This document shows positions 1 through 64,000 of a stretch of DNA of 64,000 bases, in pieces. The stretch's first letter is position 1; each line of letters opens with the position of its first letter. This stretch comes from Legionella steigerwaltii (GTDB lineage Bacteria; Pseudomonadota; Gammaproteobacteria; Legionellales; Legionellaceae), in contig NZ_LNYZ01000005.1 of assembly GCF_001468065.1 (NCBI RefSeq), positions 1 through 64,000 on the forward strand, in the 5' to 3' direction. The notes beneath the pieces were generated by a model. That model was not told the DNA's origin and did not search any database. It was given only the letters and a program-made list of their open reading frames with translations. A program made the position numbers and the translations under genes.

Positions 1-114
1 TACTCATCTCAACAAATTGATTTAGTCAAAAGCGCGTAGAATATCACATAAAATCAATAACTTTTAGACGCCAGGGTAATAACTATTACAAACCCAGACT
101 TCCGTCCAAGAATA

Positions 115-441
115 ATGTCAATACAGGTTGCAACAACACGCTCTCCTAAGGGACAAGACTTAGATGAAATGAATAAACGAGCACACGACTTAGGATTAAT
201 AGCAACTGACAGTAGAATTTTAACAATAGAAGATGCTTCTACTCTGATGGGATCCGCTAAATATCGAGAGCTTGCTGATGGATACGAGGCGACAGAAGAA
301 ACGATGGTATTAAAAAGTGCTCCGAAAAATATACCCGTTGGCTCCCCAGAACTCATTGAATATGCAGCTTCTCAAATCCATGCATGTACTGCAAAAAAAC
401 CAGTTGTACCACCAAGTGCCGACAGTTCACTGCAATTATAA
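115..441 (+). CDS. hypothetical protein, possible C-terminal remnant of a larger gene
   Basis: A 108-residue reading frame with no family I recognise. The frame is open from base 61, before the first ATG, and is preceded in the same frame by three stops (37-39, 49-51, 58-60). No convincing ribosome binding site stands before the ATG. The protein has ordinary soluble composition, with no signal peptide or membrane segment. The lack of a start signal and the coding-like sequence ahead of the ATG suggest the tail of a longer gene whose front has decayed or shifted frame. It could equally be a small independent gene. It ends just before a palindromic repeat. Confidence 0.4.
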   Translation: MSIQVATTRSPKGQDLDEMNKRAHDLGLIATDSRILTIEDASTLMGSAKYRELADGYEATEETMVLKSAPKNIPVGSPELIEYAASQIHACTAKKPVVPPSADSSLQL

Positions 442-449
442 ACTTAATA

Positions 450-507
450 TAGCCTGGGTGAAACAAAGTGAAACCCGGGTTTGGTCCTGAAGACCTTCAC
501 CAGGCTA
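450..507. repeat. palindromic repeat, TAGCCTGGGTG family (copy 1)
   Basis: Begins TAGCCTGGGTG, contains AACCCGGG and ends with a slightly diverged CACCAGGCTA. It forms an imperfect hairpin between the first ORF and the 3' end of tdk, and may help terminate either. Confidence 0.8.
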
Positions 508-534
508 CCTTTCTGGATACCGTGCATAAAAGAG

Positions 535-1146
535 TTAAACACTTTCCGTCGATGATTCTTTTATGCTTCGATTAAGCCCTGATTCTCCCTGCTTAAAATG
601 TTTTCTACACGTTGATAAATACATATCATTACCGCCTATAACAACTTGTTCACCCTCAGTGATTACATCACCATGAGCATTTAATCGTAAGTTCATTGTT
701 GCCTTACGGCCGCAATGACAAATGGTTTTGAGCTCAACAAGTTCATCTGCCCATGCCAAGAGATATTGGCTTCCCTCAAATAGTTCCCCACGAAAATCGG
801 TACGTAATCCATACGCAAGAACAGGAATCCCAAGTTCATCGGTAACTTCCGTTAATTGATGGACTTGTGCACGTGTTAAAAACTGGGCTTCATCAACCAA
901 AATACAGGCATATTCTGTTTCTTGGGCTAAGACTTGTTGATACAAATCATCATTTGGATTAAAAATCAAAGCTTGTTCAGATAAGCCAATACGCGAATGA
1001 ACTGTGCCATATTGATAGCGATTATCTATCGAGGGCGTAAACAACAAGGTATTCATTCCGCGCTCGCGATAATTATAACTTGATTGCAAAAGAACGGTGC
1101 TTTTCCCTGCATTCATTGCTGCAAAATAAAAATAGAGCTTTGCCAT
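535..1146 (-). CDS. tdk: thymidine kinase (type II)
   Basis: Phosphorylates thymidine to dTMP with ATP in the cytoplasmic pyrimidine salvage pathway. The 203 residues carry a P-loop at residues 9-17 (AAMNAGKST), a Walker B-like DEAQFL near residue 85, and the zinc-site cysteines of the bacterial type II enzyme (CHCGRK near 143 and the later TCRKHF). Length matches the family (about 190-205 residues). It stands alone between two palindromic repeats, so it is probably monocistronic. Family assignment is secure. Confidence 0.96.
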
Positions 1147-1236
1147 AGGATTTCAGTTTTTTTGAACTACACACATCATACCTAAATCATCTATCGATGA
1201 TCTACCATGTTAGCTAAATTCATAATGTCATAATTG

Positions 1237-1324
1237 TAGCCTGGGTGCAGCGCAGCGAAACCCGGGTTTTCAAAACCTGAAAAAACTTCTTAATCCCGGG
1301 TTTCGCTGCGCTGCACCCAGGCTA
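1237..1324. repeat. palindromic repeat, TAGCCTGGGTG family (copy 2)
   Basis: Arms of about 33 bases (TAGCCTGGGTGCAGCGCAGC and its inverse complement) surround a loop of about 20 bases. It lies between the divergent tdk and TlpA-like genes, where promoters must also lie. Confidence 0.9.
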
Positions 1325-1441
1325 CCACTAATTCAGTAAATCGATTTTGAACTTATTTTTTGGTATAGTACAAAAAAATATTTTTTCCTATGAGTACTTA
1401 CAATAGAATGGAATAACTTCCGAATATTGCATGAGATAATT

Positions 1442-1903
1442 ATGAACGCAAAAATAAAAAACTTATTTGTCGCATTTATCTTAATGAGCATCACGTCCAT
1501 AAGCCAGGCAGATGTTCTGCTTAAAGATACCCTGGGCAACACGATTCCTTTTTCATCGTTAAAAGGGAAATGGGTGCTTATTAATTATTGGGCAGGCTGG
1601 TGTAAAACCTGTATTGATGAAATTCCCGAGTTGAACCGTTTTTATCGAAAACATGAAAATGATCCTGTCGTCTTATTCGCAGTCAATTACGATGGACTTC
1701 CAATACACAAACAAAAAAAGCTCATTCAAAAATTCAATATCCTCTATCCCTCGCTCGCTTCCGATCCAGCACTTGCTTTAGGGTTAGGTGATATTATTGG
1801 CGTACCGGTAACGTTTATTATTAATCCACAAGGGGAGCTTGTTGATACGCTCTATGGTGGCCAAGATATTAAAACCTTAGATACTGCAATAGAGAAGGCA
1901 TAA
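1442..1903 (+). CDS. TlpA/ResA-like periplasmic thioredoxin-fold protein
   Basis: A 153-residue exported thiol-disulfide protein. Residues 1-23 are a Sec signal peptide (MNAKIKNLF, hydrophobic core, SQA cleavage site). The mature part is a thioredoxin-like fold with the redox motif WCKTC (Cys54 and Cys57) and a cis-proline region GVPVTFIINPQG, as in TlpA/ResA/DsbE proteins that reduce periplasmic disulfides, often in cytochrome c maturation. The ATG at 1442 is preferred over an upstream TTG because it begins the signal peptide. The gene stands alone between two palindromic repeats, so its partner is not shown by context. Confidence 0.85.
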   Translation: MNAKIKNLFVAFILMSITSISQADVLLKDTLGNTIPFSSLKGKWVLINYWAGWCKTCIDEIPELNRFYRKHENDPVVLFAVNYDGLPIHKQKKLIQKFNILYPSLASDPALALGLGDIIGVPVTFIINPQGELVDTLYGGQDIKTLDTAIEKA

Positions 1904-1916
1904 ATCATCGTAGTTG

Positions 1917-2005
1917 TAGCCTGGGTGCAGCGCAGCGAAACCCGGGGTTTTTGATCTTGAATAAAATGTCTCAGTCCCGGGTTCCGCAGCGCTGCACCCA
2001 GGCTA
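1917..2005. repeat. palindromic repeat, TAGCCTGGGTG family (copy 3)
   Basis: Long inverted repeat between the convergent TlpA-like gene and hflX, starting TAGCCTGGGTGCAGCGCAGC and ending GCTGCACCCAGGCTA. Position between two 3' ends suits a bidirectional terminator. Confidence 0.9.
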
Positions 2006-2015
2006 CAAGTAAAAA

Positions 2016-3272
2016 TCAAGAATTCTCATGCGCAAACAAACGTTGTTTTTGATCTTGAGTAATACGAATCTTCAACAACCAATCACCGTTTTCATTATGC
2101 GACTCGCTTAAAACAGAACCTAATTCGTATAGTTGTGCGCGTAATTTTGCCTGAGTCGCTTTAAGGATTACATTCTCAATAAGAACTGTCCCATGCAATT
2201 GGGTACTAATTGCTTCTTTAAGTAAATCCAGCCCCAAATTTGATGCAGCGGAAATCCATACTTTGCATTTCTCTTCCTGATAATCGACCTTGGGCGTGTA
2301 CCCTTCTTTTAAATCAATTTTATTGAATACCAGAATTACAGGAATATCATGCACCCATAACTCATCTAAAACCTGTTGTACTGAAAAAACGTTATCGCGC
2401 CAATGAGGATCAGAAATATCGATCACATGCAGCAATAAATCCGCCTGTTGCGTTTCTTCTAAAGTTGCACGAAATGCCTCTACCAATTGATGGGGTAAGT
2501 CACGAATAAATCCTACTGTATCGGTTAAAATCACCGGGGAAGATCCAGGTAAATTGAGTTGACGCATGGTGGGATCCAAAGTAGCAAACAGCTGATCCGC
2601 CACATAAATGCTTTCACCAGTCAATGCATTAAATAAAGTGGATTTACCCGCATTGGTATAACCCACTAAAGACACGGTAAGCAAAGAAGCTTTACGCCGA
2701 GCTTGACGGTTTTGATCACGATTGCTGCGTACTTTTTCCAAACGCTTATTAATGTATTTGATGCGTTCTCTCAATAAGCGACGGTCTGTTTCCAATTGAG
2801 TTTCACCAGGACCTCGTAATCCGATACCCCCTTTTTGTCGTTCCAAATGGGTCCAGCCACGAATTAAACGGGTTGATAAATGCTGTAATTGCGCCAACTC
2901 GACTTGCAATTTTCCTTCAAACGTTCGCGCACGCTGAGCAAATATATCGAGGATCAAACCACTTCGATCAACCACACGACATTCAAATAAACGCTCTAGG
3001 TTTCGTTCTTGTGAGGGGGATAATTCATGATTGACGAGCACCAATTCTGCATCAAGCGCTTTAACGAGCTGCGCAATCTCTTCCGCCTTACCTTTACCTA
3101 TATAAAACTTGGCATCTGGGGTTGCTCGCGTCCCTAAAACACAATCCAATATTTCCGCGCTCGCTGAAAGAGCTAATTCTTCAAATTCCTGCAATGCCTT
3201 ATCGGTATCAATTCCTGGTAGTGTCAATTGCACCAATATCGCTCGTTCACCACCTTGAGGACGTTCAAACAC
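2016..3272 (-). CDS. hflX: GTPase HflX, ribosome-associated
   Basis: HflX is a translation-factor-class GTPase that binds 50S and 70S ribosomes and rescues stalled or heat-damaged ribosomes. The 418-residue protein has the N-terminal HflX domain, the glycine-rich linker with RGPGETQLETDRR, then a G domain with GYTNAGKST (near residue 204), DTVGF and NKID. Length fits the family. In many gammaproteobacteria hflX follows hfq directly; here a 4.7-kb gene separates them, all three being on the minus strand. Confidence 0.96.
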   Translation of the reverse strand: MFERPQGGERAILVQLTLPGIDTDKALQEFEELALSASAEILDCVLGTRATPDAKFYIGKGKAEEIAQLVKALDAELVLVNHELSPSQERNLERLFECRVVDRSGLILDIFAQRARTFEGKLQVELAQLQHLSTRLIRGWTHLERQKGGIGLRGPGETQLETDRRLLRERIKYINKRLEKVRSNRDQNRQARRKASLLTVSLVGYTNAGKSTLFNALTGESIYVADQLFATLDPTMRQLNLPGSSPVILTDTVGFIRDLPHQLVEAFRATLEETQQADLLLHVIDISDPHWRDNVFSVQQVLDELWVHDIPVILVFNKIDLKEGYTPKVDYQEEKCKVWISAASNLGLDLLKEAISTQLHGTVLIENVILKATQAKLRAQLYELGSVLSESHNENGDWLLKIRITQDQKQRLFAHENS

Positions 3273-3377
3273 TAACTTATTCTCCGAAAAAAAAGTTTTT
3301 TTATTGCTCCAGTTAACTCGAACTGTTACCTAGAGCTTACACTCCCATACCCACAAGGAGCGAAAGGAATAAGTATT

Positions 3378-3500
3378 ATGGCAAAAGAGAAAAAAAAACA
3401 CTATTCAAGAAATGGAGAAAATCCCTCTGCTATTCTCTCTAAAAATAGAAATAATGAACCACAAGGACACATTATTTTACAACAAATTCAGGGTCATTAA
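3378..3500 (+). CDS. possible 40-residue small protein
   Basis: A short frame (MAKEKKKHYSRNGEN..., ending QIQGH) starting with ATG at 3378. A purine-rich stretch with AAGGAGCGAAAGGAA lies 5-20 bases upstream, a good ribosome-binding context. It is basic at the N terminus with no membrane segment. Its last 29 bases overlap the 3' end of the opposite-strand 1565-residue gene. No family is recognised. The binding site is the main support, so it may be spurious. Confidence 0.3.
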   Translation: MAKEKKKHYSRNGENPSAILSKNRNNEPQGHIILQQIQGH

Positions 3501-6500
3501 CTGGATCCTTCGACGGGTTACCCAGTTCCATACGCTCCTTATACTCTTTCGTGATCTTCTTAGTATCTTTCTCGCTAAGAGACTCGTTTAAATTACGAAC
3601 TTCTTGACCCGATGTGGTCCGAGAGAAAAAGGTTGTTCCCTTAGTGGCGCGACTTAGTTTTGTACAAGAAATAAGATTTAAAGCCTCAGCCAAAGTCTCT
3701 AAAATGGCTGTTATCCAAGATCGCCGACGCACATCAACAACAGACAACATATTCTCAGAAGCCTTCGCAATTTTAGCTTCGAAAACTTTGTTAGCCATCG
3801 GTTTTGTCTGATGATCAAAGACTACCTCATATAAACCTCTTCGATAGTTTTGCTCTTCCGCTGCAAATGCCCTAGTTTTTGCTTGAGCATCCTCTGATTT
3901 TTCTTGTTCCCAGCGAGAGGTTACTTTCGTGCAAGCCATTTCAATTTTGGATAGAGAATCCCTAAATTTTTCGCCTTGCACATTATTATTTAAATACATA
4001 CTAAAAACCTCTTTGCCAGCCTTCTGAAGGGAACAAAGGGTTTCAATCATTTTAGCTTTAGATTCTGGGGTGATATTTTTATCATTTATCGCGGCAATTT
4101 TAGACAAAACTTCTCTGAAATTTATTGCTGTTTGGGTATCGGTAAATGCCCAATTAATAGCTTCTTTATTTTTTAAATTAAGCGCCAATAATATATCCAT
4201 GGCTTTTGATTTTGGGTGACTTTGATCTAGTAGTTGCGGGGTAAATATAGCACAATCGACATGGTTAATATTTGCATCAATCATAACCCTTAAGCGTCTG
4301 TTGTCTAATATAACTTTAGTTTCTTCTACACTAATATTTAATTTCGCTGATAACATAGCTTTTAGGTTAGGGAAATCACAGAATTTATTAAAGTAGGAAA
4401 TCTGCTCTGGGTCTGTAAACTGATCATATTTGTCTAAGTGTCCTAACTCGCACAGATTGTAGGCACACATAACTCGCTGCGCATTATTTTCCTTGATAGG
4501 CACAATCTCTGTGAGTTGATTAAACTGCTCATTTGTTAATTCAACAATAGGTAGTTGAGTAAATTTTTTATTTAATGCGTCTATCTGCGACTTATCTTTC
4601 GTTATAGTCAAAAGCTTCTTATCTGCAGGGTTAAAATATAAAAGACCATTTTCTTCGGTAAGAATATAACGTGAACTTGTGTATGTGCTTAGCTCATCCC
4701 GTGTAGGAGCTTTTGGCATCTTAAAGAAACCGCATGACTCTTCACCCTCACTTACAGGAGGTAAATTAAGCACTATTTTTTTAAATTTTTCGCCTTGTTC
4801 CCCGTCACGTAAATACAGGCTAAAAACATCTTTGCCAGCCAACTGGACCGAGCAAAGGGTTTCAATCATTTTGGATTGTGTTGCTAGTTCAATTGTTTCA
4901 TTTCCATGGATCGCAAACAAAATTTTTCTAAAGTTTTTTGCTGCAGGGGTATCAACAAACGTCCATTGGTAGGCTGTATTATTTTTTAAATTAAGCTCCA
5001 ATAATATATCCATCGCCCTTGACTTCTCGTGATGAGGATTTAACAATTGCCGGATTTGGGCTTTAGAAGCAAAAGTGTTAGGTTCAATATTTGCGTCCAT
5101 CATAGCTCTTAAGCGCTTATTGCCTAAGAAAGCTGTAGTTGCTGCTACACTAATCTTTAATTTCTCTCGTAACACATCTTCCAGATTCTGATACGCCATA
5201 AATTGGTTAAAATAAGATGCTAACTGATTATTATCAGCAAGCTTATGATATTTTTCTATATGTCCAAACTTATAAAGATGGCCTGCCAGTTTAATGTGTT
5301 CCTCATTGTATTCTTTAATAGGAACAATATCTGTAAGTTGTTTAAACTGCTCTTTTGTTAATTTATCAATAGGTAAATTGGTAAATTTTTTATTTAATGA
5401 TGCTATCTTTGACAGATCTTCCGATATAGTCAGAAGCCTCTGACCTGTATAGTATAATAGTGCCTTATCAGTAAGAATATAACGTGGAGTCTTGTTGTTT
5501 AACTCGTCCTGTCTAGGAGTACCGTCCGTCTTAAAAAAACCGCAGGACTCTTTACCCTCGCTTATCGGAGGTAAGCTTAGCACAATCGCTCTAAAAGGCG
5601 GACTTTCTAAAACATAACCATAGTACTTTTCACCATTAACACTATTTTCGGCAAGTTTATGAAAGCTCGCTTTCACCTCTGAACGCAACTCCTTATCCTT
5701 ATTTTGATAATGCTGAGATGGGAATTCTCGCAGCTTGCGTGCAACTTCCGTGGTGCCAAAATTTGGCGTAGGCGAACCCTTTAGAAATTCAAGAACCACA
5801 TCTTTGAATTCTTCATGCTTAATGTCGGGATGTTTAAATAAAAGTTCTATTGCCATTAACACGACTTTGGGCTGTAGATTGGCACCTTTAAGCCAAAGTA
5901 GTTGATCATTTACATTTTTAAATGTTTGCTCGCTTGAAGATAGTTTACTGAACTCTTCAAAAAATTTAACCGCTTTATCACTATCAGTACTGGCCATTAA
6001 CCTTAATATATCGATTCCCTGATTATCCCTGGATAACATTTGCTTTAACAATACGTTACTATTAGGAATCGCGACAAGCTTATGAAACACGTTCAAAAAT
6101 TCGTTGTTATCCTTTTTAAACTTACCAAATGCCCCCAGAACACCTATTCGATCCAGATCAATGGCCAATTGATATAAAGCTTTTTTTCTCTCAGGATTTG
6201 TTTCTTTAGTAATCGTCTGAAGTTTCTTGGCCAGTTCATTTTTTGGATTGAGGATTTTGTCAACCAGATCCTTATCGACCGCGATATTCGCAGCAACTAA
6301 TTCGTTCAATAAGGAATTTTCTAATATCAGTTTACATGCTGGAACATCATTGGCGGCTAGTTTTTCAACCAAAATAGCTTTTAATGCTGTATTTTTTACA
6401 AACTGATTAAATGAGCTTACCCAGCTTAAGTTAGTAGATAATTGGGAAAAAACTGACAAATAGCCTAGGTCAAGCAAATTTTTGGCCAATTCAATACGTT

Positions 6501-8169
6501 TTTGGTTGTCTTGAATTTCTTTCTCTTCTTTCGCGGAGTCTTTAGCGCCTTTAACGCCTTCTTCAGCGCCTTTAACGCCTTCTTCAGCGCCTTTAACGCC
6601 TTCTTTAGCGCCTTTAACGCCTTCTTTAGCGCCTTTAACGCCTTCTTTAGCGCCTTTAACGCCTTCTTTAGCGCCTTTAGTGCCGAAAATATCAACTATC
6701 TTTCTGAATTCCTGCGATCCTAGAGCCAGCTCATATGATTTAGAATCTGATATTTTTAGCGCATCGAGTTTTGTAAGAGTTTCTTGAACTGAATTTAATG
6801 ATTGACTATTGTCTAAATTTACAGATAAAAATTCAATCAGTAATTCCGGTTTAATTTTTTCAATTCCTGGGGTTTCATTTAAAAAACTAATCAACTTTTG
6901 ATATTCTAATACTCTATCTGGATATGTTAATAAAAATTGAACAGTTAATGACAAAATATTTTCATTCTTAAATTTATATTGCACTACTTCTTTAGCAAAT
7001 TGATTAAGTTTCTCCAGTTTATCGAGAGGGTTGGGGTCATCCAGAATTAATTGCATTAATACATTTGCATTCGTGCATTTGTGAATTAAGCGTAAAAAAT
7101 CGATCCCTGTTTTTTTTTCTAAAATTAATCCTAACAAATCATGATTTTTAGAATCACTCGCCAGTCTGTTAAAAAAATCAATGAATTTCTCTGATTCACC
7201 TTCAAGTAGAGAAAATCCATCTACATGGTTTAATTGATGTAGGTTAAGCGCCAAGTCTATATATAGACTTTTTTGCTGTATTTTGACGTTATCCAGAATG
7301 GAGGTCAGTATTTGATATAACTCACTCTTCTCATTAAGACATGCTTCAACTTGCTCCAGGCTTAATTTCATGCCCATTGAGTGTAAAGCGATTAAACAAC
7401 GATTTTTCATGATATCTGAAGCATGTTTCTCAATAAAACTCATCCACTTTTCATCATCATCAAATTTTTCGTGTTCAAGAATATGTCCTGTAAATAATGC
7501 ATGAAATATATTAGCGTGTTCTTTTATATTTCCATTTTCATCAACAATGCTACCTATTATTGCACTTATAGCCGTTGAGTCTGCTGCTTTTTGCAAAACA
7601 GACAACTGCTGCATGCCACCAACCGTAACTTTGTCCGAGTTATTTGGTAAAAAATTGTTTGGATCTATTGAAGACAAGACGCAAGCATGACGCTTCTCTG
7701 GTGGCAAATGGGTATCTTTAGCTATTATAATCATCCATTGATCCGGTCTACCTTTTCGATAAAGAATTGTTAGACCTGAAGGGCTGTCTTTGGAATCAAT
7801 GTACGCAGCACCTACGTTTATAACTTTGGGAGTATCCTCGCCCCTCTCTGGATCATTTAGGTCATAAAAGGGCATATCCCCCAATAGAAATTTTAAATTT
7901 TCACCATACATGTCACCTTGCATATAACGATTTCTAATTGGGTCAAACGGGTCCTCTTTCTCCGGTTTCGGTAAAAAATGTTCTTCCATCTTTTCCCTAA
8001 TTTGGTGTACCCGAAACATTGGCACTCGCGGATATAAATCGATCTTTATTTGATGATTAGTTTCTTGAACATCTCTTTTCAACATGCTCCCTAAGCCGAG
8101 GGCTTTGTAGAGATTCTCAACTGTATCGTCAAGATAATAAAGTTGAGGTTCAACCTTAGACATAGACAT
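3472..8169 (-). CDS. 1565-residue repeat protein, candidate Dot/Icm effector
   Basis: Unrecognised cytosolic-type protein with no signal peptide or membrane segment. The ATG at 8169 follows AGGAG by seven bases. Residues 1-250 form a non-repetitive domain. Residues about 497-545 are seven consecutive seven-residue units (GAKEGVK, GAEEGVK, GAKDSAK), a heptad array encoded by 21-base repeats. A helical module recurs: residues about 850-1120 and 1120-1395 are close copies, each with LPPxSEGxESCGFF, RYILT, QLTxIVPIKE, ANI and KMIETLCS. A more diverged copy of part of the module starts near residue 564 (LGYLSVF, SSFNQF, EKL, ANI, LNP). Great size, helical repeats and a charged C-terminal tail resemble Legionella effectors, but translocation is inference. 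The gene lies between hflX and hfq, which are usually neighbours. Confidence 0.8.
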   Translation of the reverse strand: MSMSKVEPQLYYLDDTVENLYKALGLGSMLKRDVQETNHQIKIDLYPRVPMFRVHQIREKMEEHFLPKPEKEDPFDPIRNRYMQGDMYGENLKFLLGDMPFYDLNDPERGEDTPKVINVGAAYIDSKDSPSGLTILYRKGRPDQWMIIIAKDTHLPPEKRHACVLSSIDPNNFLPNNSDKVTVGGMQQLSVLQKAADSTAISAIIGSIVDENGNIKEHANIFHALFTGHILEHEKFDDDEKWMSFIEKHASDIMKNRCLIALHSMGMKLSLEQVEACLNEKSELYQILTSILDNVKIQQKSLYIDLALNLHQLNHVDGFSLLEGESEKFIDFFNRLASDSKNHDLLGLILEKKTGIDFLRLIHKCTNANVLMQLILDDPNPLDKLEKLNQFAKEVVQYKFKNENILSLTVQFLLTYPDRVLEYQKLISFLNETPGIEKIKPELLIEFLSVNLDNSQSLNSVQETLTKLDALKISDSKSYELALGSQEFRKIVDIFGTKGAKEGVKGAKEGVKGAKEGVKGAKEGVKGAEEGVKGAEEGVKGAKDSAKEEKEIQDNQKRIELAKNLLDLGYLSVFSQLSTNLSWVSSFNQFVKNTALKAILVEKLAANDVPACKLILENSLLNELVAANIAVDKDLVDKILNPKNELAKKLQTITKETNPERKKALYQLAIDLDRIGVLGAFGKFKKDNNEFLNVFHKLVAIPNSNVLLKQMLSRDNQGIDILRLMASTDSDKAVKFFEEFSKLSSSEQTFKNVNDQLLWLKGANLQPKVVLMAIELLFKHPDIKHEEFKDVVLEFLKGSPTPNFGTTEVARKLREFPSQHYQNKDKELRSEVKASFHKLAENSVNGEKYYGYVLESPPFRAIVLSLPPISEGKESCGFFKTDGTPRQDELNNKTPRYILTDKALLYYTGQRLLTISEDLSKIASLNKKFTNLPIDKLTKEQFKQLTDIVPIKEYNEEHIKLAGHLYKFGHIEKYHKLADNNQLASYFNQFMAYQNLEDVLREKLKISVAATTAFLGNKRLRAMMDANIEPNTFASKAQIRQLLNPHHEKSRAMDILLELNLKNNTAYQWTFVDTPAAKNFRKILFAIHGNETIELATQSKMIETLCSVQLAGKDVFSLYLRDGEQGEKFKKIVLNLPPVSEGEESCGFFKMPKAPTRDELSTYTSSRYILTEENGLLYFNPADKKLLTITKDKSQIDALNKKFTQLPIVELTNEQFNQLTEIVPIKENNAQRVMCAYNLCELGHLDKYDQFTDPEQISYFNKFCDFPNLKAMLSAKLNISVEETKVILDNRRLRVMIDANINHVDCAIFTPQLLDQSHPKSKAMDILLALNLKNKEAINWAFTDTQTAINFREVLSKIAAINDKNITPESKAKMIETLCSLQKAGKEVFSMYLNNNVQGEKFRDSLSKIEMACTKVTSRWEQEKSEDAQAKTRAFAAEEQNYRRGLYEVVFDHQTKPMANKVFEAKIAKASENMLSVVDVRRRSWITAILETLAEALNLISCTKLSRATKGTTFFSRTTSGQEVRNLNESLSEKDTKKITKEYKERMELGNPSKDPVNDPEFVVK
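6536..6682. repeat. 21-bp in-frame tandem repeat (about 7 units)
   Basis: On the plus strand units read TTCTTTAGCGCCTTTAACGCC or the variant with TTCTTCAGC. They encode GAKEGVK/GAEEGVK heptads in the opposite-strand 1565-residue protein. Near-identity between units points to recent expansion, and copy number is likely to vary between strains. Confidence 0.92.
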
Positions 8170-8219
8170 AGACCCACTCCTGAATAAAAATCATCAAATG
8201 TGATCAGTTTATGACTATT

Positions 8220-8225
8220 ATTATA
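8220..8225 (-). promoter_or_regulatory. possible -10 element for the 1565-residue gene
   Basis: Minus-strand TATAAT about 50 bases before the start codon. No good -35 hexamer is visible at the expected distance, so this is tentative. Confidence 0.3.
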
Positions 8226-8345
8226 GAATAAAATTTATTAACACAGCATTAACTGTTATTACTGTTTAGCGAGGGGCCATCAATAAACCTAGATGGAGCA
8301 ATAAGCAATGCAAATTGGTTCTGTATACTTAGGTCAGGCTTGTAA

Positions 8346-8463
8346 TTACTGCCATTAGGTGAAATTCCCTTCTCCGCGCGGGGAGAAAGCACTCGCTAGA
8401 GCGGATGAGGGTCCTCACCCCTCGCCCACAAATGGGTGAGGGGAATTCTTAACGTAATGGTAA
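8346..8463. repeat. composite palindromic element downstream of hfq
   Basis: Outer arms TTACTGCCATTA and TAATGGTAA surround inner inverted segments (AATTCCC/GGGAATT; CTTCTCCGCGCGGGGAGAAAG; CCCCTCGCCCACAAATGGGTGAGGGG). It fills much of the 314-base gap between hfq and the next gene and may terminate hfq transcription. Nothing else is evident in that gap apart from the promoter candidate near 8220. Confidence 0.65.
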
Positions 8464-8483
8464 GTTCGCGGCACGTCCCATTT

Positions 8484-8741
8484 TTAGCTTTCCACAGCCC
8501 CTTCATTCCCAGAATCTTCGTCTTCAACAGGCATTTTTATGGCGCGTGATGGAACAACTGTAGAAATCGCATGCTTGTAAACCATTTGTGTAATCGAATT
8601 TTTCAGCATCACCACATACTGATCAAAAGAATCCACAATACCGTGTAATTTAATTCCATTTACCAAAAAAATGGATACAGGCACCTTTTCTTTACGTAAT
8701 TCGTTTAAAAAGGGGTCTTGTAATAAATGAGTTTTAGACAT
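8484..8741 (-). CDS. hfq: RNA chaperone Hfq
   Basis: Hexameric Sm-like protein that pairs small RNAs with mRNAs. The 85 residues begin [20 protein letters not shown], with the Sm1 motif ([20 protein letters not shown]) and Sm2 motif ([11 protein letters not shown]). The C-terminal tail is short and acidic ([15 protein letters not shown]). Length is at the short end for gammaproteobacteria. The start has a modest purine-rich site. The 5' region holds a long palindrome (8945-9031) that could affect expression. In Legionella hfq is reported to be growth-phase regulated; nothing in this sequence alone proves it here. Confidence 0.97.
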
Positions 8742-8944
8742 TGCCCACTCCTTATTGTTATTGTATTTTTAAAAGGCAAAACATGCATCTGATCACTTAT
8801 TCGACATTTTTTCGTAAAACTTTAGATTAATTTCATGACAGTTCGGTTTTAATCCGTTAATATAGTTTGCAAATTTAACTCTGAAGTTAATAAAAGGAAT
8901 TTCGGTTTAAATCCAGTGAGTCTTTCTGCAATTCGCTAGCTTGA

Positions 8945-9031
8945 GTCCAAATGCTGTGATTTTAGAGCACCGAAACGTAGCATACATGAAGTATGTGAGT
9001 ATCGGAGCACATAAAATCGCGGCATTTGGGC
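8945..9031. repeat. long imperfect palindrome upstream of hfq
   Basis: Left arm GTCCAAATGC..GATTTTA..GCACCGA and right arm TCGG.GCAC.TAAAATC..GCATTTGG pair across a centre containing GCATACATGAAGTATG. The element spans about 87 bases and would form a long interrupted hairpin in either transcript. It lies in the 580-base gap between hfq and the next gene. It resembles dispersed palindromic elements more than a terminator, having no T run. Confidence 0.75.
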
Positions 9032-9070
9032 CAAGATAATAGAATTGTAAACAGACCTAGCCGAAAGAAG

Positions 9071-9119
9071 ACAAAGGAGAAAAATGTTTATTATTTTTGA
9101 TTAGGAGTAACTCCTTTGT
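9071..9119 (+). promoter_or_regulatory. hairpin able to hide an AGGAG site, with a six-codon mini-ORF
   Basis: ACAAAGGAG (9071-9079) is complementary to CTCCTTTGT (9111-9119). Between them are an ATG and six codons (MFIIFD, 9084-9104) and a second, shorter option, GGAGTAACTCC (9104-9114). The layout recalls a leader with alternative pairings, upstream of the acidic-tailed gene at 9323, but a chance arrangement is possible. Confidence 0.25.
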
Positions 9120-9124
9120 ATAAT

Positions 9125-9289
9125 GGTTCAGTTAATGGCGTCAAATTAAGCCTTCTAACCACATGTAGCCTGGGTGGAGGCGAAGCCGTAACCCGGGGAA
9201 ACCTGCACCAACAAAACCTGGGTTCCGGCTTCGCCTCCACCCAGGCTACAGGGCTACGATTCCTTAAGTTAACATCATTAATGGTTCAG
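9125..9289. mobile_element. MITE-like element enclosing a TAGCCTGGGTG palindrome (copy 4)
   Basis: The core palindrome (9166-9248, TAGCCTGGGTGGAGGCGAAG ... CACCCAGGCTA) is flanked by imperfect inverted ends: left with TTAATGGCGTCAAATTAAG (9125-9150), right CTTAAGTTAACATCATTAA (9263-9289). Related end sequences occur beside the copies at 49452 and 61687. No coding capacity, so any movement would need a helper transposase. Confidence 0.65.
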
Positions 9290-9322
9290 CACTCTTTCTC
9301 ATCTTAAATTAAGGAGGATTAA

Positions 9323-10321
9323 ATGGCATTTACTTATGAACAAATAATTGCACTAGAAAATCCCTATGAACAACTGAGCAATAGTGATGCATTGGCCGAG
9401 AATGCGAAAGTACTCGATGCATTAAACAGTAAAGAGCAAATTGCCATGGCGACAAAGATAATTGCTGCTTGTCCGGAAGCAAAATTCAAACAATACGGCC
9501 ATCATATTAAAGCATTAGATAGCTTAACTAAACGTGAGGGGGCTTTCCACGACGTCATCACTGAAGCATACCAAGTAAGACAACGGATTAATTCCTTACT
9601 TGACCCTCGAAATAAATCACCCCATGCTTTATTTTTAGCGAAGGAATTTAATCCTGCGCCCTTCCATCAATTTAGCGCGCTTACCAAACAAGTCTTAGAA
9701 AGTAATGAGTCAGCAATTGCAGAACGATTAGCCTTGTGTGCACCGAAACAGGATCGCAGTCAAATAGCTCATAATCTAGGTATTGCGTTCCCTAAGAGCG
9801 TTCTTACAGAAAAAATTCATCATGCATTTATGTTGCGTGGGAATATAGAACGGTTGTTATTAAGCGATAATCCAGAAAAATTTTTTACCAGCCGTGATTA
9901 TAATGCGGATACCTGCAAAATGTTCGCCAATATGTTTCGTACCTTATTAAATGGCCATGAAGAATCCGTTGGCGAAAAATTGTGTGCTTTAGAATCTACT
10001 AGCCTATCAGCAATTAAACGTGAGCTAGACTTACTGCACACCGAAGCATTTGATGAAACCAGTCCATTTAAATTAATTGCTGATGCCATCAGTGCAAAAG
10101 AAAGCTCTGTGCAAAAGAAAAATGGCTCTCAGGCCAGTAATCCAAATGGCTTTTTATATAAAAGATCGCCAACACCTCCACTGAGTGTAAAATCGCTGTC
10201 TCTGGAGCAATTTGAATCGGGTAGTAGAGAAGCTGACGACGAAAAAGAACTCTCTCATGGTGAATCATCTGAGAAGGAAGAGGAAGAAGATGTTGAAGAA
10301 TCTTATTTCACCCCGTTTTAA
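9323..10321 (+). CDS. acidic-tailed hypothetical protein, candidate effector (RavA-like by position)
   Basis: A 332-residue soluble protein of unknown fold, mostly helical in composition. The ATG at 9323 has a strong ribosome binding site (AAGGAGGA). The last 50 residues are rich in Ser and Glu (SHGESSEKEEEED..., ending YFTPF), the kind of E-block tail common in Dot/Icm substrates. From memory, L. pneumophila carries the effector gene ravA beside hfq and hflX, so this may be its counterpart. That rests on position and tail composition, not alignment. Confidence 0.75.
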   Translation: MAFTYEQIIALENPYEQLSNSDALAENAKVLDALNSKEQIAMATKIIAACPEAKFKQYGHHIKALDSLTKREGAFHDVITEAYQVRQRINSLLDPRNKSPHALFLAKEFNPAPFHQFSALTKQVLESNESAIAERLALCAPKQDRSQIAHNLGIAFPKSVLTEKIHHAFMLRGNIERLLLSDNPEKFFTSRDYNADTCKMFANMFRTLLNGHEESVGEKLCALESTSLSAIKRELDLLHTEAFDETSPFKLIADAISAKESSVQKKNGSQASNPNGFLYKRSPTPPLSVKSLSLEQFESGSREADDEKELSHGESSEKEEEEDVEESYFTPF

Positions 10322-10384
10322 ACACGCCCGCCCTTACAAAGTAAGGGCACTTTATTTTGATCCTTAATTTCAAGAGAGATATTA

Positions 10385-11230
10385 ATGACACAAGAAAAAC
10401 TCACTGTTGCATTAGTGCAAGAAAAATGGCATGAAAACCCTAAAGAACATCAAGACAAATTGGCGTCCGGAATTAATGCCGCCGCCCAGCAAGGAGCGGC
10501 CATTGTTTGTTTGCAAGAGCTTACCCTTAGCCCTTATTTTTGTACGCGCTCGAATGTAGATCCCACCCCATTTATGGAAGATATTCATACAGGCCCTACA
10601 GCTCAATTCGTCAGTCAAATGGCAAAAGCACATCATATTTGCATCACCGCCTCACTATTTGAAAAGGCAGGTTACAATACGGCTGTGGCTTATAACAATA
10701 AGGGAGAGCTTATTGGCGTAACCCGAAAACAACACATCCCCAGCGGGGAAAAATACCATGAAAATTTCTACTTTAAACCTGGAGATTCCGATTACCCAAT
10801 CCACCTGGTTGCGGGACATAAATTGGGTTTACCTACCTGTTATGATCAATGGTTTCCAGAATTGTCACGAATTTACGGTTTAAAAGGTGCGGAAGTTTTG
10901 GTTTATCCCACTGCAATTGGGGGCGAACCTACTGCTCCTGAAGTCAATACGCAACCCATGTGGCAAAAAGTTATGGTTGCACAGGGAATCATGAGCAATA
11001 CTTTTATCATTGCAGCCAATAGAATTGGATGTGAAGACGGACTAGAATTTTATGGTAGCAGCTTCATTAGTACACCTATGGGTGAAATTTTAGCTCAAGC
11101 ATCTCGAGATAAACCTGCAGTATTAGTCGCCGAATTAGACTTTGGACAACGTGCATTATGGGGAAGATTATTTCCTTTTGCACAGCAGCGAGAGCCTTCT
11201 ACCTACCATGACCTTGTAAAACCACGTTAA
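10385..11230 (+). CDS. aguB: N-carbamoylputrescine amidase
   Basis: Hydrolyses N-carbamoylputrescine to putrescine, CO2 and ammonia. The 281-residue protein is a nitrilase-superfamily enzyme with the Glu-Lys-Cys triad at Glu45 (CLQELTLSPYF), Lys115 (TRKQHIP) and Cys152 (LPTCYDQWFPE). The assignment to carbamoylputrescine rather than another amide comes from the context: it is first in an operon with arginine decarboxylase and agmatine deiminase. Its stop overlaps the next start (TAATG). Start has a GAGAGA purine site six bases upstream. Confidence 0.93.
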   Translation: MTQEKLTVALVQEKWHENPKEHQDKLASGINAAAQQGAAIVCLQELTLSPYFCTRSNVDPTPFMEDIHTGPTAQFVSQMAKAHHICITASLFEKAGYNTAVAYNNKGELIGVTRKQHIPSGEKYHENFYFKPGDSDYPIHLVAGHKLGLPTCYDQWFPELSRIYGLKGAEVLVYPTAIGGEPTAPEVNTQPMWQKVMVAQGIMSNTFIIAANRIGCEDGLEFYGSSFISTPMGEILAQASRDKPAVLVAELDFGQRALWGRLFPFAQQREPSTYHDLVKPR

Positions 11231-13149
11231 TGCCTTTGGAAAATCGACATATGAACGCCAGTGTATCACCTGAAGAAAATTTATATAACATCAACAACTG
11301 GGGTGAAGGATACTTCAGTATTAATGCTCAAGGGAATATCGAAATAAGCAAGGCGCCGGGGAAGCCTGGTGTTGAGCTGCAAGCCATTGTGAATGAGGCG
11401 AGCAGAGCGGGGCTCCATTTGCCGCTGCTTATCCGTTGTTCTGATATTCTGCATGACCGTGTGCACCGTATTTACGATGCATTCACGCAAGCCATAGAAG
11501 AAAACGAATATACAGGACACTACAAACTGGTTTACCCCATTAAAGTAAACCAAGAACAAAGTGTGGTTCGAGAGTTATTGAAATCGCCCAATCACTCTAT
11601 AGGGTTGGAAGCAGGTTCGAAACCCGAGCTCATGGCAGTAATTGGCATGCTGAGCAACCACCAACACGGTACGATTGTTTGTAACGGTTATAAAGACAGT
11701 TATTACATACGCACGGCGTTAATCGCTCAGCAAATGGGGCATAAGGTCTTTATTGTTATTGAAAAGATATCTGAACTGGATATTATTTTAAAAGAATCTG
11801 CACGCTTAAAAGTAAAACCCTCTCTTGGTGTTCGTATCCGTTTAATTAGTAAAAGCGCCGGAAAATGGGAACACACCGGTGGCGTCAAATCCAAGTTTGG
11901 CCTTAATGCAAAGCAGGTACTTGAGTTAGTGAATCAATTAAAAGCTCATAATATGCTTGATTGCCTACAACTCATGCATTGTCATCTGGGTTCACAAATT
12001 GCCAACATTCATGATATTCGCCATTGCATGCAGGAAGTATCTCGGTACTATGTCGAGCTACGCCAATTAAATGCACCCATCGATACGATTGACGTTGGTG
12101 GCGGACTCAGTGTGGATTATGAAGGAACGCATTCAAATCAAGGCTGCTCTATGAATTACAGCATCCATGAATATGCCACACATATCCTCCTTGCCATTCA
12201 ACATCTTTGCCACGAAGCAAATGTCCCTGAGCCCAACATTATTTCAGAATCTGGGCGCGCATTAACAGCACATCATGCTGTTTTAATTTCTGATATTAGC
12301 GATATAGAGATCATTAATAAATCACCCTCTCTTCCAGAAATCACTGACGAAGACTCACATGTAATCCGTGATATATACGATACCTATCACTCCATTACAG
12401 CAAGCTCACCCATTGAGATCTATAACTATGCAGAACACTCATTGAATGAAGCACATTCTTTGTTCAAGCATGGGGTGATTAGTTTGCAGGAGAAGGCGAA
12501 AGTAGAGGCATTCTATACCAATATATGCATGGAACTTAAAGAACGCCTCAATGTAGAGAACCCCACTGAAGAAACTTTATTAGCAAAAATTAATGAAGAT
12601 ATGGCGGTTAAGGTATTTTGTAATATTTCATTTTTCCAATCGATTCCGGATGCTTGGGCTATAGGTCAAATTTTTCCAATCGCCCCGATTTCGCAGCTTA
12701 CAAAAACACCGGCGATGCACAGTGTGTTGCAAGATTTAACCTGCGATTCAGATGGCACCATTAAAGAATATCTTGGTAGTTCTTGTGTCAACTCAACGTT
12801 AATGCTTCCTCCGTACGATAGTAACAATCCATACTCATTAGGGTTTTTCTTGGTAGGTGCTTATCAGGAGATATTGGGTAATTTGCATAATTTATTTGGC
12901 GATACCAATTCCTTGGACGTCAAGCTCTCTGACGATGGGCAATTTGAACTCAATGACTTGGTTAGTGGTGATACAGTAACTAATGTCTTGAATCTCGCTC
13001 ATTTTGATACAAAAAAACTAGTTCAATCTTATGAGAAACAATTAATTCATGCGGACCTACCTAAGGAAACAACGCTTTTGTATTTGAATGAATTAAGAAG
13101 CATTTTTTCTCAATTAACCTACTTAGATGAACATATTCGGAGAAGATAA
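11230..13149 (+). CDS. speA: biosynthetic arginine decarboxylase
   Basis: PLP-dependent decarboxylation of L-arginine to agmatine, first step of the operon's route to putrescine. The 639 residues fit the SpeA family (about 630-660). The PLP lysine is Lys105 in [11 protein letters not shown]; further family signatures are [24 protein letters not shown] and SESGRA. The ATG at 11230 overlaps the aguB stop by one base; an alternative ATG at 11251 would shorten it by seven residues. No signal peptide, so cytoplasmic. Translational coupling to aguB is likely. Confidence 0.95.
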
Positions 13150-13150
13150 G

Positions 13151-14170
13151 ATGACGCCAAAACAAAGCGGATTTTTCATGCCAGCTGAGTGGCATCCTCA
13201 TGAGCGTTGCTGGATGGCGTGGCCTTGTCATCTTGAAACTTGGTCTAAAGTCGGTTTAGAAAAAGCACGAGTGGCTTATGCACGGGTTGCTCAAGCCATC
13301 GCACAATACGAGCCAGTAACCATGCTGGTCAACCCAGGAGATGAGGAATCAGCCAAAAGTTTATGCGGTGATGGAATTACGCTGTTTACCTTAGCCATTA
13401 ATGACTCATGGACCAGAGATACGGGGCCTACTTTTTTGTTAAATCAGCAGCATCAATTAGCTGGGGTTGATTGGATTCATAATGCCTGGGGTGGTAACTA
13501 TCAAGACTGTGCGCTGGACAACCAAATTGCAGGGGCAATCTTGAAGCAAACCCATGCTTTGACCTTTTCGGCACCTTTGGTTATGGAAGGTGGTTCATTT
13601 CATGTAGATGGTGAAGGAACCATACTCACTTCACGTGAATGCCTGCTTAATGAGAACCGCAACCCCAATCTCAGCCAACAAGAGATTGAAAGTTACCTGT
13701 TTGATTTCCTTGGTTGTCAAAAAATTATTTGGTTAAACAAGGGATTATTAGGGGATGAAACGGATGGTCATATTGATGAAATCGCTTGTTTTGTTGCCCC
13801 AGGAAAAGTGCTATGTCTTATCACTCATGATAAGGAAGATCCCAACTATGCAACCTTGCATGAGAATCTGGATATTCTTAAATCAACGACTGATGCAAAA
13901 GGGCGAAAGCTAGAGGTTTATACTGTGGAGCAACCACCAGCAACCTATCTTGGTGGAGAGCGATTAACCTTATCCTACATTAATTTTTACTTAGCAAATA
14001 AAGGAATTGTTATGCCTGCTTTTGGTTATGAGAAACACGACAAAGCAGCTTACCAGTTATTCACGCAATTATATCCTGGTTATCATATTACGCAAATTGA
14101 TGCGCTGGATGTATTTGCTGGAGGAGGGGGTATTCATTGCATTACCCAACAGGAGCCAAAGAGGCTCTAA
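13151..14170 (+). CDS. aguA: agmatine deiminase
   Basis: Converts agmatine to N-carbamoylputrescine and ammonia, the middle step between SpeA and AguB. The protein belongs to the peptidyl-arginine-deiminase fold family: [36 protein letters not shown] and the C-terminal catalytic Cys330 in [12 protein letters not shown] place the start at the ATG at 13151, just after the speA stop and after a GGAGAAG site, rather than at an in-frame ATG 24 bases earlier within speA. At 339 residues it is slightly shorter than typical (about 350-370). An Rsm-type RNA gene follows. Confidence 0.94.
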
Positions 14171-14189
14171 GACAACACGCACTACTCTT

Positions 14190-14203
14190 TGAGACATTTC
14201 TTA
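14190..14203 (+). promoter_or_regulatory. LetA/GacA-like upstream activating box
   Basis: TGAGACATTTCTTA matches 11 of the 12 fixed positions of the box I recall for Legionella rsmY/rsmZ (TNAGAAATTTCTNA). Its centre is about 65 bases before the predicted RNA start, the usual distance for LetA/GacA activation. Confidence 0.75.
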
Positions 14204-14248
14204 CACTTTGTTGCTCTATCCACGCAATGACAACAACAGCCAAAAAGC

Positions 14249-14254
14249 TATACT
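14249..14254 (+). promoter_or_regulatory. -10 element of the Rsm-type RNA
   Basis: TATACT about seven bases before the first plausible RNA base (about 14261). The -35 region (CAATGA) is poor, as expected of a promoter that needs an activator bound upstream. Confidence 0.6.
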
Positions 14255-14260
14255 GTAACT

Positions 14261-14426
14261 CAAAGGGATGACACGGATACGTCTGACAGGAAGTCAAACT
14301 AAGGGACCAGTACATGGGATGTACTCTGCTGCAAGGATGCAGCACGCTAAACGCTTAATATATCTTATTTCTCCATAAGAAAAAAAATCTCTCTTCCTTC
14401 CAGGGTTGGTATGAAGAGAGATTTTC
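14261..14426 (+). ncRNA. RsmY/RsmZ-type CsrA-sequestering small RNA
   Basis: About 165 bases with six GGA motifs (14266-14268, 14275-14277, 14289-14291, 14304-14306, 14317-14319, 14335-14337), several in hairpin loops. The best hairpins are GAC-AGGAA-GTC, AGTAC-ATGGGAT-GTACT (close to the CsrA SELEX consensus RUACARGGAUGU) and GCTGCA-AGGA-TGCAGC. An activator box and -10 lie upstream and a strong intrinsic terminator downstream. In Legionella, LetA/LetS switches on such RNAs at the end of growth; they bind CsrA and release translation of transmission-phase mRNAs. The sequence does not show whether this is RsmY, RsmZ or an extra copy. Confidence 0.85.
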
Positions 14427-14428
14427 TA
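14384..14428 (+). terminator. intrinsic terminator of the Rsm-type RNA
   Basis: Thirteen-base perfect stem AAAATCTCTCTTC / GAAGAGAGATTTT with a 16-base loop, ending in T-rich sequence. The A run ahead of it makes it potentially bidirectional. Confidence 0.85.
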
Positions 14429-14438
14429 TTCTAAGCAC

Positions 14439-14535
14439 GGTATTGCAGATGTAGGCCGAGCCTTGGCCCCAACACAAAAAACACGATAATGCGCACATAA
14501 GGAAATGCGAGGCCAAGGCCTAACACTGCAATACT
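14439..14535. repeat. palindromic element, GGTATTGCAG family
   Basis: Arms GGTATTGCAG..TAGGCC..CCTTGGCC and GGCCAAGGCCTA..CTGCAATAC pair across about 45 bases. A different family from the TAGCCTGGGTG repeats. A short related palindrome with GGGCCAAGGCCC occurs at 26476. No gene is visible between 14430 and 14627. Confidence 0.75.
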
Positions 14536-14627
14536 GTATCGGTAGCGATGTTCTTGGCTTTAAACGCGCGGTGATTTCGCCTGCTTTCTTCTCAGAAAAT
14601 TCTTTGACAAAGTTTTTGACGAAAAGC

Positions 14628-14660
14628 ACTCTTGATTGAGTCTAGAACTCAACCAAGAGT
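14628..14660 (-). terminator. intrinsic terminator of the secreted protease gene
   Basis: ACTCTTGATTGAGT and ACTCAACCAAGAGT form a 14-base stem with one mismatch and a five-base loop. On the minus strand it is followed by GCTTTTCG. Confidence 0.65.
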
Positions 14661-14666
14661 TAGGTT

Positions 14667-15878
14667 TTACTTATTACGCAGAGGAATATCTATCAGTTGA
14701 TAATTTGGTAAGTCTGGGATCAAACTTCCGAGCTCTGGAGAGCCTAAACCAGTTACATAGTCATAACCATCTTGTGCTGTGCAATAGTAGCCACAATCTC
14801 CGTTATTTCCATAATTAACGTCGTTAAAATTATAATAATAATTTCCAGCTGGATTGGCTGCGGCATATAATATGTTAGCAAAGTTGCCACCATATACAGT
14901 CGCATTCATAGAATTTGCAACTGCAATAATTGCAGCCCATTGAGGTGCGCCCGCGCTGGTGCCACCGACAACAGTCCAACCCACCCCTCCATCACCGGGA
15001 ACTGAACTATAAACCGAGAATCCCGTTTCTGGATCAGCGTTATAGGCTACATCAGGGACCCCACGCATGTTATTTGATTGTGGAATTGGCAGGTTTTGTT
15101 GGTAAGCAGGCCATGTTTCAACAGAACTTACTCCACCACCACTCCCAGACCATGCATCTTCGCCTTGATAGTTTCCATATGAGTCTACATATAAAGTAGT
15201 TCCACCTACGGCCAAAACATATGGAGATGATGCGGGATAAATTGTTCCTGCACCGCTGTCTCCAGAAGAGGCAGTAAAGGTTACTTTGGGATTGTTGAAT
15301 AGTGCGTCATAGGATGTTTGTCCGGCAAACTCACTGCCTCCCCAACTCATTGAAACAACTGTAGCACCACTATTTACAGCAACTTGCACCGCTTTAAATA
15401 AACTATCCATGCTGTCGTCTGCTGCTTCGACTAGAATAATTTTTGCTGCAGGAGCCATAGCATGAGCCCACTCCACATCTAGAGCAATTTCACCAGCCCA
15501 TCCAGCATCTGTATTTGGCTTTTTACCGCTTGCATAAATCTTTTTGAAACAACCATTAGCGGTAGTACATGCGGGTAAACCAAATTGCTTTGAAAACACA
15601 CCTAAATCTGCTTCAATTTTAGGATCATCAAATGCATCTACGATCGCAATAACTTGTCCTTGGCCTTGTGAACTAAGAGAATTAAAACCATAAGCCACAC
15701 TTACCTGGCTTGGAGTTAATCCGGAAGGCATAATATGTTGAACGTTGGGTTTATAATGGATTGGATGATGTGCTATCCCTGGCGCTTTTGGCAAGGCATA
15801 AGCTTGCACACTCATTAAACCTAATACAACTGGCGTAATTAGAAGTTTAAATGGCAACCCATTTAGTTTTTGTTTCAT
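14667..15878 (-). CDS. secreted sedolisin-type (S53) serine-carboxyl protease
   Basis: A 403-residue exported protease. Residues 1-28 are a Sec signal peptide (hydrophobic core, ending QAYA). The catalytic set fits family S53: Glu130 and Asp134 in AGEIALDVEWAHA, Asp207 in SSGDSG, and nucleophile Ser308 in VGGTSAGAPQWAA. The C-terminal region (FNDVNYGNNGDCGY, GLGSP) resembles the calcium-binding tail of the family. These enzymes work best in acid, so a role in phagosomes or soil is possible but is inference. Only about 25 residues lie between the signal peptide and the catalytic domain, so the usual 150-200-residue prodomain is missing. A type II secretion substrate is plausible. Confidence 0.88.
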   Translation of the reverse strand: MKQKLNGLPFKLLITPVVLGLMSVQAYALPKAPGIAHHPIHYKPNVQHIMPSGLTPSQVSVAYGFNSLSSQGQGQVIAIVDAFDDPKIEADLGVFSKQFGLPACTTANGCFKKIYASGKKPNTDAGWAGEIALDVEWAHAMAPAAKIILVEAADDSMDSLFKAVQVAVNSGATVVSMSWGGSEFAGQTSYDALFNNPKVTFTASSGDSGAGTIYPASSPYVLAVGGTTLYVDSYGNYQGEDAWSGSGGGVSSVETWPAYQQNLPIPQSNNMRGVPDVAYNADPETGFSVYSSVPGDGGVGWTVVGGTSAGAPQWAAIIAVANSMNATVYGGNFANILYAAANPAGNYYYNFNDVNYGNNGDCGYYCTAQDGYDYVTGLGSPELGSLIPDLPNYQLIDIPLRNK

Positions 15879-16168
15879 AACATCTCCTTATATAGTTAAA
15901 TCCTTTACAACCATAAATCTACGATGTACTTGAATACAGAACAACAAATTAGTTACTAAACTGCTTATCAACTTGGCTTGGTTTTACAAAGACTGTCACA
16001 TTCCATAAGTTGTATTATGGTTATCATGCATTTGATGGTGACAGATATCCTGTCATAGGTGATATCATTTGTCCAGAAATGTTTTAAGAAAACATATTCC
16101 CTTGATTTATAAGATTTTTTTACTTTGAAGATGGTGAATTTAGCTAATGATTTGTTTTGAAGAATTTT
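15879..16168. other. intergenic region between gyrB and the protease gene
   Basis: About 330 AT-rich bases separate the two minus-strand genes and should hold the protease promoter. A 17-base inverted repeat TGACAGATATCCTGTCA at 16039-16055 could be an operator. Otherwise nothing definite is seen. Confidence 0.4.
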
Positions 16169-16197
16169 GCGTGATCATTCATATGAAATGACCACGC
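16169..16197 (-). terminator. probable terminator of gyrB
   Basis: GCGTGATCATT and AATGACCACGC form an imperfect stem immediately after gyrB; on the minus strand it runs into GCAAAATTCTT. It could act in both directions, and the T run is weak. Confidence 0.5.
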
Positions 16198-16205
16198 GAG
16201 AGACT

Positions 16206-18635
<2,430 letters not shown>

Positions 18636-18812
18636 TTAACCCTTTCGTGGTGTTCTATTCTGAATACTTTATCATAGCATATTTTGGGCTTTGTTTATAT
18701 CTCATCGAAGATCTTTACGTAATGTAGATTGAAGTGCATGATGAAATATATTATCTATGAACTATAGACTCATAGTGCCCGGTCTTTCATCCCATAAACC
18801 ATCAATTTGTTT

Positions 18813-18828
18813 TGTTTCACGTGAAACA
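18813..18828. promoter_or_regulatory. parS centromere site 1 (gyrB-recF gap)
   Basis: TGTTTCACGTGAAACA is a perfect 16-base palindrome identical to the widespread bacterial parS consensus bound by ParB. It lies just past the recF stop codon. Confidence 0.88.
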
Positions 18829-18829
18829 A

Positions 18830-19897
18830 TTATTGCTGAGTTAATGTACCGTCATCCATTTGAAAAATTAAATGCTCCTCTGAGGAAATAGTTGAAAGCA
18901 GCACATCGGGGTAAGCAGTTGAGGTAATTACATATTGACCTGCTCGTTTTGATAAGTAGGACATTAATCGAGTTTGATGATGCTCATCAAGCTCTGCAGG
19001 CAGATCATCAATCAGATATAAACAATCTTGTTGCAACAAGTTTCCTTGTGCTAAACGTAATGCAAACAAAATAATTTTTTGTTGGCCACGTGATAATACT
19101 TGCTTGGCTTTGTTTTGATTTACCTCTATGAGAATATCTGCTTGATGTGCACCAAATTGAGTATAGCTTTTTTGGCTATCACTGGTAAAACTTTCTTCTA
19201 GGATATGCACTAACTCTTTTCCAGTATTTTTTTTATCCCAGCCCTTAGAATATATTATCTTGCAATCAAGCGGACTTAATTCGTTTAAAACGTCAATAAA
19301 TGCCTGCTCCCAACGTGCAAAATATTCTTCTCGTAGTAGATGCAGTTGATTAGCCAATTGACTTAACTGCTTATCCCAAGGAATGAAATGAGCATAAGGG
19401 GCATGCTGCCGCAAAAGAGCATTGCGTTGTTTCAGCACTCTTTTATATTCTTTCCAAATAGAAAGATAATTATGTTTCACGTGAAACAACCCCCAATCCA
19501 GTAAGCTTCGGCGCACTGAAGGGCCTGCATCTATAATTTGAAAAATATCGGAATAAAAAACCTGACAAGGCAATGCATACGCCAATTGGCTTGTAGTGGA
19601 GCAAAATTGATTATTCAACTTGATTTGAGTGGGTTCAGAATCAGATTTTTGAATACTGATTGTTTCATGTTGTTGCGCACGAGCAAACACCACTAAAGAA
19701 GACTCATCATATGAGATAATCGGAGAGATTTCACGAGAGCGGAATGAATGGCCGCAGCTTAAAAGGTACAGCCCTTCGAGGATCGATGTTTTGCCACTTC
19801 CATTTGGCCCAAATATAAAATTAAATCTCGGACTTAAGCTAAGTTGTACCGAAGAGAGATTACGTAAGTGATGAATTTTTAATTCAGACAGAATCAT
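18830..19897 (-). CDS. recF: DNA replication and repair protein RecF
   Basis: SMC-like ATPase that helps load RecA at single-strand gaps through RecFOR. The 355 residues have the Walker A loop FGPNGSGKTS (residues 29-38), the signature region SRGQQKIILFALRLAQ and Walker B YLIDDLPAELD. Its start overlaps the dnaN stop by four bases, so the two are translationally coupled. Codons for LFHVKH near residue 138 contain a complete parS palindrome. Confidence 0.97.
   Translation of the reverse strand: MILSELKIHHLRNLSSVQLSLSPRFNFIFGPNGSGKTSILEGLYLLSCGHSFRSREISPIISYDESSLVVFARAQQHETISIQKSDSEPTQIKLNNQFCSTTSQLAYALPCQVFYSDIFQIIDAGPSVRRSLLDWGLFHVKHNYLSIWKEYKRVLKQRNALLRQHAPYAHFIPWDKQLSQLANQLHLLREEYFARWEQAFIDVLNELSPLDCKIIYSKGWDKKNTGKELVHILEESFTSDSQKSYTQFGAHQADILIEVNQNKAKQVLSRGQQKIILFALRLAQGNLLQQDCLYLIDDLPAELDEHHQTRLMSYLSKRAGQYVITSTAYPDVLLSTISSEEHLIFQMDDGTLTQQ
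19473..19488. promoter_or_regulatory. parS centromere site 2 (inside recF)
   Basis: A second perfect TGTTTCACGTGAAACA, inside the recF coding sequence and 660 bases from the first site. It encodes part of LFHVKH, a stretch I recall as conserved in RecF, but the full palindrome also depends on synonymous codon choice. Confidence 0.85.
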
Positions 19898-20997
19898 ATT
19901 TTCATGGGCATAATAATATATTGATAATTATCATCATCTAATGACTCAATTAAAATACTGCTGTCCGTATTCGATAAGGATAAACGGATTTGTCCCTCCC
20001 CAAAGTGAGAAAGCACATCGAGTAAGTAGGTTGCATTCAAGCCAATTTTTAACTCATCTCCTTGAGTTTCAGCAATTAAAGATTCAACTGCTTCTTCCTG
20101 TTCGTTATTGTTAGCAATTAAAGTCAACATGCCCGGTTGTAGATGAAGCATAACTGCTCTAGATTTTTCATGAGCCAAAATAACAATGCGCGACAAAGAA
20201 CGTTTAAGCACAGAACAATCAATAACAATCTGCTTGTCTTGATTTTTAGGAATTGCTTTATTGTAAGGAGGAAAACGCGCCTCGATTAATTTCGATAAAA
20301 ACACAAACTGACGAGATACTAATTTAAAATGTGACTTACCCGCAGCTAATAAAACTTCTTCATCATCAATACTGGTCAGAAGCCGTAACAACTCTTGAAT
20401 CCCTTTTTTCGGCAGCAATAATTTCTTATCATTAGAATTGGAGCACTGATGACGACAAATAGCCATTCTATGCCCATCAGTAGCAACGGCAGAAATAAGA
20501 TTAGGTTCAAAATCAAGAAATAAGCCATTAAGGAAAACGCGTACATCTTGTTGCGCCATTGCAAAATGAGTCGATTGCAACAATTTAAGCAAAACCACGC
20601 GAGGAATAGTTAACTCTACTTCATTACATTCATCTTCACTAAGAGGATAACTATCAGCAGGTAAAGTCGCTAGCTTAAATGAGCTACGTCCTTGCTTAAT
20701 GGTTAAAAGGCCATTATTGACAATCACGTTAGGGCTGGCTTCGTCATCTAAAGAACGGATAATATCGATAAATTTTTTAGCAGGTACCGTAATACTTCCT
20801 GCCTGTTGTCCAGACTCGCAAGCAACTTGAGCAGAAATTTCAATCTCTAAATCAGTAGCAGTAATGTTCAATAAGCCATCCGTCAATTTAAAATAAAAAT
20901 TCGACAAAATAGCTAAAGATTGCTTTTTATCTACAGCACCAGCAACTGTAAGGATTGGGGCAAGCAAGTCCTCTTTTTTAATCGCGAATTCAAACAA
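19894..20997 (-). CDS. dnaN: DNA polymerase III beta sliding clamp
   Basis: Ring-shaped dimeric clamp that tethers replicative and repair polymerases. At 367 residues it has the normal length and three-fold domain architecture, beginning MFEFAIKKEDLLAPILTVAG and ending YIIMPMKI, the C-terminal MPM motif typical of beta clamps. It is second in the dnaA-dnaN-recF series. A 186-base gap containing a 77-base palindrome separates it from dnaA, so it may have its own promoter. Confidence 0.97.
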   Translation of the reverse strand: MFEFAIKKEDLLAPILTVAGAVDKKQSLAILSNFYFKLTDGLLNITATDLEIEISAQVACESGQQAGSITVPAKKFIDIIRSLDDEASPNVIVNNGLLTIKQGRSSFKLATLPADSYPLSEDECNEVELTIPRVVLLKLLQSTHFAMAQQDVRVFLNGLFLDFEPNLISAVATDGHRMAICRHQCSNSNDKKLLLPKKGIQELLRLLTSIDDEEVLLAAGKSHFKLVSRQFVFLSKLIEARFPPYNKAIPKNQDKQIVIDCSVLKRSLSRIVILAHEKSRAVMLHLQPGMLTLIANNNEQEEAVESLIAETQGDELKIGLNATYLLDVLSHFGEGQIRLSLSNTDSSILIESLDDDNYQYIIMPMKI

Positions 20998-21091
20998 GAT
21001 AGAACTCCATATTTACCTAAATAACGAAAAAAAATCGCTTCATCGACACCTCCCACAACTCACTTTTAAGTTAAGGAGCTGAACCTCATCA

Positions 21092-21168
21092 CTACGTCCC
21101 GCGACCTGTTCGTGGGATCAAGTGATATAACAGATTCCTGGATCCCGCGAACAAGTCGCGGGACGTAG
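21092..21168. repeat. palindromic element between dnaA and dnaN
   Basis: Arms CTACGTCCCGCGACCTGTTC.. and ..GAACAAGTCGCGGGACGTAG, 28 bases each with two mismatches, across a loop of about 21 bases. A third repeat family, seen once in the window. It could attenuate read-through from dnaA into dnaN. Confidence 0.8.
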
Positions 21169-21183
21169 GCAAGAGAATAGGTC

Positions 21184-22566
21184 TTAAGAAGACAAAATAC
21201 GCATTAAATTTTTATAATCTTCAGCAAAATCACTGTCATCCTGAATCAATTCCTTAACCTTTCTGCACGCATGAATAACCGTTGTATGATCACGACCACC
21301 AAAATGATCACCAATTTCAGGCAAGCTGTGATTGGTTAATTCCTTACTTAAAGCCATAGCCATCTGTCTAGGCCGAGCAATAGAGCGGCTGCGCCGCTTT
21401 GATAATATATCAGCCACTTTGACCTTGTAATACTCAGCTACCGTCTTTTGAATATTTTCGATCGTAACCAATTTATCCTGTAGCGCTAAAAGATCCCGTA
21501 AGGCTTCATGAACAAATTCAATAGTAATTGGTTTGCCTGTAAAATGAGCGTTCGCAATAACCCTGCGTAATGCACCTTCTAACTCTCTAACGTTAGAACG
21601 AATCCGTTTCGCAATAAAAAAGGCAACTTCATAAGGCAATTCTATATTTGACTGCTCTGCCTTACTGATTAAAATAGCAACTCGAGTTTCAAGCTCAGGC
21701 GGTTCAACCGCCACAGTTAATCCCCAGCCAAATCGGGATTTTAAACGTTCTTCCATCCCCTCAATTTCTTTAGGATAACGATCACTCGTTAAAATAATTT
21801 GCTGTTGCCCCTCTAATAAAGCATTAAAGGTATGGAAAAATTCTTCTTGAGACCGGTCTTTACCTGCAAAAAACTGTATGTCATCAATAAGCAATGCATT
21901 TAATGAACGATAAAAACGTTTAAATTCATTGATTGAATTGGTCTGAATAGCCTTCACCATATCCGCAACAAAACGCTCAGAATGAAGATAAAGAATTTTG
22001 GCATCAGGATTATTCTTTAGTATGGCATTACCAATTGCATGCATCAGATGTGTTTTTCCTAAACCCACGCCCCCATAAATGAATAATGGATTGTATGCAT
22101 CACCAGGCCGCTCCGCCACCTGCATAGACGCTGCTCGAGCCAGCTGGTTGGAATTACCTTCGACAAAGCTTTCAAAAACAAATTTTTTATTCAAGTGGCT
22201 GCTCTTATAATCAACCGCTTTTTTAGGTGCAGTCTTAACTTCTGTAGGGCTCGTTGGCACAGATGCTTTTACTTCAGATGAAAAAGAACCCGAAGAACTT
22301 GAATCAGAGTCGGTGCTGGAAACCTTGCTCCCGATTTCGATAGAAATTGATTTAATCTCATCACCACAAAATTGCTTTATCAATTCTTCGATTCGAGAAA
22401 AAAAATGTTTTTTTACCCAATCAACAACAAATCGATTCGGTGCAAATAAAATTAAACGTTGATCGTCTGTATGAGCCTGTAAAGGACGCAACCAGGTATT
22501 AAATTGTTGAGCAGAATATTCATCCTGTAACAGTCCTAAACATTTTTGCCAAACAGATGCTGACAC
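21184..22566 (-). CDS. dnaA: chromosomal replication initiator DnaA
   Basis: AAA+ initiator that binds DnaA boxes and opens oriC. The N-terminal domain begins [18 protein letters not shown]; a variable Ser-rich linker follows; the AAA+ domain has GGVGLGKTH and LLIDDIQF; the C-terminal helix-turn-helix has [15 protein letters not shown] choose the GTG at 22566, not the ATG at 22584: AGGAG stands seven bases before the GTG, no binding site precedes the ATG, and the GTG start matches how DnaA usually begins. This gives 460 residues. DnaA boxes lie directly upstream. Confidence 0.97.
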
Positions 22567-22615
22567 AACATAACTCCTCATCAAAGAAGGGTGGTAAAAA
22601 GAATATTAAAACTAA

Positions 22616-22796
22616 TTATCCACAGCATTTAAATATGCCACTGAAAGTACCTGGACAGCAAGATAATTAAGCATGAAAATTACTTCACATGAAGCAAAGA
22701 AAGAAACCTATTCAGTTCACTAAGGTGCTGCTGCAAGCAAATTATACTCAGGCTTGAGGATAAAGAAAAGTTATCCACAGAAAAAAGTGTGGATAT
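22616..22796. promoter_or_regulatory. DnaA boxes upstream of dnaA, candidate oriC or dnaA autoregulation
   Basis: Two perfect TTATCCACA boxes (22616-22624, 22771-22779) and one near-match on the other strand (ATATCCACA, 22788-22796) in the 380-base gap upstream of dnaA. The stretch is AT-rich. In related genomes this gap abuts rpmH and is oriC; here rpmH is 7 kb away. Whether origin function stays here needs experiment. The rest of the gap to 22945 shows no gene. Confidence 0.65.
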
Positions 22797-22945
22797 TTTT
22801 ATAACTCGAGTTCGAAAGAACTATTGTGAACTCGCTAAATAAACGATATCTCATAAATAAATAGGATTTATATGAAATCTCGTTTCAAAAGAATAATCAA
22901 GTTCGACGTGAAAAATACTTGAATTCGCATTGAAAAAAGGGATAT

Positions 22946-23950
22946 TCAAGAAGGACTATAAACATTTACTTCATCTTGTGCACTGCTGGAAAAAGATTGA
23001 TTCATATTAAAAAAAGATAAAAAAGTTAATTTAGGCTTCTTATCGCTTGCACGGTTAATAAAAGAATTGGGGAAAATGGGTTGCTTGATAGGTTCAAATG
23101 ATCTTTTTTCTTTACTTTGCTCTTTTAAGGACAAGAAGGGATAGCATAATCTTGTATTTAAATCACGTTCCATTGTTGCCTTGCTTAATTGACTATGCAT
23201 ATTTTTTATCGTTTGATTTAACTCATTCTTTTTAAAATCGTCACTCGATTGAATAATGGCTTCAGAAGCCATTATAATCCCACTAATTAATGCAACTGTT
23301 AAAATACCCCATCCTAATAAAGGAAATGCTGCAAAACTTGAAAACAGCCCCATACCTGTCAATAATCCTGAAACTCCAGCACTACACCCTGCTATAGGAC
23401 CAAAAGTACCTACAAAAGCAAAAAAAGAAGGAACTATCTTTTTGGATAAGGGAACAGAATGTTGCGATACATTATGAACAATATGCTCTAATATAACTTT
23501 ATTATTTGGGATAGCTTGCTTTAATTTATATTCTTCATAAAAAAGCGACAGAATTTGGCATAAAGGGGAATTAGGACTTTCGCGCGCTATTTTATTAAGG
23601 TCCATGATTAGTATTCTTGCAAATACTTCATTAAAATCTGCCGTACATTTTTCATACAGCGCGTAATTATCAATACTGCTTATATACTCCTGAATATCTG
23701 TTAATAATTTTTGTTGATTTTTATCTAATTGCGCTTGGAAAATTTCCTCATTCTTTTTCATTTCTTGATATGAAAAATAAAAAATAGGAATACCCACAGC
23801 AAAAAATAAAGAAATTGAAATAATCCCAAAAGTTAAAGAAAAAAAACTAGCGACAGCCCCACCGAGTACACTAAATACAATACCATACAATGGCCATGCA
23901 ACACCGGCTCCTGATCCAATAGCATTCAAAGCAGATTTGAGAAGTTTCAT
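22946..23950 (-). CDS. hypothetical multi-pass membrane protein
   Basis: A 334-residue protein with no recognised family. Hydrophobic helices lie at about residues 15-60 (a pair) and 175-240 (glycine-rich, probably two). A charged helical segment of about 100 residues, probably coiled coil (KKNEEIFQAQLDKNQQKL), lies between. The C-terminal tail is Ser/Asn-rich and soluble. Two hairpin-like membrane pairs with a cytosolic coil occur in some Legionella effectors that sit in host membranes, but this is only resemblance. It lies in the accessory block between dnaA and rpmH. Confidence 0.7.
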   Translation of the reverse strand: MKLLKSALNAIGSGAGVAWPLYGIVFSVLGGAVASFFSLTFGIISISLFFAVGIPIFYFSYQEMKKNEEIFQAQLDKNQQKLLTDIQEYISSIDNYALYEKCTADFNEVFARILIMDLNKIARESPNSPLCQILSLFYEEYKLKQAIPNNKVILEHIVHNVSQHSVPLSKKIVPSFFAFVGTFGPIAGCSAGVSGLLTGMGLFSSFAAFPLLGWGILTVALISGIIMASEAIIQSSDDFKKNELNQTIKNMHSQLSKATMERDLNTRLCYPFLSLKEQSKEKRSFEPIKQPIFPNSFINRASDKKPKLTFLSFFNMNQSFSSSAQDEVNVYSPS

Positions 23951-24044
23951 GAATGTCCCAATAATTTAGAATCATTAGGTAATGAAAACAGCTCAAATGA
24001 TTCATATTGTACTTTGTAAAGAACTTTATCTTAATTTGCAAATC

Positions 24045-25070
24045 CTACGATACTGTTAACGACCCATTGATTTGAATTGCCTTTTCCTGTTGAGCCTGAT
24101 TTATTTGCTCCCTATCCGATTTTGGATTTTGAATCACTGCAAAAAACGACGGAGCTCTGAACAGATTATAAAAACTCTTTAACACGAGAGCGTTTTTAAC
24201 TGTCACATCATTATCAGCACGATTTTGAGCTATGGAGGGAACTTTTTGTAGATATGAGTAGCGAACCCGAGCTTCCATATCCCCCTTTAAATCTTTTTCC
24301 CAACATGGATTTGCGGTAATTTGTCGGTCGCAACCCAACACAATTAAAGTTGATTTTTTAAGAATCTCGCCGGGATTTAAAACATATTTTTGCATTTGAT
24401 GAGATAATTTTTTTACTAGCTCTGGTTGTTTAAGCCAAAAAGCAGCAGTGAGTAAAGGGGAGTTTGCACCGTGAGCAAGCGTTACCCTAGGAACATGATA
24501 GCTGCTGGTACAAATAACTAGATTTGGCGAACGAGTTAAGTTGTAGGTTTTGCAAAAATGACTCCAGTACGTATCAAGAAATCGGCTCAAGCCAAGAACT
24601 TGCCCTAGAGTATTGTCAAACGGAATCGCATCAATAATAAATAGCTCAGCAGGATACCCATTGAACTCCCCTTTTGTTCTCAATATGTTCCTCAGTTCCT
24701 CATTTTGTCGCTGAACTCCATTGAAATAAACATAAACGGGTTTAGTAATACCCTTATTTCGATTGTTTTGCGTGCATTGCTTTGCAATATTAATTCCATA
24801 TTCCATTCGACGAACCGTGTCGGTCTCATCGTATTCATTTTCGCATAAAACGAACTTATCCGCTGCCACCTCTAAATAGCTACCTGAAAATCCACTGCGT
24901 CCGGAAAGAATCACCACCATATCCGTATCTTCTAATGACACATGTTGTGCATCAATCGCCTCAGCGAGCGCATATTCCGTTGTAAGCTCATTGGGATCAA
25001 TGGGAAACTCTTTTGTTGAGGCAGCGGGTTTTCCTAGCGCGCCCAAAATAGCTTTTGTAGATAGTCTCAT
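24045..25070 (-). CDS. DUF218/YdcF-like cytosolic protein
   Basis: A 341-residue protein with features of the DUF218 (YdcF/SanA/ElyC) fold: a beta strand ending VVILSGRSGFSGSYLE, a middle segment FDNTLGQVLGLSRFL, and LVICTSSYHVPRVTLAHG, which resembles the family's conserved TxxYHxxR segment. No signal peptide or membrane helix, unlike SanA or ElyC. The biochemical role is not settled in this family. The assignment is by motif pattern only. Divergent from the deacetylase-like gene, 198 bases apart. Confidence 0.65.
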   Translation of the reverse strand: MRLSTKAILGALGKPAASTKEFPIDPNELTTEYALAEAIDAQHVSLEDTDMVVILSGRSGFSGSYLEVAADKFVLCENEYDETDTVRRMEYGINIAKQCTQNNRNKGITKPVYVYFNGVQRQNEELRNILRTKGEFNGYPAELFIIDAIPFDNTLGQVLGLSRFLDTYWSHFCKTYNLTRSPNLVICTSSYHVPRVTLAHGANSPLLTAAFWLKQPELVKKLSHQMQKYVLNPGEILKKSTLIVLGCDRQITANPCWEKDLKGDMEARVRYSYLQKVPSIAQNRADNDVTVKNALVLKSFYNLFRAPSFFAVIQNPKSDREQINQAQQEKAIQINGSLTVS

Positions 25071-25268
25071 GTCTTGTATTTTTTAGTTTGTTTTGATAGA
25101 TGGAACTTTACCAGAATAGATGAACAGATTACATGTGATAACAACATATAATCAACGCCTTAAATTTCCCATTCGAAAAACCATTATTAAGCTTAAGAAA
25201 AGTAAAAATTGTGTTTAATTTCGGAACGATTTAAAATAGATAACCTTTTTAAACATTATTGATTATTA

Positions 25269-26213
25269 ATGAATTTTTTAAAAAATATCTTTTATATTGC
25301 GTTAATTTGCATTTCAACAACTTTATACTCTGAAAACATCACGATTACTGATTATCAACGAACCTATATACCTGTTTATACTAAAGATGGGACCCTTTCT
25401 ATTGCTCTGCGTACATTCAAAAAAAATAATGTTCCTTCATTTTTAATCGTTAATACAACTAACTTAGATACCCGTGTTGTACCAATCACCCAAATTTCTC
25501 TTACTGATGGAAAAAATAGTAACCGACTTGGTGATTATGCTCAGTGGCAAATTGCAAGTACAAATTATTATCAATTGCTGCAAAAATACTCGTCAAAACC
25601 CTATGTAATGGAAAACTACGGTTTAACGCATGCCAAAAGTAATGTTATAGGCAACATCTTAACTATAGATATGTGTCAGTCTTCTGTACCATTTGAAAAA
25701 GAATTTTTTGACCAATTAGCCAGTTTATCTAATAAAAAACCTATTCCTGTGGCTGTATCTATGTCAGGACTGTGGTTATTGATGCATCAAAACGAGTTTC
25801 AATACCTACTGGATCTGCAAGCAAAAAATCGATTAGCGATTACTTGGGTCAACCATTCCTTTAGTCATCCTTATTACGATGATTTGCCCTACGCAAATAA
25901 CTTTCTTTTATCAGAAATGATTAATGAAGAGAGTGAAATCCTGTTAACTGAAAAATATCTCCTAGAACAAAATCAGGTGCCTTCCATTTTCTTTAGATTC
26001 CCTGGTCTTATTTCCAATAAAAAATTAATTATGAAAATAAAGAAATATGGCTTGATACCATTAGGTGCTGATGCGTGGATAGCAAAACACCAACCCATTA
26101 CTCCAGGGGGGATAATATTAGTGCATGGTAATGGCAATGAACATGAGGGGATTACCGAATTAACTCCAAAACTAAAAAAGTTAGAATTCATTCCCATTAA
26201 TTCAAGTGTATAA
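25269..26213 (+). CDS. exported polysaccharide-deacetylase-like protein
   Basis: Residues 1-22 are a signal peptide (MNFLKNIFYIALICISTTLYS). The body resembles the NodB/CE4 fold: TIDMCQSS where TFDDG is expected, NHSFSHP fitting the metal-binding HxxxH motif, RFPG like the conserved RxPY/G, and IILVHG near the C terminus. The second Asp of motif 1 is missing (DM rather than DD), so activity or substrate may differ from standard enzymes. A protein of this class would act on envelope or environmental sugars in the periplasm. The start has a weak binding site; the upstream sequence is very AT-rich. Confidence 0.7.
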   Translation: MNFLKNIFYIALICISTTLYSENITITDYQRTYIPVYTKDGTLSIALRTFKKNNVPSFLIVNTTNLDTRVVPITQISLTDGKNSNRLGDYAQWQIASTNYYQLLQKYSSKPYVMENYGLTHAKSNVIGNILTIDMCQSSVPFEKEFFDQLASLSNKKPIPVAVSMSGLWLLMHQNEFQYLLDLQAKNRLAITWVNHSFSHPYYDDLPYANNFLLSEMINEESEILLTEKYLLEQNQVPSIFFRFPGLISNKKLIMKIKKYGLIPLGADAWIAKHQPITPGGIILVHGNGNEHEGITELTPKLKKLEFIPINSSV

Positions 26214-26254
26214 GGGGGCATACTAAAGACTTTCATGGATACTTTGACCAGTTT

Positions 26255-26452
26255 ATGGCATTTTTCTTTTATCTCCCTAATCTCTATGTGGCAGGGCTTA
26301 TTGCCAAAAACAAATCTCCATCTTTAAGTCTAACATATCAGTACATTGGTGGCAGTTTACTTGCTTGTGCTAATGCATTTGTTATTGTGAGTACTTATAC
26401 TTTTCTAACCCGTTCTTGGTGGCCTGCTATTGTAAAAGTATTAAGCGAATAA
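26255..26452 (+). CDS. small membrane protein or gene fragment
   Basis: A 65-residue hydrophobic frame (MAFFFYLPNLYVAGLIAKNK..., ending VKVLSE) with two probable membrane helices. The frame is open upstream of the ATG back through the previous stop and no binding site is evident. It may be a true small membrane protein or the remnant of a larger transporter. Both readings are weakly supported. Confidence 0.35.
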   Translation: MAFFFYLPNLYVAGLIAKNKSPSLSLTYQYIGGSLLACANAFVIVSTYTFLTRSWWPAIVKVLSE

Positions 26453-26475
26453 GGCTATTCCAAAATAAGGTAGGT

Positions 26476-26491
26476 CGGGCCAAGGCCCGAG
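26476..26491. repeat. short perfect palindrome
   Basis: TCGGGCCAAGGCCCGA, sharing the GGCCAAGGCC core of the element at 14439. It lies between convergent genes and may be a remnant of that family or a terminator stem. Confidence 0.5.
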
Positions 26492-26579
26492 CGCTTGTTG
26501 ATTAAACTTTTTAAACAGACCTAAGAAGACTTTATTAGTCTTAAATATTAAGAGAAAAACACGCTTCTCAGATAATTTT

Positions 26580-27554
26580 TCAACTGAATGAAAAATTTTT
26601 ATCCGCAGTCAAATTATATTTTTTTTCCCTGGCATTTTCTTTTTCCTGAAAAAAATGATGATGCAATTTTTTTTCAAACTGGCTTTTCAAAAAAGAGTGT
26701 ATGCTTGAAAAGAATGCTTCTGGAACATCAGACTCCATGGAATGATCTGCATTGGGAAACACGATAAATTGATTATCAGGTATCCTGCTCGCCATGAATT
26801 CGGAATGTCTTTTATCAGTAATCCAGTCTTCTTCACCGACCAGAATGAGCGTTTTGCATGCTATTTCATGCAAGCGATCCTCATAATTAAATGTTCGTAA
26901 AAATCCGCCAAATCCCTGATTCAAAGGTTCATGCGCAAAAATATAATCCGGAGCGGGTCGACTTACCGGAAGATTATGTCTTTTTTTCCAGGAATACATG
27001 GAATCCATGACATCAAAAAAATGATCCAGCTCTTCATCGCTTTTAAAATTCCCTTCCCATAATAGCTCACAGGCTTTTTGTTGAGCCAGGGAACCTCTTT
27101 TTTCAACATTTAGACGCGCTGACTCAAGATTTCTGAAACTTGGGGAACCTGCTGCCAAAACTAGGCTGGAAACATGTCCCGGATAAGCCAGGGTATATCC
27201 TAAGGCACACATTGCTCCATAAGATTTACCCAATAAAACTATTTTTTCTAAATCGAGATGTTTACGAATCTCTTCAATATCCTGAATGTAATTGTCCATG
27301 GTATATGATGAGGGCTCCTGTTTATCGCTTAATCCACATCCTCTGGGATCAATAAATACCATATTGCCTGTAGTACAGAGGCATTCATAATCCTTATAAT
27401 GAGAATGGTTGGCACCAGGGCCGCCAGGAAGCATAAAAACGTAAGGCATTTTGTCGAGATTTTCCTCCTTTTCACAGACTATCCGTATGTGCAATCTAGT
27501 TTCTGGTGCATTATCGCGTGTAGGGATATCAATAAATAACTCCTTAACCCACAT
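26580..27554 (-). CDS. alpha/beta hydrolase, proline iminopeptidase-like
   Basis: A 324-residue alpha/beta-fold enzyme of the S33 group. It has the oxyanion-loop LPGGPGANHSH, the nucleophile elbow GKSYGA (Ser near residue 111), an acid in VGEEDWIT and the catalytic His in NADHSME. The GGPG motif and the lid insertion of about 80 residues match proline iminopeptidases that release N-terminal proline, but esterases share this pattern. No signal peptide, so cytoplasmic. The C terminus has a basic tail rich in Lys and Phe that is not part of the fold. Confidence 0.85.
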   Translation of the reverse strand: MWVKELFIDIPTRDNAPETRLHIRIVCEKEENLDKMPYVFMLPGGPGANHSHYKDYECLCTTGNMVFIDPRGCGLSDKQEPSSYTMDNYIQDIEEIRKHLDLEKIVLLGKSYGAMCALGYTLAYPGHVSSLVLAAGSPSFRNLESARLNVEKRGSLAQQKACELLWEGNFKSDEELDHFFDVMDSMYSWKKRHNLPVSRPAPDYIFAHEPLNQGFGGFLRTFNYEDRLHEIACKTLILVGEEDWITDKRHSEFMASRIPDNQFIVFPNADHSMESDVPEAFFSSIHSFLKSQFEKKLHHHFFQEKENAREKKYNLTADKNFSFS

Positions 27555-27649
27555 GTATTTCTCCTAATTCAAAAATAAATTTCTTACATTTCCTCAGCTT
27601 TCAGTGCAAGAGTTTCTTAATTTCTGCCTTTGCATTCAGCCAATTCATT

Positions 27650-27682
27650 GGTAACACCTTTTGCTCCTGGAGTAGTGTTACC
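27650..27682. terminator. possible hairpin between the carbonic anhydrase and hydrolase genes
   Basis: GGTAACAC and GTGTTACC pair across 17 bases. No T run follows on the minus strand, so termination is uncertain; it might be an operator. Confidence 0.3.
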
Positions 27683-27746
27683 AGTCTACCTAGTTTGAAC
27701 CGTAAGGGGAGAATTTACCACATATCTTCCTTAACTTGACGAAATC

Positions 27747-29441
27747 TCATAGCTGAAAAATGGTTTTTGCAAGTTCAATTTTTTGCGCAGACAGCTCTTG
27801 TGGTTTTGGCATGGTAATAAAATGCCTCATCATTTGGCCACTGAATTTATGATAGCCAGGAGAGGCCATTACATATTTTTGTAAATCCCTAATATCAGGT
27901 AATTTTACTTCTAACCCTTTCTCAATCAGCGAAATTATCCGTTCATCCGTATGATGAGGACATAACCCACCAAATTCTGCTTTAATCCTTGAGGTTATGG
28001 GCGCTTTAATTTGGTCCCAAATGACCGAGATTCCTTTAAATCGAATGTAATTCAATACTGGCATTACCCTTCTACAATCATCTGCGGTTTGTGGTGAGGC
28101 TAAATTTTTTAGATAGTTCATAGCCTCTTCTTCAACAATAGTACGCATTTTAGTGAGTACTTCATCGCTGAGGAGTATCTCTGTTACTGCATCATTAAAA
28201 GAGATAAAATCTTTTTTTTCCTGGCTATAAATCAAAATCTCTCCTGACTCAAAATCATAAAACCAGGCATGCAGCTGAAGCTGCTTATTAGAGAGCTTCC
28301 TAATGACTGCTGGGTGTGTTTGCAAATTTTCTATTTGCAGCAGAATATTCTCTTTAGTAGTGCAAACCAAAGAATGTTCCGTGTACTCAGGAAATTTTCT
28401 TTTAAGCCTTTCTAAGGTGGGTTTTGCATAAATTAACCATGAAGCAACAGCGGGTAATTCTTTCTCCAGATCAGGATCCATTAGTCCTTTCATTGCACCA
28501 CAATGGGAGTGACCACATACAATTATGTCTTGTACTCCCAATACATCTACCGCATATTCCACTGCAGCTGCTTCTCCAGAGGGTATAGAAGTATAAAATG
28601 GCACAAGATTACCTACATTGCGGGTAACGAATAGCTCACCAGGATCTGTATCCGTGATTAAAGAGGGAATCACACGCGAATCAGAACAAGAAAATAAAAG
28701 CGCTTTAGGATGCTGCCCTTGTGCTAAGGATTGAAATAATTCCTTCTTTTTTGGAAAATCATTTTTTCTAAAATGAAGCACCCCATCTAATAATTTGCTC
28801 GTCAGTAAAGCTTTGCTAGGTACTAAAGAGTGGTTCAATTGTTCAATAGGCAAAAATTGGCTTGTTGATTGATCATGGGCTAGTATTCTGCCCGTTTCAA
28901 ACTCGTAAATCCAACCATGGATGCTTAGTTTATCTGTTTCAAGCTGCTCAATTACTGCAGGATGTGTTTTTAAATTTTTAATTTGTGTCAGGACATTTTT
29001 CTCTGTAGTACATTCTAAAGAATGATTGTGTAAGTCATCCTGTACGTTTAGCATGGATTTTGTTTCTGCTAACCAGGCAGCAACAGCAGGCAAGGTTTCT
29101 TCAAGATGAGGAGTATGCAAGCCATTCATGGCGCCACAACGTGAATGACCACATACTACTATTTCTTGTACCCCAAGTACTTTTACAGCAAATTCAATAG
29201 CTGCAGCTGTACTTGAAGGATCTGAAGAATACGGGTTAATGATATTACCCACGTTACGTGTAATAAATATATCTCCAGGCCCTGTATGAGTAACAAGAGC
29301 TGGAATTATTCGTGAATCGGAACAAGCAAAGAGAAGAGTCGCAGGACGTTGGCCATTTGCCAAAGTTGCGAATAATTCTTTACGTTTTTTATATTCTTGA
29401 GTTTGAAAACGCTGTATTCCTTCCATTAGCTTTAGATACAT
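27747..29441 (-). CDS. tandem beta-carbonic anhydrase (two fused domains)
   Basis: Two complete beta-class carbonic anhydrase domains in one 564-residue chain. Each has the zinc ligands in CSDSR and HSxCGAM: ACSDSRIIP...CGHSRCGAM in the first half and SCSDSRVIP...CGHSHCGAM in the second. They would hydrate CO2 to bicarbonate. About 140 further C-terminal residues (from DEVLTKMRTIVEEEA) match nothing I recognise. No signal peptide. I start at the ATG at 29441, preceded by GGTGGA, rather than 29 codons earlier. Beta-enzymes are obligate dimers, so the fusion probably makes an intramolecular pair. Confidence 0.9.
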   Translation of the reverse strand: MYLKLMEGIQRFQTQEYKKRKELFATLANGQRPATLLFACSDSRIIPALVTHTGPGDIFITRNVGNIINPYSSDPSSTAAAIEFAVKVLGVQEIVVCGHSRCGAMNGLHTPHLEETLPAVAAWLAETKSMLNVQDDLHNHSLECTTEKNVLTQIKNLKTHPAVIEQLETDKLSIHGWIYEFETGRILAHDQSTSQFLPIEQLNHSLVPSKALLTSKLLDGVLHFRKNDFPKKKELFQSLAQGQHPKALLFSCSDSRVIPSLITDTDPGELFVTRNVGNLVPFYTSIPSGEAAAVEYAVDVLGVQDIIVCGHSHCGAMKGLMDPDLEKELPAVASWLIYAKPTLERLKRKFPEYTEHSLVCTTKENILLQIENLQTHPAVIRKLSNKQLQLHAWFYDFESGEILIYSQEKKDFISFNDAVTEILLSDEVLTKMRTIVEEEAMNYLKNLASPQTADDCRRVMPVLNYIRFKGISVIWDQIKAPITSRIKAEFGGLCPHHTDERIISLIEKGLEVKLPDIRDLQKYVMASPGYHKFSGQMMRHFITMPKPQELSAQKIELAKTIFQL

Positions 29442-29529
29442 AGTTCCACCCTGAACAATATTAATAACCTTAAAGTATATAACCCAATTTAGGTTTCGTT
29501 TCAAAAGGAAGATGGATGTAAATGCCATT

Positions 29530-29941
29530 TTTTATAGAGACATTCTATACGTGTAATTGGTTTCCAATACTCTTTATTCTTGAAAAAGAACCAGATCTTG
29601 CCTAATCACCCCTTAATAAATGATAAAAATAAAATCACCTTGCATCAAGTTAGCTATGAATAAACCCGATCGAATAACGGGAATAAGATGATAATAAAAC
29701 AATGAATAAATCAAAAAATAAAAATACCTACAAATAGGTCACAGGCTTTAAAAGAGCTTACAAACAAGATTTATTTTAAGTTAAGATATTGATTATTATA
29801 AAAATAATAAAGTTATCAACAAGAGATAAAATACATAATAATAAAATAAAATTTAAAAAATAAATTTAATAAAGTTATTAACAGCCAGCATATTTCAAAT
29901 TAAAAAAAGGAACGTATACAAAAAATAATCAAATGCTAAAA
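29530..29941. other. very AT-rich region upstream of rpmH with DnaA-box-like sites
   Basis: About 400 bases without a gene, extremely AT-rich from 29760 to 29930. It contains TTATCAACA (29813-29821) and TTATTAACA (29875-29883), each one or two changes from a DnaA box. It may be an unwinding element or the rpmH half of an ancestral dnaA-rpmH origin. Confidence 0.4.
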
Positions 29942-29970
29942 TTGACAGTAGAAAAAAAGTTCTCTATCAT
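29942..29970 (+). promoter_or_regulatory. sigma-70 promoter of the rpmH operon
   Basis: TTGACA (29942-29947), a 17-base spacer, then TATCAT (29965-29970), 33 bases before the rpmH start codon. A near-consensus promoter as expected for a highly expressed ribosomal gene. Confidence 0.75.
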
Positions 29971-30002
29971 TGCCAGCCTCATAATTTATTAGCAGGTTCA
30001 TC

Positions 30003-30137
30003 ATGAAACGTACCTTTCAACCCAGTAATTTAAAACGCAAACGTGATCATGGTTTTCGTGAGCGTATGGCTACTCGTGCAGGTAGATTAGTAATTAAACG
30101 TCGTCGTGCTAAAGGCCGTAAACGTTTGACTGCGTAA
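30003..30137 (+). CDS. rpmH: 50S ribosomal protein L34
   Basis: The 44-residue protein begins [20 protein letters not shown] and ends [12 protein letters not shown], the standard Arg/Lys-rich L34 sequence of the large ribosomal subunit. The ATG follows AGCAGGTTC. It heads the rpmH-rnpA-yidD-yidC-mnmE operon, and its stop is immediately followed by the rnpA start. Confidence 0.98.
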
Positions 30138-30482
30138 GTGTTTGCATTTAAAAAAACACAACGATTATTAACAAAAAAAGATTATAATCATGTGTTTGAA
30201 CAAGCAAAAAAAATAGTAACATCCGAATTTATCGTTCTCTTTAGAGAGAATAATTTAGGTTATGCGCGACTTGGGCTGGCGTTATCAAAAAAAGTGATAG
30301 CAAAAGCTCATGACCGAAATCGTATCAAACGGCTGTTAAGAGAAAGCTTTCGACAAAAAGAATTACCTGCAGTCGATGTGGTTTTTTTAGCAAGACAAGG
30401 CGTAGCAAAACAAACAAATGCAATTGTAAACGCTAGAATGGGCAAAACATGGAAAAAATTAATCTCATGTTACGAAAAATAG
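30138..30482 (+). CDS. rnpA: ribonuclease P protein component
   Basis: Small basic protein that helps the RNase P RNA cut tRNA 5' leaders. The 114 residues contain the signature [13 protein letters not shown]. It starts with GTG directly after the rpmH stop codon, so translation is coupled. Its 3' end overlaps yidD. Confidence 0.97.
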
Positions 30483-30697
30483 TTTGTTTACCCATCAAAC
30501 TATATCAATATTTGATTAGCCCCTTGTTAAAGCCAAGTTGCCGATATTACCCAAGTTGTTCACAATATGCTGAAAGCGCTATCCAACAATGCGGCATAAC
30601 CAAAGGTTTATGGATGGCTTTAAAAAGAGTATTGCGTTGCCACCCATGGTCACGTGGTGGTTACGATCCGGTGCTCCCCAACAACGAGAATCATTGA
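30449..30697 (+). CDS. yidD: membrane protein insertion efficiency factor YidD
   Basis: Small protein associated with the inner membrane that assists YidC. Family signatures are [23 protein letters not shown] and [18 protein letters not shown], with the conserved cysteines. The frame gives 82 residues from the ATG at 30449; an in-frame ATG at 30467 (MLRKIVCLP) fits the usual N terminus better. It overlaps the rnpA end and shares TGATG with yidC. Confidence 0.95.
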
Positions 30698-32376
30698 TGG
30701 ATATACGACGTATTGTTTTATATATTGCGCTTGCGCTAGTTAGTTTATCACTTTGGAATGCCTGGCAAGTTGATTATCCTCCTAAACCTATGCCAACTGA
30801 AAATGTGATGAGCCAAGAGAATAATGGGCAGCCATTGTTACCTCAAGTAGCACCATCGAATACGTCAACATCAGCATCAACTCCAACAACTCCAGCTGTT
30901 GAACAACCTAAAAACGGTAATGCACCATTAGTTCGCGTTAAAACAGATGTTTTAGATGTGAGTATTGATCTGCAGAATGGAGACGTAGTTTCAGGGAAGC
31001 TCCTTGATTATCCTCAAAGCGTAGACGAAAAAAATAAACCCTTTCTTCTTTTACAAAATCAGCCTGGTGAGCGTTATGTTGCTAACAGCAGTCTTGTTGT
31101 TCCTTCAGGACAAAATCCCCAAATGCTCAACTTGAACTTCACAACACCACAACAGCAATACGAATTGGCTCCTGATCAGAAGCAATTGGTAGTGACACTT
31201 AGCGGTAAAAATGACGAAGGACTCGAAGTAAAAAAAGAACTCATTTTTACTAAAGGAAGTTATCTTATTGATGTAAATTACAAGATTGTTAATAACAGCA
31301 ATACTGAGTGGACTGGATATTTGAATACTCAGTTGTTACGCAGTTCACCCAAAGAGGACAAGTCAAGTGTATTTCATGTTGGCTCATATACAGGTGCTTC
31401 TTATTCAGAACCAGGAAAACATCGTTATCAAAAAGTAAGTTTTAGCGATATGAACAAAGCAAATCTGGATGTGGACAGTAAAGGTGGCTGGATTGCCATG
31501 CAGCAACACTATTTTTTAACTGCCTGGATTCCAACTGCTGATACGAATAATAAGTTTTATACTCGCGCTGTGAATAATGATTATACCATTGGTGCTGTAA
31601 GCCAACCGATTACACTGAAACCCGAAGAGCAAAAAAATGTCAGTGCCAAATTGTATCTAGGCCCAGAAATCACCAGCGTGTTAAAAAATATTGCTCCATC
31701 ACTTGATCTTACCGTGGATTATGGAATTCTATGGTTTTTATCATCCCTATTATTTTCGTTGATGAGAGCGATTTATAATTTTGTAGGTAACTGGGGTTGG
31801 TCTATCGTTTTAGTTACCGTATTAATTAAATTGGCATTTTATCGTTTATCTGCTGCAAGCTATAAATCAATGGCTGGGATGCGTAAATTACAACCTAAAT
31901 TACAGGCCTTGCGCGAACGTTATGGTGATGATAAAGCAAAAATCAGCCAGGCTACTATGGAGTTATACAAGCAGGAAAAAGTAAATCCTTTAGGTGGCTG
32001 CTTACCTATCGTGATTCAAATTCCAGTCTTTATCGCTCTGTATTGGGTTTTATTGGAAAGTGTTGAGTTAAGACAAGCACCATTTATTTTCTGGATTAAA
32101 GATTTGGCCTCAGCCGATCCCTATCATGTATTACCATTGATTATGGGGGCTACGATGCTGATTCAACAAAAATTAAATCCAGCACCTCCTGATCCGATGC
32201 AAGCAAAAGTCATGATGTTTTTACCCGTGTTGTTTACAGGCTTGTTTTGGAATTTTCCAGCCGGTTTGGTATTGTATTGGATTGTGAATAATACTTTGTC
32301 CATATTGCAGCAATGGTACATTACACGTAAGTACTCTGATGAAAAACCTGCAAAAAAACTTGTTACAGCTAAATAG
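30697..32376 (+). CDS. yidC: membrane protein insertase YidC
   Basis: Inner-membrane insertase acting alone and with SecYEG. The 559-residue protein has the N-terminal anchor ([20 protein letters not shown]), a Pro/Thr-rich linker, the large periplasmic beta-sandwich domain, and the conserved C-terminal membrane core starting near [10 protein letters not shown] with [16 protein letters not shown] and [16 protein letters not shown]. The ATG at 30697 overlaps the yidD stop. Length matches gammaproteobacterial YidC (about 540-560). Confidence 0.97.
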
Positions 32377-33741
32377 ATGTCTACAGAAACAATAGTAGCT
32401 ATAGCTACCCCACCTGGAAGAGGTGGGGTAGGAATTATCAGATTATCAGGCTCAAAGGCATATTCCATTGCTGTTTCACTTAATGGAAATAAGACATTAC
32501 AACCTCGCTTGGCTACTTTTTGTTCCTTCTATTCCTTGTCAGAGAATGAGACATCGCAAACTTTAGATTCTTTAATCGATCAAGGGATCATGATTTATTT
32601 CAAAGCGCCCCACTCTTTTACTGGAGAGGATGTTGTTGAAATTCAAGCACATGGATCTCCTGTTGTTCTTGATATGCTAACCAAAGCATGTATTCAACTC
32701 GGAGCGCGCTTGGCGCAGCCAGGAGAGTTTTCTGAGCGTGCGTTTTTAAATGATAAAATTGATTTAACTCAAGCTGAAGCAATCGCTGATTTAATTCAAG
32801 CCAGTTCGCAAACTGCAGCACGCATGGCTTTAAAATCATTGCAAGGCGAGTTTTCAAATAAAATTAATCAATTAAATGAAAAAATTATCTATTTACGTTT
32901 GTATGTAGAGGCGGCAATCGATTTTCCCGAAGAAGAAATTGATTTTCTTAATGACGGTAAAGTAGCTCATTTGTTAGATACTATTTTAACTGAATTAGAG
33001 GCGATACGCGCTCAGGCAAATCAAGGCGTGATCTTACGCGAAGGTTTATCCGTGGTGATTGCGGGAAGACCTAATGCCGGCAAATCAACTTTAATCAACT
33101 GCTTAGCTGGACGCGATATCGCGATAGTTACCGAAATTGCAGGCACTACACGTGATGTCATGCGTGAACATATTTTACTGGATGATATCCCGCTACACAT
33201 CATCGATACCGCGGGGCTACGTGAATCGAATGATGTAGTCGAAAAAGAAGGAATTAAAAGAGCGTGGCAAGAGTTAAAGAAAGCGGATTGTGTTTTACTC
33301 GTTGTTGATGTGAATGATTTGGAACAGCATTATCATTTAACCAAAGAAATTAAGACTGCGTTACCTCCAGAAGTTCCTATTATTACCGTATTCAATAAAA
33401 TTGATACCCTGGGACATAATACTCAAATACAAGATCATACCGTCTACATCTCTGCAAAATCAGGAGAAGGAATTGATGGTTTGAAACAATTGATAAAACA
33501 CGTTGTGGGTTATCAACCGAATGAGGGACACTTTCTTGCCAGAAGACGTCATCTGCAGGCATTAGATGAGGCAAAAAATATACTTTCAACGGGGCAGCAA
33601 CAATTGGTTGAACACCGTGCTGGAGAATTATTAGCAGAAGATTTACGGCAAGCACATCAACGCTTATGTGAGATTACTGGCGAATTCAGTTCGGATGATT
33701 TATTGGGACGTATTTTTTCTAGTTTCTGCATTGGTAAATAA
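32377..33741 (+). CDS. mnmE: tRNA modification GTPase MnmE
   Basis: With MnmG it builds the 5-carboxymethylaminomethyl group on wobble uridine 34. The 454 residues comprise the N-terminal folate-binding domain ([21 protein letters not shown]), a helical domain, an inserted G domain ([25 protein letters not shown]) and the C-terminal CIGK. The ATG is directly after the yidC stop. MnmG, often nearby in gammaproteobacteria, is not in this window. Confidence 0.97.
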
Positions 33742-33878
33742 GTTTATTGATCTTGAGAGTACTCAGTGGAAATAAAACGCTTACCAGGACTGTATCGCTT
33801 GACAGCGCCTATAATGTGAAGATTGTTTGTTTTTTGTGCTATTCTTATATATAGAGCTTTATATACGAGGTATTCATT
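33742..33878 (+). promoter_or_regulatory. promoter region of the small acidic protein gene
   Basis: TTGACA near 33798 and TATAAT near 33811 are both present but too close together to be one promoter; they may belong to overlapping promoters. ACGAGGT precedes the ATG as a ribosome binding site. Confidence 0.35.
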
Positions 33879-34193
33879 ATGGCCGATATAGCCGAAGGGG
33901 TAGTCAAGCAGATAGCAGACGACTCCTTAGACATAGTAAACGATGGTTTAAATATGATACAAAATCAAAATAATGACCAATCTACTGATGACCAAAACAT
34001 GGATATGGATGAGCCTTCATCAAGTGATACAAATCTTATGCAGGTAGCCTCAGGTATGCTGTCCGATGGTATAGATGGTGTTTTGCAGAATGTAAGCGGA
34101 GGTGGGCAAAGTTCATCACCAGTAGATGACGTAGTAAATGACGTAGAAGATGGTGTGAATATGGGAATGTCATTTATGGGGGGAAACAAGTGA
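33879..34193 (+). CDS. small acidic Asn/Asp-rich hypothetical protein
   Basis: A 104-residue protein of low complexity, rich in Asp, Asn, Ser and Gly, with repeated D-x-V-x-D-G patterns (IVNDGLNM, GIDGVLQN, VEDGVNMG). No signal peptide or membrane helix. A good ribosome binding site supports expression. I recognise no family. From memory, the gene beside mnmE in L. pneumophila is lpg3000, a widely conserved Dot/Icm effector; this gene or the next could be its counterpart by position. Confidence 0.6.
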   Translation: MADIAEGVVKQIADDSLDIVNDGLNMIQNQNNDQSTDDQNMDMDEPSSSDTNLMQVASGMLSDGIDGVLQNVSGGGQSSSPVDDVVNDVEDGVNMGMSFMGGNK

Positions 34194-34599
34194 GCTGATT
34201 CGATTTAATTCCATATTACTCAGCGTGATACATATTTAATAATTTAACGTACATCCTGTCCCACCAACGATTTCAACATTAATCGCGGTTAATTCGTGTC
34301 AATTAACAAAAAATTCAGAATATAAAATGTTAAAAATATCTCTTATTGACTAAAAAACAAATCTAATTGTTGTTTTTATATCTATTTTTATGAATATCAA
34401 TAGTCATCGAAAGCGCACTCTGAGTATAATTTTTTCAACAAAAAAAAGATCCCATGATCTACTATTTATCATCTCTTTACTTTTTTGAAACATTTTAACT
34501 GATTTGAAACATTGTGATAAAAAAACAAACAAAAAAATCTTGTAAAACTAAAAATCAAGTGATACCGTAAACTCCCTGTATATTTTTTGTGAGGTTGCT
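34194..34599. other. AT-rich intergenic region
   Basis: About 400 bases with no gene or strong hairpin. It should contain the promoter of the gene at 34600, which has a GTGAGGTTGCT ribosome binding context. Nothing else is evident. Confidence 0.4.
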
Positions 34600-36210
34600 A
34601 TGGCTTATTCAAAACAAAATGAGGTGTTTACGTTTACTGACGATAAGTTTCAATTTTTTACGCAACTTCATAATAAAGAATTAGAAAGTTTTAAACAAAT
34701 TGATGACCGAGCTAGTGGGGTAAGTTATAGCTTTATATTAAAAAATCAAAGAGAACTTGAAGCCGAATTTAACCATTTGTTTTACATACTAAACAAACAA
34801 AAAAATGACGATGATGAAAAAAACATCGCATTTTGGAAGTATTGTTACTATTGCAGCTCACTTTTAGAGGCCTTTCATCTGGCGTATTCTCAACATGCTA
34901 AAGTAGAAAAAGATAGAGAGAATAAACAGAAGATTATGGATCGTATCTTAAAGAAGGCTAAGCAGGATAAAAAAGATGAAGAAGAATTTATAGAATCTTT
35001 AAGAAAGAGCTATATTAATGGTTTTCGTAATTTGTTCACCGCACCTGCACATTTATCACGAATTCGTGATTATGTGGCTTATGTGAATTTATGTCGTGTG
35101 TATTGGGTTTTTTGTCGTTTAACCTTAACATCTGGCTTTACTTTAGCAAAAGAGTTGCAACTTCTTGAAAAGTTGGATGCAATTCTAGGGACACATACCG
35201 ATGCTGATAAAATAATTGATTTTATTAAAGCGCCTAATGGCTTGCTGAATTATTTTAGTGTGGGTTTGTTTTTAATGCGCTTTGCAATCGATTTTGGGTA
35301 TTTAGTTCAACACACTTGGTTTCCAACAGACTTGGAAAAAAAGGATAAAACTACGGCCCTTGAGCGATTTAAATATGAATTTTATAAACGACATTGTAAC
35401 TTTGCCAATGACTTAGTATGGGCTACAGTAAATTTTATAACTAATTTTAACCATATTACCAACATCCCAGATCCAACAGCCGGATATATTACCGCAATCT
35501 TTTTGGGTTTTGATGTGTGCTTAACTTTGTATAAATGCCACTTAGCAAAACAAGAATATTTATTAAAGAAGGAACAATACGAGACGGAGTTGCGAGAGTA
35601 CACACTGCATCCAGAAAAGTTTCAAGGTATGGATATAAAGCGGCATAAAGAAATGCTCGAACTGCAACTTAATGAACTGGAAATAAACTGGCAGACAAAA
35701 GAAGGAACTTTTTACTTTAATGCGGCAGCAGCTTCTTTATTGATGATTGGATTTAGCGCTTCACTATTATTGACGGGACCAGGAATACCTGTTGCTTGCT
35801 TCTTTGTTTGTACTCTTGCAGTAGCTATGTATCTTTCTTCCGATTCGTACTCGAAATTACACGAGAAAAGTTTACGTTTGGATGAAGCTAAAAATACAAG
35901 AAAAGATCTTCAATTAGCTCTTAATGAATACGAAGCTGCACGTAATGATTTTATCTTTACGATGATAAAAAATACGGTAATGCCTACCCTTTTAATCGCG
36001 ACTTTTGCAGTATGTTGGCCTGCAGCTATCGCTTTAACTGTGGTGTATCTAGGTTATGAGATTTATCACGCTCATGATCAGCATAACAGTACAAAAGCTC
36101 CATTAGCTTTGGAAGGACCTGGTAATGATAGTCCTATTAAAGAGAGTCAAGAGAAAGAGTACTATGTAGAAGAGATTGACGAGACTGAAATAAACTGTTG
36201 TTTTCCATAA
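34600..36210 (+). CDS. large hypothetical membrane-associated protein, candidate effector
   Basis: A 536-residue protein with no family I recognise. The first 330 residues are helical and charged with clusters of aromatic residues. A long coiled-coil-like segment (LAKQEYLLKKEQYETELREY) precedes a hydrophobic hairpin near residues 375-410 and another near 455-485 (the second with TMIKNTVMPTLLIATFAV). The C-terminal 40 residues are acidic and end CCFP, with no classic CaaX box. Paired membrane helices in a mainly cytosolic coil protein with an acidic tail fit Legionella effectors. Location near mnmE makes it an alternative candidate for an lpg3000-like gene. Confidence 0.7.
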   Translation: MAYSKQNEVFTFTDDKFQFFTQLHNKELESFKQIDDRASGVSYSFILKNQRELEAEFNHLFYILNKQKNDDDEKNIAFWKYCYYCSSLLEAFHLAYSQHAKVEKDRENKQKIMDRILKKAKQDKKDEEEFIESLRKSYINGFRNLFTAPAHLSRIRDYVAYVNLCRVYWVFCRLTLTSGFTLAKELQLLEKLDAILGTHTDADKIIDFIKAPNGLLNYFSVGLFLMRFAIDFGYLVQHTWFPTDLEKKDKTTALERFKYEFYKRHCNFANDLVWATVNFITNFNHITNIPDPTAGYITAIFLGFDVCLTLYKCHLAKQEYLLKKEQYETELREYTLHPEKFQGMDIKRHKEMLELQLNELEINWQTKEGTFYFNAAAASLLMIGFSASLLLTGPGIPVACFFVCTLAVAMYLSSDSYSKLHEKSLRLDEAKNTRKDLQLALNEYEAARNDFIFTMIKNTVMPTLLIATFAVCWPAAIALTVVYLGYEIYHAHDQHNSTKAPLALEGPGNDSPIKESQEKEYYVEEIDETEINCCFP

Positions 36211-36216
36211 TTAGTG

Positions 36217-36273
36217 TAGCCTGGGTGCCGCGTAGCGGAACCCGGGTTACGGCTTTCGCCTTCACCCAGGCTA
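36217..36273. repeat. palindromic repeat, TAGCCTGGGTG family (copy 5)
   Basis: Short-loop copy starting TAGCCTGGGTGCCGCGTAGC and ending CACCCAGGCTA, between the convergent 34600 gene and rsmI. Confidence 0.85.
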
Positions 36274-36285
36274 CAATACCCCAAG

Positions 36286-37143
36286 TTACACTGATCTATT
36301 TTTTATCGCTAATGCCTTTTCATACAATTCATTTTTACTGCCATTGCTTAGCTTACACGCAATAGTTACAGCGTGTTTCAGAGGTAACTCACTCAGCAAC
36401 ACCTCAAGTAGTTTTTCATGACTATCCGGCTCAGAAACAGTTGGACGCGGGGGAATAAGCAAAACAAATTCACCTTTTACATGCGCAGGTGCAGCCAAAA
36501 GCCAGTTTTTAACTCCCGTAATCGTACTGGTAATAAAGCGTTCAAAAGTTTTGGTTAATTCTTTTGCGAGGACCATTTCACACGATTCGCCAAAAATTTC
36601 ACTTAGGTCATCTATGCATTCAAGAATGCGATGCGTTGATTCATAAAAAATCAAAGTATGAGGTTCTGCCCGTAACGATTCCAATTTACTTTTCCGCGCC
36701 TGCTGTTTCGCTGGGAGAAATCCTAAAAAAAGAAAAGAATCGCAAGGGATACCTGCCGCACAAAGTGCAGTAATTAATGCACACGCTCCAGGAATAGGGA
36801 CAACATCAATATGATGCTGTCGCGCTAATTTAACTAATAAAAACCCTGGATCGCTAATTAATGGGGTGCCGGCATCACTAATTAAGGCGACAGATTTTCC
36901 TGCTAAAAGTTCTTCGATAATGTATTTACTTTTATCATTTTCATTATGGGCATGGAGTGATTCAAGATTTTTTTTTATTCCTAACGAACTGAGCAGTTGT
37001 ATGGAATGACGCGTGTCTTCCGCTAAAATAAAATCAACTGATTTAAGCACCTCTAATGCCCTAAACGTAATATCCTCACGGTTTCCTATCGGAGTTGCAA
37101 CAATATAGAGAGTTCCTATGCCTGTTGCTAGTGAGTTAGTCAT
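36286..37143 (-). CDS. rsmI: 16S rRNA (cytidine-2'-O)-methyltransferase RsmI
   Basis: Uses S-adenosylmethionine to 2'-O-methylate C1402 of 16S rRNA. The 285 residues contain the tetrapyrrole-methylase-fold signatures: LYIVATPIGNREDIT, LAEDTRHS, SDAGTPLISDPG and PGACALITAL. Length is typical. It diverges from lpoA, the same arrangement as in E. coli (yraL/yraM). Confidence 0.96.
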   Translation of the reverse strand: MTNSLATGIGTLYIVATPIGNREDITFRALEVLKSVDFILAEDTRHSIQLLSSLGIKKNLESLHAHNENDKSKYIIEELLAGKSVALISDAGTPLISDPGFLLVKLARQHHIDVVPIPGACALITALCAAGIPCDSFLFLGFLPAKQQARKSKLESLRAEPHTLIFYESTHRILECIDDLSEIFGESCEMVLAKELTKTFERFITSTITGVKNWLLAAPAHVKGEFVLLIPPRPTVSEPDSHEKLLEVLLSELPLKHAVTIACKLSNGSKNELYEKALAIKNRSV

Positions 37144-37185
37144 GGTTTATCCTCTTGCGTTATTGCTTATTCAATTCTAAAAAAT

Positions 37186-39168
37186 ATGTTAATAAAATCA
37201 ATAGACCTCTTTCGAAACTCTACTGCAAAGGAGACCTGCTTCGTCGATACGGTGCTCGAATCCTCATGTACTGATGTGTACATTCCGGTTCTGCGCTCCG
37301 TGTCTTCTTGCATTTCTCTCTTTGCAGCGAGTTTCAAAAGAGGCCTAATAAAAATTCGCGCATTTTTTTTACTGACATCAACCTTTTTTCTTTGTCAATG
37401 CACCACAGCAGTTAATTCGCCAGAATTAGCCACGCCTGCTCCAGTAAATGTGCCAAAAGTGGAGAAGAAAAAAATAGCGAGTCCTTATGCCAAACCTACG
37501 GCAAGTTACCTGACACAGGCCAAAAATCAAGAAGGCAGTGAAAAGCAACAATCGCTACTCCTTGCAGCAGGACGTTTGATTTCAGAAGGTCAATGGCGAC
37601 AAGGTGCTGCTATTTTAGCACAGACTTCTGACTTAACACCGACACTTATGGATCAAAAAAATCTTTTATTAGCGCAAATTGATCTCATTCGCGATCGTCC
37701 TAAAATGGCATTGAGCAAATTAACCAGTATTACCGAACGTGATGAATTTGTTCCATACCAAAAGATTCAATTTCATGAGCTCTTAGCGCAAGCTTATCGT
37801 GGTACAGATAAACCTCTGGAGTCGATCGAAGAGCGTATAAAACTAGAATCATTGTTAACCGATGAAGAGAACCAAGCCAATAATCGACGTACCCTTTGGT
37901 TAACTTTAACTCATGTTCCTCAAGCTGAATTAAACTCTTTAGCAGCTAAAGCATCTGATCAATCTGTTTTACAAGGTTGGCTCCAGCTCGCACTAATCTC
38001 ACGTAAGTATCGTGATAATCCAAAGTCTTTGCTTGCAGCCTTAGATCAGTGGCAATCTCATTTTACTAATCATCCTGCAAATCATATTTTGCCCAATCCA
38101 TTGGATTCAATTGCCAATAAAATGCGCAGCCAGCCAAAACAAGTTGCTCTATTGCTTCCCTTAAGTGGCGCGTTACAGGGGCCAGGAGCCGCAGTACGTG
38201 ATGGATTTATGGCTGCATATAAGAGCAATAACAGCAATACACCCATGCAGGTGAAAACCTATGATACCAGCAAAGGTGATGTTGCTTCTTTATATCAAAA
38301 TGCGATCAATGAAGGCGCCGATTATGTTGTGGGGCCATTAACAAAATCACAAGTAGCAGTAGTTGCAGCATTAGAACACCCCGTTCCTACCTTGTTATTA
38401 AATGATGCGGATACCAATATCCAGGAAAATTCTTATTTATTCGGACTTTCGCCTGTAAATGAAGCGATCCAGGTCGCGATCAGAGCAAAAAATAAGGGGT
38501 ATAGCCGCGCATTGATTATTGCACCTGGAAATGACTGGGGCAAAGAAGTAACTAAAGCGTTTACTCAACAATGGCAAAAAAGTGGTGGGCGTGTTGTTGA
38601 TACTTTTTTATATGGTGCAAAGGATGATTTAAATAAAAAAATGAAAGATTTTCTGCAAATCAGCAACAGCCAGCAACGCGAGAAAAATATACGAGAGTTA
38701 TTAGGACAAAAAATCCAACCAGTGATTAGCCGTAGACAAGACTTTGATATGATATTTCTATTAGCCTATCCATCCAAAGCGCGGCAAATTATGCCTTTGC
38801 TCAATTACTATTATGCAGGAGATGTTCCGGTATATGCTACTGCAAGCGTTTACGGTGGTAGTGCTAACCCATTGAAAGATAAGGATCTTGATGGAATTAT
38901 TTTCTGCGATATTCCTTGGGTTTTCGCGCACCAGGCAGGTACACGCAATTGGCCAGAACAATTTAACAGTTATAATCGATTGTATGCTTTAGGAATGGAC
39001 AGTTATACTTTGGCTACCCAATTGAACCAACTGATGTTATTCCCAGCAGATCAATCGCGCAATGGAGAGGGTATTTTGTATCTCAAACCATCACAACAGG
39101 TTGCACGCGTATTGGAGTGGGGACAGTTCAAACAAGGATTGGTTCATTCTTTAGGTGAGACGGTGTAA
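37186..39168 (+). CDS. lpoA: penicillin-binding protein activator LpoA-like lipoprotein
   Basis: Outer membrane lipoprotein that activates a class A penicillin-binding protein. After a lipoprotein-like signal (IKIRAFFLLTSTFFLCQC, Cys72) comes an N-terminal helical-repeat domain, then from about residue 320 a periplasmic-binding-like domain (VALLLPLSGALQGPGAAVRDG). Neighbours yraN, diaA and dolP match the E. coli order, which supports the call. The start is unresolved: bases 37204-37345 are an inverted-repeat element that reads in frame and puts about 50 unusual residues before the signal. A GTG at 37300 would give a more normal signal peptide. The repeat has probably replaced the ancestral start. 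Confidence 0.88.
   Translation: MLIKSIDLFRNSTAKETCFVDTVLESSCTDVYIPVLRSVSSCISLFAASFKRGLIKIRAFFLLTSTFFLCQCTTAVNSPELATPAPVNVPKVEKKKIASPYAKPTASYLTQAKNQEGSEKQQSLLLAAGRLISEGQWRQGAAILAQTSDLTPTLMDQKNLLLAQIDLIRDRPKMALSKLTSITERDEFVPYQKIQFHELLAQAYRGTDKPLESIEERIKLESLLTDEENQANNRRTLWLTLTHVPQAELNSLAAKASDQSVLQGWLQLALISRKYRDNPKSLLAALDQWQSHFTNHPANHILPNPLDSIANKMRSQPKQVALLLPLSGALQGPGAAVRDGFMAAYKSNNSNTPMQVKTYDTSKGDVASLYQNAINEGADYVVGPLTKSQVAVVAALEHPVPTLLLNDADTNIQENSYLFGLSPVNEAIQVAIRAKNKGYSRALIIAPGNDWGKEVTKAFTQQWQKSGGRVVDTFLYGAKDDLNKKMKDFLQISNSQQREKNIRELLGQKIQPVISRRQDFDMIFLLAYPSKARQIMPLLNYYYAGDVPVYATASVYGGSANPLKDKDLDGIIFCDIPWVFAHQAGTRNWPEQFNSYNRLYALGMDSYTLATQLNQLMLFPADQSRNGEGILYLKPSQQVARVLEWGQFKQGLVHSLGETV
37204..37345. 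repeat. inverted-repeat element spanning the lpoA start region
   Basis: Ends GACCTCTTTCGAAACTC and GAGTTTCAAAAGAGGCC are inverse complements with two mismatches, and the interior arms (CTGCAAAGGAG / CTCTCTTTGCAG) continue the pairing. The centre has ATGTACTGATGTGTACAT. A MITE-like non-coding element of 142 bases; only one copy is seen here. Confidence 0.8.
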
Positions 39169-39528
39169 TTGATAACACAACAGAAAGGACGCATTGCTGA
39201 AGAAAAAGCTTTGGCATATTTAAAAAAGCAAGGACTTAAATTCATTACGCAAAATTACAGTTGTCGTTTGGGCGAAATTGATTTAATTATGCGCGACAAG
39301 GACCAGCTGGTTTTTATAGAGGTTCGTTCGCGAGTATCTACACAGTTTGGTGGGGGAATTGCTAGTGTTACTTACACTAAAAGACAAAAAATACTTAAGA
39401 CAGCGACATATTATATGCTGGAACATCAAAAGTATGACCAATTTGCCCTACGTTTTGATGTACTAAGTATTGATGGAAAATCAGCGACCATTAACTGGAT
39501 AAAAGATGCGTTTGGCGCAGATTATTGA
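39169..39528 (+). CDS. yraN: YraN family endonuclease-like protein (UPF0102)
   Basis: A 119-residue protein with a Holliday-junction-resolvase-like fold: GRIAEEKALAYLKKQGLKF, then GEIDLIMRDKDQLVFIEVRSR, which carries the acidic residues and the ExR motif of restriction-endonuclease-like nucleases. Its function is not well established in any species. It starts with TTG directly after the lpoA stop, so the two are coupled. Confidence 0.93.
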   Translation: MITQQKGRIAEEKALAYLKKQGLKFITQNYSCRLGEIDLIMRDKDQLVFIEVRSRVSTQFGGGIASVTYTKRQKILKTATYYMLEHQKYDQFALRFDVLSIDGKSATINWIKDAFGADY

Positions 39529-39546
39529 TTAATTATTAATTCAATG

Positions 39547-39627
39547 TAGCCTGGGTGAAGCGAAGCGGAACCCGGGAATTTTTATAAGAACAGAAAACCC
39601 GGGTTCCGCTTCGCTTCACCCAGGCTA
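39547..39627. repeat. palindromic repeat, TAGCCTGGGTG family (copy 6)
   Basis: Perfect-armed copy (TAGCCTGGGTGAAGCGAAGC ... CACCCAGGCTA) inserted between yraN and diaA. It would form a strong hairpin within the operon transcript and could lower expression of downstream genes. Confidence 0.9.
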
Positions 39628-39654
39628 CAAAAAATATGAAGTAGAGGTTTGAAT

Positions 39655-40257
39655 ATGATGGTACAAATGGAAGAACGAGTAAGGCATTTGTTTGGTATGA
39701 GCATAGAAACCAAAATAGCGCTTGCTGATTCTTTATCTGATTCAATTGCCAAGGCTGGGCAACGTTTAGTGAATTGTTTGCTTGCAGATGGAAAAATATT
39801 ATTGTGCGGGAACGGGGGCTCCAGTGCCAATTGCATGCATTTTGCCAGTGCCATGCTGAATCAATTTGAAGTAGAAAGGCCCTCTCTCCCCGTAATTAAT
39901 TTGAGTACTGACTCAACCAGCTTAAGTTCTTCCGCTAATGATAATCATTACAGCCAAGTTTTTGCACGACAAATTCAGGCGCTAGGACAAGAAAATGATG
40001 TATTGCTTTTATTAACCACTTCAGGTAATTCAGACAGTATGTTGCACGCTCTTCATGCTGCAAATGAACGAGGAATGGATACTATTGCTTTAAGCGGACG
40101 TGATGGAGGTGTGCTCGCAAATCATTTAGGCCCTGAGGATATTGAACTTCGTGTTGCATCAGATAGTTCAGCGCGAATTAGAGAAATGCACTTGTTCATC
40201 TTACATTGTTTTTGTGATTTAATTGACCAATCATTGTTTGGTCAAGTTTTGGGGTGA
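39655..40257 (+). CDS. diaA: DnaA initiator-associating factor DiaA (SIS domain)
   Basis: Tetrameric SIS-domain protein that helps DnaA assemble at oriC in E. coli. The sequence follows E. coli DiaA closely: MEERVRHLF, LLCGNGGSSANCMHFASAM, FEVERPSLP, ALGQENDVLLLLTTSGNS and SARIREMHLFILHCFCDLID. Gene order lpoA-yraN-diaA-dolP supports DiaA over the related phosphoheptose isomerase GmhA. I use the ATG at 39655 (AGAGG six bases upstream) instead of a TTG two codons earlier. It has 200 residues. Confidence 0.9.
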   Translation: MMVQMEERVRHLFGMSIETKIALADSLSDSIAKAGQRLVNCLLADGKILLCGNGGSSANCMHFASAMLNQFEVERPSLPVINLSTDSTSLSSSANDNHYSQVFARQIQALGQENDVLLLLTTSGNSDSMLHALHAANERGMDTIALSGRDGGVLANHLGPEDIELRVASDSSARIREMHLFILHCFCDLIDQSLFGQVLG

Positions 40258-40260
40258 AAA

Positions 40261-40827
40261 ATGAGTTTCAAATTAAAATCGATGGCTTTTCTTTTAGTGA
40301 CGACTCTGTTGACAGGATGTGTTGCTGCCGTAGTAACTGGTGCAGTTGCAGGAATGGTTTATGATCGGCGTGGTGTAATCACCATGGAAGCAGATGCGCG
40401 ATTATTTCATGTAATTCATAAAGCAATAGTAACAAACCACCAGTTTAGTGATTCACGAGTTCTCGTGACGAGTTTTAATCGTGTTGTATTGCTTGTAGGA
40501 CAAACCCCTACATCATCTTTACGTGATTTGGCTGAAAAAATTGCACGAGGAACACCGGGCGTTCAACGCATTTACAATGAAATATCGGTTGGATATCCCA
40601 TACCGCTTACCGCTCGCTCTAAAGACAGTTTGATTACCAGCCAGGTTCGCACCAGATTGTTGGCTAAAAAAGGACTCGAGTCGGGCTCCATTCGTATTGT
40701 GACCGAAAATCAAGTAGTTTATCTCATGGGTATCGTTAACGATCAACAAGCAGCACTTGCTGTTGATGCAGCACGGCGAGTTAATGGTGTGAGTAAAGTG
40801 GTTAAAACTTTTCAGTATATTCGTTAA
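40261..40827 (+). CDS. dolP: outer membrane BON-domain lipoprotein DolP
   Basis: Lipoprotein with signal peptide and lipobox LLTGCVA (Cys20). Two BON domains follow (about residues 45-113 and 122-188). DolP in E. coli supports outer membrane integrity and BAM function and regulates an envelope amidase activator. Length 188 is close to E. coli DolP (191). It lies three bases after diaA, so co-transcription is near certain. A second BON lipoprotein follows directly. Confidence 0.92.
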   Translation: MSFKLKSMAFLLVTTLLTGCVAAVVTGAVAGMVYDRRGVITMEADARLFHVIHKAIVTNHQFSDSRVLVTSFNRVVLLVGQTPTSSLRDLAEKIARGTPGVQRIYNEISVGYPIPLTARSKDSLITSQVRTRLLAKKGLESGSIRIVTENQVVYLMGIVNDQQAALAVDAARRVNGVSKVVKTFQYIR

Positions 40828-40832
40828 ATAAT

Positions 40833-41417
40833 ATGTTAAAACAAGGATGTTTTGCTGTACTACTTACTTGCGCTCTATTGTGTTTGTCTGGCTGCATGGG
40901 CAGCTTATGGACAGGCGCCTCTATGGTTTACGACAGACACGACGTGTATAAAAAATTGGATGACTACAAGTTATTCCTCAAAGTGAACAATGCGATAACC
41001 GTTGATAATACATTTAAAAATAATAATTGTGTTATTGATATCGCTATTTTCAATGGTGATGTTTTATTGGCTGGCCATGTCCCTACTCCTGAACTGCAAG
41101 CCGAATTACAACGACGATTGGCTACAGTAAAAGGTTACAGACGTCTATTTAATCAAGTAAGAGTAAGTGTTTCGGCCTCAAATTCGATGCAAGACAGCTG
41201 GATCACCGCGAAGATTCGTAGTCAAATTTTCGCTGATGGTTCTATTGATCCGAACGCGTTTAAGGTAGTGACCTCAGATCGAGTTGTTTATTTAATGGGT
41301 GATGTGCATCAAGAGCAAGCCGAAAAAGTAATTAATATGGCAAGACAAACAAGTGATGTTGCTCGTGTGGTAAAAATTCTGAAATATTTTACTTATGAAA
41401 GTAGCTCGGTTGGTTAA
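40833..41417 (+). CDS. second BON-domain lipoprotein, DolP paralogue
   Basis: A 194-residue protein with lipobox LCLSGCMG (Cys21) and two BON domains (about residues 45-112 and 122-185). It shares the layout and the stretch SMVYDRHDVYKKLDDYKLF / GMVYDRRGVITMEADARLF with the preceding DolP, and VVYLMGDV / VVYLMGIV in the second BON domain. It starts five bases after the dolP stop. A tandem duplication, probably of DolP, whose copies have diverged. Confidence 0.9.
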   Translation: MLKQGCFAVLLTCALLCLSGCMGSLWTGASMVYDRHDVYKKLDDYKLFLKVNNAITVDNTFKNNNCVIDIAIFNGDVLLAGHVPTPELQAELQRRLATVKGYRRLFNQVRVSVSASNSMQDSWITAKIRSQIFADGSIDPNAFKVVTSDRVVYLMGDVHQEQAEKVINMARQTSDVARVVKILKYFTYESSSVG

Positions 41418-41482
41418 TCCTAAAAAAAGCAATTGATGTAAAGGAGATGCATACAACTGCTTTTTCTAGGACGCTTTTTTTA

Positions 41483-41728
41483 TTAATGGAAATGCCCTTT
41501 GTCAGGTCGTTTACGTATTTTCCTCAATTTAAACTGACGTAACAATCCCGTAGAACCAGCTAATTCTTCCTCTTCTTCCAAACCATTAGGTTGATTGCAT
41601 GGGTGGGATCTACAGTGTTGTCGATATTCTAGATGATGTTTATTATGTTTATGATGTAACCCATCGCTATAACGAGCGAGCATTTTTTGCTGCAGACTGG
41701 CTGCAGTATGTTGGATCTTATCAGGCAT
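41483..41728 (-). CDS. small His-rich cytosolic protein
   Basis: An 81-residue protein from the ATG at 41728 (AAGGAAAG seven bases before it). The frame extends further upstream but that start lacks a binding site. Residues 24-45 are His-rich (HHKHNKHH, HCRSHPC), followed by an acidic EEEEE run and a basic tail. Possible metal binding is suggested only by composition. No family recognised. It lies opposite to and between dolP2 and gloA. Confidence 0.55.
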   Translation of the reverse strand: MPDKIQHTAASLQQKMLARYSDGLHHKHNKHHLEYRQHCRSHPCNQPNGLEEEEELAGSTGLLRQFKLRKIRKRPDKGHFH

Positions 41729-41865
41729 GTTCTTTCCTTTTGCGAGGTTAATAGCACTACTTATTACCTGAGTCGCGATAATAAGTTCCACACTTTAATT
41801 ATAGACGCTAAAATCTAGTATAAGCGGCATCACTACGGGATAAATACAAACAAATAAGGGAGAAA

Positions 41866-42309
41866 ATGATGAATTATTTGCATACGATGGTACGAATTTC
41901 CAATTTAGATGAATCACTCGATTTTTATTGCAATAAATTAGGGCTGGTTGAAGTGAAACGCTCCGACCATGAAAATGGCCGATATACTTTAATATTTCTT
42001 GCATCACCGGATGATTTTGAGCACGCAAAACATGCAAATGCGCCCCTGCTAGAGCTTACCTATAACTGGGATCCAGAAAATTATCCAGAGGGCCGCAATT
42101 TTGGTCATTTAGCATATCGAGTGGATGATATCTATGCGACGTGTGAACGATTAAAAAAGGCAGGGGTAGTAATTAACAGGCCTCCTCGAGATGGTCATAT
42201 GGCATTTATTCGCTCACCAGATAATATCTCCATCGAATTGCTGCAAAAAGGTGAGCCTTTACCTATCCAGGAACCTTGGGCATCAGCACCTAATACTGGT
42301 CATTGGTAA
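41866..42309 (+). CDS. gloA: lactoylglutathione lyase (glyoxalase I)
   Basis: Converts the methylglyoxal-glutathione hemithioacetal to S-lactoylglutathione. The vicinal-oxygen-chelate fold shows YLHTMVRISNLDESLDFY, LELTYNW with the metal Glu, FGHLAYRVDDIY with the metal His, and IELLQ with the last Glu. The length of 147 (about 135 in E. coli) is normal. Start AAGGGAG lies a few bases upstream. It stands alone ahead of the atp operon. Confidence 0.95.
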   Translation: MMNYLHTMVRISNLDESLDFYCNKLGLVEVKRSDHENGRYTLIFLASPDDFEHAKHANAPLLELTYNWDPENYPEGRNFGHLAYRVDDIYATCERLKKAGVVINRPPRDGHMAFIRSPDNISIELLQKGEPLPIQEPWASAPNTGHW

Positions 42310-42394
42310 TAAAGAATCATGCATGTATAAAATATGGCATTGATTATTCATACTGATTGCTTTATAATTCGCGCGGTGAAACTTAGGTGAATAT

Positions 42395-43616
<1,222 letters not shown>

Positions 43617-43625
43617 CCGATTTAA

Positions 43626-43928
<303 letters not shown>

Positions 43929-43941
43929 TAACACATGATCG

Positions 43942-43956
43942 GGGCGCATAGCGCCC
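43942..43956 (+). promoter_or_regulatory. intercistronic hairpin between atpE and atpF
   Basis: GGGCGC-ATA-GCGCCC, a perfect six-base GC stem with three-base loop. It may stabilise the upstream atpE message, which is needed in excess; no T run, so not a full terminator. Confidence 0.5.
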
Positions 43957-43979
43957 TAATTGTTACAGGAGATTAAACG

Positions 43980-44450
43980 GTGGAAATTAATTTAACATTA
44001 ATTGTACAAATGCTCGTTTTTGCAGCTTTTGTTTTGTTTACTATGAAATTGGTATGGCCTCCATTGGCAAAAGCTATGGAAGAACGACAAGACAAGATTG
44101 CTGATGGTTTAGCTGCTGCTGAACGTGGTCGAAAAGAATTAGAATTAGCACAACATCGCGTAAAAGATGAATTAAAGCAAGCCAAAATTCAATCTGTTGA
44201 TATCATTGATAAAGCAAATAAGCGTGCTGCGCAAATTATTGAAGAAGCAAAAGAATTAGCGAAACATGAAGCGCAAATGCAAGTGAAATTGGCACAGGAG
44301 CAATTACAGCAACAAATCAATCATGCAAAAGATGCGTTGCGCAAACAAGTTGCAACCTTAGCTATAACAGGAGCTGAGAAGATTTTGATGCGCGAAGTAG
44401 ATGCTAAGGCAAATACTGCATTGTTAGATAACTTGATAGAAGAGATTTAA
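43980..44450 (+). CDS. atpF: F0 ATP synthase subunit b
   Basis: Peripheral stalk subunit: one membrane helix ([20 protein letters not shown]) followed by a long right-handed coiled coil rich in Ala, Glu, Lys and Gln. The 156 residues match the E. coli protein in length. It starts with GTG after CAGGAGAT. Confidence 0.96.
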
Positions 44451-44451
44451 A

Positions 44452-44994
44452 ATGTCTGATAGTACCACCATAGCCAGACCCTACGCCAAAGCAACTTTTG
44501 AATATGCTTTAGGGGAAAAGAAATTAGCTGAGTGGTCAGCACATTTGAGAAATCTTGCGCAAGCTGTGCTGATGCCAGAAGCTGAGCAATTTATTGCTAA
44601 TCCGGCAACAACTGTAGAACAACATATCCAGTTGTTGCAAGCAGCAATGGGTGCAAAATCAAATGAAAACAAGCCATTAAACAATTTAATCACGTTACTG
44701 GCTACCAATAAAAGATTGATGTTGCTGCCTGATATTTATGCACTCTACGAAGTACATCGTGCAGAGCAAGAAAAAACCTTGACTGTTGATGTAAGCAGTT
44801 ACTCAGATTTATCGAGTGCACAACAACAACGATTAATCGAATCATTAAGTCAGCGCTTACAGCGTAAGGTCTCGTTAAAAATTAGTATTGATCCTTCCTT
44901 GCTTGGTGGAGCAATAATTCGGGCGGGCGATTTAGTTATAGATGGTTCAGTTCGTGGCAAGCTTAATAAGCTTGGTACTGAATTGGCCGCATAA
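44452..44994 (+). CDS. atpH: F1 ATP synthase subunit delta
   Basis: Links the F1 head to the b-subunit stalk. Helical N-terminal domain ([14 protein letters not shown]) and the C-terminal [23 protein letters not shown] signature. At 180 residues it has normal length. It begins one base after the atpF stop. Confidence 0.96.
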
Positions 44995-45011
44995 TTTAGA
45001 GGATAGTTTCC

Positions 45012-46565
45012 ATGTCAGAACAAGTAGCATTAAATCCTTCTGAAATAAGTGAATTAATCAGAAAGAAAATTGAACACTTTAGCGTAGTATCTGAAGCACG
45101 AAATGAAGGTACTATTGTTAGCTTAAAAGACGGTGTTGTGAGCTTACATGGCCTTGAAGATGTAATGGCTGGTGAAATGATTGAATTTCCAGGCGGCGTT
45201 TTTGGTTTGGCTCTTAACCTTGAAAGAGATTCAGTGGGCGCGGTTGTTCTTGGTGAATATTCTTCTTTAGCTGAAGGTCAAAAAGGTAAATGTACTGGAC
45301 GTATTCTTGAGGTTCCTGTAGGTAAAGGGCTTTTAGGCCGAGTTGTTGATGCCTTAGGTAATCCTATTGATGGTAAAGGACCAATTGACGCTGCAGGCAT
45401 GTCACCCATTGAGAAAGTAGCTCCTGGCGTTATTGCACGTAAATCAGTAGATCAGCCCGTGCAAACAGGATTAAAAGCGATTGATGCGATGATTCCAGTT
45501 GGACGTGGACAGCGTGAGCTTATCATTGGTGACCGTCAAACAGGAAAAACTGCGATTGCTATTGATGCAATCATTAATCAGAAAGGTACTGGTGTTAAGT
45601 GTATATACGTTGCAGTAGGACAAAAAGCTTCTTCTGTTGCAGCAATAGTTCGTAAGCTTGAAGAGCACGGTGCTTTAGAGCACACCATCGTTGTCGTAGC
45701 GGGTGCGTCTGATTCTGCCGCATTGCAATTTATTGCCCCCTATGCTGGATGTACTATGGGTGAATACTTCATGGAACATGGCGAAGATGCATTGATTGTT
45801 TATGATGATCTAACCAAACAAGCATGGGCATATCGACAAATATCATTATTATTAAGAAGACCTCCAGGTCGTGAAGCATATCCTGGAGATATTTTCTATT
45901 TACATTCACGCTTATTAGAAAGAGCGGCACGAATCAATGCAGATGAAGTAGAGAAGTTGACTAAGGGCGCAGTAAAAGGCAAAACAGGTTCATTAACCGC
46001 ATTACCAATTATTGAAACCCAGGCTGGTGACGTATCTGCATTCGTACCAACTAACGTTATTTCTATTACAGACGGTCAGATTTTCCTTGATGTTGATTTG
46101 TTTAACTCAGGTGTTCGTCCTGCAATTAACTCAGGTCTTTCTGTATCTCGTGTGGGTGGTGCTGCACAAACAAAAATCATGAAAAAATTAGGTGGTGGTA
46201 CCCGTTTAGCACTCGCTCAATTCCGAGAGTTAGAAGCGTTCTCTCAATTTGCTTCGGATCTTGATGACGCGACTCGTAAACAATTAGAGCGCGGGCAACG
46301 AATCACTGAACTCATGAAACAAAAACAGTACTCTCCATTATCTGTTGCAGAAATGGGTACAGCATTGTTTGTGGTTGAAAAAGGTTATTTGGATGATGTA
46401 CCTGTCAATGAAGTTGCGGCATTTGAAGCGTCATTACACGACTATATGCGCAGCTCTCATCCTGATCTGTTGCAACTGATCAATGAAGCAGGTGCTTACG
46501 ATAATGATATTGAAGCAAAATTGAAAAAAGCTGTAGAAGACTTTAAGCGTACAGCAAGTTGGTAA
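45012..46565 (+). CDS. atpA: F1 ATP synthase subunit alpha
   Basis: Regulatory nucleotide-binding subunit of the F1 hexamer. P-loop GDRQTGKTA, arginine finger region [17 protein letters not shown], and typical N-terminal [14 protein letters not shown]. At 517 residues, near the E. coli 513. A perfect 34-base palindrome follows its stop. Confidence 0.98.
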
Positions 46566-46569
46566 GTAT

Positions 46570-46603
46570 CTATTCACCATGATTTCCAAATCATGGTGAA
46601 TAG
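46570..46603. promoter_or_regulatory. perfect hairpin between atpA and atpG
   Basis: CTATTCACCATGATTT and AAATCATGGTGAATAG are exact inverse complements with two bases between. Without a T run it is more likely to be a stabiliser or processing site than a terminator, as atpG follows on the same strand. Confidence 0.75.
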
Positions 46604-46634
46604 ACAGATTTGAGCAATTTAAGGCGAAGTTATT

Positions 46635-48889
<2,255 letters not shown>

Positions 48890-48900
48890 GGTAAGCAAAT

Positions 48901-49323
48901 ATGACTAGAACAACGCACTTAGATATTGTTAGTGCCGAACATGAAATATTCTCCGGTGTAGTCGAAATGGTTGTTGCAACCGGAGAATTAGGTGAAGTAG
49001 GCATTACAGCAGGCCATGCGCCATTGCTTACCGTTCTAAAACCAGGCGAAGTACGAGTTACTTTGCCTGGTGGCCACCAAGAAATTTACTACGTTCAAGG
49101 TGGAATGCTGGAAGTTCAACCGAACAGTGTTACTGTTCTTGCCGATGTGGTGGAGCGCGCTGATCATCTTGATGAGTCCGCTGCACTTGCAGCGAAAGCC
49201 CAGGCCGAAGCGGCAATGGCCGGTAAGGGCGGTGAAATGGATTATTCGGTTGCTGCTGCAGAACTCGCTCGCGCTGTTGCACAGATTCGTGCGATTCAAA
49301 AAGTAAGAAAAAATATCAAATAA
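48901..49323 (+). CDS. atpC: F1 ATP synthase subunit epsilon
   Basis: Regulatory rotor subunit that couples gamma to the c-ring and can inhibit ATP hydrolysis. Beta-sandwich N-terminal part (HLDIVSAEHEIFSG, GELGITAGHAPLLT-like) and a helical tail. At 140 residues it matches the family. Last gene of the atp operon, followed by a hairpin. Confidence 0.97.
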   Translation: MTRTTHLDIVSAEHEIFSGVVEMVVATGELGEVGITAGHAPLLTVLKPGEVRVTLPGGHQEIYYVQGGMLEVQPNSVTVLADVVERADHLDESAALAAKAQAEAAMAGKGGEMDYSVAAAELARAVAQIRAIQKVRKNIK

Positions 49324-49359
49324 TAATCTATTACCTAAGTAATGCAGTGATTTCATGAT

Positions 49360-49391
49360 TTGTCTCCTGATGGTGAATTAACAGGAGACAA
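49360..49391 (+). terminator. probable terminator of the atp operon
   Basis: TTGTCTCCTG and CAGGAGACAA form a perfect ten-base stem with a 12-base loop, 37 bases after atpC, followed by CATTTATTC. Confidence 0.65.
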
Positions 49392-49410
49392 CATTTATTC
49401 TAGAGTAAGT

Positions 49411-49518
49411 GTTCACTCAACGGCGTCAACTTAAGCAACATCAAGAATGTGTAGCCTGATTGCTTGTGAAAGGGATTAGACATTGAATCACTCCTCCTTG
49501 ATTGCAGCAGCCAGGCTA
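49411..49518. repeat. degenerate TAGCCTGGGTG-family element with one MITE end (copy 7)
   Basis: Left end GTTCACTCAACGGCGTCAAC (49411-49430) matches the end of the element at 9125. The core keeps TAGCCTG (49452) and CAGGCTA (49518) but has lost the GGGTG and CCCGGG parts. A decayed relative. Confidence 0.55.
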
Positions 49519-49621
49519 CATAAAGCTTCGAGAACTAAATTTAAATTTATTCTTGAAAATCAATGGGCTAATGATAGACTAGATAACTTATGGAATTTCC
49601 AAATAATTTTAAGGACGATAA

Positions 49622-50764
49622 ATGAAGTGGCAGTATTACTCAAAACTCTCGGTAGCTATTGGATTTTCACTCATTAGTTTTTCCTCATTGTCAGCTCAGA
49701 CTATCTATGGTTTACACCAGGCTAGGCAATTTAGAAGTAATACTTCTAGTGATTTTTATATTCAATTAGCGAGTTATAAAAATAAATCCTATGCTTTGCG
49801 CGCAAAATCACAAATACAAAGGAAATCAAATTATCCGGTTTTGTTAAAGGAAAAAAATGGTTATTACCAAATTTTGCTTGGCCCTTTCCACTCTACAACC
49901 GAAGTGAGAGCTGCCGCTCAAGAGTTTGGCGTTACTACACCAATGCAGCGAGTGAGTCAAAACACACCCACTACTAAAGCGAAAATAACTCGTCCTTCTG
50001 CGCCTGTGGTTCAAAATTCAGCTCCCGTTGCAGTAACAAAAAAAGATCCTGTCGTTCCTGTTTATAAAGATAAGGATGGGGTTCTGCCAGCAAATCATTG
50101 GTTTATTGGTGTGGGAGGAGGATGGATGGATCCTTTTGGAACTGATGCCACTAATTTTGCTTCTTCAGGGATGCCTGGCTTTCCGGATGATCGCTATGTC
50201 ACCAATAGTTCAGACAGTACAGGGCAAATTTCTGGTTTTGTCGGTTATCAATGGCGACGAGCAGCTCTTTGGTTCCCTGCAACCAGTTTAAGTTTTGAAT
50301 ACACCTATACCTTCCCTATTCACATCAATGGCGTAATATTCGTTAATGATCTGCCCGATGCTAAAAATTTCACTTATAAATACGATATTACACAGCAATT
50401 GCCCATGGCTAAACTTAAATTGGATTTATATCAGTGGAAACAATTCATGCCTTATATTTCAGGTGGTGTAGGTGTTGCACTGAATCGTGTTTCCGATTAT
50501 TCCGATAGCCCCATTCCCGGAGCTACGGTAATGGAGCGACGTTTTGGCTTTTCTTCCACAACAACCACACAATTTGCTGGTTCTTTTGGTGCAGGGCTGG
50601 ACTACTGGTTTAATTACAACGCTCAAATCAGTGTCGGGTATGAATTGGCTTATTATGGAAAAGCCAGGACTGGTGATGGTCAAGGCACATTGAGTGATAA
50701 TCATCTTGAAAACAATCTTAATTCGAATGGAGTCGTTGTAAAGGGAACATATTTCTTTAATTAA
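49622..50764 (+). CDS. SPOR-domain outer membrane beta-barrel protein
   Basis: A 380-residue exported protein with a signal peptide (residues 1-25, ending LSAQ). Residues about 43-105 form a SPOR domain (YIQLASYKNKSYALRAKSQI, YYQILLGPFHSTTEVRAAAQ), which binds denuded peptidoglycan at division sites. A Thr/Pro/Ala linker follows. Residues about 160-380 form an eight-stranded outer membrane barrel of OmpA/OmpW style (WFIGVGGGW ... VVKGTYFFN, ending in Phe-Asn). The combination suggests a barrel tied to the septal wall. Domain calls are from pattern. Confidence 0.75.
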   Translation: MKWQYYSKLSVAIGFSLISFSSLSAQTIYGLHQARQFRSNTSSDFYIQLASYKNKSYALRAKSQIQRKSNYPVLLKEKNGYYQILLGPFHSTTEVRAAAQEFGVTTPMQRVSQNTPTTKAKITRPSAPVVQNSAPVAVTKKDPVVPVYKDKDGVLPANHWFIGVGGGWMDPFGTDATNFASSGMPGFPDDRYVTNSSDSTGQISGFVGYQWRRAALWFPATSLSFEYTYTFPIHINGVIFVNDLPDAKNFTYKYDITQQLPMAKLKLDLYQWKQFMPYISGGVGVALNRVSDYSDSPIPGATVMERRFGFSSTTTTQFAGSFGAGLDYWFNYNAQISVGYELAYYGKARTGDGQGTLSDNHLENNLNSNGVVVKGTYFFN

Positions 50765-50821
50765 TTACAGATTGAATGTTCAGGATTAACGAAATTTTAA
50801 AGATTATTTAAGGATAAGACT

Positions 50822-53041
50822 GTGACACAATATATACGTTATTTTATCTTTACCATCACATTTTTTATATCGATGACGGGTTATGCTGTCGATCACATTA
50901 CTTGTACTCTCACGAATAAGGGGATTCCTGACAAGTCTCAAGCAGGTCAGACTTATACAAATACGTATACGTGTACTAGCACTTACCCGGCGTCCTTTCC
51001 AGCGATTCAGTTAGTGGGTACAGTGGACAACCCGGCTGCGACAGTAACTGGAAGTTGCGCTACGCAAAAATTGGCTTCAGGCCGCAGCTGTCAATTTATG
51101 CTCAATGTTACACCCAAAAAAGGGACACAGACGTACCGTCTGCAAGTGTCAGTTGGCAGCTTATACTACATCAACCTCCCTGCCGTGACGACAACAGCAA
51201 CTTCCCAACCCTCTTCTCCTACGATTACATGGCCCGGGTTTAATAGCGGTTTTGCGCAAGCTGATAGCACTGAAAATGGCTTTGGTGGTTTTCTTGCAAA
51301 TGCTACCGATAGTTCAGGACATACTGTTACCTACACCTTTGCAATCATATCAGGTCCGGGAGTTATTGTTGGCATACAATCGGGTTATTTCACCTTAGCA
51401 GGCGTTAATGGAACTACTGTGATCCAGATAACAGCAACCGCAGATGATGCGGCTCCAGTAGCAGGAACGCCATTTACTGTTCAAGTATCTCCTATACCGA
51501 TTAAGTCAATTGCTTTCCATAATAATTCCACCGAGACAATCTATCCTGTTTTTGAGGCGCCAATTCAGAATGTGGATGCATGGATGCAAGGCTTATTTGC
51601 TGTGACCAATGTAGGCACAGACACATTTACAGCCACTAAATTACACAGGGCTTATGTTAATGGAACCGTTGGAATACCTCCAGGGCAAACAACAGTTGTC
51701 TCTGTGCCGTTTTACAGTGATTTGGTTGCTAATCCGTCTGGAGGCAGTGTCCCAGATCAGTATGTAGATTGGTGGAAATCAATGCGCGTCTATCTCTATG
51801 ATGTGCAATCGAACTTGATAGCATCACAGTCTTACGCCGGAGGTACTCCGATCACATTGCAATCTCCTGGCATAACGTGTATTAGTGGTTGCACAGCGCC
51901 AACATCCTATTTTAGCGCAACGGGGATACTGCCACTTAACGATCCTTATCAGTTAACGGAATACACTTTTGCGTCTGTAATTACGGGTTCGCCTCCTCCC
52001 TATCCAACTTATCTGGTTCAAATTAATTACGATATTTCCGGTGTTGATCAAATTTACTTGCCGGCAGCAATGGGACCTTTCGGTTCTAACCTGGTTGGTT
52101 ATATGGGTTCGACTGCTACTCTGAACAACTTTAGGACTAATCTGAGTGATTTCGTAACTCAGACAGGTTGGCCTGTATATGCCAATCTTCCTTTCCCAAG
52201 AGTTCCTGGTGCCTTTAATGCTATGGTAGGCGGTTCGTCTCTAACGAGCAACACAGCTGTAACCACCTTGCTTACAAACAATTGGAATGCTTGTATCGCT
52301 GCTAATGATCCGAACTGTCTGGCTGTAAACAACTTGTTCCAGAACAACTGGACTGCCTGTGGTAATCCTGGATCTCCGCCGACAGCCCAATTACTAACTA
52401 ATATTTACGGCTATGCATCTTTCTGCGCCGCCCAAGTACTACCTAGCAGCGGTGCAGCATTTAACTCCTATATAGCATTACAATACAATTACTTGACCAT
52501 GCCTCCAGGCTATGTAGAGGACTTCAACCCTTATACTCAGCTTATACATCAAACCCTGAATATGAATGTATATGCCTTCTCTGTAGATGATTCCGTAGCT
52601 TTTGTCAGCACTACAGGCAACGGACTCAATATAACTGTTGGAGGTGCAGACGGCTTGACGAATCAACTGCAATTTAGTAACAGTGCTGTAACAGTGGTTA
52701 GTCCTGGTACACCAGCAACTAGCCCGTTCTTTACAAATTTTGGTGTATGCTGCCCATCATCAGGACAAACACCTGACTGCGCTGGAACAGCACCAAATCA
52801 ATTCGCAGTAGGTGGCTCAATTACAATCGAATATCCACAAGACTATTATCCTTGTCAAATAACGTTACAGGATTCGCTCAGTAGAGTTTACCAATTCACA
52901 CTGAACTCTGTTGCGCCATTATCGCAAGCAAATATTACGTCCTGTAGTTCTCCTGCTTCTAACCCTGCCTGGTGTACTCAATTTGGTTTTAGTAATCCGC
53001 CAGCTGTTCCACAATCAATTGTGAGTACCGGACCTCCTTAG
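50822..53041 (+). CDS. secreted protein with possible beta-1,3-glucanase/thaumatin-like domain
   Basis: A 739-residue exported protein starting with GTG (AAGGATAAG upstream). Residues 1-23 are a signal peptide. The region from 25 to about 100 is an Ig-like beta domain. Residues about 235-700 (IAFHNNSTETIYPVFE, then MNVYAFSVDDSVAFVSTTG) recall GH64/thaumatin-like beta-glucanases, in which a YxFxxDD motif is usual. Ser, Thr, Gly and Asn are frequent and there are many cysteines. It is a likely type II secretion product degrading glycans, but the family call is weak. It lies 57 bases after the SPOR-barrel gene. Confidence 0.6.
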   Translation: MTQYIRYFIFTITFFISMTGYAVDHITCTLTNKGIPDKSQAGQTYTNTYTCTSTYPASFPAIQLVGTVDNPAATVTGSCATQKLASGRSCQFMLNVTPKKGTQTYRLQVSVGSLYYINLPAVTTTATSQPSSPTITWPGFNSGFAQADSTENGFGGFLANATDSSGHTVTYTFAIISGPGVIVGIQSGYFTLAGVNGTTVIQITATADDAAPVAGTPFTVQVSPIPIKSIAFHNNSTETIYPVFEAPIQNVDAWMQGLFAVTNVGTDTFTATKLHRAYVNGTVGIPPGQTTVVSVPFYSDLVANPSGGSVPDQYVDWWKSMRVYLYDVQSNLIASQSYAGGTPITLQSPGITCISGCTAPTSYFSATGILPLNDPYQLTEYTFASVITGSPPPYPTYLVQINYDISGVDQIYLPAAMGPFGSNLVGYMGSTATLNNFRTNLSDFVTQTGWPVYANLPFPRVPGAFNAMVGGSSLTSNTAVTTLLTNNWNACIAANDPNCLAVNNLFQNNWTACGNPGSPPTAQLLTNIYGYASFCAAQVLPSSGAAFNSYIALQYNYLTMPPGYVEDFNPYTQLIHQTLNMNVYAFSVDDSVAFVSTTGNGLNITVGGADGLTNQLQFSNSAVTVVSPGTPATSPFFTNFGVCCPSSGQTPDCAGTAPNQFAVGGSITIEYPQDYYPCQITLQDSLSRVYQFTLNSVAPLSQANITSCSSPASNPAWCTQFGFSNPPAVPQSIVSTGPP

Positions 53042-53062
53042 CCGTAGTTTGTTTATAATTAG

Positions 53063-53090
53063 GGACAACGGCTACAGACAGCCGTTGTCC
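53063..53090 (+). terminator. intrinsic terminator after the secreted-protein gene
   Basis: GGACAACGGCT and AGCCGTTGTCC form an 11-base perfect stem with a six-base loop, followed by ATTTAAC. Confidence 0.7.
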
Positions 53091-53304
53091 ATTTAACAGT
53101 TAAATGATGACTTAAAAAAGATGGTATCTTAATGCTTACGTTAAGTTTCGATATAAAAAAAGGCTGGATTTAAAATTGAAGTAAGAGAGTTCTAGCGCTA
53201 CTGATGTGATCGCGTGTTTTTGTATCATATCCTAGTTCAATATTATTTCGATGAATTAGACAGTTGCTATACGTAATACTTGAATGTATATTCACTAAGA
53301 GTAA

Positions 53305-54506
53305 TTACATCTTCGGTTCGGGTGAGTCTACTTCATCCTTCGAACCAAACTTGGGGATAAACGTCTGGAAACGCGCTTTAAAATCAGCAATGGGCGAATG
53401 TCTTTCCATCAGCTTAATATGCTCCTCCGAGAGGCGTAAAGCCAAAGGTTCTTTACTCAATTGATTGTATGCCGTGTGAATGATACCCATCATTTTTGAA
53501 CTGGTTGCGCCAAATTGCTTTTTGGCAGATTCCTCTATGGCGGATTCAAATCTTTTCTGAAGTTCAGTTAACTGTTCACTAGAGATGTCCTCAGTTTTAT
53601 TCCATGTCAGCTCATGCATGTAGGCACAAAGATCTTTACAAGATTCTTTACTGGAATTGGCTAATAAATTGATCATTTCCCAGATATTTTTTATGTTGGT
53701 AGGGAGCTTTAATTTACTTAATGAAACTTTATCAAGCGCATCGATTTTCATGTCCATAAATCGATCTATTTGTGCATACTTTGGATGATGGTAAGCATAG
53801 TGATTCTTGGCTGCTTTTTGAATTACATGTGATTCTTGGTCGATTAATTTGGTTTTATCACCATGTCTCAAAATTCCATTTCCTTTTATCCTTTCAACAA
53901 GACTATTATAAGCATCAAGAGTTCTGTTGGCATCTTTATCGATTTCATCCTTTGGGGTGGCGCCCTTTGATTCAAGAAGCTGTGCTGCAAATCGTTCATA
54001 GTACTCTGCTAGAGTCTTTAGTTCAGTAGACATTACTTTACTGTAATCAGCAGGGGTAATTGTTTCAAACCCATTCTTATTAAAGGTACTGAGCAAATGA
54101 GTTTTTTCAGCAAAATCAAGCGCTTCAGATTGTAATTTGCGCCCTGCCTCTGTAGATGTTTTGAACATTCTATCAAGTGCTGGATCATATGAGGCTCTTG
54201 TGGATGCAAAAATAAGACCAGCAAGATAAAACAACTCACCATTTTTATCTACTTCTTCTCCTTTGTAGTTCCTCAGTTTTTCTTTAAAAGACTCATTTAA
54301 ATCAAGTTGATCTATATTTTTTTAAGAAATTGTAAGATACTAATAGCTGTTGTTTGTGATATTGAACTTGCTTGTCCTGAGATGTCAGTTTCAAGTTTGG
54401 CTTTGAACAACCTGTTATTTCCATAGTTAAGGTGAATTGCTTGCAATTCCGTGAGTGTAAGACTCGATAGATTCATTGGTTTTGCTGATTCAGTTTTTGA
54501 TTCCAC
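53305..54506 (-). pseudogene. effector-like gene interrupted by a frameshift in an A7 tract
   Basis: Two consecutive minus-strand frames belong together. The first (54506-54312) starts with GTG after AAAGGTGG and gives MESKTESAKPMNLSSLTLTE ... LQFLKKI before a stop. The second carries on for more than 300 residues, ending EVDSPEPKM. They join at seven A bases near 54320-54326; one more A would read through in one frame (LQFLKKNIDQLDLNESF...) to give about 400 residues. The product is soluble and helical with an acidic C-terminal tail, as in Dot/Icm substrates. No family recognised. The shift may be real, a sequencing error, or allow slippage. Confidence 0.65.
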
Positions 54507-54740
54507 GATATACCACCTTTTATTAACTTATGTGTTTAATTATAGAACAGCAAAATTGAATATGCTCCAGAGTTCTAATAAATCATGGAAGTATAGAATT
54601 AGTTCAGTACAATTTGATTTTAATGGTCATCCAGGGATAGATTTTTTGGAGAGAGCATCGACAGTTTAGATAAATTTACTACGGGGTTAAAAGAATACCC
54701 ACAGACATTGGTTTAAGTACAATAAAGCTGTACTTGTATG

Positions 54741-55628
54741 TTAGGCTTTATCAAGTTTCGTATTTGCTTCATTTGTTTTTATATCCGAATATAAAACAAC
54801 CTGATTTTTCCCATTTGCCTTTGCAAAATACAACGCTTTGTCAGCTGATTCGATTAATGCCTCTGCTGTGTGCCCGTGCGTAGGATATACGGAAATACCA
54901 ATAGAAATAGTGATAGGACCTACATGTTGAGCACCGTATTTTATTTGTAGTCGAGAAATTTGATGGCTAATGCTTTCAGCACGAGTTTTGATCGTTTCCG
55001 CATCGGTGTCATAAAAAACAATAATAAATTCTTCGCCACCATAACGAGCGGCAATATCTCCAACACGAATATCATCTTGTAATACTTTTCCTAATTCCTT
55101 TAAGGCAGCATCACCCGCATCATGGCCGTACGAGTTATTTATTTTTTTGAAGTGATCTACATCCAACAGTAAGATTGAAAGCGGGGATTTAGTACGCTCT
55201 GCTTGATGAATTTGTTTTAAAAGAAAATCTTCTAGATAACGACGGTTATATAACCCAGTTAAAGGATCACGCATTGATTGATAACGGAGATTTTCTCTTA
55301 AGCGTACGTTTGCAAATGCTAAGGCAGTTAACTCGGAGAATGCATTAATTAAGAGTTGCTGATTTTCAGAAAATGCAAAGGAAGTTTCTTGGGTGAGTTC
55401 CAGATACAATAAACCGTAAATATCATTCTGAGCCATTAGGGGAACACAAAGATAGGTTGAGCTTTCTTCGCTTGAGACGTGCACATGATTGCAAATTAAT
55501 TGATTGTGGTAATTAATACGAGAGTCAGTGCCGGTATGAAAATAAAATACAACAGAAATTTGCTGAATCGAGAATCTGTGACTAGCGAGTCTGGATTTTG
55601 CTTTTTGCTGTCTGCCATGGCAAGCCAT
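54741..55628 (-). CDS. GAF-GGDEF diguanylate cyclase, N-terminally truncated
   Basis: A 295-residue protein whose last 165 residues are a GGDEF domain with an intact active site (RYGGEEFI) and a product-inhibition site RxxD (RVGD) five residues before it, so it should make cyclic di-GMP from GTP. Before it lies most of a GAF domain (YLCVPLMAQNDIYGLLYLEL). The first 30 residues (MACHGRQQKAKSRLASHRFS) look like the middle of a GAF domain, not a true start, and no binding site precedes the ATG. The gene has probably lost its front. It may still be expressed from a nearby promoter. Confidence 0.8.
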   Translation of the reverse strand: MACHGRQQKAKSRLASHRFSIQQISVVFYFHTGTDSRINYHNQLICNHVHVSSEESSTYLCVPLMAQNDIYGLLYLELTQETSFAFSENQQLLINAFSELTALAFANVRLRENLRYQSMRDPLTGLYNRRYLEDFLLKQIHQAERTKSPLSILLLDVDHFKKINNSYGHDAGDAALKELGKVLQDDIRVGDIAARYGGEEFIIVFYDTDAETIKTRAESISHQISRLQIKYGAQHVGPITISIGISVYPTHGHTAEALIESADKALYFAKANGKNQVVLYSDIKTNEANTKLDKA

Positions 55629-55978
55629 TAATTGTTCTTCCCTTTATTCAATTATATATCATTATTCAGGCAATTCGTTGCAATAGGAAATTGTGAGTAA
55701 AAAGAAGCCATAATTTTTTATGGTAATTACAAAGACTTAGCACGGTTATTCAATCACAATACACAAAGTTATCCACAGGCAAAAAGTGACTTAAAAAACA
55801 ACATCTTTTAAAATGCTTTAATTTTCAGTTGGTTACGAATTAAATCGTAATGAATATCGAAGAAAGAGTAAAGTTACTCACAATATATAAGTTATTTCTC
55901 TATATGCACTATGCGAACTTTGCTAAAATTACTTTGCAATAGAGCATCCCAATGGTTAAATAGTACATAATTATTTTC
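55629..55978. promoter_or_regulatory. intergenic region upstream of parC with a DnaA box
   Basis: About 350 AT-rich bases holding promoters of parC and possibly of the GGDEF gene. A perfect TTATCCACA lies at 55769-55777, which could let DnaA influence parC or titrate DnaA. No gene seen. Confidence 0.45.
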
Positions 55979-58231
55979 ATGAATAAAAAAACAATGAATG
56001 AAGTTACAGAACGAAAAGCATTAACTGAGTTTACAGAAAAAGCGTATCTTGATTATTCAATGTACGTCATTTTAGATAGGGCCTTACCCCATATTGCAGA
56101 TGGTTTAAAACCAGTTCAGCGACGTATTATCTATGCCATGTCGGAACTTGGTTTGAAAGCCACGGCTAAATATAAAAAATCAGCACGTACAGTCGGGGAT
56201 GTCCTGGGTAAATTCCATCCGCATGGTGATAGCGCATGTTATGAAGCTATGGTATTAATGGCCCAGCCATTTTCTTATCGTTATCCTTTTGTCGATGGCC
56301 AAGGAAACTGGGGTTCTCCTGATGATCCTAAGTCTTTTGCGGCCATGAGATACACTGAGGCTCGATTATCTCCTTATGCGGAAGTGCTCCTTTCAGAGCT
56401 ATTGCAAGGTACTGTTGATTGGGTTGACAATTTTGATGGAACGTTACAAGAACCCGCATTATTGCCAGCACGCTTACCTAATATCTTATTAAATGGTGCA
56501 ACCGGTATTGCGGTCGGGATGGCTTCGGATATTCTGCCACATAACTTAACCGAAGTAGCCAATGCTTGTGTGCACTTATTGGATAATCCTCAAGCAGATT
56601 TGGCTGCAATTACCCAGCATATCAAGGGACCAGATTTTCCGACTGAAGCTGAAATCATTACGCCACCTGAAGCAATTGCCACGCTGTATGAAACAGGCAA
56701 TGGCTCAATAAAAATGCGAGCGGTTTACAGCCAGGAAAAACAAAATATAGTGATCACCGCTCTGCCTTATCAGGTATCTGGTGCCAAAATAATTGAACAA
56801 ATCGCATTGCAGATGCAACAGAAAAAATTGCCTATGGTAGAGGATTTGCGCGATGAGTCCGATCACGAACATCCAACTCGGTTAGTCATTATCCCGCGTT
56901 CAAATCGAGTCGATGTGGAAGGCTTAATGTCTCATTTATTTGCCACTACCGATTTAGAACGAAGTTATCGTGTTAATTTCAATATGATAGGACTTGATGG
57001 CAAACCCAAAGTAAAAAATTTACTGGATATCCTAACGGAGTGGTTGTTTTATCGATTAACTGTAGTGAAACGACGTTTGGAATATCGTTTGGTAAAAGTA
57101 CTGGATCGTATTCATGTGCTGGAAGGACTACTGATTGCCTATCTGAACATCGATGAAGTTATCGCAATTATTCGTGAGCACGAACAACCGAAACAAGGAT
57201 TAATGGCTCGCTTTAATCTCAGTGATCGTCAAGCCGAAGCGATTTTAGAAATGAAATTGCGCCATTTGGCAAAACTGGAAGAGATAAAAATACGTGGCGA
57301 GCTGGATGAACTTTGTGCAGAGCGAGATAATCTTCAAAACATCCTCGCTTCAGAGCAACGCCTAAAAGCGTTGGTTAAAGAGGAAATTATTAGAGACAGG
57401 GATGAGTTTGGCGATGGCCGCCGCTCTCCAATTATTGCCCGTCAAGAATCACAAGCATTAAAAGAAGAGGATATTTTACCGAATGAGCCTATTACTGTAG
57501 TGCTCTCCAAAAAAGGCTGGGTAAGAGCGGCTAAAGGATATGATGTTCTTGGTAGTGAGCTAAGTTACAAAGCAGGTGATGAGTTCAAAGCGCAAGCCAT
57601 GGCGCGCTCAAACCAGCAAATTCTCTTTTTTGATAGCGAAGGTAAGGTCTATTCCTTGCCAGGCCATGTTTTACCCTCTGCTCGGGGCCAGGGTGAGCCT
57701 TTGACAGGTAAGCTTAATCCCGCCGAAGGTGCGTTGTTCGAAGCGGTAGCTGGAGGCGAGCCTGAACAATTGGTGTTATTAGCTTGTGATGCTGGATATG
57801 GTTTTATTGCCAAAATCGCCGATCTTTATGTAAAAAATCGCAACGGAAAGGCGTGTATTAAGCTGCCTGACGCTAGCCATATTTTGCCACCGCGAATACT
57901 ACCTAAACACGATGAGTTGTTTGTTGCCTGTGCTACCAGCGCAGGTCGATTACTCATTTTTTCAGCCAAAGAAGTACCGGAATTATCGCGCGGGAAGGGA
58001 AATAAATTAATCAGTATCCCTTCTGCTAAAGCAGCATCACGCGAAGAGTATGTGATTGATTTGCAAGTGCTCTCAGCAGATGACTCACTCACCGTACATG
58101 CGGGAAAACGCCATTTTACGTTGAAAGGGGCCGACCTGGATCATTATAAAGGCGAGCGTGGACGTCGAGGCAATCGATTACCGCGTGGCTTGCAAAATGT
58201 GACTCAATTACAAGTCATTACCTCTGAATAA
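55979..58231 (+). CDS. parC: topoisomerase IV subunit A
   Basis: DNA-cleaving subunit that unlinks daughter chromosomes. It follows ParC not Gyr[60 protein letters not shown] with the catalytic Tyr in [10 protein letters not shown]. The 750 residues match ParC (752 in E. coli); GyrA is longer. The quinolone-resistance positions keep the wild-type Ser and Glu (GDSACYE). ParE is not in the window. Start ATG has little binding-site support and a second ATG lies four codons on. Confidence 0.96.
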
Positions 58232-58245
58232 TCTCTAAGCAATTG

Positions 58246-58333
58246 TAGCCTGGGTGAAGCGCAGCGTAACCCGGGTTTTCTGGACCTAAATAAACTTCTT
58301 TATCCCGGGTTACGCTGCGCTGCACCCAGGCTA
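58246..58333. repeat. palindromic repeat, TAGCCTGGGTG family (copy 8)
   Basis: Starts TAGCCTGGGTGAAGCGCAGC and ends GCTGCACCCAGGCTA, with AACCCGGG and CCCGGGTT inner arms. Directly after parC, where it may stop transcription. Confidence 0.9.
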
Positions 58334-58488
58334 CACGTTTTTTACAGAGAGCGATCAGCTCGCTTCATCCAATATTTAACCTAATGATCTATCAAATAAT
58401 TCGGAGTAATGATAAAGTTCTGGAAAGTAATAACGGCTAATCATTTCCAATAATGGAAAATTGTTTAGATAGGGAAATCTTAGCACCT

Positions 58489-60045
58489 ATGTTAAAAATT
58501 TTTACCTTTGTTGCTTGCCTGCTACTGAGCGCCTGTTTCATGGTTGGGCCTAATTATAAAGAGCCCAAAAAACCGGTTGCTGCACATTGGCCAAAAAAGG
58601 ACGCAACGGTAAAAGAGGCTCCATTTAAAACGATAAAATGGTGGCACGTTTTTCATGATCCAGTTCTTACCTCATTAATTTATGAAGGGTATTACAATAA
58701 CCTAACAGTACAGATTGCCGGGGTAAGAGTGTTACAAACTCGCGCTCTGTTAGCGCAGTCGGTAGGCATGCTGTATCCACAACAACAGGCCGCAACCGGA
58801 AATTTCACCTATTACGAAATTGGTGGTGGTGAATTGCAAAAGGTTTTGCCTTCATCTTTTGAAACCCTCTCACTGGGGTTTGCCGCGAATTGGGAAATTG
58901 ATTTTTGGGGTAAATATCGAAGGGCGATTCAAGCGAATGATGCTGCCTTTTTATCTTCGATTGCTGCATATGACAATGCTTTGGTTACCCTTACGGCGGA
59001 CGTTGCCAGCACGTACATCCAGGTTCGTACTTATGAGGCACAAATCAAAGTAACAAAAGCCAACATCGTAGTACAAAAGGAAGGGTTAAAAATAGCCAAA
59101 GCGCGATATAACGCGGGTCAAACCAACTTGATTGATGTGGAGCAAGCACAAACAGAACTGTCACAAACCGAAGCGTCTCTGCCTCCGCTGGCAAATAGTT
59201 TGGAACAACAAAAAAATGCCATGGCACTTTTATTAGGTACAGTACCGAATGGTGTTGATGAACAGCTAAGGAAAAGCAAAGGAATCCCCAAAGCACCTTC
59301 AACGGTGGCGGTTGGAATCCCTATAGAAACATTGGCGCGTCGACCAGATATCTATCAGGCACGTATGGATGCCATATCGCAATCCGCTAAGATAGGCGCA
59401 ACAAAAGCAAATCTTTTTCCATCTTTTGCCTTAAATGGAACATTTGTTTTTTCTTCAAACAGTATTGGGCAAAATTCACTTTCCGATCTGTTTAATTGGT
59501 CAAATCGCTCAATAACTGCAGGGCCGACCATGACCTGGCCAATACTCAATTATGGCCAAATCACTAACGCGGTGCGGGCACAAGATGCTGTATTTCAGCA
59601 ATCCGTATTAAATTATGTCAATTTAGTTCTAAAAGCGCAGCAAGAAGTTCAAAACAATATTACGGCTTATATTGAAGCAAAAAAAGCAGAACGCGCCTTA
59701 ACTCAAGCAAATACTGCTGCAATCAAAACACTGAAGCTCGCAATCATCCGGTATATTAACGGAGAAACAGATTTCACACCGGTGCTTAATGCGGAGCAGC
59801 AACAATTAAGTGTGCAGACTGCTTTGGTTAATGCACAAGCAAATATTCCGCTAGCCTTAGTCGCGCTTTATCGTGCGCTTGGCGGTGGCTGGGAAATACG
59901 TGGAACTAATGATGTGGTACCACCACAAATTAAAGCGGACATGGCTGCACGAACAAATTGGGGTACTTTGCTTAAACAGCAAAACCATGAGCCACCACGA
60001 ACTAAAAAAGAAGCAATAAAGGAGCTTTATTTGCCTAAGTGGTAG
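58489..60045 (+). CDS. RND efflux outer membrane factor (NodT/OprM family)
   Basis: Trimeric outer membrane channel of a tripartite pump. Lipoprotein signal with lipobox LLLSAC (from the ATG at 58489; a frame from 58453 adds 12 residues without a better start). Two OEP repeats follow; signatures are GPNYKEP, WEIDFWGKYRRAIQAN, LARRPDIYQARMDA and TMTWPILNYGQI. About 518 residues, slightly longer than typical, with a basic C-terminal tail. It is first in the operon with the adaptor and the pump. Confidence 0.93.
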   Translation: MLKIFTFVACLLLSACFMVGPNYKEPKKPVAAHWPKKDATVKEAPFKTIKWWHVFHDPVLTSLIYEGYYNNLTVQIAGVRVLQTRALLAQSVGMLYPQQQAATGNFTYYEIGGGELQKVLPSSFETLSLGFAANWEIDFWGKYRRAIQANDAAFLSSIAAYDNALVTLTADVASTYIQVRTYEAQIKVTKANIVVQKEGLKIAKARYNAGQTNLIDVEQAQTELSQTEASLPPLANSLEQQKNAMALLLGTVPNGVDEQLRKSKGIPKAPSTVAVGIPIETLARRPDIYQARMDAISQSAKIGATKANLFPSFALNGTFVFSSNSIGQNSLSDLFNWSNRSITAGPTMTWPILNYGQITNAVRAQDAVFQQSVLNYVNLVLKAQQEVQNNITAYIEAKKAERALTQANTAAIKTLKLAIIRYINGETDFTPVLNAEQQQLSVQTALVNAQANIPLALVALYRALGGGWEIRGTNDVVPPQIKADMAARTNWGTLLKQQNHEPPRTKKEAIKELYLPKW

Positions 60046-60100
60046 AGGAGAAAGTCTCTCTTCTAGTGTTGAAAGAGAGGCTGGGTGAGCGAGGTGCGAA

Positions 60101-60350
60101 TATACCCTCACCCTAACCCTCTCCCGATAACGGGAGAGGGGATACATTAAAATAATCCTTTTTCCATGTTAGGAGAGGGGATACATTAAAATAATCCTTT
60201 TTCCATGTTAGGAGAGGGGATACATTAAAATAGTCCTTTTCCATGTTAGGAGAGGGGATACATTAAAATAGTCCTTTTCCATGTTAGGAGAGGAATACAT
60301 TAAAAAATCCCCTCTCCCGTTATCGGGAGAGGGGCGAGGGGTGAGGGTAT
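60101..60350. repeat. tandem array of 37-39 bp units framed by inverted repeats
   Basis: The left frame CCCTCACCCtaaCCCTCTCC..GGGAGAGGG (60105-60140) is inverse to CCCCTCTCC..GGGAGAGGGG..GTGAGGG (60309-60347). Between them lie four full tandem units and one partial unit, each with GATACATTAAAATA and TTTTCCATGTTAGGAGAGG (starting 60141, 60180, 60219, 60257 and 60294), of 39, 39, 38 and 37 bases. No spacers vary, so it is not a CRISPR. It fills the gap between the outer membrane factor and adaptor genes of one operon. Confidence 0.85.
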
Positions 60351-60406
60351 ATTAAGCATCAAACCTTCCTCTTTTAAAGAAAAAAGGAAATTTGGGAATA
60401 AATAAA

Positions 60407-61618
60407 ATGGTATCGGGTATGAACTTTAATAAAGATTCGAAATCAGTCAAAATTGCAGGGATAGCTGTTGCTATTTTAGTTCTCATCTATTTGATTGTGC
60501 ATTTTTTTGGCAAAAGCAATGTTCCAACGATCCCCCCGCCTAAAGTCGTTGTGCAAAAGCCAATACGAGCAGAAATGGCGGAATATGTTACCCAAACAGG
60601 CAATACGGTAGCATTTAATTCTGTTAATCTGGTTGCGCGTGTTGAAGGCTACCTTGATTCAATTGAGTTTGTTGATGGCACTTTTGTTAAAAAAGGAAAA
60701 GAGCTTTTTGTCATTCAGCCTGAGCCGTATTTTGAAAAACTTAGGGCGGCTAAGGCGACTGTCGCTGCAGCAAAGGCATCACTTGTTTATAACAAATCAG
60801 AATATGCACGCCAACAGCGTATGTATAAAGAGCATGCTACCTCCCTAAATGAAGTAGAAAAATGGTACGCCAAAACCCTAGAGATTGCCGCAGAATTGGA
60901 TAAATCAGAAGCCGAAGAAATAAACGCGGCAATTAATTACAGTTATACACATATTTCCGCCCCTTTTGATGGCAGAATTGGTCGACATTTAGTTGACGTT
61001 GGCAATCTTGTGGGCCACGGTGAAGCGACGAATTTAGCAACTATTGAGCAGATTGATCCCATCTATGTTTACTTTAATTTGAATGAAATCGATTTAATTA
61101 AATTGCGTGCAGCAGCACGTGCACATGGATTTAAACCCGAAGATATTAAACAAATTCCTGTCGAAGTTAGCTTACAAGGCGATACTACGTTCAAGTATAA
61201 GGCAACACTTGATTTCGTGAACACGGGTCTTAATGCGTCTACAGGCACCATGGAGCTCCGCGCGCTTTTGCAAAATAAAGATTATGTTTTTGTACCTGGA
61301 CTCTTTGTGCAGGTACGTGTGGCGATATCCAAACCAAAAGAGCAACTGACAGTCCCTGATTCCGCAATTCTTTACGATCAAATCGGCGCTTATGTATTGA
61401 CCGTGGATAACAACAATGTCGTTGTGTCGAAAAGGGTCACTTTGGGTAGCGTGGAGAATGGAATGCGGGGGATCGCTTCGGGACTTAATGCCCAAGACAG
61501 AGTAATTATTGATGGCCTGCAATATGCAACTCCAGGTAATAAGGTTGCGCCGCAAGAGCAGGCAACACAAACGAAAGAGAGTCAAGCGAATAAAAAGAAT
61601 GAAGAGGCGAAGCATTAA
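60407..61618 (+). CDS. RND efflux periplasmic adaptor (HlyD/AcrA-like)
   Basis: Membrane fusion protein linking the pump to the outer membrane channel. One N-terminal anchor helix (IAGIAVAILVLIYLIVHFF), a barrel-sandwich domain (VARVEGYLDSIEFVDGTFV, FDGRIGRHLVDVGNLV), a coiled-coil hairpin and beta-barrel domains (YVFVPGLFVQVRV). About 403 residues from the ATG at 60407, with alternatives at TTG 60392 and ATG 60419. The anchor in place of a lipid suggests the protein stays in the inner membrane. The pump gene follows after a repeat. Confidence 0.92.
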   Translation: MVSGMNFNKDSKSVKIAGIAVAILVLIYLIVHFFGKSNVPTIPPPKVVVQKPIRAEMAEYVTQTGNTVAFNSVNLVARVEGYLDSIEFVDGTFVKKGKELFVIQPEPYFEKLRAAKATVAAAKASLVYNKSEYARQQRMYKEHATSLNEVEKWYAKTLEIAAELDKSEAEEINAAINYSYTHISAPFDGRIGRHLVDVGNLVGHGEATNLATIEQIDPIYVYFNLNEIDLIKLRAAARAHGFKPEDIKQIPVEVSLQGDTTFKYKATLDFVNTGLNASTGTMELRALLQNKDYVFVPGLFVQVRVAISKPKEQLTVPDSAILYDQIGAYVLTVDNNNVVVSKRVTLGSVENGMRGIASGLNAQDRVIIDGLQYATPGNKVAPQEQATQTKESQANKKNEEAKH

Positions 61619-61686
61619 TTTAGATGTGTCAGGGAGCGTTATTCGGGTAGGGGTGTAAGTATACCAAACGTTCATAAAAGTACGTG

Positions 61687-61776
61687 TAGCCTGGGTGAAA
61701 CGAAGTGAAACCCGGGTTTCGGTCCTTCGGACCTTCACCCAGGCTACCCACTAAGTTGACACCATTAATTGTTCAG
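61687..61776. repeat. palindromic repeat, TAGCCTGGGTG family, with one MITE end (copy 9)
   Basis: Core 61687-61746 (TAGCCTGGGTGAAACGAAGT ... CACCCAGGCTA), followed by an end sequence CTAAGTTGACACCATTAATT (61751-61770) matching, in inverse, the element end at 9125. Sits 31 bases before the pump gene. Confidence 0.8.
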
Positions 61777-61807
61777 GGATTGTTACAAAAAGTGAGAAGA
61801 CGGCAGA

Positions 61808-64000
61808 ATGATTTCTAAATTTTTTATTGAGCGGCCTATTTTGGCAAACGTTATTGCGCTACTCATAGTGCTGCTGGGATTGGTAGCAATTATTGCGCTG
61901 CCTGTATCTCAATATCCTGCTATTGTTCCCCCCACCATTCAGGTGACAACCACCTATCCTGGTGCAGATGCGAAAACACTAATCAAAACCGTCGCTTTGC
62001 CCATCGAGCAGCAAGTGAATGGGGTGGAAAACATGCTATATATGCAATCTACCAGCACGGACAGTGGGGCTTACACGCTTATTGTTACCTTTTCTATTGG
62101 TACGGATCTGAATTTTGCGCAAGTGCTGGTACAAAACCGGGTACAAGCAGCCATGGCGCAGTTACCTCAGTCAGTGCAAAAGCAAGGTGTGGTGGTCCAG
62201 CAGAAATCTACCGCGATTTTGCAATTTATTACACTAACGTCCAAAAATGGTGAATTCGATGGATTATTCCTTGATAACTATGCTGCAATTAATATGCAAG
62301 ATGAGTTGGCGCGTTTGCCTGGCGTAGGGAATGTGCTTATTTTTGGAACAGGTACTTATGCAATGCGTGTCTGGTTGGACCCCAAAAAAATGTTGGCTTA
62401 CTCACTTAATCCAAGTGATGTTCTGCAAGCCATTAGCCATCAAAACCAAGAGGTTTCTTCTGGGCAAATTGCAGCACCACCTGCAGTAGGAAAACAGCCT
62501 TATCAATTTACGGTGAATGTGCCGGGGCAACTTGCTGATGTCAGTGAGTTTGAAAACATCATTGTGAAAACAGTAGCCCAAAAACCAAATCAAAATGCGA
62601 ATGCAAGTACTAGTGCGCAAATTGTACGCATCCGTGATGTTGGGCGTGTTGAATTAGGTTCGAATAGCTATGCCCAGCTTGCAAAACTGAATAACAAGCC
62701 GACTGCGGCAATCGGCATTTATCAACTTCCAGGTGCCAACGCACTGCAAGTAGCAGATGAAGTGCGTAAAGCCGTGGCAAAAATGGCAAAAAAATTCCCT
62801 CCAGGGATGGAGTATACGATTCCATTTGATACCACGATTTTCGTAAAAGCTTCCGTTGACGAGGTGTATAAAACTCTGTTTGAAGCAGGTATTTTGGTGT
62901 TAATTGTGATTTTGCTGTTCTTACAAAACGCGCGTGCTACCTTAGTACCCACCACCACTGTACCGGTGACCATCATTGGTGCATTCTTTGCTATGTTTGC
63001 ACTCCATTATTCCATCAACTTATTAACCTTATTTGCACTTGTTTTAGCAATCGGAATCGTGGTGGATGACGCGATTGTAATTGTTGAAGGGGTAACCCAG
63101 CATATTGAGCGTGGTACCACGCCCAAGCAATCAGCAATTAATGCGATGGCCGAATTAATAGGGCCTATTATTGGAATTACGCTGGTATTAATGGCGGTAT
63201 TTGTTCCTGCAGGGTTTATGCCAGGATTAACTGGAGCGATGTATGCCCAGTTTGCATTGGTTATTGCAGCTACTGCGTTTATCAGTGCGATTAACGCCAT
63301 GACCTTGAAACCCACCCAGTGTGCTATGTGGCTTAGACCAATTGATACGAAGAAAGAGAAAAACTTCATTTTTCGTTTGTTTGATAAGTATTATTACCCT
63401 ATAGAAAATAACTACATTAGCTTCATAGACCGGCTTGTTCATAGAAATAAAACAGTATGTCTCATTGGTATTTTACTCGTAGTCTTGGCGATTATTGGTC
63501 TTAGTCGTATTCCTACGGGGTTTATTCCAATTGAAGACCAGGGCTATGCGATGTTGAACGTCCAATTACCCGATGGGTCCAGTTTAGGGCGAACCGAAGC
63601 ACTGTTACATGATTTAAGCGACCAGGTCGCGAAAATTGGCGGCATAGAGAATGTCATTACCATTGATGGGATCTCCCTTTTGGATAATAGTGCGCCCCTT
63701 GCCAATGGGGGTGTCCTTTATGTGATGTTTAAAGATTGGAGTGTACGAGGTAAAGGCGAGGATTTGCTTTCCTTGTACAATAAGCTGAATGAGATTGCTG
63801 GAAAAACCTTGGGTGCGAAAGTCTTGGTGATGATCCCGCCGCCGATTCAAGGCCTAGGTACTTCAGGCGGTTTCCAAATGCAACTTGAACTGCAAGATGG
63901 ATCATTTGATTATCGCAAACTACAAAGCGCGACGGACCAGTTGATTTACTATGCAAGCCAGCAACCTGAATTGCAACGATTGATGTCTTCATTTCGTGCA
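61808..64000 (+). CDS. RND efflux transporter, HAE1 family (3' end beyond the window)
   Basis: Inner membrane proton-driven pump, cut by the window end after 731 codons with no stop. It starts MISKFFIERPILANVIALL, typical of AcrB-like proteins, with porter-domain features (VSQYPAIVPPTIQVTTTYPGA, PIEQQVNGVENMLYMQS) and the proton-relay aspartates in GIVVDDAIVIVEG of helix 4. Family length is about 1040 residues, so roughly 300 are missing. The adaptor and outer membrane factor precede it, so all three parts of the complex are encoded together. Substrates cannot be told from sequence. Confidence 0.95.
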   Translation, partial: MISKFFIERPILANVIALLIVLLGLVAIIALPVSQYPAIVPPTIQVTTTYPGADAKTLIKTVALPIEQQVNGVENMLYMQSTSTDSGAYTLIVTFSIGTDLNFAQVLVQNRVQAAMAQLPQSVQKQGVVVQQKSTAILQFITLTSKNGEFDGLFLDNYAAINMQDELARLPGVGNVLIFGTGTYAMRVWLDPKKMLAYSLNPSDVLQAISHQNQEVSSGQIAAPPAVGKQPYQFTVNVPGQLADVSEFENIIVKTVAQKPNQNANASTSAQIVRIRDVGRVELGSNSYAQLAKLNNKPTAAIGIYQLPGANALQVADEVRKAVAKMAKKFPPGMEYTIPFDTTIFVKASVDEVYKTLFEAGILVLIVILLFLQNARATLVPTTTVPVTIIGAFFAMFALHYSINLLTLFALVLAIGIVVDDAIVIVEGVTQHIERGTTPKQSAINAMAELIGPIIGITLVLMAVFVPAGFMPGLTGAMYAQFALVIAATAFISAINAMTLKPTQCAMWLRPIDTKKEKNFIFRLFDKYYYPIENNYISFIDRLVHRNKTVCLIGILLVVLAIIGLSRIPTGFIPIEDQGYAMLNVQLPDGSSLGRTEALLHDLSDQVAKIGGIENVITIDGISLLDNSAPLANGGVLYVMFKDWSVRGKGEDLLSLYNKLNEIAGKTLGAKVLVMIPPPIQGLGTSGGFQMQLELQDGSFDYRKLQSATDQLIYYASQQPELQRLMSSFRA

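What the first reader, a model, noticed from the sequence alone, without database searches (positions are those of the whole stretch)
14190..14428. RsmY/RsmZ-type small RNA behind the putrescine operon with an intact LetA-like box
Six GGA motifs in about 75 bases, three in hairpins, one of them (GTACATGGGATGT) nearly the optimal CsrA-binding sequence. An 11-of-12 match to the LetA box lies 65 bases upstream, with a -10 element and a 13-base-stem terminator. All the parts of a CsrA-sponge gene are present in about 240 bases.
Basis: partly seen in the sequence, partly recalled or inferred. Interest (0 to 1): 0.85.

Follow-up and report, generated by a model that had tools for sequence, protein, structure and literature searches.

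The report
Legionella RsmY CsrA-sponge RNA gene
This stretch most likely encodes the Legionella version of RsmY, a small RNA that soaks up the regulator protein CsrA; it looks like an ordinary, well-preserved copy of a gene already known from Legionella pneumophila.

Summary
Window 14190-14425 is a conserved small-RNA gene in a Legionella genome: a LetA-like box (14190-14203), a sigma-70-like promoter ending in TATACT, and six GGA motifs, four of them in hairpin loops whose stems are kept in relatives. A covariance model finds only this locus in its own genome, and a match in 43 of 45 genomes of the genus and 125 of 143 of the order. I identify it as the orthologue of Legionella RsmY rather than just RsmY/RsmZ-type: it sits beside gyrB near the origin, as RsmY's label in strain Paris (lppnc0001) predicts, and hairpin 3 carries the miR-144-3p-like stretch reported for RsmY, which the other RNA types tested lack. 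LetA, LetS and CsrA homologues are present. Transcription and CsrA binding here are inferred. GGA count alone and box alone are within chance; conservation and arrangement are the proof. By-product: two further LetA-box RNA families vary in number between Legionella genomes (0-7 and 0-8 model matches), and one of them also lies on two named Legionella plasmids. That lead is more novel than the finding itself.

The parts
14190..14203 (+). LetA-like box TGAGACATTTCTTA
   Evidence: mean pairwise identity 0.92 in 34 orthologues; box end to the TACT of the -10 is 47 nt in 32 of 34, in the other two rows the script picked a later TACT (compare)
14227..14254 (+). sigma-70-like promoter ATGACA - 16 nt - TATACT
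   Evidence: 10 of 12 matches; -10 identity 1.00 in 34 orthologues
14261..14425 (+). predicted RsmY transcript, about 165 nt; start and end inferred, not measured
   Evidence: position of the -10 and of the terminator-like stem
14266..14268 (+). GGA 1, unpaired in the consensus
14270..14283 (+). hairpin 1 with GGA 2 (14275-14277); 3 pairs in the window, up to 5 in relatives
   Evidence: 82.9% of cells paired over 5 pairs
14284..14296 (+). hairpin 2 with GGA 3 (14289-14291)
   Evidence: 4 pairs, never vary in 34 sequences
14304..14306 (+). GGA 4, unpaired in the consensus
14309..14325 (+). hairpin 3 with GGA 5 (14317-14319); the CsrA-type hairpin with the miR-144-3p-like stretch
   Evidence: 98.0% of cells paired; U-A to C-G at one pair in 7 of 34 sequences
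14328..14343 (+). hairpin 4 with GGA 6 (14335-14337)
   Evidence: 95.6% of cells paired; U-A to C-G at one pair in 6 of 34 sequences
14384..14425 (.). terminator-like inverted repeat; its longer T-run is on the - strand, toward the converging protease gene
   Evidence: not reported by the terminator scan

Best explanation
The locus is the chromosomal gene of RsmY in this Legionella species. When the two-component system LetS/LetA is active, LetA binds the box at 14190-14203 and drives transcription from TATACT. The RNA of about 165 nt has six GGA motifs, four of them held in small hairpin loops, and binds several CsrA dimers. Taking CsrA away from its target mRNAs releases post-exponential (transmissive) traits. 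Shown here: the parts, their conservation, kept stems with compensatory changes, orthologues across the family, and LetA, LetS and CsrA homologues in the genome. Inferred from the L. pneumophila literature: transcription, LetA activation, CsrA binding and the effect on the life cycle.
For: BLASTN match in 43 of 45 genomes of the genus; all 30 loci delivered by that search carry the six-GGA spacing. Model R1: one match in the own genome, 43 of 45 in the genus, 125 of 143 in the order. In 34 orthologues the box (0.92), -10 (1.00) and hairpins (0.87) stand out from spacers (0.66-0.69) and from the sequence beyond hairpin 4 (0.29-0.38). 94.1% of cells of the four-hairpin structure pair, against 14-47% with slid partners; 15 cells changed on both sides against 4.4 in shuffles. 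Identity as RsmY: RsmY is lppnc0001 in strain Paris and the labels appear to run in genome order; the orthologues in three genomes read lie just beyond gyrB, 6-7 kb from the dnaA end (genes named by eye); hairpin 3 matches miR-144-3p (letters recalled), the microRNA RsmY is reported to resemble, in 14 of 18 bases in the window and 15 and 16 of 18 in two relatives, unlike R2 and R3 RNAs. LetA, LetS and CsrA homologues. L. longbeachae is reported to keep RsmY and RsmZ (PMC2824747 passage) and its locus L040 has the array.
Against: No transcript or CsrA binding was measured here. The terminator is weak and not conserved. No Rfam model matches. The number of covarying pairs (3) and of pair types is not above shuffles. 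The LetA hit is just over its cut-off (281 against 280 bits). G030 and G035 lack an R1 match. In some genomes with few contigs the locus is far from the contig start (for example G005, G033, G118, G119), whose contigs may simply begin elsewhere. I did not see the L. pneumophila RsmY sequence itself.
Confidence: 0.9

Rival explanations
1. It is a CsrA-sponge RNA, but the orthologue of RsmZ or RsmX rather than of RsmY.
For: The sequence of L. pneumophila RsmY was not available, since the primary papers are not held. [quoted passage not shown]
Against: Origin-linked position and first-numbered label of RsmY; miR-144-3p-like stretch in this RNA and not in the two own R2 copies nor in the R3 RNA tested. 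RsmX is reported absent from L. longbeachae (PMC5928044 passage), whose locus L040 has this array.
Confidence: 0.06
2. It is part of a longer mRNA: the 3' end of the putrescine operon transcript carrying CsrA sites, not a free-standing sRNA gene.
For: The array starts about 95 bases after the deiminase stop codon on the same strand.
Against: Own conserved box and promoter between gene and array; in G124 and G111 the RNA lies beyond gyrB although the neighbouring frames listed there do not show the deiminase gene.
Confidence: 0.03
3. Chance cluster of GGAs and a chance box, or a short coding gene.
For: Each element alone is within chance. A 67-aa frame exists on the - strand at 14142-14345, and two frames are open through the core in 29 and 28 of 34 relatives.
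Against: Conservation of the whole arrangement in 43 of 45 genomes, kept stems, single-base indels in the alignment, no frame open through the core in all 34.
Confidence: 0.01

Closest known systems
RsmY of Legionella pneumophila (lppnc0001 in strain Paris), reported also in L. longbeachae
   Same: Genomic place near gyrB (inferred from the label), LetA-type box, GGA hairpins, miR-144-3p-like stretch
   Different: Nothing found that differs in kind; the sequence of the L. pneumophila gene itself was not available to compare
RsmZ and RsmX of Legionella
   Same: LetA-activated CsrA sponges by literature (PMC5780407 passages)
   Different: The other LetA-box RNA families found here (R2, R3) differ in stems, place and copy number; which of them, if any, is RsmZ or RsmX I could not tell
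[not shown]
   Same: Same principle: an RNA with repeated GGA motifs, under the orthologous two-component system, that titrates CsrA (PMC5780407 passages)
   Different: No match to any Rfam model at gathering score; none of these families among the six matches at E up to 1

Membership tests
Legionella RsmY | several A(N)GGA motifs, part of them in hairpin loops, kept in relatives | tested here: met
   All 30 loci of the BLASTN search have the six-GGA spacing; the 4 rows added to the alignment were picked by that spacing, so there it is given by selection
Legionella RsmY | LetA-binding box upstream of the promoter | tested here: met
   sequence only; the consensus TNAGAAATTTCTNA is recalled and comes from no call; binding not tested
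Legionella RsmY | LetA, LetS and CsrA in the same genome | tested here: met
   3 CsrA matches; sCache_4 domain in a 911-aa frame; 281 bits, cut-off 280
Legionella RsmY | place near the origin, as the label lppnc0001 implies | tested here: met
   the reading of the labels as genome-ordered is my inference
Legionella RsmY | similarity to hsa-miR-144-3p | tested here: met
   the microRNA letters are recalled, the published alignment was not seen
Legionella RsmY | sequence match to the L. pneumophila RsmY gene | not tested
   papers not held; no named L. pneumophila record came back
Legionella RsmY | growth-phase-dependent transcript that binds CsrA | not testable with these tools
   needs expression or binding data
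Legionella RsmY | intrinsic terminator | tested here: inconclusive
   stem present, not reported by the scan, terminator-like stem found in 13 of 34 orthologues
Rfam families of CsrB/Rsm type (Pseudomonas and enteric) | covariance-model match | tested here: not met

The most novel reading that the evidence does not exclude
Legionella does not keep a fixed pair of CsrA sponges but a variable set: a single, mostly origin-linked RsmY plus two further LetA-box RNA families (R2, 0-7 model matches per genome; R3, 0-8). R3, with one to four GGAs inside a long closing stem, also lies on plasmids, one of them typed conjugative, so mobile elements may bring their own sponge and shift the host's CsrA balance. 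Against it: three of the 20 R3 loci printed have only one GGA, nine have a box with two or three mismatches, and neither transcription nor CsrA binding of R2 or R3 was tested.
Probability: 0.5. Interest if true: 0.65.

Novelty: new member of a known kind. Interest (0 to 1): 0.33.

Why it matters
It gives a family-wide handle on RsmY, for which no Rfam model matched: a model that finds a match in 125 of 143 genomes of the order (the weakest of these may be other Rsm-type RNAs). It separates RsmY from other LetA-box RNAs. It also suggests that the stretch of RsmY said to mimic human miR-144-3p is the CsrA-type hairpin 3, kept across the genus, so the microRNA likeness may be a by-product of CsrA binding. 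The varying number of the other LetA-box RNAs, and their presence on plasmids, is a testable lead on how the CsrA switch evolves.

Tried and rejected
Rfam search of the window (no match) and of the locus at E up to 1: six matches, all to the terminator stem or its surroundings (Streptococcus SpR14 and eukaryotic microRNA models), taken as chance. GGA density and box frequency as proof by themselves: rejected. A link between CsrA and sponge numbers: Spearman 0.01 for R2, 0.26 (p 0.08) for R3, 0.15 for all, in 45 genomes. An alignment of RsmY with R2 copies (A3) told little, and I cut one of its four rows wrongly. Papers not held and so not read: Sahr 2009, Nevo 2014, Kulkarni 2006, Sahr 2012; Rasis and Segal 2009 was seen in reference lists only.

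Full report
WHAT IS THERE. The window comes from a Legionella genome (G000, 3.95 Mb in 44 contigs). The nearest named relatives by the deiminase gene are Legionella sp. PATHC038 and L. steelei, 93% identity. The locus lies between a putrescine-type operon (carbon-nitrogen hydrolase, arginine decarboxylase, PF04371 deiminase) and a converging S8-family protease gene, followed by gyrB, recF and dnaN (these three named by eye). A sigma-70-like promoter ATGACA-16-TATACT is at 14227-14254.

IS IT MORE THAN CHANCE. Not by GGA count (1.0 such cluster per 64 kb expected) and not by the 12-position box (37 sites against 35 for the reversed control). It is by arrangement and conservation. BLASTN with 14171-14440 finds a match in 43 of 45 genomes. 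All 30 loci delivered by that search carry the six-GGA spacing. Of the 75 loci fetched with the deiminase protein, 26 carry it; the other 49 include unrelated bacteria, short contigs and Legionella in which the spacing differs or the RNA is not held nearby. I aligned 34 orthologues: the 30 and 4 of those 26 (L043, L050, L061, L087); the other 22 were left out as mostly the same genomes. The 4 added rows were picked with the GGA pattern, so their six GGAs are given by selection. Mean pairwise identity is 0.92 in the box, 1.00 in the -10, 0.87 in the hairpin array, 0.66-0.69 in the spacers and 0.29-0.38 beyond hairpin 4. The longer box TNAGANATNTCTTACA, chosen after the fact, occurs 29 times in 11 genomes against 1 for its control.

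STRUCTURE. Four hairpins present a GGA in the loop; two further GGAs are unpaired. In 34 sequences 94.1% of cells pair (14-47% when partners are slid), with 15 both-side changes against 4.4 in shuffles; the number of pairs with such a change (3) and of pair types is not above shuffles. The clear compensatory pairs are one in hairpin 3 (7 sequences) and one in hairpin 4 (6 sequences). The alignment shows single-base indels, and no frame is open through the core in all 34, the best being open in 29, so I do not read it as coding.

WHO IT IS. A covariance model (R1) finds one locus in the own genome, a match in 43 of 45 genomes of the genus and in 125 of 143 of the order, all one family; the weakest of these may be other Rsm-type RNAs. 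In many genomes with few contigs the match lies 6-17 kb from the start of contig 1, in others (G005, G033, G101, G113, G118, G119, G129) far from it. In the three I read (G034, G111, G124) it lies just beyond gyrB after dnaA, dnaN and recF, pointing toward gyrB (by eye). RsmY is lppnc0001 in L. pneumophila Paris, while lppnc0374 is antisense to lpp1558 and lppnc0692 lies between lpp2966 and lpp2967 (PMC8828724, passages); so labels appear to follow the genome and RsmY should be near the origin (my inference). The same paper reports that RsmY resembles hsa-miR-144-3p (passages). Hairpin 3 matches the recalled microRNA at 14 of 18 positions in the window (6 of 1000 shuffles score as high) and at 15 and 16 of 18 in G034 and L. 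norrlandica (0 of 1000 each); the two own R2 copies and one R3 RNA do not stand out (602, 174 and 639 of 1000). L. longbeachae is reported to keep RsmY and RsmZ (PMC2824747, passage), and its locus L040 has the array.

HOW IT WORKS. By established knowledge of L. pneumophila (passages of PMC5780407, PMC4273665, PMC5338858 and PMC5928044): LetS/LetA, with RpoS, raises RsmX/Y/Z, which bind and sequester CsrA and release transmissive traits. The own genome has one response regulator over the UvrY/LetA-type cut-off (281 against 280 bits), one sensor with sCache_4 (the equivalence with the DUF2222 reported for LetS is recalled), and three CsrA matches. The mechanism for this copy is therefore inferred but ordinary.

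THE WIDER SET. The own genome has two further LetA-box RNAs of another family (C13:247744+ and C9:57963-). Model R2 (29 sequences) gives 90 rows in 36 of 45 genomes; I dropped 3 rows that are the RsmY locus, leaving 87, at most 7 per genome, two or more in 24 genomes. A third family, R3 (6 sequences), has a long closing stem and one to four GGAs; of the 20 loci printed, three have a single GGA, and 4 have a perfect box, 7 one mismatch, 8 two and 1 three. R3 gives 45 rows in 18 of 45 genomes, at most 8 per genome, training sequences included; the weaker matches were not checked one by one. It occurs on the second contig of genomes with 2-3 contigs (G002, G006, G008, G033), and on plasmid II of L. 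fallonii LLAP-10 (typed conjugative, a mobF relaxase gene about 5.7 kb away) and a plasmid of L. antarctica (typed non-mobilizable), the only 2 records of 72,556 that matched, each with a box-like site. No feature is listed under these matches, but that table lists no RNA genes. RsmY itself has no match among the plasmids. Whether R2 or R3 equals the published RsmZ or RsmX I could not tell. Summed over the three models, genomes of the genus have 1-11 such RNAs. Seven literature searches (open-licence PMC only) listed nothing that I could see describing copy-number variation or plasmid carriage of Legionella Rsm RNAs; I saw listings and the passages named only, so this is no proof of absence.

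VERDICT. Observation confirmed, interpretation supported and sharpened: a chromosomal RsmY orthologue, ordinary for Legionella. The other LetA-box RNA families found on the way are the more interesting lead.

Noticed in passing
G000:C13:247744-247850:+ and G000:C9:57963-58075:-; model R2 in 45 genomes: A second LetA-box RNA family (R2, possibly RsmZ or RsmX) with five or more GGAs and a closing stem; 0-7 copies per genome, 87 rows in 36 of 45 genomes after dropping 3 RsmY rows.
   Followed up: partly
L265 (NZ_LN614828.1), L266 (NZ_AP022840.1), L245-L264; model R3 in 45 genomes: A third LetA-box RNA family (R3), 45 rows in 18 of 45 genomes, up to 8 per genome, also on two named Legionella plasmids, one typed conjugative.
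   Followed up: partly
G030: A genome rated 100% complete without a match to the RsmY or R2 model at E 0.001, but with 2 R3 rows and 13 CsrA-domain matches, the most of the 45 genomes.
   Followed up: partly
L236 (G034:C2:39075): On the second contig of G034, a box with one mismatch followed by an R2-like RNA with six GGAs in 200 bases and a closing stem (R2 E 0.52); no match among named plasmids.
   Followed up: partly
L240 (G000:C13:569282-569297:-) and L229 (G034:C1:1768666): The longer LetA-type box lies upstream of a small ProQ/FinO-family gene (PF04352); by eye similar sequence follows the box in L213, L216, L225, L228, L235 and L237, though no such frame of 80 aa or more was listed for L225. 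A possible direct LetA target.
   Followed up: partly
window 14309-14325: The part of RsmY that resembles human miR-144-3p coincides with the CsrA-type hairpin 3, which is kept in the genus.
   Followed up: partly
window 14437-14537: Nested inverted repeats (21-nt arms, 81% complementary; 9-nt arms, 100%) just downstream of the RNA gene; the inner arm occurs once in the window.
   Followed up: no
window 50074-50187: Another GGA cluster, eight GGAs in 74 bases on the + strand, not examined.
   Followed up: no
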